DNA of 39,156 bases from the NCBI GenBank assembly GCA_947474495.1, contig CANJIM010000029.1, positions 1-39,156 on the forward strand, read 5' to 3'. The position numbers and the translations under genes are program-made. The notes beneath the pieces are model-generated. The model was not told the DNA's origin. It saw nothing but the letters and a program-made list of their open reading frames with translations, and did not search any database. This DNA is from Rhodospirillaceae bacterium. Its GTDB lineage: Bacteria > Pseudomonadota > Alphaproteobacteria > SMXQ01. Positions 1 to 39,156 of the stretch are shown piece after piece; the stretch's first letter is position 1; every line of letters begins with the position of its first letter.

Positions 1-33
1 CGCGCGCTCGTCCTCGGTGCCGTCCAGAGTTGA
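1..33 (+). CDS. Possible C-terminal tail of an upstream gene (partial)
   Basis: The window opens in a frame that stays open for ten codons (RALVLGAVQS) and stops with TGA at 31-33. A ccdA-like start codon follows 33 bases later, which would suit an operon partner. Ten residues cannot identify a family, and the reading may be chance. Confidence 0.2.
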   Translation, partial: RALVLGAVQS

Positions 34-66
34 CGCAGCCGTTAGTAAGCCGCGCCTGGGGCTGGC

Positions 67-246
67 ATGACGCAGATTCTCCTGTCCTACATGGCCGGCT
101 TGGTCGTGTTGCTCAATCCCTGTGTGCTGCCGGTGCTGCCGATCATTCTTGGTTCGGCGTTGGGCGAAAGCCGTTATGGGCCCTGGCGCGCCTGCATGGC
201 TTGCAGCGCCTCGACGACCAACTCTGGATTTGCCCGCAGCGCCTGA
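67..246 (+). pseudogene. Truncated ccdA-like cytochrome c biogenesis / thiol-disulfide transporter gene (5' fragment)
   Basis: From ATG 67 the reading frame gives an N-terminal membrane segment of the CcdA/DsbD family. It contains the signature LLNPCVLPVLPIILGSALGE, with the Asn-Pro-Cys-Val-Leu-Pro motif whose cysteine carries electrons across the membrane to periplasmic thioredoxin-like proteins. The match ends after about 39 residues (RYGP, at 178-183). The next 20 residues belong to the antisense of a dsbA-like gene and end at TGA 244-246. A complete CcdA has about 200-240 residues and six membrane segments, so at least five are missing and the fragment cannot work. A GGGG upstream of ATG 67 could serve as ribosome binding site. 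Confidence 0.7.
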
Positions 247-386
247 CCGACGGCCGCCTGAAAGCGAGCGCTGTCGGCGAACGGGTCGGCAGGGCGGCCA
301 GACGGCCAAATCAGCAGCAGCAGCGCCAACAGGGCCAATGCGCCGCAAGCGATCAGGGCCGAACGCGGCCAGAGGGGTAGGTTCAT
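174..386 (-). pseudogene. Truncated DsbA-family periplasmic thiol oxidoreductase gene (5' fragment)
   Basis: The minus strand encodes a membrane anchor (LIACGALALLALLLLIW) followed by a segment typical of the helix before the thioredoxin fold in membrane-anchored DsbA-like proteins (FQAAVGQALRANPELVVEAL). The frame then reaches the GGGCCC at 178-183 and stops at TAA 174-176, before any CxxC active site. ATG 386 is preferred to the upstream GTG 398 because a GGAG lies seven bases before it. CcdA and DsbA-like proteins work together in periplasmic disulfide exchange, so the two fragments may come from one functional locus. With no thioredoxin fold, this remnant is not expected to be active. Confidence 0.6.
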
Positions 387-515
387 CAAGTTCTCCACAG
401 GGCAACCGGGCCCATCCAGACAGGATGTAGCCAGGAACCGCGATCTCGGGCAAGGGCCAGAAGCGGCAGTTTTGCCGGGATTTTTGCCTGTCTTTTCGGG
501 CGCGAGAAGCGACGG

Positions 516-544
516 TTGACCCTATGGCGCACCCTGCCTATGGT
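516..544 (+). promoter_or_regulatory. Sigma-70-like promoter of tRNA-Lys
   Basis: TTGACC (516-521), a 17-base spacer and TATGGT (539-544) lie 10 bases before the mature tRNA 5' end, as expected for a tRNA promoter. The perfect inverted repeat GGCGCACC (526-533) / GGTGCGCC (542-549) overlaps the spacer and the -10 element. Confidence 0.6.
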
Positions 545-554
545 GCGCCGCGCC

Positions 555-630
555 GAGCTCGTAGCTCAGTCGGTAGAGCATCTGACTTTTAATCAGAGGG
601 TCATGGGTTCGAATCCCATCGAGCTCACCA
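555..630 (+). tRNA. tRNA-Lys (anticodon TTT)
   Basis: A 76-base cloverleaf with a perfect seven-pair acceptor stem (GAGCTCG / CGAGCTC) and an encoded CCA end. The anticodon loop CTTTTAA gives anticodon TTT on a TCTGA/TCAGA stem, and the T loop is TTCGAAT in a GGG/CCC stem. It reads AAA and AAG lysine codons. It stands alone between its own promoter and terminator. Confidence 0.98.
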
Positions 631-673
631 TTTTACAGTGTGAGACGGCGCGGCCTTCGGCCCGCGCGAATCA

Positions 674-703
674 AAAGGCCCGCTCCACAGAGCGGGCCTT
701 TTT
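674..703 (+). terminator. Intrinsic, probably bidirectional terminator after tRNA-Lys
   Basis: Perfect 11-base arms AAAGGCCCGCT (674-684) and AGCGGGCCTTT (691-701) enclose a six-base loop and are followed by a T run. The left arm is preceded by As, so on the minus strand it also has a T run and can stop transcription of the sigma-factor gene ending at 720. Confidence 0.85.
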
Positions 704-719
704 CGCGGCCATGCCACGA

Positions 720-1352
720 TCATATCACCCGCTGATAGGTCCCGCTGCTGCCGACAGCCGCTTTCGGACGGCGCGAGATCATCAGCGCCGGTTCAGCCTT
801 CTTGCGCCGGGTAATGCCCATCTCAGGCGAAACGTCTTCCATCGTCAGGCCTTCGATCATGCCCATGACCGCATGGCGGGCACGCGACAGACGCGAGCGG
901 ACGGTGCCGACCGGCACCCCGGTGACTTTGGCGGCTTCCTCGTAGCTCATATCTTCCAGGGCGACGAGGATCAGCGTGATGCGCTGCTCTTCCGGCAGGC
1001 GGGCGAGGGCGCCTTCCAACTCGCCGATCTGCAAATTCGCGATCTGGTTCGGGCTGGTATAGAGGCCGCTCATGCGCTGTTCCGCCATGTCGTTGGACTC
1101 GCGCTCGCGCTTCACCTTGCGCGTCCCGTCGATGAAGACATTGTGGACGATGGTGAGGAGCCAAGCGCGCAGGTTGGTGCCTTCCTCGAAGCGGTCGAAA
1201 TTGGCGACCGCGCGCATCAAGGCGTTCTGCACCAGATCGTCGGCGTCGGCGGCATTGCGCGTCAGTGCGCGGGCGTAGCGGCGGAGATAGGGAATTTCGG
1301 GAACGAGGAGATTGGTGTCCTTGGGAGACTTATTCTCGATCTGCTGGTCCAT
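720..1352 (-). CDS. ECF-type RNA polymerase sigma factor
   Basis: A 210-residue extracytoplasmic-function sigma factor. Region 2 is clear (DADDLVQNALMRAVANFD, then the -10 recognition helix LRAWLLTIVHNVFID). Region 4 follows with LPEEQRITLILVALEDMSY and the -35 recognition helix PVGTVRSRLSRAR. A basic tail of about 40 residues extends past region 4. I start at ATG 1352 because AAGGGG lies eight bases before it; the earlier ATG 1370 has no properly spaced site. No anti-sigma gene is adjacent, and there is no NepR- or PhyR-like neighbour to support calling it EcfG. Its regulon cannot be read from this window. It ends at the bidirectional terminator shared with tRNA-Lys. Confidence 0.9.
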   Translation of the reverse strand: MDQQIENKSPKDTNLLVPEIPYLRRYARALTRNAADADDLVQNALMRAVANFDRFEEGTNLRAWLLTIVHNVFIDGTRKVKRERESNDMAEQRMSGLYTSPNQIANLQIGELEGALARLPEEQRITLILVALEDMSYEEAAKVTGVPVGTVRSRLSRARHAVMGMIEGLTMEDVSPEMGITRRKKAEPALMISRRPKAAVGSSGTYQRVI

Positions 1353-1622
1353 GGCTTTGCCCCTTGGCATCCTGTTGTGCGATGACCAAAAGATGCCAAA
1401 CCCGATTGCGCCGGGCGTGTGTCGAAAGGCGGGAAAGCTGTGGCAAAGGTGGGACAGAAATCCTGGAACCGTTCCCCTTGCGAGGGCGAATATTATTATG
1501 TTCGAGATCTAAAAAGAGCCCATAAAACAGGGCCGACTTTCTATTGAATCTGACATCTTCTGCATCGCAGCAGGTGGGGCAAAAAAGCGGCTGCCGGTGG
1601 GGCTTTCTGCGGCCCTGCTCAT

Positions 1623-2279
1623 TTAGGCTTCGATCGGCGCCAGCAAACTCTCGACGTCGTTGCGGAAATTGCCGACGGCGGGGCCGATGCGATAGGCGTC
1701 CATGACGAAGGTCGGGCAGGGCGCGAGCAGCTCGGCGGACGGTTTGTCGAGCCAGGCGCTCGCCGATTCCTCGTCGGGGAAAATCACCGGCATGCGGTCA
1801 TGCACCGGGCGCACCAGATCGTTGGCCGTGGTGGTCACGATGGTGAAGCTCTCGACCGGCTCGCCCTGGGCCGGCCGCCAGACATCCCACAGGCCTGCCA
1901 TGGCGAAAGCCTCGCCGTCTTGCCGAAGGAAGCGCCAGGGCAGTTTGTCTTTGCCGGATTTTTGCCACTCATAGAAGCCGTCGCTCAGCACGAGACAGCG
2001 CCGACGTTCGAACGACTGCTTGAAGCTGGCTTTTTCATGCAGGGTTTCGGCGCGGGCGTTGATCAGCGGCGCGCCCGCGATCTCTTTCGACCAACTCGGC
2101 ACCAACCCCCAGCGCAGCAGGGCGATTTCGCGCGCGCCCTCGCCATCGAGCCGCAACACAGGGGCGTCCTGCGTCGGCGCGATGTTGTAGCGCGGCTGCA
2201 GATTGCTCTTCGGCGCCCGCGCCTTGAAGCGCTTGGCCAGTTCGGCGGGGGATTTGGTCTGGGAATAGCGGCTGCACAT
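1623..2279 (-). CDS. SRAP-family (YedK/HMCES-like) abasic-site DNA-protein crosslinking protein
   Basis: A 218-residue SOS-response-associated peptidase domain protein. Members of this family (E. coli YedK, human HMCES) bind single-stranded DNA at abasic sites and crosslink to them through the N-terminal cysteine exposed after removal of Met1. The start at ATG 2279 gives MCSRY and places the catalytic Cys at position 2; the open frame continues 45 codons further upstream, but a start there would bury the cysteine. Other family hallmarks are RYNIAPTQ, the WGLVPSW segment, INARAET, FYEW and PVHDRMPVI with its active-site His. A LexA box overlaps the promoter, so the gene should be DNA-damage inducible. 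It is divergent from the TauE-like gene. Confidence 0.93.
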   Translation of the reverse strand: MCSRYSQTKSPAELAKRFKARAPKSNLQPRYNIAPTQDAPVLRLDGEGAREIALLRWGLVPSWSKEIAGAPLINARAETLHEKASFKQSFERRRCLVLSDGFYEWQKSGKDKLPWRFLRQDGEAFAMAGLWDVWRPAQGEPVESFTIVTTTANDLVRPVHDRMPVIFPDEESASAWLDKPSAELLAPCPTFVMDAYRIGPAVGNFRNDVESLLAPIEA

Positions 2280-2284
2280 GATGA

Positions 2285-2299
2285 GAACATTATGAGAAC
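2285..2299 (-). promoter_or_regulatory. LexA operator (alphaproteobacterial SOS box)
   Basis: The minus strand reads GTTC-TCATAAT-GTTC, an exact match to the direct-repeat GTTC-N7-GTTC known for alphaproteobacterial LexA. It lies six bases from the SRAP start codon, and its spacer contains the candidate -10 element, so LexA binding would block RNA polymerase directly. Confidence 0.85.
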
Positions 2300-2318
2300 A
2301 AGCGCAGGCCCCGGTCAA
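2289..2318 (-). promoter_or_regulatory. Sigma-70-like promoter of the SRAP gene
   Basis: On the minus strand TTGACC (2318-2313), an 18-base spacer and CATAAT (2294-2289) precede the SRAP start codon by nine bases. Transcription would begin within about three bases of ATG 2279, and there is no Shine-Dalgarno sequence, so the mRNA is probably leaderless. Confidence 0.6.
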
Positions 2319-2537
2319 CGCTTTAGGCGGGGGAGACGCCCGCATTTTGCAGCCCAGCCATTCCGTTTTCCGATAGTCCCATAACAATTTCTTGGTTTCG
2401 CTTGGTGCCTCCATCGGTTACGCCTATGCCGCGCGCGGCCTGGGGTTTGCAGGATCTGCGCCGTTTCCGTTCGCCTCGCCTGACGTCTGCTCCGCCGCGC
2501 GAAGCTTTGTCACCCGCTTTAGTCCCAAGGACGTTCC

Positions 2538-3359
2538 ATGCACGTTGATACGACTTACCTGATCACCGCGGTCATCGCGTTGGTCGTCGCCGGCGCGTTC
2601 GCCGGTTTCCTCTCCGGCCTGCTCGGCGTTGGCGGCGGCATCGTCACGGTGCCGGTGATGTTCGAAATCTTCCGCATTCTCGAAGTCGATTCGGACGTGC
2701 GCATGCATGTGGCGGTCGCCACCTCGCTGGCCACCATCATCCCGACCTCCCTTATGTCGGGGCGCTCGCACCACAAGAGGGGCGCCCTCGATTTCAGCCT
2801 GATCAAGCTGATCGGCCCCTCGGCCCTGGTCGGCGTGCTGATCGGCGCCGCGGTCGCCGATCATTTGAAGGGCACCGTGCTGACCGCCGTGTTCGGCAGC
2901 GTGGCGCTCATCGTCTCGCTCTACATGTTCTTCCGCCGCGACAGATGGCGACTCGGCGCCGAGTTTCCGCGCGGCCTCGGCGGCGCGGCGATCGGCAGCG
3001 TCACCGGCTTCATCTCGACGCTGATGGGCATCGGCGGCGGCACCCTCGGCGTGCCGGCCATGAGCCTATTCAACGTGCCGGTGCACCGCGCCGTCGGCAC
3101 CGCCTCGGCGCTCGGCTTGATCATCGGCGTGCCCGGCGCCATCGGCTACATCATCACCGGTTGGGGCCATCCGAACCTGCCGCCGTTCTGCATCGGCTAC
3201 GTCAACGTCCTGGCTGGCGCGCTGCTGCTGCCGACGATCCTCGCCGTCGTGCCCTATGGCGCCAAGGTCGCCCACAGCATCAGCAAGACGGCGCTCCAGC
3301 GAGCCTTCGGCATTTTCCTGCTGATCACCGCCGCCCGCATGTTGAGCAGCCTGCTCTAG
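2538..3359 (+). CDS. TauE/SafE-family (DUF81) membrane permease
   Basis: A 273-residue integral membrane protein with about eight hydrophobic segments. It shows the family's internal duplication: two glycine-rich motifs, GFLSGLLGVGGGIVTVP near residue 27 and GFISTLMGIGGGTLGVP near residue 160, each at the start of a half. Characterised members move sulfite, sulfoacetate or other organosulfur anions across the inner membrane, but the family is broad and the substrate cannot be read here. The start at ATG 2538 is preceded by AAGGA with good spacing. No sulfur-metabolism gene is directly adjacent, so a sulfite-export role is only a possibility. Confidence 0.88.
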   Translation: MHVDTTYLITAVIALVVAGAFAGFLSGLLGVGGGIVTVPVMFEIFRILEVDSDVRMHVAVATSLATIIPTSLMSGRSHHKRGALDFSLIKLIGPSALVGVLIGAAVADHLKGTVLTAVFGSVALIVSLYMFFRRDRWRLGAEFPRGLGGAAIGSVTGFISTLMGIGGGTLGVPAMSLFNVPVHRAVGTASALGLIIGVPGAIGYIITGWGHPNLPPFCIGYVNVLAGALLLPTILAVVPYGAKVAHSISKTALQRAFGIFLLITAARMLSSLL

Positions 3360-3382
3360 AGCGCATCGCCCGCCCCACCACG

Positions 3383-3419
3383 AATGGCCCGGGGCGGAAA
3401 CCCTCGGGCCATTTGCTTT
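3383..3419 (+). terminator. Probable terminator after the TauE-like gene
   Basis: AATGGCCCG (3383-3391) and CGGGCCATT (3405-3413) form a nine-pair stem with a 13-base loop, followed by a mixed T-rich stretch. It sits 24 bases past the stop codon. The weak T run lowers confidence. Confidence 0.5.
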
Positions 3420-3466
3420 CGCGGGCCTGCTCTTTACAATAGGCGCTCATCGCAAGGAGTAGCCGC

Positions 3467-4192
3467 GTGACCATGGAGCCCGACGACCTGACGCCGCCGC
3501 CTGTCTCGCCGCAGAGCGCCATTCAGCAGATGCACGCCAACCGGCGGCCGGGCTTTTTCGGCCGTCTGCGCACTTGGCTGTTCGCCGGCCTGCTGGTCAC
3601 CGCGCCGATCGTCATCACCTTCTACCTGATCTGGTGGGTGATTCATTTCATCGACGCGACCGTCGTGCCGATGATCCCGCTGCGCTATCAGCCCGAGACA
3701 TATTTGAAGTTCGGCGTGCCGGGCCTCGGCCTGGTCATCGTGCTGATCGTCCTGATCATCATCGGCGGCCTGACGACCAGCCTGCTCGGGCGCTATTTCC
3801 TGCATCTCAGCGACCGCATCTTCGCCCGCATGCCGGTGGTGCGCGGCATCTACGGCGCGACCAAGCAGGTGTTCGAGACGATCTTCTCGAGCCAGGGCAA
3901 CGCTTTCCGTAGCGTCGTGCTGATCGAATTTCCGCGCGCCGGCGCCTGGTCGCTCGGCTTCATCACGGCGACGACGACCGGCGAGATCGCCGACCATGCG
4001 GCGGCGCCCCTGGTCAACGTCTTCGTGCCGACGACGCCGAACCCGACTTCGGGCTATCTGCTGTTCGTGCCGAAGAAAGACGTGATCGAATTGCAGATGA
4101 CGGTCGAGGAGGGGATCAAGATGATCGTCTCCGGCGGCATCGTGACCCCGGTCGACCGCAGCGCGCTCGCCAACAAGCGCGACTGGCGCTGA
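3467..4192 (+). CDS. DUF502-family membrane protein
   Basis: A 241-residue protein of the DUF502 family. Residues about 30-62 (LRTWLFAGLLVTAPIVITF and on) and 83-105 (PGLGLVIVLIVLIIIGGL) are membrane segments. The conserved part follows: RMPVVRGIYGATKQVFETI, SVVLIEFPR, FVPTTPNPTSGYLLFVP and the glycine-rich SGGIVTP. The biochemical function of the family is not established. GTG 3467 is chosen because AAGGAG lies seven bases before it; the in-frame ATG 3473 would be too far from that site. The gene converges on recG, with only four bases between the stop codons. It may act at the cell envelope, but nothing here identifies a partner. Confidence 0.88.
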   Translation: MTMEPDDLTPPPVSPQSAIQQMHANRRPGFFGRLRTWLFAGLLVTAPIVITFYLIWWVIHFIDATVVPMIPLRYQPETYLKFGVPGLGLVIVLIVLIIIGGLTTSLLGRYFLHLSDRIFARMPVVRGIYGATKQVFETIFSSQGNAFRSVVLIEFPRAGAWSLGFITATTTGEIADHAAAPLVNVFVPTTPNPTSGYLLFVPKKDVIELQMTVEEGIKMIVSGGIVTPVDRSALANKRDWR

Positions 4193-4196
4193 GAGC

Positions 4197-6284
4197 TTAA
4201 CCCGACCTCGCCGTCAGCACCGCCGCGTCGCGCTCGAACAGGTAGAGCAACACGCGGAGCGCTTCGCCGCGCGGGCCTTGCAGTTGCGGATCGAGCGCCA
4301 TGATCAGCGCGGCATCGTCGCGCGCCGCCGCCAGCAATTCGCCATGGACAGCGAGATCGGCGAGGCGGAAGCGCGGCAGGCCGCTTTGCTTGGTGCCGAG
4401 CAATTCGCCGGCGCCGCGCAGTCGCAGATCCTCCTCGGCAATGACGAAACCGTCATCCGTCTCGCGTAGGATATTGAGCCGCGCCTTGGCGGTTTGCGTC
4501 AGCGGCTTGGCATAGAGCAGCAGGCAGCTCGCCGGCTTATCGCCACGCCCGACGCGGCCGCGCAATTGATGCAGCTGCGCCAGGCCGAAGCGTTCGGAAT
4601 GTTCGATCACCATGATGGTGGCGGCGGGCACATCGACGCCGACTTCGATCACCGTGGTGGCGACCAGCAATTGCGTGCGGCCCTCGACGAAAGCCGACAT
4701 GGCGGCGTCCTTCTCGGCGGCCTTCATGCGGCCATGCACCAAGCCGACGCGCGCGCCGAAAATCTCGGACAGCGCCTTGTGGCGGTCCTCGGCGGCGGCC
4801 ATGTCGGACAATTCCGATTCCTCGACCAGCGGGCAGACCCAAAACACTTGTTCGCCGGCATCGAGCGCGCGGCGCACGCCGACGATCACTTCATCCATGC
4901 GGTCGAGGGCGACGACGCGGGTATCGACCGGTTTGCGGCCGGCGGGCTTCTCGGTAAGGCGCGAGACGTCGAGATCGCCGTAAGCGGTGAGGGTGAGTGT
5001 GCGCGGGATCGGCGTCGCCGACATGACCAGCACGTCGGTCGCCTTGCCCTTGGAAGTCAACGCCAGACGTTGATCGACGCCGAAGCGGTGCTGTTCGTCG
5101 ACAACGACGAAGGCCAAATCCTTGAAAGTCACATCATCCTGGATCAGGGCATGGGTGCCGATGACAATGTTGATGCGGCCTTCAGCCATATCTTCGAGCA
5201 GCTTGGCGCGCGGCGCGCCCTTGTCGCGGCCCGTCAACAGCCGGACCTGAATGCCGGCGGCCTTGGCGAGCGGCTCGATGGTGGCCAAGTGCTGCCGCGC
5301 GAGAATTTCCGTCGGCGCCAGCAAGGCCGCCTGCGATCCGGCTTCGACCGCCGCCGTCATGGCAAGGAAAGCCACGACGGTCTTGCCGCTGCCGACATCG
5401 CCCTGCAACAAGCGCAGCATGCGCGACGGCGAAGCCATGTCGGCGGTGATTTCCGTGAGCGACGTCTCCTGCGACTTGGTCAGCTTGAAGGGCAGGGCCG
5501 CGAGCACCTTGCGACGCAGCTCGCCGTTGCCTTGCGCTCCCGTGGAACGGCCACGCTGGCGGCGCATATGGGCGCGTGAGATGGCGAGGGCGAGCTGATT
5601 GGCCAGCAGTTCGTCGTAGGCCAGGCGTGTCCGCACCGGCGTGTCGAGATTCAAATCCATCGCGCGCTCCGGCGCATGGGCGGCGAGCAAGGAATCCTTC
5701 CACGACATCCAGCCGTTCTTTTTCTTCCAAGCCGGATCATGCCACTCGGGTAGGTTCGGCACGCGGTCGAGCGCCGCATGAACGGCTTTGGCGACGACCT
5801 TGGGCGTCAGCCCCGCCGTCAACGGATAGACCGGCTCGACGGCGGCGAGACTGTCCTTGTTCTCCATGGTGGCGATGTGGTCCGGGTGGCTCATCTGGGC
5901 TTCGCCGCGGAAACGCTCGACCTTGCCGCTGATGATGCGCACGGCGCCGACCGGCAGCAGCTTTTCCAGGTAGTCGGGCCGGGCGTGGAAGAACACCAGC
6001 GTGATCGGCCCCGTCTCGTCAGAGCAGAGCACGCGATAGGGCAGACGGCGGTTGGGCGAGGGGAAATGCTTGTCGACGCGCACGGTGAGCGTGGCGATGC
6101 CGCCTTCGGGCGCTTCGGCAACCTTGGGCGAGAAGCGCCGGTCGATCAGGCCGCTCGGCAGATGCCAGCAGAGGTCGACCACATGGGGGCCGGCGAGCTT
6201 TTCGACCAGCTTGCCGAGGCGCGGCCCCAGCCCCGGCAGGGCGGTGACTTCGGCGAACAGTGGATTGAGGACGTCCGAGCGCAT
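4197..6284 (-). CDS. recG: ATP-dependent DNA helicase RecG
   Basis: A 695-residue RecG, the branch-migrating helicase that regresses stalled replication forks and processes Holliday junctions. The N-terminal helix-hairpin and wedge/OB domain is present (LPGLGPRLGKLVEKL; a fold near residues 60-150). The helicase core has Walker A GDVGSGKT, DEXH box VVVDEQHRFGVDQR, SATPIPRTL, and the domain-2 motifs TTVIEVGVDVP and QLRGRVGRG. The C-terminal TRG-like segment (DDGFVIAEEDLRLRGAGELLGTKQSG, in two parts) couples ATP hydrolysis to translocation. All expected motifs are intact and the length is normal. It is divergent from sdhE-mfd; recG next to mfd is a common alphaproteobacterial arrangement. Confidence 0.97.
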   Translation of the reverse strand: MRSDVLNPLFAEVTALPGLGPRLGKLVEKLAGPHVVDLCWHLPSGLIDRRFSPKVAEAPEGGIATLTVRVDKHFPSPNRRLPYRVLCSDETGPITLVFFHARPDYLEKLLPVGAVRIISGKVERFRGEAQMSHPDHIATMENKDSLAAVEPVYPLTAGLTPKVVAKAVHAALDRVPNLPEWHDPAWKKKNGWMSWKDSLLAAHAPERAMDLNLDTPVRTRLAYDELLANQLALAISRAHMRRQRGRSTGAQGNGELRRKVLAALPFKLTKSQETSLTEITADMASPSRMLRLLQGDVGSGKTVVAFLAMTAAVEAGSQAALLAPTEILARQHLATIEPLAKAAGIQVRLLTGRDKGAPRAKLLEDMAEGRINIVIGTHALIQDDVTFKDLAFVVVDEQHRFGVDQRLALTSKGKATDVLVMSATPIPRTLTLTAYGDLDVSRLTEKPAGRKPVDTRVVALDRMDEVIVGVRRALDAGEQVFWVCPLVEESELSDMAAAEDRHKALSEIFGARVGLVHGRMKAAEKDAAMSAFVEGRTQLLVATTVIEVGVDVPAATIMVIEHSERFGLAQLHQLRGRVGRGDKPASCLLLYAKPLTQTAKARLNILRETDDGFVIAEEDLRLRGAGELLGTKQSGLPRFRLADLAVHGELLAAARDDAALIMALDPQLQGPRGEALRVLLYLFERDAAVLTARSG

Positions 6285-6319
6285 CGGTTGGACTGATACG
6301 TCAAAGGGTTAGCGGGCTG

Positions 6320-6348
6320 CTGACAGCGCCCCTGGAAGGACTTATACC
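6320..6348 (+). promoter_or_regulatory. Candidate sigma-70 promoter of sdhE-mfd
   Basis: CTGACA (6320-6325), a 17-base spacer and TATACC (6343-6348) lie about 80 bases before the sdhE start, in the recG/sdhE divergent gap. I see no LexA box in this gap. Confidence 0.45.
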
Positions 6349-6428
6349 CTACCAGCCTCCCGCCTGTCCGTCAGACCCTGTGTCCGCTCGGCCGGCGGGT
6401 GTCCCGATTCGTGCTTCAGGACCCCCAT

Positions 6429-6707
6429 ATGCCCGACCTCGATCCCCCCATGGATCCCCATGACGTCCGCCGCAAGCGGCTGCTTTATCTCAGCCAGCAC
6501 CGCGGCATGAAGGAGGCCGACATCCTGATCGGGACCTTTGCCGCGCAGCATTTGGCGACCATGAGCCTGGCGCAACTCGAGCGTTACGAACGTTTGCTCG
6601 AGGAAGAGGACGCCGACCTGATGGACTGGCTGATGGGCAAATATCCGGTGCCGGACGACGTCAAAAGCGATGTTTTTGATCTCTTGCAACAGTTTAAGTT
6701 ATATTAG
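6429..6707 (+). CDS. sdhE: FAD assembly factor SdhE (succinate dehydrogenase flavinylation)
   Basis: A 92-residue helical protein of the SdhE/Sdh5 (DUF339) family, which promotes covalent attachment of FAD to the succinate dehydrogenase flavoprotein. The hallmark RRKRLLYLSQHRGMKEAD contains the essential RG pair, followed by the acidic EEEDADLMDWL helix. I start at ATG 6429 because AGGA lies seven bases before it; an upstream GTG at 6399 has no such site. Length is typical. It lies eight bases before mfd and is probably cotranscribed with it. The functional link to mfd is not obvious; the pairing is one of conserved gene order. Confidence 0.94.
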   Translation: MPDLDPPMDPHDVRRKRLLYLSQHRGMKEADILIGTFAAQHLATMSLAQLERYERLLEEEDADLMDWLMGKYPVPDDVKSDVFDLLQQFKLY

Positions 6708-6715
6708 TTAATCCA

Positions 6716-9700
6716 TTGAAAAACCTAATTGAGTTACTGAAGTCCTCCGGCCCGGTGACCGTCGGCGGCGCGCCGCAAGGCGCCGACGCCCTGCTGCTCG
6801 CCCGCATTCTGCCCGACCTGGCCAAGCTGACAGAAGGCCGGGCGGCAGATCTCGTCCACATCGCGACGGACGATGCCGCCATGGCCCGCATGGCCGAGGC
6901 GCTCGCCTTCTTCCTGCCCGAGGTCGAGATCGTCGGCCTGCCGGCCTGGGATTGCCTGCCTTACGATCGGGTGTCGCCCAACAGCCAGATCGTCAGCCGG
7001 CGCATCGACGGCCTGATCAAGCTGGCCGAGGACCGTAAACCCGGCTCCGAGCTCCGCATCGTCATCACCACGGTCAACGCGCTGCTCCAACGCGTGCCGG
7101 TGCCGGCGGTCCTCCATGGCGCCCGCTTCGCCGCCAAGACCGGCGATTCCATCGACCTCGACAAGCTGACCGCCTTCCTCGAAGCCAACGGCTACGGCCG
7201 CACCGACACAGTGATGGAGCCGGGCGAATATGCCCTGCGCGGCGGCATTATCGATGTCTATCCGGCCGGCAACCGCGAGCCGCTGCGCCTCGACCTGTTC
7301 GGCGACGTGCTCGAGCGTATCCGCAGCTTCGATGCCATGAGCCAGCGTTCGACCGGCGATATGGTGCGTTTCGATCTGAAGCCGGTCAGCGAAGTGCTGC
7401 TCAATCCGGAATCCATTGCGCGTTTCCGCTCGGGCTATCGCGACGTGTTCGGCACTGCCGGCGACAATGATCCGCTTTATGAAGCGATCAGCGCTGGCCG
7501 CCGTCATGTCGGCATGGAACATTGGCTGCCGCTGTTCCAGCCCGAGCTGGCGTCGATCTTCGACTACGTGGCCGGGGTGCCGGTGACGCTGGACGCCCGC
7601 GTTCTCGAAACGCGCGACTCGCGTCTCGAACAGATCGCCGAATTTTACGAAGCCCGCCGCGACATGAAAAAGCCGCGTCAGGGTGGCGAGCAGACCCACG
7701 GCGAGATCTACAATCCGCTGCCGCCGGACAGTCTCTACCTCACCAGCGAGGAGTGGAGCGCCGGCCTGGCGCCGCGCGCCGTCGTGCAGTTCTCGCCTTT
7801 CGCCGCGCCGACGAGCGAGCGCAGCTTGGATGCCGGCGGTCGTGTCGGAGTCAATTTCTCCGCCGCGCGCCAGCAGATGGGGGGCGACGTCTTTGCCACT
7901 CTCGCCGCCGCTATCCAGGCGGCGCGCGAGACCGGCCGGCGCATCATGTTTGCGGGCTATAGCAAGGGCTCGCGCGAGCGCATGGCCCACCTGTTCGGCG
8001 ATCACAACATTCACAGCCTGGCGACCGTCGAGTCCTGGCCTGAGGTCGCCAAGCTGCCGAAAGAAACAGCGGCGATGGCCGTGCTCGGTCTGGAGCAGGG
8101 CTTCGCTCTACCGGATTTGATGGTGGTGAGCGAGCAGGACGTGTTCGGTGAACGGCTGGCCCGCCCGCCGCGCCGTACGACGCGCCGCTCCGACGCCTTC
8201 CTGCGCGAAGTCACCAGCATCGAGGAGGGCGATCTCGTCGTCCATGTCGATCACGGCATCGGCCGCTACGACGGGCTGATCACTCTTGAGATCGCCGGCG
8301 CGGCGCATGATTGCCTGCGCATCCTTTATGACGGTAGCGACAAGCTGTTCGTGCCGGTCGAGAACATCGACGTGCTCAGCCGCTATGGCGAGGATCAGGG
8401 CACCGTCGCGCTCGACAAGCTCGGCGGCGCCGCCTGGCAAGCGCGCAAGGCCAAGCTCAAGAAGCGCATCCGCGATATGGCCGAGCAGTTGCTGAAGGTC
8501 GCGGCGCAGCGCCTGCTCAGCCGCGCCATGCCCATGCCGGCGCCGGAAGGCCTGTACGAAGAGTTCGCCGCGCGCTTCCCCTATACCGAGACCGATGACC
8601 AGCAGAATGCCATTGACGATACGCTGAGAGACCTGGCCAACGACAAGCCGATGGACCGCCTGATCTGCGGCGACGTCGGTTTCGGCAAAACCGAAGTGGC
8701 GCTGCGCGCCGCCTTCGCCGCCGCCATGAATGGCGTGCAGGTCGCCGTCGTGGTGCCGACCACATTGCTGGCGCGCCAACATTACGAAAGCTTCCGCAAG
8801 CGCTTCGAGGGCTATCCGGTGCGCGTCATGTCGCTGTCGCGTCTGGTCAACGCCCGCGATTCGGCGCTGATCAAGAATGAGATCGCTGACGGCACCGTCA
8901 ACATTATCGTCGGCACCCATGCGCTGCTCGCCAAGAGCATCAAGTTCCACAACCTCGGCCTCTTGATCATCGATGAAGAGCAGCACTTCGGCGTCACCCA
9001 CAAAGAGCGCCTGAAGACGATGAAGTCCAATATTCATGTGCTGACGCTGACCGCGACTCCGATCCCGCGCACGCTGCAATTGGCGCTGACCGGCGTGAAA
9101 GAACTGAGCATTATCGCAACGCCGCCGGTCGACCGCCTGGCTGTGCGCACCTTCGTGCTGCCGACCGATCCGGTGGTGCTGCGCGAGGCCCTGCTGCGCG
9201 AGCGCTTCCGCGGCGGCCAGAGCTTCTACGTCTGCCCGCGCGTCGCCGACCTGGAAGTGGTGCGCCAGCAAATCCTCGACATGCTGCCCGATGCGCGCTG
9301 TGTCGCCGTGCATGGCCAGATGACGCCGACCCAGCTCGAAGACGCCATGGCCGGTTTCTTCAACGGCACCTTCGAGATTCTGCTGTCGACCAATATCATC
9401 GAGTCGGGCCTCGACATGCCCAACGTCAACACGATGGTCATCCACCGCGCCGATATGTTCGGCTTGGCGCAGCTCTATCAACTGCGCGGTCGCGTCGGAC
9501 GCGGCAAGCTCCGCGCTTACGCCTATTTGACATTGCCGCCGGGCCGCAAGTTGACCAAGACCGCCGAGAAGCGCCTGCAGGTGATGCAGACGCTCGACAA
9601 TCTCGGCGCCGGATTCACGCTCGCCAGCCACGACCTCGATATTCGCGGCGCCGGCAATTTGCTGGGCGACGAGCAATCTGGCCATATCCGCGAGGTCGGC

Positions 9701-10237
9701 ATCGAGCTCTATCAGCAGATGCTGGAAGAGGCGGTCGCGAACCTGAAGGACGGCGGCCTTACCGAAGAATCGAGTTGGACGCCGCAGATCGGCGTCGGCA
9801 TTCCCATCCTCATTCCCGAGGCTTATGTCTCGGATCTTAGTTTGCGGCTCGGGCTCTATCGCCGCATCGCCGCCATCGCCGACCAGGCGGAGGTGGATGC
9901 CATCGCCGCCGAGATCGTCGACCGCTTCGGGCCGCTACCCGACGAGGTGGAGAATCTGCTGCAAGTCGTCGCGCTCAAGCCGCTGTGCCGCGCCGCCGGG
10001 GTGGACAAGATCGACGCCGGCCCGAAAGGCGCCGTCATCGGCTTTCACGCCAACACCTTCTCGAACCCGCAAGGCTTGGTGGAGTTTATCTCCGGCCAGG
10101 CCGGCAGCGTGAAGCTGCGCCCCGACCACAAGCTGGTGATCCGCCGCAATTGGGAAGACACCAAGGCGCGCATGGCCGGCTTGCAGAAACTGGCGGGCGA
10201 ATTGAGTGCGATTGCGACTCGTGGGAGAGCCGCTTAA
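6716..10237 (+). CDS. mfd: Transcription-repair coupling factor Mfd
   Basis: A 1173-residue Mfd translocase. It removes RNA polymerase stalled at DNA lesions and recruits UvrA for nucleotide excision repair. Domains in order: UvrB-homology module (VGLPAWDCLPYDRVSPN near residue 77; YALRGGIIDVYP near 169), RNA polymerase interaction domain (EGDLVVHVDHGIGRYDGL near 504), helicase core with Walker A GDVGFGKTE, DEEQHFGV box, TATPIPRTL, STNIIESGLDMPNVNT and QLRGRVGRG, then the TRCF C-terminal domain. The only reasonable start is TTG 6716, eight bases after the sdhE stop and without a clear ribosome binding site, so translation may be coupled to sdhE. The start region is unusually AT-rich. The stop shares bases with the convergent methyltransferase gene. 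Confidence 0.97.
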   Translation: MKNLIELLKSSGPVTVGGAPQGADALLLARILPDLAKLTEGRAADLVHIATDDAAMARMAEALAFFLPEVEIVGLPAWDCLPYDRVSPNSQIVSRRIDGLIKLAEDRKPGSELRIVITTVNALLQRVPVPAVLHGARFAAKTGDSIDLDKLTAFLEANGYGRTDTVMEPGEYALRGGIIDVYPAGNREPLRLDLFGDVLERIRSFDAMSQRSTGDMVRFDLKPVSEVLLNPESIARFRSGYRDVFGTAGDNDPLYEAISAGRRHVGMEHWLPLFQPELASIFDYVAGVPVTLDARVLETRDSRLEQIAEFYEARRDMKKPRQGGEQTHGEIYNPLPPDSLYLTSEEWSAGLAPRAVVQFSPFAAPTSERSLDAGGRVGVNFSAARQQMGGDVFATLAAAIQAARETGRRIMFAGYSKGSRERMAHLFGDHNIHSLATVESWPEVAKLPKETAAMAVLGLEQGFALPDLMVVSEQDVFGERLARPPRRTTRRSDAFLREVTSIEEGDLVVHVDHGIGRYDGLITLEIAGAAHDCLRILYDGSDKLFVPVENIDVLSRYGEDQGTVALDKLGGAAWQARKAKLKKRIRDMAEQLLKVAAQRLLSRAMPMPAPEGLYEEFAARFPYTETDDQQNAIDDTLRDLANDKPMDRLICGDVGFGKTEVALRAAFAAAMNGVQVAVVVPTTLLARQHYESFRKRFEGYPVRVMSLSRLVNARDSALIKNEIADGTVNIIVGTHALLAKSIKFHNLGLLIIDEEQHFGVTHKERLKTMKSNIHVLTLTATPIPRTLQLALTGVKELSIIATPPVDRLAVRTFVLPTDPVVLREALLRERFRGGQSFYVCPRVADLEVVRQQILDMLPDARCVAVHGQMTPTQLEDAMAGFFNGTFEILLSTNIIESGLDMPNVNTMVIHRADMFGLAQLYQLRGRVGRGKLRAYAYLTLPPGRKLTKTAEKRLQVMQTLDNLGAGFTLASHDLDIRGAGNLLGDEQSGHIREVGIELYQQMLEEAVANLKDGGLTEESSWTPQIGVGIPILIPEAYVSDLSLRLGLYRRIAAIADQAEVDAIAAEIVDRFGPLPDEVENLLQVVALKPLCRAAGVDKIDAGPKGAVIGFHANTFSNPQGLVEFISGQAGSVKLRPDHKLVIRRNWEDTKARMAGLQKLAGELSAIATRGRAA

Positions 10238-10953
10238 CGCGGCTTGCTGAGCTCGATCAGCACGAACCAAGAAGCCTGCCAGCGCAAGCCGGGCAGGGAC
10301 AGCAGCAGTTTATCTAACGCCTGGGTGAAAACGTAGCCTGGCGCGAAGAGCGCGCTGTTCCTCAAGGGGGTCATGCCGAGCGTGCTGAGGCCGAAGAAGC
10401 GGAGCTTCACCTCGGCGAAATAGCGCTTCGCCAAGACCAAATCGCTTTTGAGAATCGGATGCTCATCGGGGGTGCGCGCTTCCGGTGTGCGGTTGCGGTA
10501 CCAATTGATCAGCAGGTTATGTCCGAGCGGCTCCCACATCACGGCAGTACCGCCGGGCCGCAGCACGCGCGAAATCTCGCCATAGGCCCGCTTGAGATCG
10601 AGGTGGTGCAGGATGCCGCTGCCAAACACGAGATCGAACTTGTCGTCCGGCAGCGTCAGCGCCTCGGCGTTCATCAACTGGAAATCGCAATTGCCTGCCG
10701 CATTTTCTACCGCGAAGGCGCGGGCCTGGCCGATGCCGACGTCGGAAATATCGATGCCGACGATCGACTTGGCGCGGCCGTATTCCAGCACGTCGGCGCC
10801 GACGGCCAGTTCATCGACCCGTGCATTATAGGCGGCGAACGAATGCTGGATCGTCGCGTAATACTTGCCCTGCGATTCGCGCGTTTCTTCGGCGAAACGC
10901 GCATTGTGAAATTGCTGTTCGCGGGCGATGCGGTCCTGCGGCGTTTCGCTCAT
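10234..10953 (-). CDS. Class I methyltransferase-like protein lacking the SAM-binding loop
   Basis: A 239-residue Methyltransf_11-type protein, last in the polysaccharide operon. Later motifs are present: IVGIDISD (motif II), LPDDKFDLVFGSGILHHLD and VLRPGGTAVMWEPLGHN. Motif I is not. The frame goes from VLEYG straight to RAKSIVGID, where family members normally have EYGCGxG and about a dozen more residues of strand, loop and helix. An in-frame deletion of roughly 36-39 bases near 10768 explains this. Without the GxGxG loop, SAM binding should be lost or strongly changed. The start ATG overlaps the stop of the upstream glycosyltransferase (ATGA). If active, it would modify a sugar of the surface polysaccharide. 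Confidence 0.75.
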   Translation of the reverse strand: MSETPQDRIAREQQFHNARFAEETRESQGKYYATIQHSFAAYNARVDELAVGADVLEYGRAKSIVGIDISDVGIGQARAFAVENAAGNCDFQLMNAEALTLPDDKFDLVFGSGILHHLDLKRAYGEISRVLRPGGTAVMWEPLGHNLLINWYRNRTPEARTPDEHPILKSDLVLAKRYFAEVKLRFFGLSTLGMTPLRNSALFAPGYVFTQALDKLLLSLPGLRWQASWFVLIELSKPR

Positions 10954-12109
10954 GGCGCACCGGTCTTGCGCGTGGAGGCCGGTGGCGTCCAGGTTTGGAA
11001 GCGCTCACCCTGCAGGGATTTGACGACGCCGAAGCTGGCGGCAATCAGCGCGAAAACAATCTCGCCGATCAGCCGGACCGGCCGGAGGCCCGCGGCATAG
11101 AGGAAGGTGAGGCCACCCATCATCACCGCAGCGAGCGCAAAGCTGATCCAAAAGCCGATGAGGCTGGCGAGCAGGGCCCAAGCGAACAGCGCCGCGATCA
11201 TCAGATTCATGCCGCTGAACCAGCGCAGCAGCTTGTGCGAGAGATATTTGTATTTTGTGACGGGATCAAGGCCGCGCAGCCGACTCCACAGCAAGCGATG
11301 GGCATTGAACGCACGACAGGAGATTCGCACCTTGCGGCGAAACTCTTCGCCGCTCTGCGTCGTCGGCGGCTCCCAGGCGCGAAATTCTTCGCCACGCACC
11401 ACACGATAGCCGTCGCACAAGATGCTGATCGAGGTGAACATGTCGTCGATCACGTCCTCGCGCACCGGCCGATACAGCTCGCGGCGAATGGCGAACAAAG
11501 CTCCGTCGGCGCCCATGGCCGAACCGGTATCGCTTTCGAGGCGTTTGATATGTTCTTCGAGCCGCCAGTACGTCGAGCCGACCTCGGCGGTCTGTGAAAA
11601 ATCCGCCTCGCCGCTATAGACGAGATGGCCGCAGACGCAACCGACCTGCGGATCGTCGAAATACCCGCCCAACGCGGCGACGCCTTCGGGATCGATGATC
11701 GCATTGGCGTCCGTGAAGATGACAATATCCGCCGTCGTGCGGGCCAGCAATGCGTTCATGCCCGCGGACTTGCCGCTTCGTTTGGGCGAAACCACCACGT
11801 CAATGTCCGGCGTGAATTCGGCGAGAATTTTCGCCGTGTCGTCGCTGGCGCCATCGACATAGACGAGCAAGTCGGCATTGCCCAATCTCTGCCGCAAGGC
11901 GACGAGATTCTCCGCCTTGCGCCGGATGACCGCCGCTTCGTTATAGGCGGCGACGCAAATGGCATAACGATATGGGCGCGGACGCAGCGACGGCAGAAGC
12001 GGGCGCGGACGCCAGCGCTTCAGCAGGACGAGCGACAGCGGATAGGTCGTGAAAGGATGCGCGGCAAGCGCCAGAAAAATCAGCCCGCCGAAAAAAAGAT
12101 CATCGTCAT
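10950..12109 (-). pseudogene. Family 2 glycosyltransferase, frameshifted near its start
   Basis: A membrane-anchored GT2 enzyme of polysaccharide synthesis. The start ATG 12109 overlaps the stop of the upstream gene (ATGA), but its frame ends after nine residues at TGA. One extra T in the T7 tract (plus-strand A7, 12091-12097) would join it to the main frame and give a 386-residue protein: an N-terminal membrane segment, ICVAAYNE (nucleotide-binding start of the GT-A fold), VYVDGASDD, SGKSAGMNALL, IVIFTDANAI (DxD-like), GADGALFAIRRELY and a C-terminal membrane region. Without a shift, the first possible start is TTG 11897, which removes the nucleotide-binding strand. This may be a real mutation, a phase-variable or slippage site, or a sequencing error. 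Confidence 0.75.
12091..12097 (-). repeat. T7 homopolymer at the glycosyltransferase frameshift
   Basis: Seven Ts (As on the plus strand) follow ATG ACG ATG ATC at the start of the GT2 gene. With eight Ts the glycosyltransferase frame is intact; with seven it stops after nine codons. Replication slippage, RNA polymerase slippage or a base-calling error could each change the count. Confidence 0.7.
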
Positions 12110-12861
12110 GCGACCACCGGTCGGCAACGCCACAGCGTGTCCGCGTCGGTCAGGCCTTGGCGGCGGCGCAGATCGGTGGGCAAATCCGTCGCGGCGAAAC
12201 GTTCGACCGCAAAGCCTGCGAGTTGCAGACGCAAGGCGATGTCTTCGCCATAGAAGCGCACATGGTCCCACTGGCCGAAGCGCCGCTCGCGCTCGCGGCG
12301 GGGCATATTCGGGCCGCCCTCTTCGGTCGGGCGGTCGTGCAGTGGCACGATTATCCAAGCTTCGCCGCTCGGCGTAAGATTGGCGCAGATATTCCGCATC
12401 GCCAACTGGTCGTCGAGAATATGTTCCAGCACATGCGAAGCGTAGATCAGGTCATAGCGCTCGTCGCCGGCGGGAAAATCGCACAAATCGACTCGCCGCA
12501 CATCTTGTCCGGGATAACTTTCCGGATAAATGTCGGCGCGGACATAGTCTGCGCCCGAGGCGGAGAACAACGCCACCAAGGATTGCTCCGAGGGCGCGAT
12601 GTGCAGGATGCGGGCGTTCTTGCCAGGCAGTCGCATCAGGCCGCTGTCCACCACATGGCGGACGAAGCGTTCGCGCGGCGAAGATCCGCAGCGCGGGCAG
12701 CCCCAGTCCTGTGTCGGGCCGTAAGCGAAAAAGCCGGGGACGTCATTGCCGCAAGCGTTGCAGTGGAAAGCGCCACCTGGACGCAGAACCCCCTGCAATT
12801 GCAAGCCTAGGCGGTTCAACCGGCCGCGAAGCCCTCTGGCGATGCGTTTGGTGCTCAGCAT
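12106..12861 (-). CDS. Zinc-ribbon SAM-methyltransferase-like protein of polysaccharide operon
   Basis: A 251-residue protein. Residues about 33-63 hold a zinc ribbon of two CxxC knuckles (CNACG and CPRCG). A Rossmann methyltransferase-like domain follows: ILHIAPSEQ in place of the usual GxGxG motif I, then YDLIYASHVLEHILDD (post-II) and EAWIIVPLHD. The motif QWDHVRFYGEDI is typical of methyltransferase-like proteins in capsule and exopolysaccharide clusters. I start at ATG 12861 because it overlaps the stop of the upstream transferase (TGATG) and an earlier start would invade that gene. Its stop overlaps the next start (ATGA). It is the only gene of this operon without a visible lesion. Substrate unknown. 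Confidence 0.8.
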   Translation of the reverse strand: MLSTKRIARGLRGRLNRLGLQLQGVLRPGGAFHCNACGNDVPGFFAYGPTQDWGCPRCGSSPRERFVRHVVDSGLMRLPGKNARILHIAPSEQSLVALFSASGADYVRADIYPESYPGQDVRRVDLCDFPAGDERYDLIYASHVLEHILDDQLAMRNICANLTPSGEAWIIVPLHDRPTEEGGPNMPRRERERRFGQWDHVRFYGEDIALRLQLAGFAVERFAATDLPTDLRRRQGLTDADTLWRCRPVVA

Positions 12862-14358
12862 CAGTAGGCATTCTTGCCGGTTAAAATCTTGACGACCGTC
12901 AAGATCAAGATCCAACCGTCGAGCCACAGCGACCAATGCTCAATATAATAGAGATCATGCTCGACGCGCTTTTGGATCTTCTCGACCGTATCGGTCTCGC
13001 CGCGCCAACCGTTGACCTGCGCCCAGCCGGTGATGCCTGGCTTGACGCGATGGCGCTCGGCGTATTCCGCGACGGCCACGTCATAGAGCTGATCCTCGGC
13101 CTTGGCGCTCAACGCATGTGGGCGCGGACCGACAAGCGACATGTCGCCTTTTAGAACATTCCAAAGCTGCGGCAATTCGTCGATGCTGCTGCGGCGCAGG
13201 AAGCGGCCGAGCTTGGTGACGCGGACATCGTCCTTCGTCACCAGTTTTTCGGCCGTATGGTCTGTCGTTTCGGCGCGCATACTGCGGAATTTATAGATGT
13301 CGAACAGGTTATGATTGAACCCATGGCGTTTCTGACGGAACAGCACCGGACCCGGACTGTCGAGCTTGACCAGCAGCGCGACGAGCGCCAACAAGGGCGC
13401 AAGTAGGATGATCGCGATCGAGGCGAGCATCAAATCGCTGAGCCGTTTCAGCCACGAGCTCCAGCCAGTGATCGGCTTGTCAGCGATGTTCAACGCCGGA
13501 ATGCCTGCCCAATAGGACACAGGACGATTGGCGAGATTGAATCCGACGGCGTCACTCAGCAGGCGCACGTCGACGGGCAGGGCGCGCAGCTGCTGGGCGA
13601 ATTGCAGCAGCCGGTCTTCGGCCGAGAGAGGTATGGCGATGATGACTAGATCGATTTCGCCATAGCGCACATGATTGATCAGGTCCGCCGTTGAGCCGAT
13701 CACCGGCACGCCGGCCACGGTCGGCGGCACGCGTGAGCGGCGATCGTCGAAGAACCCGACGACATGCAGGCCGAGGCTGCGCTCAGCTTGAATAGCCTCG
13801 ACGAAGCGCTGGCCGAGCTGTCCGGCGCCGACAATGGCGACCGCGCGGAAATAGCGGCCTTGATCGGCCCAACTTTTCAACCGGTGCGCGATGACGAAGC
13901 GTGAGGCGATCAGTAAGGTCGTACTGCCGACATACCAGACCAACAGCCAGATACGCGAAAAGTCCTCGGAGATTTTTGAGCAGGAAGGCCGCGACCACCA
14001 GCAGAACCACGACGCTGGTCCAGGCGACAAGCGTGCGCTTCACTTGAAATTTGACGTTGCGCAGAGCCTCGAGCGTGTAAAGCCGAGCAGCGGCGAAACG
14101 CTGGCTGGCGATGATCATGGATATCGCGATCGCGGCAAAATAAGCCACCGTATCGTGGGATTTCTCACCCATCAGCCATTCGAGATAAATCTCGTAGCTC
14201 GCGATGCCGACGATTGCGATGATCAGCGCGTCGATCACAGCGATCAGATTGCCGAACGACTCTTCGGATATGGCCGTGCGACTGCTGTTCGTAGCAGACT
14301 GGCCGAACCGCCATCCCTTCGTGGGATGCGGATTTACTCGCTCATTACTATCCAACAT
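12861..14358 (-). pseudogene. WcaJ-like polyprenyl-phosphate sugar-1-phosphate transferase, frameshifted
   Basis: First gene of the polysaccharide operon. It would encode a 498-residue initiating phosphoglycosyl transferase that loads the first sugar phosphate onto undecaprenyl phosphate. The frame from ATG 14358 gives the N-terminal four-helix membrane part up to FLLK. The rest (ISEDFSRIWLLVWYVGSTTL, then the Rossmann-like VAIVGAGQLGQRF) lies in another frame. One extra A in the A5 tract (plus-strand T5, 13973-13977) explains the break; four As restore a continuous frame. The catalytic domain is intact: KRLSDLMLASIAIILL, DSPGPVLFRQKRHG, YKFRSMR and the Asp-Glu dyad region SIDELPQLWNV with GDMSLVGPRP. 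A separate start at GTG/ATG near 14030 seems unlikely. Confidence 0.85.
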
Positions 14359-14543
14359 GACCGTGCGACGGAACGGCGGAAGGGAAACTGCGCGGATTTT
14401 ACTCGGATTGAAGAGAACGGCAAGAACTCATGTTTCAGAAAGACTTAACCACGATTCTTGCGATCTTCGGTCGGTAACGAATCTGGCTGTAATAAACCAC
14501 GGCTTGGCCGACCGGGCGGGAGCCTGCAGGAGGGGCCGAATGG

Positions 14544-15149
14544 CTAAGCCGGCTGATCCGGCATGAGCCGTGTCGTCCGTTCGGAGAGATATTCTAAACT
14601 GCGATCCTCCAGCACCTCGTCCTTGCCGCGCTCAGCCGCCCGAGATTCCACCACGCGGTCGCGCTCGCGCAACAGATCGGCGATGTCGTCGCGATAGAAT
14701 GCGAGCACGGCGGTCAACCATCGGTTGGCGAGATAATCCGGCGTTGCCAATTGCACGTCGAATCGGGCCAGCAATGGGATCAGATCTTCGGCCGCCAGCC
14801 AGGCGTCGCCCGTCACCCAGCGATTGACGGTGAAGAGCCGAGCCAAGCGGCCGCTCCCATCGATCCCGGCGGCGATCAAATGATGAATCGGCCCTTCGGC
14901 GCCATCGGGTCGGAGGAAGCAATGGAAATGTCCATGCTCGTCGCGCGCCGAATCCGGCGCGTGGCAATGATAGTAATATTGCGCGCCGCTCGCCGGATCG
15001 TAAACGTCGCCGGCCGGGTAATGCTGCATCAACGCCGGAGCGTCGGTCCGCAGAGTCACAGTCACAACGCCCAGACCGGATTTGGCAAGAACATGCTCGC
15101 AGTAGAGCGCCTCGCGCAAGGCCTGCTGGCGCGTTTCCGCCGTGCTCAT
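14544..15149 (-). CDS. Conserved His-rich hypothetical protein (DUF6969-like)
   Basis: A 201-residue soluble protein without signal peptide. Its core has a striking His pattern: YYYHCHAPDS, then EHGHFHCF, then IHHLIAAG within about 40 residues, followed by VNRWVTGDAW. The spacing suggests a metal site. It resembles proteins I recall under the name DUF6969, whose function is unknown to me; that match should be searched. ATG 15149 overlaps the stop of the NPCAA-repeat gene (ATGA), so the two are translated together. It is the last gene of the rhodanese/YeeE/repeat-protein operon, which suggests a role in metal or sulfur handling, possibly acting on the repeat protein before export. Confidence 0.7.
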   Translation of the reverse strand: MSTAETRQQALREALYCEHVLAKSGLGVVTVTLRTDAPALMQHYPAGDVYDPASGAQYYYHCHAPDSARDEHGHFHCFLRPDGAEGPIHHLIAAGIDGSGRLARLFTVNRWVTGDAWLAAEDLIPLLARFDVQLATPDYLANRWLTAVLAFYRDDIADLLRERDRVVESRAAERGKDEVLEDRSLEYLSERTTRLMPDQPA

Positions 15150-15472
15150 CGCGCCGGGGCGGCCGCACAGGGATTGGCGGCGCAAGGGTTCGTCGCCGCG
15201 CCAGCGGCGCAGGGGTTCGTCGCCGCGCTAGCGGCGCAGGGGTTCGTCGCCGCGCTAGCGGCGCAGGGGTTCGTCGCCGCGCCAGCGGCACAAGGATTCA
15301 CGGCGGCGCCAGCAGCGCAGGGATTGGCCGCGCAGGGATTGCCCGAGACTGCCGGCGCGCTCACCGCTGTCGCGGGCGGCGGTGGCGCCACATGGCGCAG
15401 ATGATCCGCCGCGATCGCCGCCGTTGCGAGGACGAAGACCGATCCGAAGAGCAGCGTATTGCGATCCTTCAT
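15146..15472 (-). CDS. Exported NPCAA-repeat cysteine protein
   Basis: A 108-residue protein. Residues 1-22 form a signal-peptide-like or anchor segment (basic MKDR, then LLFGSVFVLATAAIAA). A proline-rich linker follows, and the remainder is eight copies of NPCAA, most separated by GAAT, SAAT or GAAV. All eight cysteines sit in the repeats. Such a chain could bind metals or carry persulfide sulfur in the periplasm; this is inference. ATG 15472 is preferred to the upstream TTG 15487 because GAGG lies nine bases before it. It follows the YeeE gene closely and overlaps the next start by ATGA. The DNA is a 27-base tandem repeat, so copy number may vary between strains. Confidence 0.8.
   Translation of the reverse strand: MKDRNTLLFGSVFVLATAAIAADHLRHVAPPPPATAVSAPAVSGNPCAANPCAAGAAVNPCAAGAATNPCAASAATNPCAASAATNPCAAGAATNPCAANPCAAAPAR
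15177..15329. repeat. 27-bp tandem repeat array inside the NPCAA gene
   Basis: Five direct 27-base units run from 15177 to 15311 (boundaries at 15204, 15231, 15258, 15285), followed by shorter 18-base variants. Units 2 and 3 are identical and units 1 and 4 differ from them by one or two bases; unit 5 is more diverged. Each unit encodes nine residues. Confidence 0.9.
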
Positions 15473-15483
15473 GACGCCACGCC

Positions 15484-16674
15484 TCAATCGAGCCGGAAGA
15501 GCGGACGGAGCCGCACGCCGACATAACTACCGGCGAAGGCGGCGGCGAACCATAGCCAGCCGTGCAGGCTCCCAGTGGCGATGCCGCTGAACAGCGCGCC
15601 GATGTTGCAGCCAAAGGAAAGCCGCGCGCCGTAGCCCATCAGCAAGCCACCGAGCGCCGCCGCGAGCAACGATGGCCAAGGCAGCTTCGCCTTGGGCGCG
15701 AAACGACCGGCGAGCGAGGCGGCCAAGGCGGCGCCGAGAATGAGACCGAAATCCATGACTGAAGTGCTATCGGCCAGGACGCTCTGCGCCAGCCCCTTGG
15801 CCGGTCCAGGCCAGGTCCAAAATGTCCAAGTCTCGACCGGCACACCGACGGCCTGCAACAGTTTCGCGCCCCACAAGCCGAAGGCGAAGGTGATCGACCA
15901 GGGATGACCGGCCACCGCTAGGGTCACGATATTGAGTAGGGCGAGCGCCAGCGCGCCCCACAGCAGCGGCCAGGGGCCATGCAGCAAGCGCGCAACGCCC
16001 GGCGGCGTGGCGACGAACAAGGGTTCGAGCTCGCCATGGCGTCGGCGTTCGCTCCAGACAGCGAGACCGGCGATGGCGCCGAGCCCGGCGAGCGTCAGCG
16101 CGACGGCCGGAAGCGCTCCCAACGCCGCGCCTAGGCTGACGGCGGTCCAAGACGGCAGTTCCAGCCACCAGGGCAGGTGCGCCGTGCCGATGACTGCTCC
16201 GGCGATGAAGAATGCGAGGGTGACAAGCATCCGCGCGCTGCCGCCGCCAACGGTAAAGAGCGTGCCGGAGCCGCAACCGCCGCCGAGCTGCATGCCGAAG
16301 CCGAACAGCGCCGCGCCGAACAGCACCGAAACACCGAGCGGCGCGATGGCGCCGACCAGCGGCTTGCCGAGCAGCGTGCCGCCGGCGAGCATCGGGATCA
16401 TCGCGACAGCGGCGATGGCGATCATCAGCAATTGCCCGCGTAATGCCGTGCTGCGCCTTTCCAGCACAAAGCGGCGCCAGCCGCCGGTGAAGCCGAAGGC
16501 GGCATGATAAAGGGTCACGCCGCAGAGGCCGCCGATCAGGAAGAGCGCGCTTTGCCGCAAGCCGATCAATTCGGTCAAGCCGATCGCGCCGAGCAGAATG
16601 GCCAGCACGACGGCAAGGACGGTACCGCGATCCGATTGCGGCGGGTTGTAAGACGAAGCGGAGGTAAGGCTCAT
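15484..16674 (-). CDS. YeeE/YedE-family (TsuA-like) thiosulfate/sulfur transporter
   Basis: A 396-residue membrane protein of the YeeE/YedE family, whose characterised member TsuA imports thiosulfate through conserved cysteines. The two family signatures are present: GFGMQLGGGCGSGTLFTVGGG near residue 125 in the first half, and YGARLSFGCNIGALFSGIATG near residue 350 in the second. Both motif cysteines are retained. I prefer ATG 16674, with GAAG eight bases upstream; ATG 16680 is possible. The open frame extends back into the rhodanese gene but has no reason to start there. It lies between an exported rhodanese and the NPCAA protein, all on one strand, which points to uptake or relay of sulfane sulfur. 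Confidence 0.9.
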   Translation of the reverse strand: MSLTSASSYNPPQSDRGTVLAVVLAILLGAIGLTELIGLRQSALFLIGGLCGVTLYHAAFGFTGGWRRFVLERRSTALRGQLLMIAIAAVAMIPMLAGGTLLGKPLVGAIAPLGVSVLFGAALFGFGMQLGGGCGSGTLFTVGGGSARMLVTLAFFIAGAVIGTAHLPWWLELPSWTAVSLGAALGALPAVALTLAGLGAIAGLAVWSERRRHGELEPLFVATPPGVARLLHGPWPLLWGALALALLNIVTLAVAGHPWSITFAFGLWGAKLLQAVGVPVETWTFWTWPGPAKGLAQSVLADSTSVMDFGLILGAALAASLAGRFAPKAKLPWPSLLAAALGGLLMGYGARLSFGCNIGALFSGIATGSLHGWLWFAAAFAGSYVGVRLRPLFRLD

Positions 16675-16694
16675 GAACATGTCTTCGATAAGGT

Positions 16695-16721
16695 GCGAGC
16701 CGGGACAATGTCCCGGCTCGC
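16695..16721. promoter_or_regulatory. Strong hairpin between rhodanese and YeeE genes
   Basis: Perfect 13-base arms (16695-16707 and 16709-16721, core CGAGCCGGGACA) flank a single base. No T run follows on the minus strand, so it is not a standard terminator. It may be an mRNA processing or stabilising element that sets relative levels of the two genes. Confidence 0.6.
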
Positions 16722-16751
16722 TGCGATAGGCAAGGCGTGAAAAGCGATGGC

Positions 16752-17687
16752 TTAAGGCGTGAACTTGCGTTCGACCGGACGTGCCGTGTCCATCGTCCAT
16801 TCGGCCATCGAGCCGTCATAGAGCGTGGTCTTCTTGTTGCCGTAAACCTCGCTGATGCCGAACCAGGCGACAGAAGCCCAATGGCCGGTGTTGCAGAACG
16901 CGACGATATCGCCGTCCTTCTTCACACCGGCTTTGTCGAGCAGCGCGGCAATCTGCTCCTTGCTGATGAACTTGCCGGCCTTGTCGTCGTAGAAGCTAGT
17001 GTTCTCGACGTTCACGGCGGCGGGAATGGTGCCGAAAGCCTTGGCGACCGGGCTCTTGCTTTTGCCGATGTACTGTTCGTTGGGGCGGGCATCGACCAGC
17101 GGCACGCTCTGCTTGCGCGCCGTCTCGACCTCGGCCGTGCTGGCGAACAGCGCGTCGCGGAACTTCGCGGTGAAGACTGCCGGCTTCGGCGTCGAAGCGC
17201 CAGACGCCACCGGATTGCTGGCATCCGCCGTCCAGGCGCGCCAGCCACCGTCAAGCACGGAGACGGCATCATGGCCAAGGACCTTGAAGGTCCAATAGAC
17301 GCGCGCGGCATTACCGAAGTCGGAGGAGTTCTCGCCGGTCGGAATAACGACGACATGCTTGTCGGCATTAGCGCCGATCTTGCCGATCAGGGCTTCGATC
17401 TCCTTCACCGGCGGCAGCATCCCGGGGACGCCATCGACCGTCGTGCGCCAGCCGTAGCTGTTGTAGTCGGCGAACACGGCGCCTGGGATGTGGCTCTTGG
17501 CGAAGCCGGCTGCGCCGCCGCCTTCCGCTTCGGGGCGAATGTCGATGACGAGCAGATCCGGATTGGCGAGGTTCTGCTTGAGCCACGCGGCGTCGACCAA
17601 CGGCCGGTCGGTAAGGCGCTTGGCCTCGGCCGTGCCGGCGGCGCCGAGAGTGAGAGCGACGGCGAGAGCAATGAGGCCCTTGCGCAT
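16752..17687 (-). CDS. Exported tandem-rhodanese sulfurtransferase
   Basis: A 311-residue periplasmic thiosulfate sulfurtransferase-type enzyme. Residues 1-22 are a signal peptide (MRKGLIALAVALTLG, cleavage probably after AEA). An inactive N-terminal rhodanese domain follows, with LLVIDIRPEAE and, at the usual cysteine position, IPTGENSSDFG. The catalytic C-terminal domain has VPLVDARPNEQY and the loop CNTGHW with the active Cys265. It transfers sulfane sulfur from a donor such as thiosulfate to a thiol acceptor; a nearby cysteine-rich exported protein is an attractive acceptor. ATG 17687 has AGGAG nine bases upstream and a strong promoter beyond that. It is the first gene of the operon with YeeE, the NPCAA protein and the His-rich protein. 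Confidence 0.92.
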   Translation of the reverse strand: MRKGLIALAVALTLGAAGTAEAKRLTDRPLVDAAWLKQNLANPDLLVIDIRPEAEGGGAAGFAKSHIPGAVFADYNSYGWRTTVDGVPGMLPPVKEIEALIGKIGANADKHVVVIPTGENSSDFGNAARVYWTFKVLGHDAVSVLDGGWRAWTADASNPVASGASTPKPAVFTAKFRDALFASTAEVETARKQSVPLVDARPNEQYIGKSKSPVAKAFGTIPAAVNVENTSFYDDKAGKFISKEQIAALLDKAGVKKDGDIVAFCNTGHWASVAWFGISEVYGNKKTTLYDGSMAEWTMDTARPVERKFTP

Positions 17688-17722
17688 GATGGAGTCTCCT
17701 GGATGAGGGATAAGCTGGCGAG

Positions 17723-17750
17723 AATATAATTAGCAAAAATTACATGTCAA
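17723..17750 (-). promoter_or_regulatory. Strong sigma-70-like promoter of the sulfurtransferase operon
   Basis: On the minus strand TTGACA (17750-17745), a 16-base spacer and TATATT (17728-17723) lie in the most AT-rich patch of the window, 35 bases before the rhodanese start. The imperfect dyad ATTGACATGTAAT covers the -35 element and could be an operator, for example for an ArsR-type sulfide sensor; this is a guess. Confidence 0.65.
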
Positions 17751-17765
17751 TTATCATATTACACA

Positions 17766-20114
17766 TTATTTTAATGTATTACGGCGCCTTGCCAGGCTTA
17801 CCAAAGAGCGCGGCGAAAGCGGCTCATAGCGCAGCACAAGCTCGGTCGTACCCGCTGGGAGGCCAACGGCCCGAAATAGTCCATTGGCGCGCAGGATATC
17901 AAGCCGGTCTCCGCTCATCGTGGAAGCTGTCCAGGCCGGATCGTAAATCTCATTGATCACCAGATAGGCCGGCCGCTCGGCAGTGGCGACGAGACGCATC
18001 TCGTCGCGACTCCGCTCCAGAATAACCACTTGCCCGACGGGGCCGGGCTCGCCAATCGGCGCGGGGAGTCCGGCGATCTGCACACGCGCCTCGGGATCCT
18101 CCGGCAAGACATCACCGTCGGGTTCGGCGCGCCCGACGAGCAGAGCGCGCGGCAGGGCGGTGGTGTTTTCGTAGAGGAAGGCGCCACCGATGCGATCGAC
18201 CAATCGCAGCGAACGATGCGCCTGCGGCGGCAGGATTTGCGTAATCGGCGCTCCAGTCACCACGAGTTTGATGCCTAGCAGACGCGCCAACGTGCTGTCA
18301 TAGCCTGTGAAGGTCGCAGTCATGCGGCGCTCGGGACCGTGATTGTTCTGATAAGCGCCCGTCGCCGCGACGTAATCGGCGTCGCGCAGCGGGTCATATC
18401 CCAGAGTCTGCTCAATGCCATAGACCATCGCGGCGTTCTGCCAATCGCCCCCAAGCCCGAATATCTCGGCACGATAGGGATCAGTCGCATCGCCCAGACG
18501 AGATCGAATGGCCTCTGCGATATGTTTTCCGGTAGGGCCATAGGCCGTGAGCTGCTCCTGCGGCTGGGCATTGAAACGCGCCGCTGCGTTATGGACAATG
18601 AGATCGAGGGCCGTCAGCAGACACAGCGTCAATGCCATCGCGGCCATATGACGCGTCTGCCATAGCAGCAACGTTGCCGCGAGCGCGACGCTGGCACCGC
18701 CGATGGCGAGCGCAAACAGCGCCGCGTTCACATGACCGAAGCGAACAGCCAGCCAGATGGCAGCGATGATGGCGATCGCGATCATGGTCGCGACGATGAC
18801 AGACCCGAGCGCCGACCAGGCGCGCGGCGTCGTCAGCCATTTCTGAAGGGCCGCGCCGGAGAGAAAGGCCAGCATCGCGTTCAATAGGAATGCCGCGTCA
18901 TTCGGCCGCCGATAAAGTGCAGCGCCCGGCAGCCAGTCATAGAATAGGCGGAAGGCCGGCGTGAAAGCGCCGAGCGCATAAAGGAGAGCGAAGGCAAGAC
19001 CTGCCGCAAACAAACTACTCGCGTGCGGCCAAACGCCACGCCGCGCGACGGCGACGAGAAGCAGCGCCAAGGGGAATGCGCCGATATAGAGATAGTTTGT
19101 CGTCTCGTCCGTCCAGTCATTGCCCAGCGGCGCCAGCGCCATCCAGGGCAATTGACCGGGCCCCCAATATCCGCCCGCCGTCAAATTTCCGAAGATGTTG
19201 GGCGCGAACAGCGTGAGCAGGGATGCCGGCTGTTGCGAGCCATAGGCGGCCAAGGCGTAACCCATATCGAGGCGCGTGCTATGGGCAAGGGCATCGAGCG
19301 TCAAAAGAACCGGCAAGGCGAGGATAGCCCCGCCAATGATAACAGCGGGCAACAAGCCGGCGCCGCGCTGAAGCACGGCGATCTGGCCGTCTTGGCGCCA
19401 CAGCGCGCCGAGCCACCACAGCCCCGCGCCAATCAGCAGCCAGCAATTGAGGAAAGCCGTTTGATCACGATCCAGCGCCATGACGCCGGCGATCAAGCCG
19501 AAGCCTACCGAAGCCGTCATGCGGGATTTCTTCCGCTGTGCGTGGAGAGCGCGCTCAAGCAGCCACAACGCCCACGGCAAGTAGGCGTAGCTCACCGTCA
19601 TCAAACTATGCTGCAGACGACTCGCCGCAACGCCGCCGAACATGAAGACAAGCGCGGCCAACAAACCGGCGACCGGCGCGAAACCGAGTGCACGCAGCAA
19701 GAGGAGAACGCCAAAGCCGCCGATCAGCAGATGGAGGAGCTGCACGCCATCGACCAGCATCATGCTCGGCGCGGCGTTCCATTCGGCAAGCAAGCGAAAG
19801 CCGGGGACGAAGAGCCAAGATTGCGGATCGGCAACCGCCGCATCGCCCGAATAGAGATAGGGATTCCAAAAGCCGCTGTCGCCGCCGGCGCGGGCAGAGG
19901 CCAAGGCGCGCAGGACGGGATAGTAGTAATCCTTGGCATCCCACGGAATGACTTGACCCGTCAGGGGCCAATGCAAGGCATAGATCGCCCAAGCGAGCGC
20001 GGCGAACAGGGCCGCCCAGCGCCAGCCACCGGCACGCGCGCCCGACAAGGCGTCGCCGAAACGATCAAGGCTGGCGAGCGTCGTGGCGAAAGTTGAGAAT
20101 ATAAGGCGAATCAC
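17766..20114 (-). CDS. YfhO-family large membrane protein (GT-C-like)
   Basis: A 782-residue protein with roughly a dozen membrane segments and a C-terminal extracytoplasmic domain. It resembles YfhO-type proteins of the GT-C glycosyltransferase-like fold: an early loop has IPWDAKDYYYPVLRAL and FWNPYLYSGDAAVADPQSW, typical of this group. YfhO homologues in Firmicutes decorate teichoic acids with sugars; in Gram-negatives the role is largely unknown. GTG 20114 is the only start near the first membrane segment, and no good ribosome binding site is visible. It lies downstream of the OpgH-like gene on the same strand, with a 38-base gap, so a role in envelope glycan modification is plausible. Confidence 0.75.
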   Translation of the reverse strand: MIRLIFSTFATTLASLDRFGDALSGARAGGWRWAALFAALAWAIYALHWPLTGQVIPWDAKDYYYPVLRALASARAGGDSGFWNPYLYSGDAAVADPQSWLFVPGFRLLAEWNAAPSMMLVDGVQLLHLLIGGFGVLLLLRALGFAPVAGLLAALVFMFGGVAASRLQHSLMTVSYAYLPWALWLLERALHAQRKKSRMTASVGFGLIAGVMALDRDQTAFLNCWLLIGAGLWWLGALWRQDGQIAVLQRGAGLLPAVIIGGAILALPVLLTLDALAHSTRLDMGYALAAYGSQQPASLLTLFAPNIFGNLTAGGYWGPGQLPWMALAPLGNDWTDETTNYLYIGAFPLALLLVAVARRGVWPHASSLFAAGLAFALLYALGAFTPAFRLFYDWLPGAALYRRPNDAAFLLNAMLAFLSGAALQKWLTTPRAWSALGSVIVATMIAIAIIAAIWLAVRFGHVNAALFALAIGGASVALAATLLLWQTRHMAAMALTLCLLTALDLIVHNAAARFNAQPQEQLTAYGPTGKHIAEAIRSRLGDATDPYRAEIFGLGGDWQNAAMVYGIEQTLGYDPLRDADYVAATGAYQNNHGPERRMTATFTGYDSTLARLLGIKLVVTGAPITQILPPQAHRSLRLVDRIGGAFLYENTTALPRALLVGRAEPDGDVLPEDPEARVQIAGLPAPIGEPGPVGQVVILERSRDEMRLVATAERPAYLVINEIYDPAWTASTMSGDRLDILRANGLFRAVGLPAGTTELVLRYEPLSPRSLVSLARRRNTLK

Positions 20115-20152
20115 GGCGGCAGATTAACATGCCGCGCGCAAATCGCGATGCT

Positions 20153-21910
20153 CTACGGGGCGGCTTTGAGCGCTTGGCCGACCTGGGACTTGGCATGAGC
20201 GACCAGCGCCGGCAGATGCAGCGGTGATAGCGCGGCGGGCGGCTGTGTCTCTTCCGGGATGCGTCCGACGCCGAAACGGGCGCAAGCAAGGCCGAGGCCC
20301 GGCAGGGCCGTCAACACCGCGAAGGGCACGGCGATGATCAGGCTGACGAGAATCGGCGCGGCCCACAACACCGCGGCCAGCGAGATCTGCGCGAACAGAT
20401 AGGTCGCGACGATACCGCAGAGCGTTTGCGCCCACAGGCGGTTGAAGGCGGCGGAAACCGGCACCGCATGATCGTCGCGCAACTGGCTTGTCCAACCGAT
20501 GGTGCGGCCAAGAGAGAGGCCGCATAGGAAAATCGTCTGCGTCACCGCCATGATCGGGGCGAGCAACGAGGTGAAGACGGTTTCGAGGAGTAGATTGCCG
20601 ACAAAGCGGAAACCGCCGCCGAAGGCGCGGCGCTCGACAGGATGCAGCAGCACGCGGATCGAGCTGGCGATCTTCGGCGCAAAGATCATCACCATCATCA
20701 AGATGAGCGACCATTGCGCCGCCTCAGGCCTGAAGAGCGGATGAGCGGTGCCGACGATGAGGTCGCGCACGGAGAACAGGCCGACAAGCACCATCCAGGC
20801 CGGCGCGCCGATGAACATCAGAATGGCGAAGACGAGCTGAAAGCGGCTGATCGGTTTGATGCCTTCCATCGCAAGCAGACGCCAATACTGCATGTTGCCT
20901 TCGCACCAACGCAGGTCGCGGCGCATGAACTCCAGCAGCGTCGGCGGGTTCTCTTCCCAGGTGCCGTCTTCGAGTGGCAGCACGCGCACCTCGTAGCTGG
21001 CGCGGCGCATCAGCACGGCCTCGACCTGGTCATGGCTGAGGATCGGCTTGCCGCTGGCAAGCTTGGGCAGATGGCAATGCGCGATAAAGGGCGCCAGACG
21101 AATGATCGCGTTGTGGCCCCAATAGGGTCCGCAATCGCCCTGCCAGAAAGCGGCGCCGAGCGTGTAGCTGCGCATGCCGAGGCGCATACCAAACTGGAAA
21201 ACGCGGGCAAAGGGACTGGCGCTCGGCATGCCGACGGTCAGGCTCTGGGCGATGCCGAGATCGTCCTTGGATTGCATGACGCGGATCATCCGCACCATGG
21301 CGGCGGCGCTCATGTAGCTGTCGGCGTCGAGCACGATGAGAAAATCGTAGCCGTCGCCCCAGCGGTCGCAGAAGTCGCGGATATTGCCGGCCTTGAAGTC
21401 CGTATTCACGGCGCGGCGGCGATAGGTCACCGGAATGCGCCCAGCGAAGGAGGCCGCGAGATCGTCGGCGACGCTTTCCTCAGCAACCGCGATGTCGGCC
21501 TTGTTGGTGTCGCTAAGGACGAAGCAGGCGACATGGCCGAGACCGGCGCTGCCTTCGAGGTCAGCGAGCATGGCCGAGAGGTTGCGGCGCAAACGGGCCG
21601 GTTCCTCATTACGCACGCAGATGGCGATGGCGGTCTTTGTCGTGATCGGCGAGTCATTGTCGCCGAGGCGCGCGATCGGCGAGGCAGCGGCTTCCGGATC
21701 GCGCGCGAACAGCATTAGACCGAGCCCGCAAGCCGCGTTCCACAAGCCGAGCGTCGGCCAGGGCAGGGTGAGCGCATAGGCCACGAGGATCAAGCCATCG
21801 ACCCAATCGATCCCGCCATCCGACAGCGCATAGGCCATCAGGGCAAACATCCCGGCCATGGTGAGGCCGACAAGCGTAAAGAAAAGGGCGCGGCGGGCGG
21901 AAAGCTGCAC
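20153..21910 (-). CDS. OpgH/MdoH-type glucans biosynthesis glucosyltransferase
   Basis: A 585-residue inner-membrane family-2 glucosyltransferase that polymerises the beta-glucan backbone of osmoregulated periplasmic glucans from UDP-glucose. Two N-terminal membrane helices precede the catalytic domain with TAIAICVRNEEP, VLSDTNKADIA, FKAGNIRDFCDRWG, FLIVLDADSYMSA (DxD), FWQGDCGPYWGHNAIIR, SHDQVEAVLMRRA and the acceptor-site RDLRWCEGNMQYW. Several C-terminal helices follow. It is shorter than E. coli MdoH (about 850 residues). GTG 21910 has an AGG seven bases upstream; TTG 21928 would add six residues. No opgG is adjacent, which is unusual because opgG and opgH are often paired; the partner may lie elsewhere. 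Confidence 0.9.
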   Translation of the reverse strand: MQLSARRALFFTLVGLTMAGMFALMAYALSDGGIDWVDGLILVAYALTLPWPTLGLWNAACGLGLMLFARDPEAAASPIARLGDNDSPITTKTAIAICVRNEEPARLRRNLSAMLADLEGSAGLGHVACFVLSDTNKADIAVAEESVADDLAASFAGRIPVTYRRRAVNTDFKAGNIRDFCDRWGDGYDFLIVLDADSYMSAAAMVRMIRVMQSKDDLGIAQSLTVGMPSASPFARVFQFGMRLGMRSYTLGAAFWQGDCGPYWGHNAIIRLAPFIAHCHLPKLASGKPILSHDQVEAVLMRRASYEVRVLPLEDGTWEENPPTLLEFMRRDLRWCEGNMQYWRLLAMEGIKPISRFQLVFAILMFIGAPAWMVLVGLFSVRDLIVGTAHPLFRPEAAQWSLILMMVMIFAPKIASSIRVLLHPVERRAFGGGFRFVGNLLLETVFTSLLAPIMAVTQTIFLCGLSLGRTIGWTSQLRDDHAVPVSAAFNRLWAQTLCGIVATYLFAQISLAAVLWAAPILVSLIIAVPFAVLTALPGLGLACARFGVGRIPEETQPPAALSPLHLPALVAHAKSQVGQALKAAP

Positions 21911-22017
21911 GGGTAAACCTGAAGACAATTTTGCCAGACGGAGGTTACGGCTTATTGTTCGCGCCGTGGAGGTCCACGGATCAATCTGGCGGCCAATTCG
22001 GAGCGTAATAAAGCGGT

Positions 22018-23004
22018 ATGGCGAAACAGGGGCAAGCAGAAGCGCTGTGGTACACGGCGCCGGGACAAGCCGAATGGCGCAGCGAAAGCTTGCCGCCGTT
22101 GGACGGCGCGCATCTGCGCGTGCGCAGCCTGTTCAGCGCCCTCAGCCGCGGCACCGAAAGCCTTGTTTTCCATGGTAAAGTCCCCGCCAGCGAGCATCAG
22201 CGTATGCGCGCCCCGCTGCAGGCCGGCGACTTCCCCTTTCCGGTCAAATACGGCTATGCGGCGGTCGGCCGCATCGAGGACGGTCCCGCAAATGTGATCG
22301 GCCAGACCGTCTTTGCGTTGCATCCGCATCAGACCCTGTTCGATCTGCCGCTCGATGGCGGTGCCGTGCTGCCCGAAGGTCTGCCGCCCATGCGAGCGGT
22401 GCTCGCCGCCAATATGGAGACGGCGCTCAATACGCTCTGGGATTCAGGCGCGACGGCGGCGCAGCGCATCAACGTGATCGGCGGCGGCGTGGTCGGCCTG
22501 CTGGTCGGCTATCTCGCCGGTCGCCTGCCGGGCTCCGACGTGACACTGGTGGACGTTGAGCCGGCTCGGGCTAAACAAGCGGCGGCGCTTGGCCTTCGAT
22601 TCGCGTTGCCCAGCGCGGCGCCCGGCGATTGCGACGTGGTCTTTCATGCCAGCGGCGTCGGCAGCGGGCTGGCCACGGCGATCGACTGCGCTGGCGACGA
22701 GGCGACGGTGATCGAGATGAGCTGGTACGGCGACGGGCAAATTCCCGTGGCCCTTGGCGGCGCCTTCCACAGCCGCCGCTTGCGGCTGATCGCCAGCCAA
22801 GTCGGCAAGGTGGCGCCCAATCAGCGCGCCCGCTGGAGCTATCGCCGCCGCTTGATCGCGGCGCTGAATCTGCTGCGCGACGACCGCCTCGACATCCTGC
22901 TCGAATCGCCGATCGCCGCCGCTAATCTGCCGAGCAGACTGCCCGAAATCCTCAAGCCGGGGGGTGGCGTTCTGTGCCAGCCCATCGCCTACCCACTATC
23001 TTAA
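22018..23004 (+). CDS. Medium-chain dehydrogenase lacking zinc ligands (pterin-like cluster)
   Basis: A 328-residue protein of the medium-chain dehydrogenase/reductase superfamily, first in a four-gene operon. The nucleotide-binding motif is clear (INVIGGGVVGLLVGYLAG, then VTLVDVEPARA with an acidic residue suited to NAD). The catalytic domain begins LFSALSRGTESLVFHG and continues PVKYGYAAVGRI. Zinc-dependent members have a Cys in place of the SRGTE serine and GHE in place of KYGY; both are missing, so this should be a zinc-independent oxidoreductase, somewhat BchC-like. The start at ATG 22018 lacks a strong ribosome binding site. Clustering with PTPS-like, GTP cyclohydrolase-like and RibD-like genes suggests a step in pterin- or flavin-like metabolism. 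Confidence 0.8.
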   Translation: MAKQGQAEALWYTAPGQAEWRSESLPPLDGAHLRVRSLFSALSRGTESLVFHGKVPASEHQRMRAPLQAGDFPFPVKYGYAAVGRIEDGPANVIGQTVFALHPHQTLFDLPLDGGAVLPEGLPPMRAVLAANMETALNTLWDSGATAAQRINVIGGGVVGLLVGYLAGRLPGSDVTLVDVEPARAKQAAALGLRFALPSAAPGDCDVVFHASGVGSGLATAIDCAGDEATVIEMSWYGDGQIPVALGGAFHSRRLRLIASQVGKVAPNQRARWSYRRRLIAALNLLRDDRLDILLESPIAAANLPSRLPEILKPGGGVLCQPIAYPLS

Positions 23005-23032
23005 CTTATCCCCATATCCATCTGAGGCTTAT

Positions 23033-23434
23033 ATGTTTTATGTCGAAGTGCGTGACCATGTGATGATCGCCCATAGTTTCCAGGGCGAGGTGTTCGGCCC
23101 GGCCCAGCGCTTGCACGGCGCGACCTTCGTGATCGATGCGGCATTTTATTCCAAGGAGCTCGACGCCGCCGGCCTGGTGGTCGATATCGGCCTCGCCGTG
23201 AATGTCCTGAAGGAAACCATCGAGCCGATCAACTACCGCAACCTCGACGACATTCCCGAGTTCAAAGGCAAGAACACGACGACGGAATTCCTCTGTAAGG
23301 CGCTATTCGATCGGCTGGCCATCCGCGCCAAGGCCGGCGACCTTGGCCGCCCCGGCAAAGAGATCGCCGCCATCCGCGTTACCATCGGCGAATCCCACAC
23401 GGCCCGCGCGGCCTACGAGGGCCCGCTTGCCTAA
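23033..23434 (+). CDS. PTPS/QueD-fold protein with degenerate active site
   Basis: A 133-residue member of the 6-pyruvoyltetrahydropterin synthase / 6-carboxytetrahydropterin synthase fold. Aligned by eye to E. coli QueD, zinc ligands H16 and H31 correspond to H14 and H28, but H33 is A30. Catalytic C27 is A24, and the Asp-His pair of LDHxxLN is N67-Y68 in INYRNLDD. The substrate-anchoring Glu is kept (E120 in IGESHTARA), as is TTTEFL. It may therefore bind a pterin or related ring without doing the standard reaction, or use another chemistry. ATG 23033 has TGAGG six bases upstream; the longer frame from 22964 would run through the previous gene. Confidence 0.85.
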   Translation: MFYVEVRDHVMIAHSFQGEVFGPAQRLHGATFVIDAAFYSKELDAAGLVVDIGLAVNVLKETIEPINYRNLDDIPEFKGKNTTTEFLCKALFDRLAIRAKAGDLGRPGKEIAAIRVTIGESHTARAAYEGPLA

Positions 23435-24497
23435 ACAGGACGTCCTGCGGCTCGGCTTCGTCATCCCTGGAAGCATCGACACCCCGACCGGCGGATACCG
23501 CTATGACCGACAGGTCGTGAGCGGACTTCGCGCGGCGGGCCACCGGGTCGATCTGCTGACCTTGGGCGATCGTTTCCCGCAGCCCGACGAGCCGACCTTG
23601 GTTTCAAGCTATCGGGCTTGCGCCGGCTTGCTGCCTGGCCCGGTGGTGATCGACGGACTGGCGCTCGGCGCCTTGCCGGAGATCGGCCGCCATTTGCCGG
23701 TCCATGCGCCGCTGATCGCCCTGGTCCATCATCCGCTCGCCCTCGAAAGCGGTTTGGAGCCGCGGCTGGCAGCGACTTTGCGCGCCAGCGAACGCCAGGC
23801 GCTCACCGCCGCGCGCCATGTCATCGTCACCAGCCCGGCCACAGCCGATATCCTGGTGGCGGACTATGGTTTATCCCAGGATCGGATCAGCATCGCCTTA
23901 CCGGGAGTCGAAGCCGCCCGGTTTTCCGTCGGCGGCGATGGCAAGACGGTGCAGCTGCTCAGCGTCGGCTCGGTGATCGCCCGCAAAGGCCATGACCTGC
24001 TGGTCGAAGCGCTGGCGCCGCTGGCAGAGCTTCCCTGGCATCTCACCATCGTCGGGGACGTCTCGCGCGACAGCGCGGCAACAGAGTCGTTACAGGCCGC
24101 CATCCGCCGCCACGGTTTGGAAGCCCGGGTCACCTTGACCGGCGCGCTCTCCGACGAAGACTTGGCGTCGCGCTATTACGGTGCCGACCTGTTCGTGCTG
24201 GCCTCGCGCTACGAGGGCTACGGCATGGTGTTCAGCGAGGCCCTGGCCCACGGCCTGCCCATCGTCGCCACGGCGGTGGGCGAGGCGGCAAGCTTGCTGC
24301 CCACGGCGGCAGGCAGATTGGTCGCGCCGGAAAATGTCGCGGCCATGACCACCGCGTTGCGTCCCATGATCGCCGACCGCGCAATTCGCCTTGCCGCGGC
24401 GCAAGCGGCGCGAAACGCGCGCTTGCCGCGCTGGTCCGACTGTGTGACGGTTTTCATAGATGTGCTGCGACGTTATCAACCGGCGAGGGCGATATGA
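23427..24497 (+). CDS. GT4-family glycosyltransferase (pterin-like cluster)
   Basis: A 356-residue GT-B glycosyltransferase of group 1 (GT4). The N-terminal domain starts LRLGFVIPGSIDTPTGGYRYDRQVV with the glycine-rich acceptor loop. The donor domain has LLSVGSVIARKGHDLLVEAL, the E-x7-E-type motif YEGYGMVFSEALAHG and PIVATAVGEA. I start at TTG 23427, overlapping the PTPS-like stop by eight bases, because GAGG lies six bases before it; upstream codons of the open frame repeat the PTPS region. The stop overlaps the methyltransferase start (ATGA). In a cluster with pterin-type enzymes, it could attach a sugar to the product, as cyanobacteria do with biopterin glucoside; the acceptor is inferred, not shown. 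Confidence 0.86.
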   Translation: MPKQDVLRLGFVIPGSIDTPTGGYRYDRQVVSGLRAAGHRVDLLTLGDRFPQPDEPTLVSSYRACAGLLPGPVVIDGLALGALPEIGRHLPVHAPLIALVHHPLALESGLEPRLAATLRASERQALTAARHVIVTSPATADILVADYGLSQDRISIALPGVEAARFSVGGDGKTVQLLSVGSVIARKGHDLLVEALAPLAELPWHLTIVGDVSRDSAATESLQAAIRRHGLEARVTLTGALSDEDLASRYYGADLFVLASRYEGYGMVFSEALAHGLPIVATAVGEAASLLPTAAGRLVAPENVAAMTTALRPMIADRAIRLAAAQAARNARLPRWSDCVTVFIDVLRRYQPARAI

Positions 24498-25291
24498 GTT
24501 TCTCTACCGAGTGGCTGGCCTTGCGTGAACCGGCCGACCATGCTGCGCGCAACAAAGATTTGCTCGCCGCTATCGCAACATACTTCGCCGGACGTAGCGA
24601 TTTGGCGGTGACGGATTTGGCGAGCGGGCAGGGTTCGACCTTGCGCGCGGTAGCGCCGCATCTGCCGCCTGGGCAAAGCTGGACGCTGGTCGATTATGAC
24701 GAGGCCTTGCTCGATTCTGCGACTCGTCTCGGCGCCGGAGACACTGTCGAAATTTCGACACAACGTGCCGATTTGAGCGACGACGTCGCTTCCGTGCTCG
24801 CCTTGCCGACGGACCTTCTGACGACGTCCGCTTTCTTCGATCTCGTGTCCAAACCGTGGTTGACGCAGTTCGTCAAACAAGCCGCCAAGCGCAAACTGCC
24901 GGTCTATGCCGCGCTGACCTATGACGGCCGCATGACCTGCGCCCCGCACGACGAACATAACGCAGCGGCCGTCGCCGCCTTCAACCGCCATCAGCGCCAC
25001 GACAAGGGCTTCGGTCCTGCTTTGGGGCCGACAGCGCCGGAAACGGCGCAGCGCCTGTTCGAAGCCGCCGGCTACAAAGTGATGCTCGGTCCATCCGACT
25101 GGAAGCTGGGTCCAAACGATGCCGAACTGCAGCGTCAACTAATTGGCGGCTGGCATGACGCGATCGCCGAATTGAAGGAAATACCTGCCGCCGCGCTCGC
25201 CGCTTGGCACGCCGCGCGCCTTGCCGCCATCGATGCGGGGAAGGCCGAACTGATGGTCGGCCATCAGGATCTCTGGGCTTTCCCAGCCTGA
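24494..25291 (+). CDS. Class I SAM-dependent methyltransferase (pterin-like cluster)
   Basis: A 265-residue class I methyltransferase, last gene of the operon starting at 22018. Motif I is VTDLASGQGSTLRAV (DLASGQG for the usual DxGxGxG), motif II is WTLVDYDEALLDSA, and the later strands are LLTTSAFFDLVSKPWL and VYAALTYDGRMTCAP. The C-terminal part has LFEAAGYKVMLGPSDW. The conserved start overlaps the preceding stop (ATGA), so translation is coupled. The acceptor is unknown; by context it may be the small molecule made by the PTPS-like and cyclohydrolase-like neighbours. It converges on the RibD-like gene, with 19 bases between stops. Confidence 0.85.
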   Translation: MSFSTEWLALREPADHAARNKDLLAAIATYFAGRSDLAVTDLASGQGSTLRAVAPHLPPGQSWTLVDYDEALLDSATRLGAGDTVEISTQRADLSDDVASVLALPTDLLTTSAFFDLVSKPWLTQFVKQAAKRKLPVYAALTYDGRMTCAPHDEHNAAAVAAFNRHQRHDKGFGPALGPTAPETAQRLFEAAGYKVMLGPSDWKLGPNDAELQRQLIGGWHDAIAELKEIPAAALAAWHAARLAAIDAGKAELMVGHQDLWAFPA

Positions 25292-25310
25292 TAGCGGAAC
25301 GGCCTATCGG

Positions 25311-26093
25311 TTAAACCCGCAGATCGCAGTCGAACAACACGTCCGAACCGAGCTGAAAAATGCCGGTCGGCGGACGGATCGCCGCATCGAGTTTCTCGAT
25401 CGGCGGTAGCATGAGACCGAGTTGGCCGGAGCCGATGATCAATGGCGCGACCACCAAATGCAGGCGATCCAAGCAGCCGGCGGCCAGGAACGACGATAGG
25501 GTTGCGGCACCGCCTTCCACCAAAATCCGGCGGAACCCCAATCCATTGAGCGCTGTGACTATATCCTCCGGCGCAAACTTGCCATCCGGCCCGACGGGGA
25601 GTGGAACGATTTCAATAGCTTTCGCAACATCCAGTCGGTGGCCTGCCTTCGTAAGAATGCAACGACGGGTGCCATCCGGCGTTAATGATTTGGCGGTGGC
25701 CGGCAAGCGTCCTGATGGGTCGATAACAATGCGGGCCGGGTTTTTTCCCTCAACATGGCGAACCGTGAGCAACGGATCGTCGGCGAGGGCAGTGCCGATA
25801 CCGACGACCACCGCGTCCACCAAAGCGCGCAAGCGGTGCAGGTGGACAATGGCCTTCGGGCCGTTGATGTAGTGGGAATGGCCGGCGGGCGTTGCGATAC
25901 GGCCGTCAAGCGATTGACCGAGTTGGCCGACGATGAAAGACGGCCGGCAGAAGGGGGCGAACAGATCCCGCCAAGGTTTGGCGACCGCGATGGACAATTC
26001 ATCGTTGGCGCGCGCGGCGGAGCGAATAGTTGCCCAGACGGCGTCGGGGACGTCGGCGGCAGAGGCAAAGGAGTTCGGGAGATTGAACGGCAT
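25311..26093 (-). CDS. RibD C-terminal-type reductase, stand-alone
   Basis: A 260-residue protein of the RibD_C / dihydrofolate-reductase-like superfamily, which uses NADPH to reduce the ribosyl group of pyrimidine intermediates in riboflavin synthesis. Visible motifs: GQSLDGRIATPAGHSHYIN (substrate loop), VDAVVVGIGTALADDPLLTVRH, NPARIVIDPSGRLP, and ILVEGGAATLSSFLA with the conserved EGG. There is no N-terminal deaminase domain, unlike housekeeping RibD. The first 50 residues are an extra segment of unknown role. I use ATG 26093; an upstream TTG at 26114 adds seven residues. It is divergent from the cyclohydrolase-like gene across a 104-base gap and probably shares a regulatory region with it. 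Confidence 0.88.
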   Translation of the reverse strand: MPFNLPNSFASAADVPDAVWATIRSAARANDELSIAVAKPWRDLFAPFCRPSFIVGQLGQSLDGRIATPAGHSHYINGPKAIVHLHRLRALVDAVVVGIGTALADDPLLTVRHVEGKNPARIVIDPSGRLPATAKSLTPDGTRRCILTKAGHRLDVAKAIEIVPLPVGPDGKFAPEDIVTALNGLGFRRILVEGGAATLSSFLAAGCLDRLHLVVAPLIIGSGQLGLMLPPIEKLDAAIRPPTGIFQLGSDVLFDCDLRV

Positions 26094-26197
26094 GTTTTTG
26101 ATTAATAAGCGCAATCAAGGCTTTGTGATGACCCGGCGATTGGCGGCGGATGGTCAGCCCGTATCGTTCAATGATAACCTGAATCAATTGTTTCGCC

Positions 26198-27409
26198 ATG
26201 CGTAAGAACAGCATCCCCCCAGCACAAACTGTCTCAAAAAAAACACTTCGATTAGATGGCGCCGCTCATTCGCGGCAGGAAGGCTTTGGCGTGTTTGATC
26301 TTTCATTCGGCGATGCCGCCACGCTCTCGGTCAATCGCGTGCTCAGCGATTTTCGCGCCGGCGCTCCCGTGCTGTTGCGCGACGGCGACGACCAACAACT
26401 CGCGTTAACCGTTGAAGGTCTGGACGATGCGCGCCTGGCGCAGCTCCGCCGCGCGACGACGCAGCCGCTCGGCCTTGCCATCACTGCCAACCGCGCCGCA
26501 GCGCTCGGCTCGACGGCGGGCGTCGTCGCCATTGTGCCGCTTGATGGCGACATGAGCGCCGCTCGCATCCAGGATTTGACCGCGGCACCGGGCACGCGCC
26601 TCAGCGCACCGGCGCGCGCCGCCGGCAGCGCCGCCGTCGCCGCCATTGAATTGGCCAAGCTTGCGCAAATTCTCCCGGCAGCCTTGATCCTCTCGGCCAC
26701 AGACGAGGCGCGCGCCGCCATTGCGCCTCTGGCAAGCGAAGCCGCAGCTGCCGACGTCATGCATTTCCGTGCCGCAGCCACGCGCTCCATGCGCTTAATC
26801 TCGCGCGCCCGCGTGCCGCTGCACAAAAACATCGCCACCGAATTCGTCATTTTCCGCGACATGCTTGGCCGCAACATGACGGCCGTGGTGATCGGCACGC
26901 CCGATCTCAGCAAGCCTGTGCCCGTGCGTCTGCATAGCTGCTGCCTGACCGGAGATGTCTTCGCCTCCAAGCGCTGCGACTGCGGCGATCAATTGCAGAT
27001 GTCGCTTGAAATCCTGTCCGACAAAGGCGGCGGCGTGCTGCTCTACTTGGACCAGGAAGGCTGCGGCATCGGCCTCGCCAATAAGATGCGCGCTTACGGC
27101 CTGCAGGATCGTGGACTCGACACCATCGACGCCAATACCACGCTCGGCTTCGCCAGCGATGAGCGGCGCTATGACGGCGCCGCGCGCATGCTGGAACTGC
27201 TCGGGATCAGCCGGGTCTCGCTGCTGACCAACAACCCGGCCAAGCTGTCCGGTCTTGCCGAATACGGCATCGAGATCGTGGGCCGCATTCCGCTGCTGGC
27301 ACCGGTCAACGCGACCAATCAGCGCTATCTCGACACCAAGTCGAAGCGCGCCGGCCACATGCTTGAAGACTTGAACGACCACTCCCTCAAGGTGCATTCT
27401 CGCGCTTAG
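26198..27409 (+). CDS. GTP cyclohydrolase II-like protein with degenerate N-terminal RibB-like domain
   Basis: A 403-residue protein. Residues about 30-190 look like a decayed 3,4-dihydroxybutanone-4-phosphate synthase domain without the acidic DDEDRENEGD-type site. Residues 200-390 are GTP cyclohydrolase II. Zinc cysteines C249, C260 and C262 and catalytic Y300, D321 and R323 match E. coli RibA C54, C65, C67, Y105, D126 and R128. Two GTP-contact positions differ: RVHSE becomes RLHSC (E53 to C248) and EGR becomes EGC (R94 to C289). It may act on GTP with altered affinity or on a related substrate. Start ATG 26198 has no clear ribosome binding site. A housekeeping RibA role cannot be excluded. 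Confidence 0.88.
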   Translation: MRKNSIPPAQTVSKKTLRLDGAAHSRQEGFGVFDLSFGDAATLSVNRVLSDFRAGAPVLLRDGDDQQLALTVEGLDDARLAQLRRATTQPLGLAITANRAAALGSTAGVVAIVPLDGDMSAARIQDLTAAPGTRLSAPARAAGSAAVAAIELAKLAQILPAALILSATDEARAAIAPLASEAAAADVMHFRAAATRSMRLISRARVPLHKNIATEFVIFRDMLGRNMTAVVIGTPDLSKPVPVRLHSCCLTGDVFASKRCDCGDQLQMSLEILSDKGGGVLLYLDQEGCGIGLANKMRAYGLQDRGLDTIDANTTLGFASDERRYDGAARMLELLGISRVSLLTNNPAKLSGLAEYGIEIVGRIPLLAPVNATNQRYLDTKSKRAGHMLEDLNDHSLKVHSRA

Positions 27410-27451
27410 TCGCTGTCCCCGCTCGGGACGGCTTGTGGGGGAGAGGCAGGA

Positions 27452-28006
27452 ATGTCAGGGATCGCTAGCGGAAAAACGCCAGGCGCCGCCTATTCGCATG
27501 GCGCGATCGGCTTTCATTGGCTGACTGCCGCGATCGTCCTGACGATCATCCCGCTCGGCGTCGCCATGGGCCGCGTCGATCCCGGCCCAACCCAAGACTG
27601 GCTTTACAGCCTGCATGAATCGCTCGGCATTGTGGTCTGGCCGATTGCGCTTCTGCGACTCATGTACCGATTCAAAAATCCGCCGCCGCCGATGCAGGAC
27701 GACATCCCGCAACTGATGAAGCTCGCCGCGGAATTGACCCACTGGGCCCTTTACGCAGGTTTGTTGGTCAATCCCATTCTCGGCTGGCTGGGCGTCTCGA
27801 CGTTCGGCGCCACTATCAATTTTTTCTGGCTGTTCGAGTTGCCCAGCATCGCCGCCAAGGACGAAGCCCTGTCGAAGCTAATTCTCTGGGCGCATGGCTG
27901 GATCGGCATCTTGATGGCGCTAGCACTGTGCGCTCATATCGGCGGCGCGCTGTTCCATCACTTCGTGCGCAAGGATCGCACGATGTTGCGGATGCTGGGG
28001 CGCTAA
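27452..28006 (+). CDS. Cytochrome b561 family membrane protein
   Basis: A 184-residue four-helix diheme membrane protein of the bacterial cytochrome b561 (CybB-like) family, which passes electrons between quinol and an acceptor such as superoxide. Helix histidines for heme are visible: YSHGAIGFHW in helix 1, LHESLG in helix 2, ELTHWALYAG in helix 3, LWAHGW and CAHIGGALFHHF in helix 4. A ribosome binding site (GGGGGAG) precedes ATG 27452. It lies 42 bases after the cyclohydrolase-like gene and is probably cotranscribed with it. A role in the pterin-like cluster is possible but not required. Its stop shares bases with the convergent creatininase gene. Confidence 0.9.
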   Translation: MSGIASGKTPGAAYSHGAIGFHWLTAAIVLTIIPLGVAMGRVDPGPTQDWLYSLHESLGIVVWPIALLRLMYRFKNPPPPMQDDIPQLMKLAAELTHWALYAGLLVNPILGWLGVSTFGATINFFWLFELPSIAAKDEALSKLILWAHGWIGILMALALCAHIGGALFHHFVRKDRTMLRMLGR

Positions 28007-28821
28007 GGCGCGTCTTTGAGATTCGCCAGCGGATAGGCGGAGATTTCCGCCAGTAAAAGCGCGAGCTTTGCCGCCATGTGGTCAAGGATCGCTTGACCCG
28101 CTGCGGCAGTCGCTAGACGGGCGTCGCCGCAGGCGCCGTTGGCGTTGAGGTCCTGCGTCATCCAGCCGATTTGCACCGCTTCGCTCTCGAGACGCAGCAG
28201 CTTGTGCGCCGCCTCGACCTTGGCGGCGGCGGAGGGGAAATGAGCGATCTCGTCTTGCCGCACAGCGCTGGGGTTCAGATACAGCATCAACGAAGTCTCG
28301 ACCGCACCGCCGTGGATACCGTGGCGCAGTTCCTCGTCCGGGAAGAGGCCACCAGGAAGCACGGGGGGCAGGCCGAGGGCGAAACTGGCCGTCGTCACCA
28401 CCATCATGTCCGCCGCGGCGCGCAGTTCGCGGGCGACGATGCCGGCGACCTGCGGCTGACCACCGTGGGAATTGAGGATCAGAAGCTTTCTAAATCCGGC
28501 GCGGCGCACCGACTGGCCGATCTCGACCCAAACGCGGCGCAGCGTTTCGGGATCGTGCGACAGCGTCCCGGGGAAATCCGTGTGCTCCAGGCTGTAGCCG
28601 ATGACCTGCGGCGGCAGCAGGAGAATGGGAAGGTCGGGCGGGACGATCTCCAGCGTCCGCGCCAGCAGGCCGGCGTTGATCTCGGCATCGACCGACAGCG
28701 GCAAATGGGGGCCATGCTGCTCGATAGCGGCGACCGGCAGCACGGCCACCGTGCGCTCAGGATCGAGGGCCTGAATTTCGGGCCAGGTCAGGTCTTGCCA
28801 GAGGCGGGACGGGGCGTTCAT
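28003..28821 (-). CDS. Creatininase-family amidohydrolase (ArfB/MftE-like superfamily)
   Basis: A 272-residue creatininase-superfamily metal hydrolase. Metal-site motifs are intact: AAIEQHGPHLPLSVD (E34, H36, D45), ILNSHGGQ (H119) and GIHGGAVETS (E175). The superfamily contains creatinine amidohydrolase, the mycofactocin peptidase MftE and archaeal ArfB, which deformylates the GTP-derived pyrimidine on the way to riboflavin and F420. Here it lies beside GTP cyclohydrolase-like and RibD-like genes, so an ArfB-like reaction on a GTP-derived intermediate is a specific and testable idea. It is on the opposite strand from the cyclohydrolase, overlapping the b561 stop by three bases, so it may have its own promoter. 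True creatininase activity is less likely. Confidence 0.85.
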   Translation of the reverse strand: MNAPSRLWQDLTWPEIQALDPERTVAVLPVAAIEQHGPHLPLSVDAEINAGLLARTLEIVPPDLPILLLPPQVIGYSLEHTDFPGTLSHDPETLRRVWVEIGQSVRRAGFRKLLILNSHGGQPQVAGIVARELRAAADMMVVTTASFALGLPPVLPGGLFPDEELRHGIHGGAVETSLMLYLNPSAVRQDEIAHFPSAAAKVEAAHKLLRLESEAVQIGWMTQDLNANGACGDARLATAAAGQAILDHMAAKLALLLAEISAYPLANLKDAP

Positions 28822-28861
28822 GACCCTATTCTAGGGTCTCAGCCGGCAAAATCATCGTCTA

Positions 28862-28891
28862 TTCGCCTTAAGCCTAAGATCGCGCTATAGA
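28862..28891 (+). promoter_or_regulatory. Candidate promoter of the glucan exporter gene (possibly leaderless)
   Basis: TTCGCC (28862-28867), an 18-base spacer and TATAGA (28886-28891) end eight bases before ATG 28900, and no Shine-Dalgarno sequence is visible. If this promoter is real, the mRNA starts at or within two bases of the start codon. Confidence 0.35.
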
Positions 28892-28899
28892 ATTGCCCC

Positions 28900-30678
28900 A
28901 TGAAGTTCCTTCGCATCTATGGCCGCGTGCTCGGCCTGCTCCGCCCCGAAAGAAACCTGGCCATCATCCTGGCCTTGGCCGACCTGGCGCTCGCCAGTTT
29001 GCAGTTCCTTGAGCCTGTCCTGTTTGGCCGCGTCGTCGATACCTTGTCCAATGCCACCGGCAAGTCGTCCGACGAGATCTGGACCGCCAGCTTCAACCTG
29101 CTGACGATCTGGGGCGTCGTGGGCATCGGCGGCATCGTCGCGAATATCTTCGTCGCGCTGCATTCCGACCGCATGGCGCACCGCCGCCGCCTGGCCTCGC
29201 TGTCGATGTATTTCGAGCATGTGCTGTCGTTGCCGCTGTCGTTCCACGGCTCGACCCATTCCGGCCGCCTGCTCAAGATCATGCTGGAGGGCGCCGACAA
29301 TCTGTTCGGCATCTGGCTGTCGTTCTTTCGCGAGCATCTCTCGACCTTCGTGATCCTGGTCGTGCTGCTGCCGATGACGCTGCTGATGAACTGGCGGCTG
29401 TCGCTGCTGATCATCGTGCTGATGGTGATCTTCTCGGCGCTCTCCGTGCTGGTCATCAGCCGCACCGAGAAGGCCCAATCCTCGGTCCAGGAGTTCCATT
29501 CGGAGCTGGCCGAGCGCGCCGGCGACGCGCTGGGCAACATCAACCTGATTCAGAGCTTCGTCCGACTGGCGCTCGAAGTGCAGCAACTCGGCGATTTGAC
29601 GCAGCGCGTGCTGCGCGCGCAATTCCCCGTACTGACCTGGTGGGCCGTCGTCACCGTATTGACGCGCGCCTCCTCGACGCTCACCGTCATTTCCATCTTC
29701 CTGCTCGGGACCTGGCTGTTCCTGCAGGGCCTCACGACGGTCGGCGAGATCGTCAGCTTTATGGGTTTCGCCACGCTGCTGATCGGCCGTCTCGAACAGG
29801 CCATGGGTTTTGCTGGCAAGCTGTTCTTCCAAATGCATTCGCTGGAAGAATTCTTCGGCGTTCTCGATTCGCGTTCCTCGGTGGTCGAACGGCCGGACGC
29901 GATCGAATTGACCGACGTGCGCGGCGACGTCTCGTTCAAGGATGTGGCGCTCTCCTACGACGGCGTGCGCGACACCCTGGCGGATCTGACGTTCGACGTG
30001 AAAGCCGGCCAAATGGTCGCCATCGTCGGTCCGACGGGCGCCGGCAAGAGCTCCGCGATGGGCCTGCTGCACCGCCTGTGGGACCCGCGCAAAGGCACCA
30101 TCACGGTTGATGGCCATGATATCCGCGACATTACGCTGACCTCGCTGCGCCGCAATATCGGCGTGGTGTTCCAGGAAAGCACATTGTTTTACCGCTCGAT
30201 CGCCACCAACCTGCGCGTCGGCAAGCCCGACGCGACGGATGAAGAATTGATCGCCGCCGCCAAGCTCGCCCAGGCCCATGAGTTCATCATGGCGCAACCG
30301 AACGGCTACGGGACCTTGGTCGGCGAGCGCGGCCGCTCGCTGTCCGGCGGCGAGCGCCAGCGCATCGCCATCGCCCGCGCATTGCTGAAGAATCCGCCGA
30401 TCCTGATTCTCGACGAGGCGACCAGCGCCCTCGACACTGTCACCGAGGCCAAGGTGCAGACTGCGCTCGATGCCTTGATGACCGGCCGCACCACCTTCGT
30501 CATCGCCCACCGACTGTCGACGATCCGCCGCGCCGATCTCGTGCTGGTGATGGAAGACGGCCGCATCGTCGAGCGCGGCGCCTACAAGGATCTGATGGCG
30601 CGAGGCGGCGCCTTCGCCAGCCTGGTCAACGCGCAATCGCTGGCGAGCGACCGGCCCGGCGTGCCGACAACGACTTAA
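28900..30678 (+). CDS. NdvA/ChvA-like glucan ABC exporter (fused permease-ATPase)
   Basis: A 592-residue half-transporter with a six-helix exporter domain (residues about 15-310) fused to an ATPase. The ATPase has Walker A GPTGAGKS, Q loop VFQESTLFYRS, signature LSGGERQRIAIARAL, Walker B ILILDEATSALD and the H-loop FVIAHRLST. The membrane domain closely resembles rhizobial NdvA / Agrobacterium ChvA, for example EPVLFGRVVDTL, FPVLTWWAVVTVLTRASSTL and RMAHRRR. Those proteins export cyclic beta-1,2-glucan to the periplasm as homodimers. The match to that subfamily is by eye; the substrate may be another glucan. The stop TAA overlaps that of the convergent P-type ATPase (TTAA). Confidence 0.88.
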   Translation: MKFLRIYGRVLGLLRPERNLAIILALADLALASLQFLEPVLFGRVVDTLSNATGKSSDEIWTASFNLLTIWGVVGIGGIVANIFVALHSDRMAHRRRLASLSMYFEHVLSLPLSFHGSTHSGRLLKIMLEGADNLFGIWLSFFREHLSTFVILVVLLPMTLLMNWRLSLLIIVLMVIFSALSVLVISRTEKAQSSVQEFHSELAERAGDALGNINLIQSFVRLALEVQQLGDLTQRVLRAQFPVLTWWAVVTVLTRASSTLTVISIFLLGTWLFLQGLTTVGEIVSFMGFATLLIGRLEQAMGFAGKLFFQMHSLEEFFGVLDSRSSVVERPDAIELTDVRGDVSFKDVALSYDGVRDTLADLTFDVKAGQMVAIVGPTGAGKSSAMGLLHRLWDPRKGTITVDGHDIRDITLTSLRRNIGVVFQESTLFYRSIATNLRVGKPDATDEELIAAAKLAQAHEFIMAQPNGYGTLVGERGRSLSGGERQRIAIARALLKNPPILILDEATSALDTVTEAKVQTALDALMTGRTTFVIAHRLSTIRRADLVLVMEDGRIVERGAYKDLMARGGAFASLVNAQSLASDRPGVPTTT

Positions 30679-33251
30679 GCAGGTTGCAGGGCAGCCTTGG
30701 ATCGCCGCTGGCGCAGATAGATTGCTTTGCCGCCCTCCAGCAGCAAGAGCAGCGCCACGCCGCTCGCGAGCATTACGGCAAGATCTGTGGCGGGCAGCGG
30801 AGCGAAGCGGAAGAGATCGCGGGCAAAGGGCCATTCCAAAGTGATGGCCAGCATGGCGATCACGCCGGATCCGACGAAGAGGAATATGCGGTTGGGCCGC
30901 TTCAGCGCCGTCCACAAGGATGCGCTGAAGGAGCGATTGACCAGGATGAGGCTGACGATCGCCACGACCAACGACACGAAGGTCAAGGCGCGCACTTCCT
31001 CCTCCGGCATGCCGCGTCCGAGCGACACGACAAAAATGGCCGCAACCAGCGCAAAAGCGCAGAAGCCCTGCAAAACGCCCCAGACGATCAATCGGCCGGG
31101 CAGTAACTTTTCGTCGGGGCCGCGCGGCGGACGCTTCATGACGTCGTCTTCCTCGGTTTCGGCTTCGAAGACGAGCGAGCATACCGGATCGATAACCATT
31201 TCAAGGAACGCGATATGCATGGGCCCGAAGAGAATCGGCAGGCCGAATAGCAGCGGCATCAACGCCAACGCTACGATCGGGACATGCACCGCAAAAATGA
31301 AGCACATGGCTTTACGCAAATTGTCGTAGATGCGCCTACCAAAGCGAACCGATTTGACGATCGAGCCGAAGTCATCATCGAGCAGCACGATAGACGACGC
31401 CTCGCGCGCCACATCGGTGCCGCGGCCGCCCATGGCGATGCCGATATGTGCAGCCTTTAAGGACGGCGCGTCGTTGACGCCGTCACCCGTCATCGCGACG
31501 ATCTCTCCATTGGCCTTCAGCGCATTGACGATGCGCAGTTTTTGTTCGGGCAGAATGCGTGCGAAGACGCTCGCTGTTCTCACACGACTCGCCAGCTCGC
31601 TGTCGCTCAATGTCTCAAGTTCGACGCCACTGACGATATCAGTGTCCTCAATGCCGGCCAGACGGGCGATCGCACCGGCCGTGGCCGGATAATCCCCCGT
31701 GATCATCACGACATTGATGCCCGCCGAGCGGCATTCGGCGACAGCGGCAGGCACGCTTGCCCTTAGCGGATCGGCAAGACCGACAAGTCCCAGAAACTCG
31801 TAGGCGAAGTCGCGCTGGGACTCCGGAAATGCCGATCCGGCGAGGGACGCTCGGGCCACTCCCAAGACGCGCAAGCCCGCTTCGCCCATCTCGTTGACCA
31901 TAGCTGTGATCCGTTGGCGATCCGCAGCGCCGAGACGACAAAGCTCGGCGATCGCTTCCGGTGCGCCTTTGGCGGCTATGATCGCCTCGCTCTCGCTGCC
32001 GCCATGCCAGACATTCGACATGGCGAGAAGATCTGGCCGCAGGCCGTAGGTCCGCAGCAAACGCCAGTCAGGGGCAGGGAAGGGCGAGCCCGCCGAACCC
32101 TGCTGTCCGAGATCATGGAAAGCCTTCTCCATCGGATCGAAGGGTTCGCGCGCGCTTGCCAGCAAACCGAATTCTGCCAGGGCACGAAACGCTTCTGGGA
32201 TGCTCTGCGGCGTGACCGCTTCGGTCCGGCAGGTCGCCCCATCTTTCAAGCGCAGCTCCATAACCGACATGCGGTTCTCGGTCAGAGTCCCGGTTTTATC
32301 GGTGCAAAGCACCGTCGCCGACCCCAGGCTTTCGATCGCGGCCGCTCGACGGGTCAGAACCCGCGCCCGCGAGATTCGCCAAGCCCCCATGGCCATGAAG
32401 ACCGTGAGAACGACGGGAATCTCTTCCGGTAGCATGGACATGCCGAGCGCGATGCCGCCCAGCACGGCATCGAGCCAGCTGCCGCGAAGGATGCCATACA
32501 GCAGCACGGCAAGGACGCTCGCAATGCCGCCGACGATTGCGAATAGACGGACGAGGGCGCGCGTTTGCGCCAGAAGCCTGGGCGGCTCGCTTTCCATCAT
32601 GCTCAGCGACTGCCCGATCTTGCCGATTTCGCTTTGAGCAGCGACTGCCGTGACCTCTCCGATGGCCGAACCGCGGACAATCAAGGATCCGGAAAAGACG
32701 AACGGCATATCGTCGCCGCCCGGCCTCAGCGCCGCCACAGAGACATCGCCACTCCGCGCGAGCTTACGCACTGGGGCCGATTCTCCGGTCAAAAGCGATT
32801 CGTCCGCCTGCACGTCATGGCTTTGCAGTAGCACCGCGTCGGCCGGCACCCGGTCGCCTTCTGCCAAGACGATGATGTCGCCGCGGACCACTTCGCGGCC
32901 GGCGATACGCTTGCGTACGCCGTCCCGGATGACGAGGGCGCGCGGACTGGTAAGGTCGCGCAAGGCCTCCAAAACGCGCTCGGTCCGGCTTTCCTGAATG
33001 ACCGTTATGACGACCGACATGGTCGCGAAGGCAAGAAGGATGAGCGCCTCCTTCATGTCGCCAAGCAGCAGATAAATCATCCCGCCGCCGAGCAGCAAGA
33101 GCAGCATCGGCTCGCGCAGAACTTCGAATACGATCTTCAGCGGTGTGCGGGGCGCCTGTCGGGGAAGCTCGTTGTAGCCTTCCGAGCGGAGACGTGCCTG
33201 GGCAACGGCCGTATCAAGACCGCGCGCAGCGGGCGTGGAGGATTCGGACAT
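30675..33251 (-). CDS. P-type cation-transporting ATPase (P2-like)
   Basis: An 858-residue P-type ATPase with an N-terminal cation-ATPase domain (ARLRSEGYNELPRQAPRTPL), actuator motif LLTGES, phosphorylation site CTDKTGTLTEN, hinge TGDGVNDAPSLKAAHIGIAM and ten membrane helices. The helix-4 ion site reads PEEIP rather than SERCA's PEGLP. Helix 6 has EMVIDPVCSLVFEAE in place of the NLVTDGLPA-type segment, so calcium specificity cannot be assumed; manganese, magnesium or another cation is possible. I start at ATG 33251 (MSESSTPAARGL), where family homology begins; the open frame continues into the DUF924 gene. It lies downstream of the EI24 and DUF924 genes on the same strand and is probably cotranscribed. 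Confidence 0.93.
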   Translation of the reverse strand: MSESSTPAARGLDTAVAQARLRSEGYNELPRQAPRTPLKIVFEVLREPMLLLLLGGGMIYLLLGDMKEALILLAFATMSVVITVIQESRTERVLEALRDLTSPRALVIRDGVRKRIAGREVVRGDIIVLAEGDRVPADAVLLQSHDVQADESLLTGESAPVRKLARSGDVSVAALRPGGDDMPFVFSGSLIVRGSAIGEVTAVAAQSEIGKIGQSLSMMESEPPRLLAQTRALVRLFAIVGGIASVLAVLLYGILRGSWLDAVLGGIALGMSMLPEEIPVVLTVFMAMGAWRISRARVLTRRAAAIESLGSATVLCTDKTGTLTENRMSVMELRLKDGATCRTEAVTPQSIPEAFRALAEFGLLASAREPFDPMEKAFHDLGQQGSAGSPFPAPDWRLLRTYGLRPDLLAMSNVWHGGSESEAIIAAKGAPEAIAELCRLGAADRQRITAMVNEMGEAGLRVLGVARASLAGSAFPESQRDFAYEFLGLVGLADPLRASVPAAVAECRSAGINVVMITGDYPATAGAIARLAGIEDTDIVSGVELETLSDSELASRVRTASVFARILPEQKLRIVNALKANGEIVAMTGDGVNDAPSLKAAHIGIAMGGRGTDVAREASSIVLLDDDFGSIVKSVRFGRRIYDNLRKAMCFIFAVHVPIVALALMPLLFGLPILFGPMHIAFLEMVIDPVCSLVFEAETEEDDVMKRPPRGPDEKLLPGRLIVWGVLQGFCAFALVAAIFVVSLGRGMPEEEVRALTFVSLVVAIVSLILVNRSFSASLWTALKRPNRIFLFVGSGVIAMLAITLEWPFARDLFRFAPLPATDLAVMLASGVALLLLLEGGKAIYLRQRRSKAALQPA

Positions 33252-33297
33252 CTCGTCTATCCACTCATAAAATGGCAGGCTTAGCGACCTGTATGCC

Positions 33298-33873
33298 TCA
33301 GAAAGACGAACCCGGCTGCTGAAGGAATTCGAGTTCCTCGGGCGTCGATTCACGTCCCAAGATCGCATTGCGATGGGGAAAGCGGCCGAAGCGCTTGATC
33401 ACGTCATAATGCCGCTTGGCGTAATCCTTCACTTCGTCATGCTCGGGCGTCGCAGGCAGAGACCCGAACAGCGCCAGGCTCCGCGTCTGATCGGCCAAGC
33501 TCTCGCTATGCTCGAAGGGCAAATAAACGAACCAGCGCCAGACTGGCGGCAGCTGTTGATCGAAACCGCGCGGTACCGTAATGCCGGCCAGCTCACTCGC
33601 GCGAGCGTCGGTCGCGAAGGCCTGCGGCTTGTCGCGATAAAGATTCCGTGGCAATTGATCGAGCAGCAAAAGAAGGGCGACGCTGCCTTCCGGCGTATTG
33701 GTCCAAAAGTCATACTCGCCGGCGGCAGCGCGTTGCTGATCTTCCAGAAATCTCTCGCGCAGCGCCGCGTCGTAAGCCGGATCGGACTTAAACCACACCT
33801 CGCGCGAGCGTTCGCGCTCAGGTGAGCCGGGCGGATCGAACCAGAAATCGAGAATGTCCTGCTGCAAGCTCAC
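33298..33873 (-). CDS. DUF924-family protein
   Basis: A 191-residue soluble, mostly helical protein of the DUF924 family. Conserved features: ILDFWFDPPG at the N terminus, REVWFKSDPAYDAALRERF, LLLLLDQLPRNLYRDKPQAFATD, WRWFVYLPFEHSES and the ending KRFGRFPHRNAILGRESTPEELEFL. Molecular function is unknown; the helical fold is TPR-like in a solved member, as I recall. GTG 33873 overlaps the stop of the EI24 gene (GTGA), which fixes the start; the longer open frame would be antisense noise. It lies 46 bases before the P-type ATPase gene in the same direction. Confidence 0.9.
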   Translation of the reverse strand: MSLQQDILDFWFDPPGSPERERSREVWFKSDPAYDAALRERFLEDQQRAAAGEYDFWTNTPEGSVALLLLLDQLPRNLYRDKPQAFATDARASELAGITVPRGFDQQLPPVWRWFVYLPFEHSESLADQTRSLALFGSLPATPEHDEVKDYAKRHYDVIKRFGRFPHRNAILGRESTPEELEFLQQPGSSF

Positions 33874-34556
33874 CGCAAGAGCCCTTGGTCGGCGCGGCGC
33901 AGACCTTCGAAGACATGCACCATGAAGGCGGCGACGACCGCCGGCATGAACCAACCGACGATCGGGATGCTGAACAGGCCGGCAGATATCAAACCCACCA
34001 TGAAAAGCCCGCCCGAATGGCGCTTGCGCATCGCCTTCGCCTCATCGGCGGACATGCGGCGCAGTGCCACCAGCTCAAAATATTCCCGACCGTAGAGGTA
34101 GCCGTTGAGGGCGTAGAATACGACGAGGTTCACCAGCGGGATGAAGTAGAGCGGCAAGACCAGAAGATTCAACAGAACCGTGGCGAGGGCGAGCCGCAGC
34201 GAGGCCCAGACCGAGACCGCCAGCGTCGGCGCGGCCGCCGAGACATTCGGATAATGACGCATTTCAACCGCTTCGGCCGCGTCATCAAGCAACACGCCCT
34301 GCACGGCGATCATGGCGCCGGGAAACAGCAGTACGGCCAGCACGGCGACCGCCACGCCGCCGAAAACGGTCACCAGCGTATCGGCCCAGCCGATATCGAA
34401 GAAGGTCAAGGCCGAAAGGCCCCACCAACAGAGCGCCAGCAGGAGGCCGAACAGCACGGCTGAATAGCCGAGGCCGCGCCACATGACGCGGCGCAAGGCC
34501 GGATCGTCGAGCTGCCCAAAGGCCTTGAACAGGGCGGGGATGAGAATGACGATCAC
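33870..34556 (-). CDS. EI24-domain (CysZ-like) membrane protein
   Basis: A 228-residue protein with about four to five membrane segments and the EI24/CysZ-type pattern LLVLPLYFIPLVNLVVFYALNGYLYGREYFELVALRR (given as a region near residues 125-160). The C-terminal part has two further hydrophobic helices. CysZ in enterobacteria imports sulfate; the alphaproteobacterial EI24 proteins are longer studied only by annotation, and their substrate is unknown. GTG 34556 is the only upstream start that keeps the first segment; AGG lies ten bases before it. It is the first gene of the operon with DUF924 and the P-type ATPase, with GTGA overlap to the former. Confidence 0.85.
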   Translation of the reverse strand: MIVILIPALFKAFGQLDDPALRRVMWRGLGYSAVLFGLLLALCWWGLSALTFFDIGWADTLVTVFGGVAVAVLAVLLFPGAMIAVQGVLLDDAAEAVEMRHYPNVSAAAPTLAVSVWASLRLALATVLLNLLVLPLYFIPLVNLVVFYALNGYLYGREYFELVALRRMSADEAKAMRKRHSGGLFMVGLISAGLFSIPIVGWFMPAVVAAFMVHVFEGLRRADQGLLR

Positions 34557-34715
34557 AGCACTGTAACCTGATAAGGGGGAGCGCCATCATCGGGAGCGAC
34601 GGGCCTGTCGTCAACGGTGGCCGTGCCTGGGCGTTCCCATTTCGCAGACGGCGCTAGCATGAGACCCAGAGTTGCGCTGAAATAGCCACAAGAACCAAAA
34701 GCAGGGGAGAAGGAC

Positions 34716-37043
34716 ATGGGCGAGTTCGCATTGGGCCAGAGCGTGCCGCGCTCGGAAGATCCGCGCCTGCTCCGCGGCGGCGGCCGCTATGTCGGCGATA
34801 TCGTCCTGCCGCGCATGGCCCATGGCTATTTCGTCCGTTCGCCGCACGCCCACGCCAAGATCCTATCGCTCGACACGGCCGCCGCGCTGGCGCTGCCCGG
34901 CGTCATCGCCGTGCTGACCCACGCCGATTGGGCGGCGTCCGGTTACCGCGACATTCCGGGCGGCGGCGCCTACAAGCGGCCTGATGGATCGCCGCAATAT
35001 GCCACGCCATCGCCGGCCTTGGCGAAGGACCGCGTGCGCCGCGTCGGCGATCCGGTCGCCTTCGTGATTGCCGAAACCCTGGCACAAGCGATGGACGCCG
35101 CCGAAGCGGTCGCCATCGAATATGCGATCTTACCCGCCGTCACCGACACGGCGGCGGCGGCCGAGCCCGGCGCGCCTCTGGTGTGGGACGATTGCGCCGG
35201 CAATGTCTGCTTCGTTCACGAGATCGGTGACAAGGCATTGGTGGCGGATGGATTCGCCAAAGCCAAACATGTGATCGCCGAGCGCTTCATCATCAACCGG
35301 GTGGCGCCGAGCGCCATGGAGCCGCGCGGCTGCGTCGCCGCCTGGGACGCGGAAGACGAAGCTTTCACCGTCCACACGCCGGTGCAAGGCGCGCACCCGT
35401 ACCGCGCCCAGCTCGCGCGCCTCGTCAAAGTGAACGAGGGGCAGTTGCGCGTCATCGCCGGCGACGTCGGTGGTAGCTTCGGCATGAAGTCTGCCATCTA
35501 CCCGGAAATTCCGCTCTGCATGCTGGCGGCCAAGCTCACCGGCCGGCCGGTCAAATGGATGAGCAACCGCGCCGAGGCGTTCATGAGCGACTCGCACGGC
35601 CGCGACAATGTCATCGACATTTCCCTCGGGCTCGACAGCGACGGCAAATTCCTCGCGCTCAAGCTCAAGAGCCTAGCCAATCTCGGCAGCCATCTGATGC
35701 AGGGCACGACCAATCCGCCGGTCAACAACATCGGCTCGGTGGCCGGCGTCTACACCACGCCGGCGATTCATGTGCATATCGTCGCATTGTTCAGCAACAC
35801 CAATCCGACGCGGCCCTATCGCGGCGCCGGGCGGCCGGAAGCGGCCTACATGATCGAGCGCATTGTCGACATGGCCGCCGACAAGCTCGGCATCGACCCG
35901 GCGGAGCTGCGCCGGCGCAACACCATTCCGCCCTCAGCCATGCCCTACAAAACCGGCCTGACGTTTAAGTATGATTCCGGCGAGTTCGAAAAGAACATGA
36001 CCATGGCGCTGGATCTGGCCGGCTACGGCGATTTCGCCAAGCGCCGCGCTGAGGCCAAGTCGCGCGGCAAGCTGCGTGGCCTCGGCTTCTCCAACACCAT
36101 TGAGAAAGCCGCCAACAACGGCGTCGAGGGCGCCGAGCTACGCTTCGACCGCTCGGGCGGCGCGACGATCTACGCCGGCTCGGTGTCGAACGGGCAGGGC
36201 CATGAGACCGTGTTCAAGCAGATCGTCTGCGACAAGCTCGGCTTGGCCATGAGCGACGTGCGCTACATCTCGGGCGATACCGACAAGGTCGCCTTCGGCC
36301 ATGGCTCGGGCGGCTCGCGCTCGGCCACCTTGGGCGGCGGCGCCGTCCTGCTGGCGACCGACAAGGTGCTGGCGAAAGCCACCACTATCGCCGCGCACAC
36401 CCTGGAGACGACGCCGGAGCAAATCAAGTTCGTCGACGGGCTGTTCACCGCGCCGGGCAGCAACCGCAGCCTGACGATCAAGGAGATCGCCAAGATCGCA
36501 CTCGCCCCCAAGGAAATCCCCAAGGGCATGGAGCCGGGCCTGATCGAGCAGGCGGTCTACACCGCACATGCCGCGAACTATCCCAACGGCTGCCATGTTT
36601 GCGAGTTGGAGATCGACGAGGAGACCGGCCAGATCCAGGTCGTCGCCTACAAGGTGGTAGACGACGTTGGCACGGTGATGAATCCGCTGCTGCTCAAGGG
36701 CCAGATCCATGGCGGCATCGCTCAGGGTCTCGGCCAGATCCTGATGGAAGACGTGCGCTATGACGCCGACGGCCAGCTCACCACGGCGAGCTTCCTCGAT
36801 TACGGCATGCCGCGTGCCGCCCACATGTGCCACATCGACGTGGTGTGCAATCCGGTGCCGACTGCGACAAATCCGCTCGGCGTCAAAGGCGCCGGCGAAG
36901 CGGGGACGGTGGGCTCCATGCCGGCGGTGGCCAATGCGGTGGTCGACGCGCTATCGGTTTACGGTATCACCCATATCGATATGCCGATGACACCCGAAAA
37001 AGTGTGGCGGGCCATTCAGGCGGCTAAAAAGAGCGCGGCTTAA
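34716..37043 (+). CDS. Xanthine dehydrogenase-family molybdenum cofactor-binding large subunit, orphan
   Basis: A 775-residue large subunit of the molybdenum hydroxylase family (CoxL/xanthine oxidase type). Visible: the aldehyde oxidase a/b hammerhead domain (LRGGGRYVGDIVLPRMAHGYFVRSPHAHA in part), FGMKSAIYPE in the GGSFGMK motif, RPYRGAGRPEAAYMIER, and GVKGAGEAGTVGS with the catalytic Glu of GEAG. The active-site loop is AYRGAGRPE-like, not the VAYRCSFR of true CO dehydrogenase, so this is a form-II or other hydroxylase. The small 2Fe-2S and FAD subunits normally next to it are absent here. GGGGAGAAGGAC precedes ATG 34716. Substrate unknown; purines, aldehydes and N-heterocycles are typical. 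Confidence 0.92.
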   Translation: MGEFALGQSVPRSEDPRLLRGGGRYVGDIVLPRMAHGYFVRSPHAHAKILSLDTAAALALPGVIAVLTHADWAASGYRDIPGGGAYKRPDGSPQYATPSPALAKDRVRRVGDPVAFVIAETLAQAMDAAEAVAIEYAILPAVTDTAAAAEPGAPLVWDDCAGNVCFVHEIGDKALVADGFAKAKHVIAERFIINRVAPSAMEPRGCVAAWDAEDEAFTVHTPVQGAHPYRAQLARLVKVNEGQLRVIAGDVGGSFGMKSAIYPEIPLCMLAAKLTGRPVKWMSNRAEAFMSDSHGRDNVIDISLGLDSDGKFLALKLKSLANLGSHLMQGTTNPPVNNIGSVAGVYTTPAIHVHIVALFSNTNPTRPYRGAGRPEAAYMIERIVDMAADKLGIDPAELRRRNTIPPSAMPYKTGLTFKYDSGEFEKNMTMALDLAGYGDFAKRRAEAKSRGKLRGLGFSNTIEKAANNGVEGAELRFDRSGGATIYAGSVSNGQGHETVFKQIVCDKLGLAMSDVRYISGDTDKVAFGHGSGGSRSATLGGGAVLLATDKVLAKATTIAAHTLETTPEQIKFVDGLFTAPGSNRSLTIKEIAKIALAPKEIPKGMEPGLIEQAVYTAHAANYPNGCHVCELEIDEETGQIQVVAYKVVDDVGTVMNPLLLKGQIHGGIAQGLGQILMEDVRYDADGQLTTASFLDYGMPRAAHMCHIDVVCNPVPTATNPLGVKGAGEAGTVGSMPAVANAVVDALSVYGITHIDMPMTPEKVWRAIQAAKKSAA

Positions 37044-37361
37044 CTCGCCAGTCTGTCATTCAGGCGTCTGCATCATTGCTGAGCACTCCGACAGGGCAGA
37101 CCGATGGCGGCGTAGGGCAGTGTTGTCGAAGTCTGCGTTGTTGCCGATAAAGCGGGCGATTGCCAGTTTGAAAGTATTTTCGAATCGCGGCTAAGTGTCC
37201 AAGAAGTAACGGCTTACTCCGTCGTGATACCGCAATGCAGCATCGAATCAGCGTTGCGGACGATTCTCCATCCGGCTAGTGTAAATACGCTGCGGGGGGG
37301 ATATCGCAGAATAGCGGTTGCAACCGCGGCCAGAAAAAAACTCTGACCGGAGGTTTTCCCT
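37044..37361 (+). promoter_or_regulatory. 318-base intergenic leader of the MHS transporter
   Basis: No gene or RNA family is recognisable here. A weak promoter-like pair TTGCGG (37254-37259), 17-base spacer, TAGTGT (37277-37282) is followed by a G7 run, the perfect 14-base palindrome GCGGTTGCAACCGC (37314-37327), an imperfect hairpin around an A7 run, and GGAGG before ATG 37362. The long leader suggests regulated expression. Confidence 0.4.
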
Positions 37362-38972
37362 ATGTCTGTTGCGAGCTCTGCAGCCACGGCTGCACCCGCG
37401 ACTCGCGCCGAAGAACGACGGGTCATTTTCGCCTCGTCGCTCGGCACGGTGTTCGAGTGGTACGACTTTTATCTCTATGCAACCCTGGCGCCTTTCTTTG
37501 CGGCGCTTTTTTTTCCGCCGGGCAATGATACGGCGGCGCTGCTCTCCGCGTTCGCCACTTACGCGGCGGGCTTCCTGGTCCGTCCGTTCGGTGCCGTCTT
37601 CTTCGGCCGCATCGGCGATCTCGTTGGGCGTAAATACACCTTCTTGATCACCATCGTGGTGATGGGTGCCGCGACGGCGTCGGTCGGCCTCATGCCGACC
37701 TACGCGCAGATCGGCATCTTCGCGCCGATCATCCTCGTCACGCTGCGCTTGCTGCAGGGCCTTGCGCTCGGCGGCGAATATGGCGGCGCCGCCACCTACG
37801 TGGCCGAACATGCCCCCGACAACCGTCGTGGTTATGCCACCAGCTGGATTCAGACGACAGCCACACTCGGCTTCTTCTTGTCGCTGCTGGTCATCGGCCT
37901 CTGCCGCGTCAACATGGACACGACGACCTTCGCGAGCTGGGGCTGGCGCGTGCCGTTCCTCATCTCGATCATCCTGCTGATCTTCTCGGTTTACATCCGG
38001 CTCAAGCTCAACGAATCGCCGGTGTTCCAGCGTATGAAGGCCGAAGGCAAGGGCTCCAAGCAGCCGTTGACCGACAGCTTCCTGCGTTATCCGAACAATA
38101 AGTTCGTGTTGCTCGCTCTGCTCGGCGCCACCGCCGGCCAGGGCGTGGTCTGGTACACGGGGCAGTTCTACGCCTTGTTCTTCCTGACCATCACGCTGAA
38201 GGTCGACTACCTGACCGCTTACACGCTGATCGCTGTGTCGTTGCTCATCGGCACGCCGTTCTTCGTGTTCTTCGGCTGGCTGTCCGATCGCATCGGCCGC
38301 TTGAAGATCATCCTGGCAGGTTGCGCCATCGCGGCATTGACCTACTTCCCGCTGTTCCAGGGCCTGACGCACTACGTCAACCCGGCCTTGGAAAACTACC
38401 AGGCGCAAACGAAGATCACGGTCGCTGCCACCGATTGCAACTTCCACATCTTCATCTTCCCGGGCACGGACTTCACGGCTTGCGACCGGGCCAAGGACTT
38501 CCTGACCAAATCGGGCCTGTCCTTCCAATCCGTGCCCGCCGTCGGCGGACAGGATGTGGTGACGACGATCGGCAACACCACGCTCAACGGCTGGAACGCC
38601 GCGGCTTACGCCGAAGCGCTCAAGGCGTCGGGCTATCCGGCCTCGGCCGACAAGTCGAAGATCAACTACCCGATGACGCTGTTGATCCTGGTCATCATGG
38701 TGCTCTACGTCACCATGGTGTACGGGCCCATCGCGGCCTATCTCGTCGAGTTGTTCCCGACAAAGATCCGCTACACATCCATGTCTCTGCCATACCACAT
38801 CGGCAACGGCTGGTTCGGCGGCATGCTGCCCTTGCTGGCGACGGCCATCGTCGCCGCCTCGGGCAACATCTACCAAGGCCTCTGGTATCCGATCGGCATC
38901 GCCGTGATGACTTTGGTCGTCGGTGTGCTGTTCCTGAAGGAAACCAAGAACAGATCGCTACACCACGAGTGA
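37362..38972 (+). CDS. MHS-family MFS transporter with a large extracytoplasmic insertion
   Basis: A 536-residue major facilitator of the metabolite:H+ symporter (MHS) family. Family marks: FEWYDFYLYATLAPFF in helix 1, FFGRIGDLVGRKYTF in the first cytoplasmic loop, RLLQGLALGGEYGGAATYVAEH in helix 4, and WLSDRIGRLKIILAGC in the second half. Between residues about 336 and 432, where most members have a short loop, there is a 95-residue hydrophilic stretch with two cysteines (ATDCNFHIF and TACDRAKDF) that would lie outside the membrane. Substrates of the family include dicarboxylates, betaines and aromatic acids; this one cannot be assigned. GGAGG precedes ATG 37362. A strong terminator follows. 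Confidence 0.92.
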   Translation: MSVASSAATAAPATRAEERRVIFASSLGTVFEWYDFYLYATLAPFFAALFFPPGNDTAALLSAFATYAAGFLVRPFGAVFFGRIGDLVGRKYTFLITIVVMGAATASVGLMPTYAQIGIFAPIILVTLRLLQGLALGGEYGGAATYVAEHAPDNRRGYATSWIQTTATLGFFLSLLVIGLCRVNMDTTTFASWGWRVPFLISIILLIFSVYIRLKLNESPVFQRMKAEGKGSKQPLTDSFLRYPNNKFVLLALLGATAGQGVVWYTGQFYALFFLTITLKVDYLTAYTLIAVSLLIGTPFFVFFGWLSDRIGRLKIILAGCAIAALTYFPLFQGLTHYVNPALENYQAQTKITVAATDCNFHIFIFPGTDFTACDRAKDFLTKSGLSFQSVPAVGGQDVVTTIGNTTLNGWNAAAYAEALKASGYPASADKSKINYPMTLLILVIMVLYVTMVYGPIAAYLVELFPTKIRYTSMSLPYHIGNGWFGGMLPLLATAIVAASGNIYQGLWYPIGIAVMTLVVGVLFLKETKNRSLHHE

Positions 38973-38992
38973 GCGGCCTGACAGGCAAGGAG

Positions 38993-39024
38993 AAGGGCGC
39001 GGTTCACACCGCGCCCTTTTTCTT
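38993..39024 (+). terminator. Intrinsic terminator after the MHS transporter
   Basis: Perfect 11-base arms AAGGGCGCGGT (38993-39003) and ACCGCGCCCTT (39008-39018) around a TCAC loop, followed by TTTTTCTTT. It lies 20 bases past the stop codon. Confidence 0.92.
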
Positions 39025-39117
39025 TGCGGCTCGAATCTGCTCGTCGGCATTCATCGCGAAGCGGGTATGGTCCTAGATCTATCGACGCCCTTCGGGCCCT
39101 ATGGCAAGGTGAGGCGC

Positions 39118-39156
39118 ATGTCCATCCGCACTCCAAAAACGGCCCTGTCCATCGGC
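39118..39156 (+). CDS. Start of an unidentified gene cut by the window end (partial)
   Basis: ATG 39118 has AAGG eight bases before it and opens a frame (MSIRTPKTALSIG) that is still open at the end of the window. An in-frame ATG at 39067 is an alternative. Thirteen residues do not identify a family. Confidence 0.3.
   Translation, partial: MSIRTPKTALSIG

Follow-up and report, generated by a model that had tools for sequence, protein, structure and literature searches.

Bufferins are exported Cys-rich peptides, which are matured by a cytosolic metalloenzyme and function as copper buffers (PMC12452194). In these bufferin/MNIO systems (DUF692, PF05114), which are common in Pseudomonadota, the gene of the exported Cys-rich substrate adjoins that of a cytosolic His-rich metal enzyme, and the Cys of the substrate stand beside small residues; a further mark of these systems is the conversion of Cys to thiooxazole. 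The movement of sulfur into the cytoplasm has been described as poorly understood (PMC11582611). The described transporters of family PF04143 include those of the YeeE/TsuA-YeeD thiosulfate uptake system as well as SoxT; in StYeeE, C91 and C293 are described as indispensable (PMC11582611), and C22 is the residue next to the Cys of YeeD (PMC11073785). Other described sulfur systems are SoxYZ, a carrier with a periplasmic swinging arm that bears one Cys in a small-residue context, and PmpAB, a zero-valent sulfur uptake system with two half-size YeeE genes.

We describe here a locus that has likenesses to several of these systems, located in a 39,156-nucleotide stretch of DNA (the window) from a Rhodospirillaceae bacterium. 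It consists of the genes for a rhodanese, a YeeE-type transporter, a Cys-repeat protein and a His-rich protein of the uncharacterised Pfam family PF22308 (DUF6969), which lie in this order on the minus strand. The last two genes share with the bufferin/MNIO systems their layout, their occurrence in Pseudomonadota and the small residues beside the Cys, the His-rich protein being a putative metal enzyme. Unlike in those systems, however, the DUF6969 protein shows no match to the MNIO model, the Cys-repeat protein lacks DUF2282, and the operon has no DUF2063 partner, its remaining genes belonging to PF00581 and PF04143. No MNIO match was found in the window genome, which is 96% complete, although the control genomes did match, nor in 10 of the 20 genomes that carry DUF6969. 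As no MNIO is detectable in the window genome, bufferin chemistry as it is known does not account for the pair; with PF22308 as the only match of the His-rich protein, we have ruled out that assignment, and the pair is bufferin/MNIO-like in layout but not a member of bufferin/MNIO. MNIO/DUF2063 bufferin clusters do occur within 8 kb of DUF6969 at four other loci (L073, L098, L104 and L121, three of them with DUF2282), which fits a common theme, not a shared enzyme. DUF6969 or PF22308 was not mentioned in the literature searched, and NPCAA strings retrieved unrelated text only; thus, we found no published description of the partnership between DUF6969 and Cys-repeat proteins. The conserved gene group suggests an undescribed way to build and use thiol-rich proteins outside the cell membrane.

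Layout of the locus

A sequence-only reading had placed the four genes on one strand behind a promoter, with an ATGA overlap of the last two, and all of this is borne out by the coordinates and family matches (Table 1). The overlap, which joins the stop codon of the Cys-repeat gene to the start codon of the DUF6969 gene, is at 15146-15149; the intergenic gaps are 77 bp between the rhodanese and YeeE genes, and 11 bp between the YeeE and Cys-repeat genes. From this spacing we infer that all four genes probably belong to a single operon transcript. The predicted promoter lies 36 bp upstream of the rhodanese ATG, and is one of 6 promoter-like sites found by the consensus scan in the region, where 1.3 were expected, all of them being predicted sites that do not imply transcription.

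Table 1. Coordinates of the genes and other features of the locus in the window.
Feature	Position	Strand	Basis or content
Promoter, sigma70-like, TTGACA-16 bp-TATATT	17723..17750	-	consensus scan, 11/12 matches
Tandem-domain rhodanese gene with Sec signal	16752..17687	-	PF00581 x2
YeeE/YedE-family transporter gene	15484..16674	-	PF04143 (Sulf_transp), E 2e-70
Cys-repeat protein gene, 108 aa	15146..15472	-	8 NPCAA units
NPCAA repeat array	15167..15340	-	within the Cys-repeat gene
DUF6969 gene, 201 aa, candidate metalloprotein	14544..15149	-	PF22308, E 4.5e-69
Conserved His/acid core of DUF6969	14880..15023	-	H43, D48, D51, H61, H63, E71, H72, H74, H76, H90 (57-sequence alignment)

The DUF6969 and Cys-repeat proteins

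The His-rich protein matches the DUF6969 profile over positions 2-199 of 201 with 232.5 bits (Pfam gathering score, 27), and matches no other Pfam family. In an alignment of 57 sequences, the invariant residues are five His (H61, H63, H74, H76 and H90) together with P45, G73, F106, N109 and R163, and H43, D48, D51, E71 and H72 are nearly invariant. The AlphaFold (AF2) model of the protein is confident (pLDDT 94.7, pTM 0.90). Since the conserved His are located on or beside successive strands in the DSSP order of this model, a metal site can reasonably be supposed, and the invariant His cluster makes it plausible that DUF6969 is a metalloenzyme that modifies Cys. As no signal peptide is apparent, the protein should act in the cytosol before the repeats are exported. 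Should DUF6969 indeed mature the repeats, the MNIO enzymes would be joined by a second, unrelated enzyme family with exported Cys-rich proteins as substrates, and PF22308 would gain a testable substrate.

Searches with the model returned no significant fold match (best Foldseek E value against the PDB, 0.21; best VIA-align Z score, 3.7), and none among the viral structures of BFVD; in a profile search of PDB sequences with DUF6969, every match had an E value above 0.5. In these searches, the model showed no known enzyme fold that would speak for catalysis. This agrees with another explanation, in which DUF6969 has no catalytic role but is a chaperone, or a holdase that protects thiols: it would keep the Cys repeats reduced and fit for export without modifying them. 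Such a role might befit a cytosolic protein whose partner is a Cys-rich export substrate of low complexity and, in the window, is translationally coupled to it. However, the invariant residues that cluster around the sheet, His, Asn and Arg, resemble a metal or active site, not the surface of a holdase, and we regard this explanation as quite unlikely.

The Cys-repeat protein had been read as a chain of eight evenly spaced Cys. The number stands, but the spacing is not fully even, being 5, 9, 9, 9, 9, 9 and 5 residues. The protein has a conserved N-terminal hydrophobic segment, NTLLFGSVFVLATAAIAADH, and is otherwise of low complexity; its AlphaFold model has a pLDDT of 52, with moderate confidence for the N-terminal helix alone. 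It matched no Pfam family, the Buf1 (DUF2282) signature included. A copy in the same genus (L040/L123) has 6 NPC units and one PC unit without Asn, versus 8 in the window. A DNA pattern for three NPC units has no second site in the 2.99 Mb window genome, and did not occur in 100 shuffles of the window. Across loci the repeats vary (NPCAAK, SPCSAA, APCAA, KPCAAK, CGAKCGAK and CAAGCAAC), so their shared core is a Cys followed by small residues, often with a preceding Pro. The hydrophobic segment, NTLLFG...AIAxDH, is common to the Cys-repeat proteins of the alphaproteobacterial rhodanese/YeeE loci and of L101, and is likely to be a membrane anchor; some other Cys-repeat proteins have ordinary signal peptides or lipobox-like N-termini.

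Distribution of the pair across genomes

The DUF6969 neighbourhoods, 86 loci in all, were collapsed to 45 non-redundant ones at 75% DUF6969 identity. In 31 of these 45 loci, a Cys-repeat ORF is at most 2.5 kb away from DUF6969; at a distance of 4-8 kb, where the flanks of some loci are incomplete, one of 45 has such an ORF. In a sample of 398 genomes from the phylum, 20 carry DUF6969, as do 16 of 41 near relatives. When the relatedness of the genomes is ignored, the triple-NPC pattern is associated with the family: 10 of the 20 DUF6969 genomes have it, versus 25 of the other 378 (Fisher p 7.5e-7), and in the class of the window, 6 of 13 versus 1 of 122 (p 1.5e-6). In eight of the ten DUF6969 genomes with the pattern, DUF6969 and a match are about 4 kb or less apart. 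Among the genomes without DUF6969, the matches in G006 and G073 resemble simple DNA repeats, not Cys proteins.

The linkage between the two genes spans the Alpha-, Beta- and Gammaproteobacteria, one pair being that at L056 of Parvularcula lutaonensis, a cultured strain, and DUF6969 follows Cys-repeat proteins also in contexts that have no rhodanese or YeeE at all. A conserved partnership between DUF6969 and exported Cys-repeat proteins is well supported, and its occurrence in such contexts strongly supports the earlier proposal of a His-rich protein that serves these repeats. No Cys repeat was detected near DUF6969 at the Azospirillum loci, 28 of which fall in one cluster, and five Azospirillum genomes contained no repeat of the NPC pattern and no clear one of the C-A-A pattern; the C-A-A matches there are scattered in GC-rich genomes and look like chance, and were rejected as partners. 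Conversely, NPC-tailed cytochromes occur in family f39, which belongs to another class, and the f39 members searched contained neither DUF6969 nor MNIO; thus, Cys repeats can exist in the absence of DUF6969.

Sulfur genes and possible roles of the pair

The reading of the first two genes as coding for an exported sulfurtransferase and a YeeE-type transporter holds. The rhodanese has two PF00581 stretches and a Sec-type signal peptide, as read by eye. Its sole Cys, Cys265 in the motif CNTGHWAS of the second domain, aligns with the catalytic Cys of the 3-mercaptopyruvate sulfurtransferase 3olh, so that the protein has the make-up of a tandem-domain rhodanese/MST, with two domains and the catalytic Cys in the latter of them. 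The YeeE protein matches PF04143 over its full length (238 bits, 1-309 of 310). In an alignment to 6leo, its Cys134 and Cys356 are the equivalents of C91 and C293 of StYeeE, as in the YeeE/TsuA-YeeD and SoxT systems, and these two are present in all 12 aligned YeeE proteins, which have no further Cys column in common. Unlike in YeeE/TsuA-YeeD, however, Gly61 occupies the position of C22, the residue that meets YeeD, and the operon has no YeeD or TusA gene, TusA proteins being encoded elsewhere in the window genome. The protein thus has two of the three Cys conserved in the TsuA thiosulfate transporter, and its scores are far below the NCBIfam TsuA equivalog cut-offs (56 bits versus 400, and 36 versus 645). 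The repeat protein is similar to SoxYZ in its periplasmic Cys arm and small-residue context, but differs in having many Cys instead of one and no SoxY domain; a search of the window genome for SoxY (PF13501) gave no match, but the control genomes gave none either.

The sequence-only reading would have failed had the four genes not occurred together elsewhere, and they do. The window shares the order rhodanese-YeeE-Cys repeat-DUF6969 with L041, L042 and L043 from other Alphaproteobacteria, and the order YeeE-Cys repeat-DUF6969-rhodanese is found in L109, also of the Alphaproteobacteria, and in the Gammaproteobacteria-like L106-L108. In L106-L108, YeeE is encoded by two half-size genes as in PmpAB, but here these are paired with the Cys-repeat, DUF6969 and rhodanese genes; these loci have in addition a gene of the ArsR type, for which the sulfur regulator BigR is the nearest match (102 bits, under the cut-off of 155). 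Cys repeat, DUF6969 and YeeE are together in the betaproteobacterial L073, L080, L082 and L083. At L124, rhodanese and YeeE genes are divergent from DUF6969, and the repeat was not found there. The sulfur version of the partnership is thus shown to be recurrent.

Of the 57 rows of the DUF6969 tree, 13 have a rhodanese or YeeE next to DUF6969, so that the general role of the pair cannot be a sulfur relay. The window protein is in one group with L041, L042, L043 and L014 (100/97) in this tree, separate from the sulfur loci of the Beta- and Gammaproteobacteria, though the deep forks are weak; because of these forks and the meeting of long branches, the tree does not fix how often the sulfur link was gained independently. 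The absence of rhodanese and YeeE from most DUF6969/Cys-repeat loci would agree with a rhodanese-YeeE sulfur import pair that merely neighbours an unrelated Cys-repeat/DUF6969 pair. We consider this very improbable, however, since distant lineages have the same set in a changed order, and rhodanese-YeeE-Cys repeat persists without adjoining DUF6969 in L171-L173, whose genomes have DUF6969 elsewhere, beside another Cys-repeat gene.

The explanation that we prefer, though we give it somewhat short of an even chance, is that DUF6969 and the exported Cys repeats form a two-component module, which in the window is joined to a periplasmic rhodanese and a YeeE sulfur transporter, DUF6969 being a metal-dependent maturation factor and the repeats carrying or buffering sulfane sulfur. 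In the cytosol, DUF6969 would act as a metal-dependent enzyme, or as a chaperone that bears metal, on the Pro-Cys-small-small repeats during their synthesis, and translational coupling might help it to act ahead of Sec export. The N-terminal segment would then hold the repeat protein on the outer side of the inner membrane as a flexible arm with many thiols or modified thiols, the rhodanese may move sulfane sulfur onto or off the repeat Cys, and YeeE may carry sulfur across the membrane via its two retained Cys. The maturation by DUF6969, its chemistry and the direction of the sulfur flow are what we infer; a relay from the rhodanese through the repeats to YeeE is consistent with the data and would, if true, bear on the sulfane-sulfur supply to YeeE-type transporters that lack the YeeD-contact Cys. 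The presence of sulfur genes at only a minority of DUF6969 loci counts against this explanation. A more specific version is doubtful: DUF6969 would be a new metalloenzyme family of undescribed fold, which modifies the Cys in the Pro-Cys-small-small repeats of exported proteins and cytochromes in an MNIO-independent, RiPP-like manner, and in the window the modified repeats would be a multi-site sulfane-sulfur carrier between the rhodanese and YeeE.

Alternatively, the exported repeats could bind Cu, As, Hg or similar as a thiophilic metal or metalloid buffer, with DUF6969 preparing or metallating them, and the rhodanese and YeeE only supplying or clearing sulfur. The copper-buffering bufferins with their cytosolic metalloenzyme (PMC12452194), the bufferin clusters near four DUF6969 loci, and the f39 family, in which several NPC proteins adjoin the arsenite methyltransferase (ArsM) and ArsS, point in this direction. 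However, the four-gene operons contain no metal transporter or metal regulator, the linked genes being sulfur genes and the BigR-like regulator, and the repeat Cys are single, 5 or 9 residues apart, with no CxxC pairs; we rate such a buffer as rather unlikely.

At many loci, the Cys repeats are arms on cytochromes, where, if the module that we prefer is correct, they may serve SoxA/TsdA-like or P460 redox chemistry; it would then explain the long Cys-repeat arms of SoxA/TsdA-type and P460-type cytochromes in many Pseudomonadota. One type of NPC-tailed cytochrome has a SoxA/TsdA cytochrome domain (PF21342, E 3e-11), such cytochromes of other species bearing the same NPC arms as the window protein, and another repeat-armed type has a weak match, below the cut-off, to cytochrome P460.

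Turnover of the repeat array and flanks of the operon

The array of Asn-Pro-Cys (NPC) units appears to change quickly, since the cysteine-repeat protein of the window and its same-genus copy (L040) differ in the number and type of their units, while the DUF6969 proteins of the two loci are 90% identical. By appearance, the genes flanking the window operon include a sugar transferase, a methyltransferase and a large membrane protein.

Repeat arrays and flanking genes
Feature	Coordinates	Description
Cysteine-repeat gene, window	15146-15472	8 NPC units
Cysteine-repeat gene, L040	617-1021	6 NPC units, one PC unit without Asn
Flanking genes of window operon	12106-14358 and 17766-20114	polysaccharide- or membrane-biosynthesis-like

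Neighbors of DUF6969 in other genomes

A gene of cluster c1 adjoins DUF6969 in 13 loci. Many Azospirillum genomes retain DUF6969 (loci L044-L076), in several of which the c1 gene comes after it; no cysteine-repeat protein was detected near DUF6969 in these loci. L106-L108 carry a compact sulfur operon of a half-size YeeE pair, an NPC protein, DUF6969, a rhodanese and a BigR-like regulator, in some cases close to a high-potential iron-sulfur-like protein gene. In L073, L098, L104 and L121, MNIO (PF05114) lies within 8 kb of DUF6969 and cysteine-repeat genes, with a DUF2063-like partner among these bufferin genes and, in L073, L104 and L121, DUF2282.

NPC proteins beside arsenic genes

The NPC proteins of family f39, from another class, have a possible link to arsenic or thiophiles. 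In five f39 loci (L159, L160, L162, L163 and L167), from which DUF6969 is absent, ArsM adjoins small NPC-repeat proteins and NPC-tailed cytochromes; in most of them ArsS also adjoins NPC genes, and in most a multihaem cytochrome comes next.
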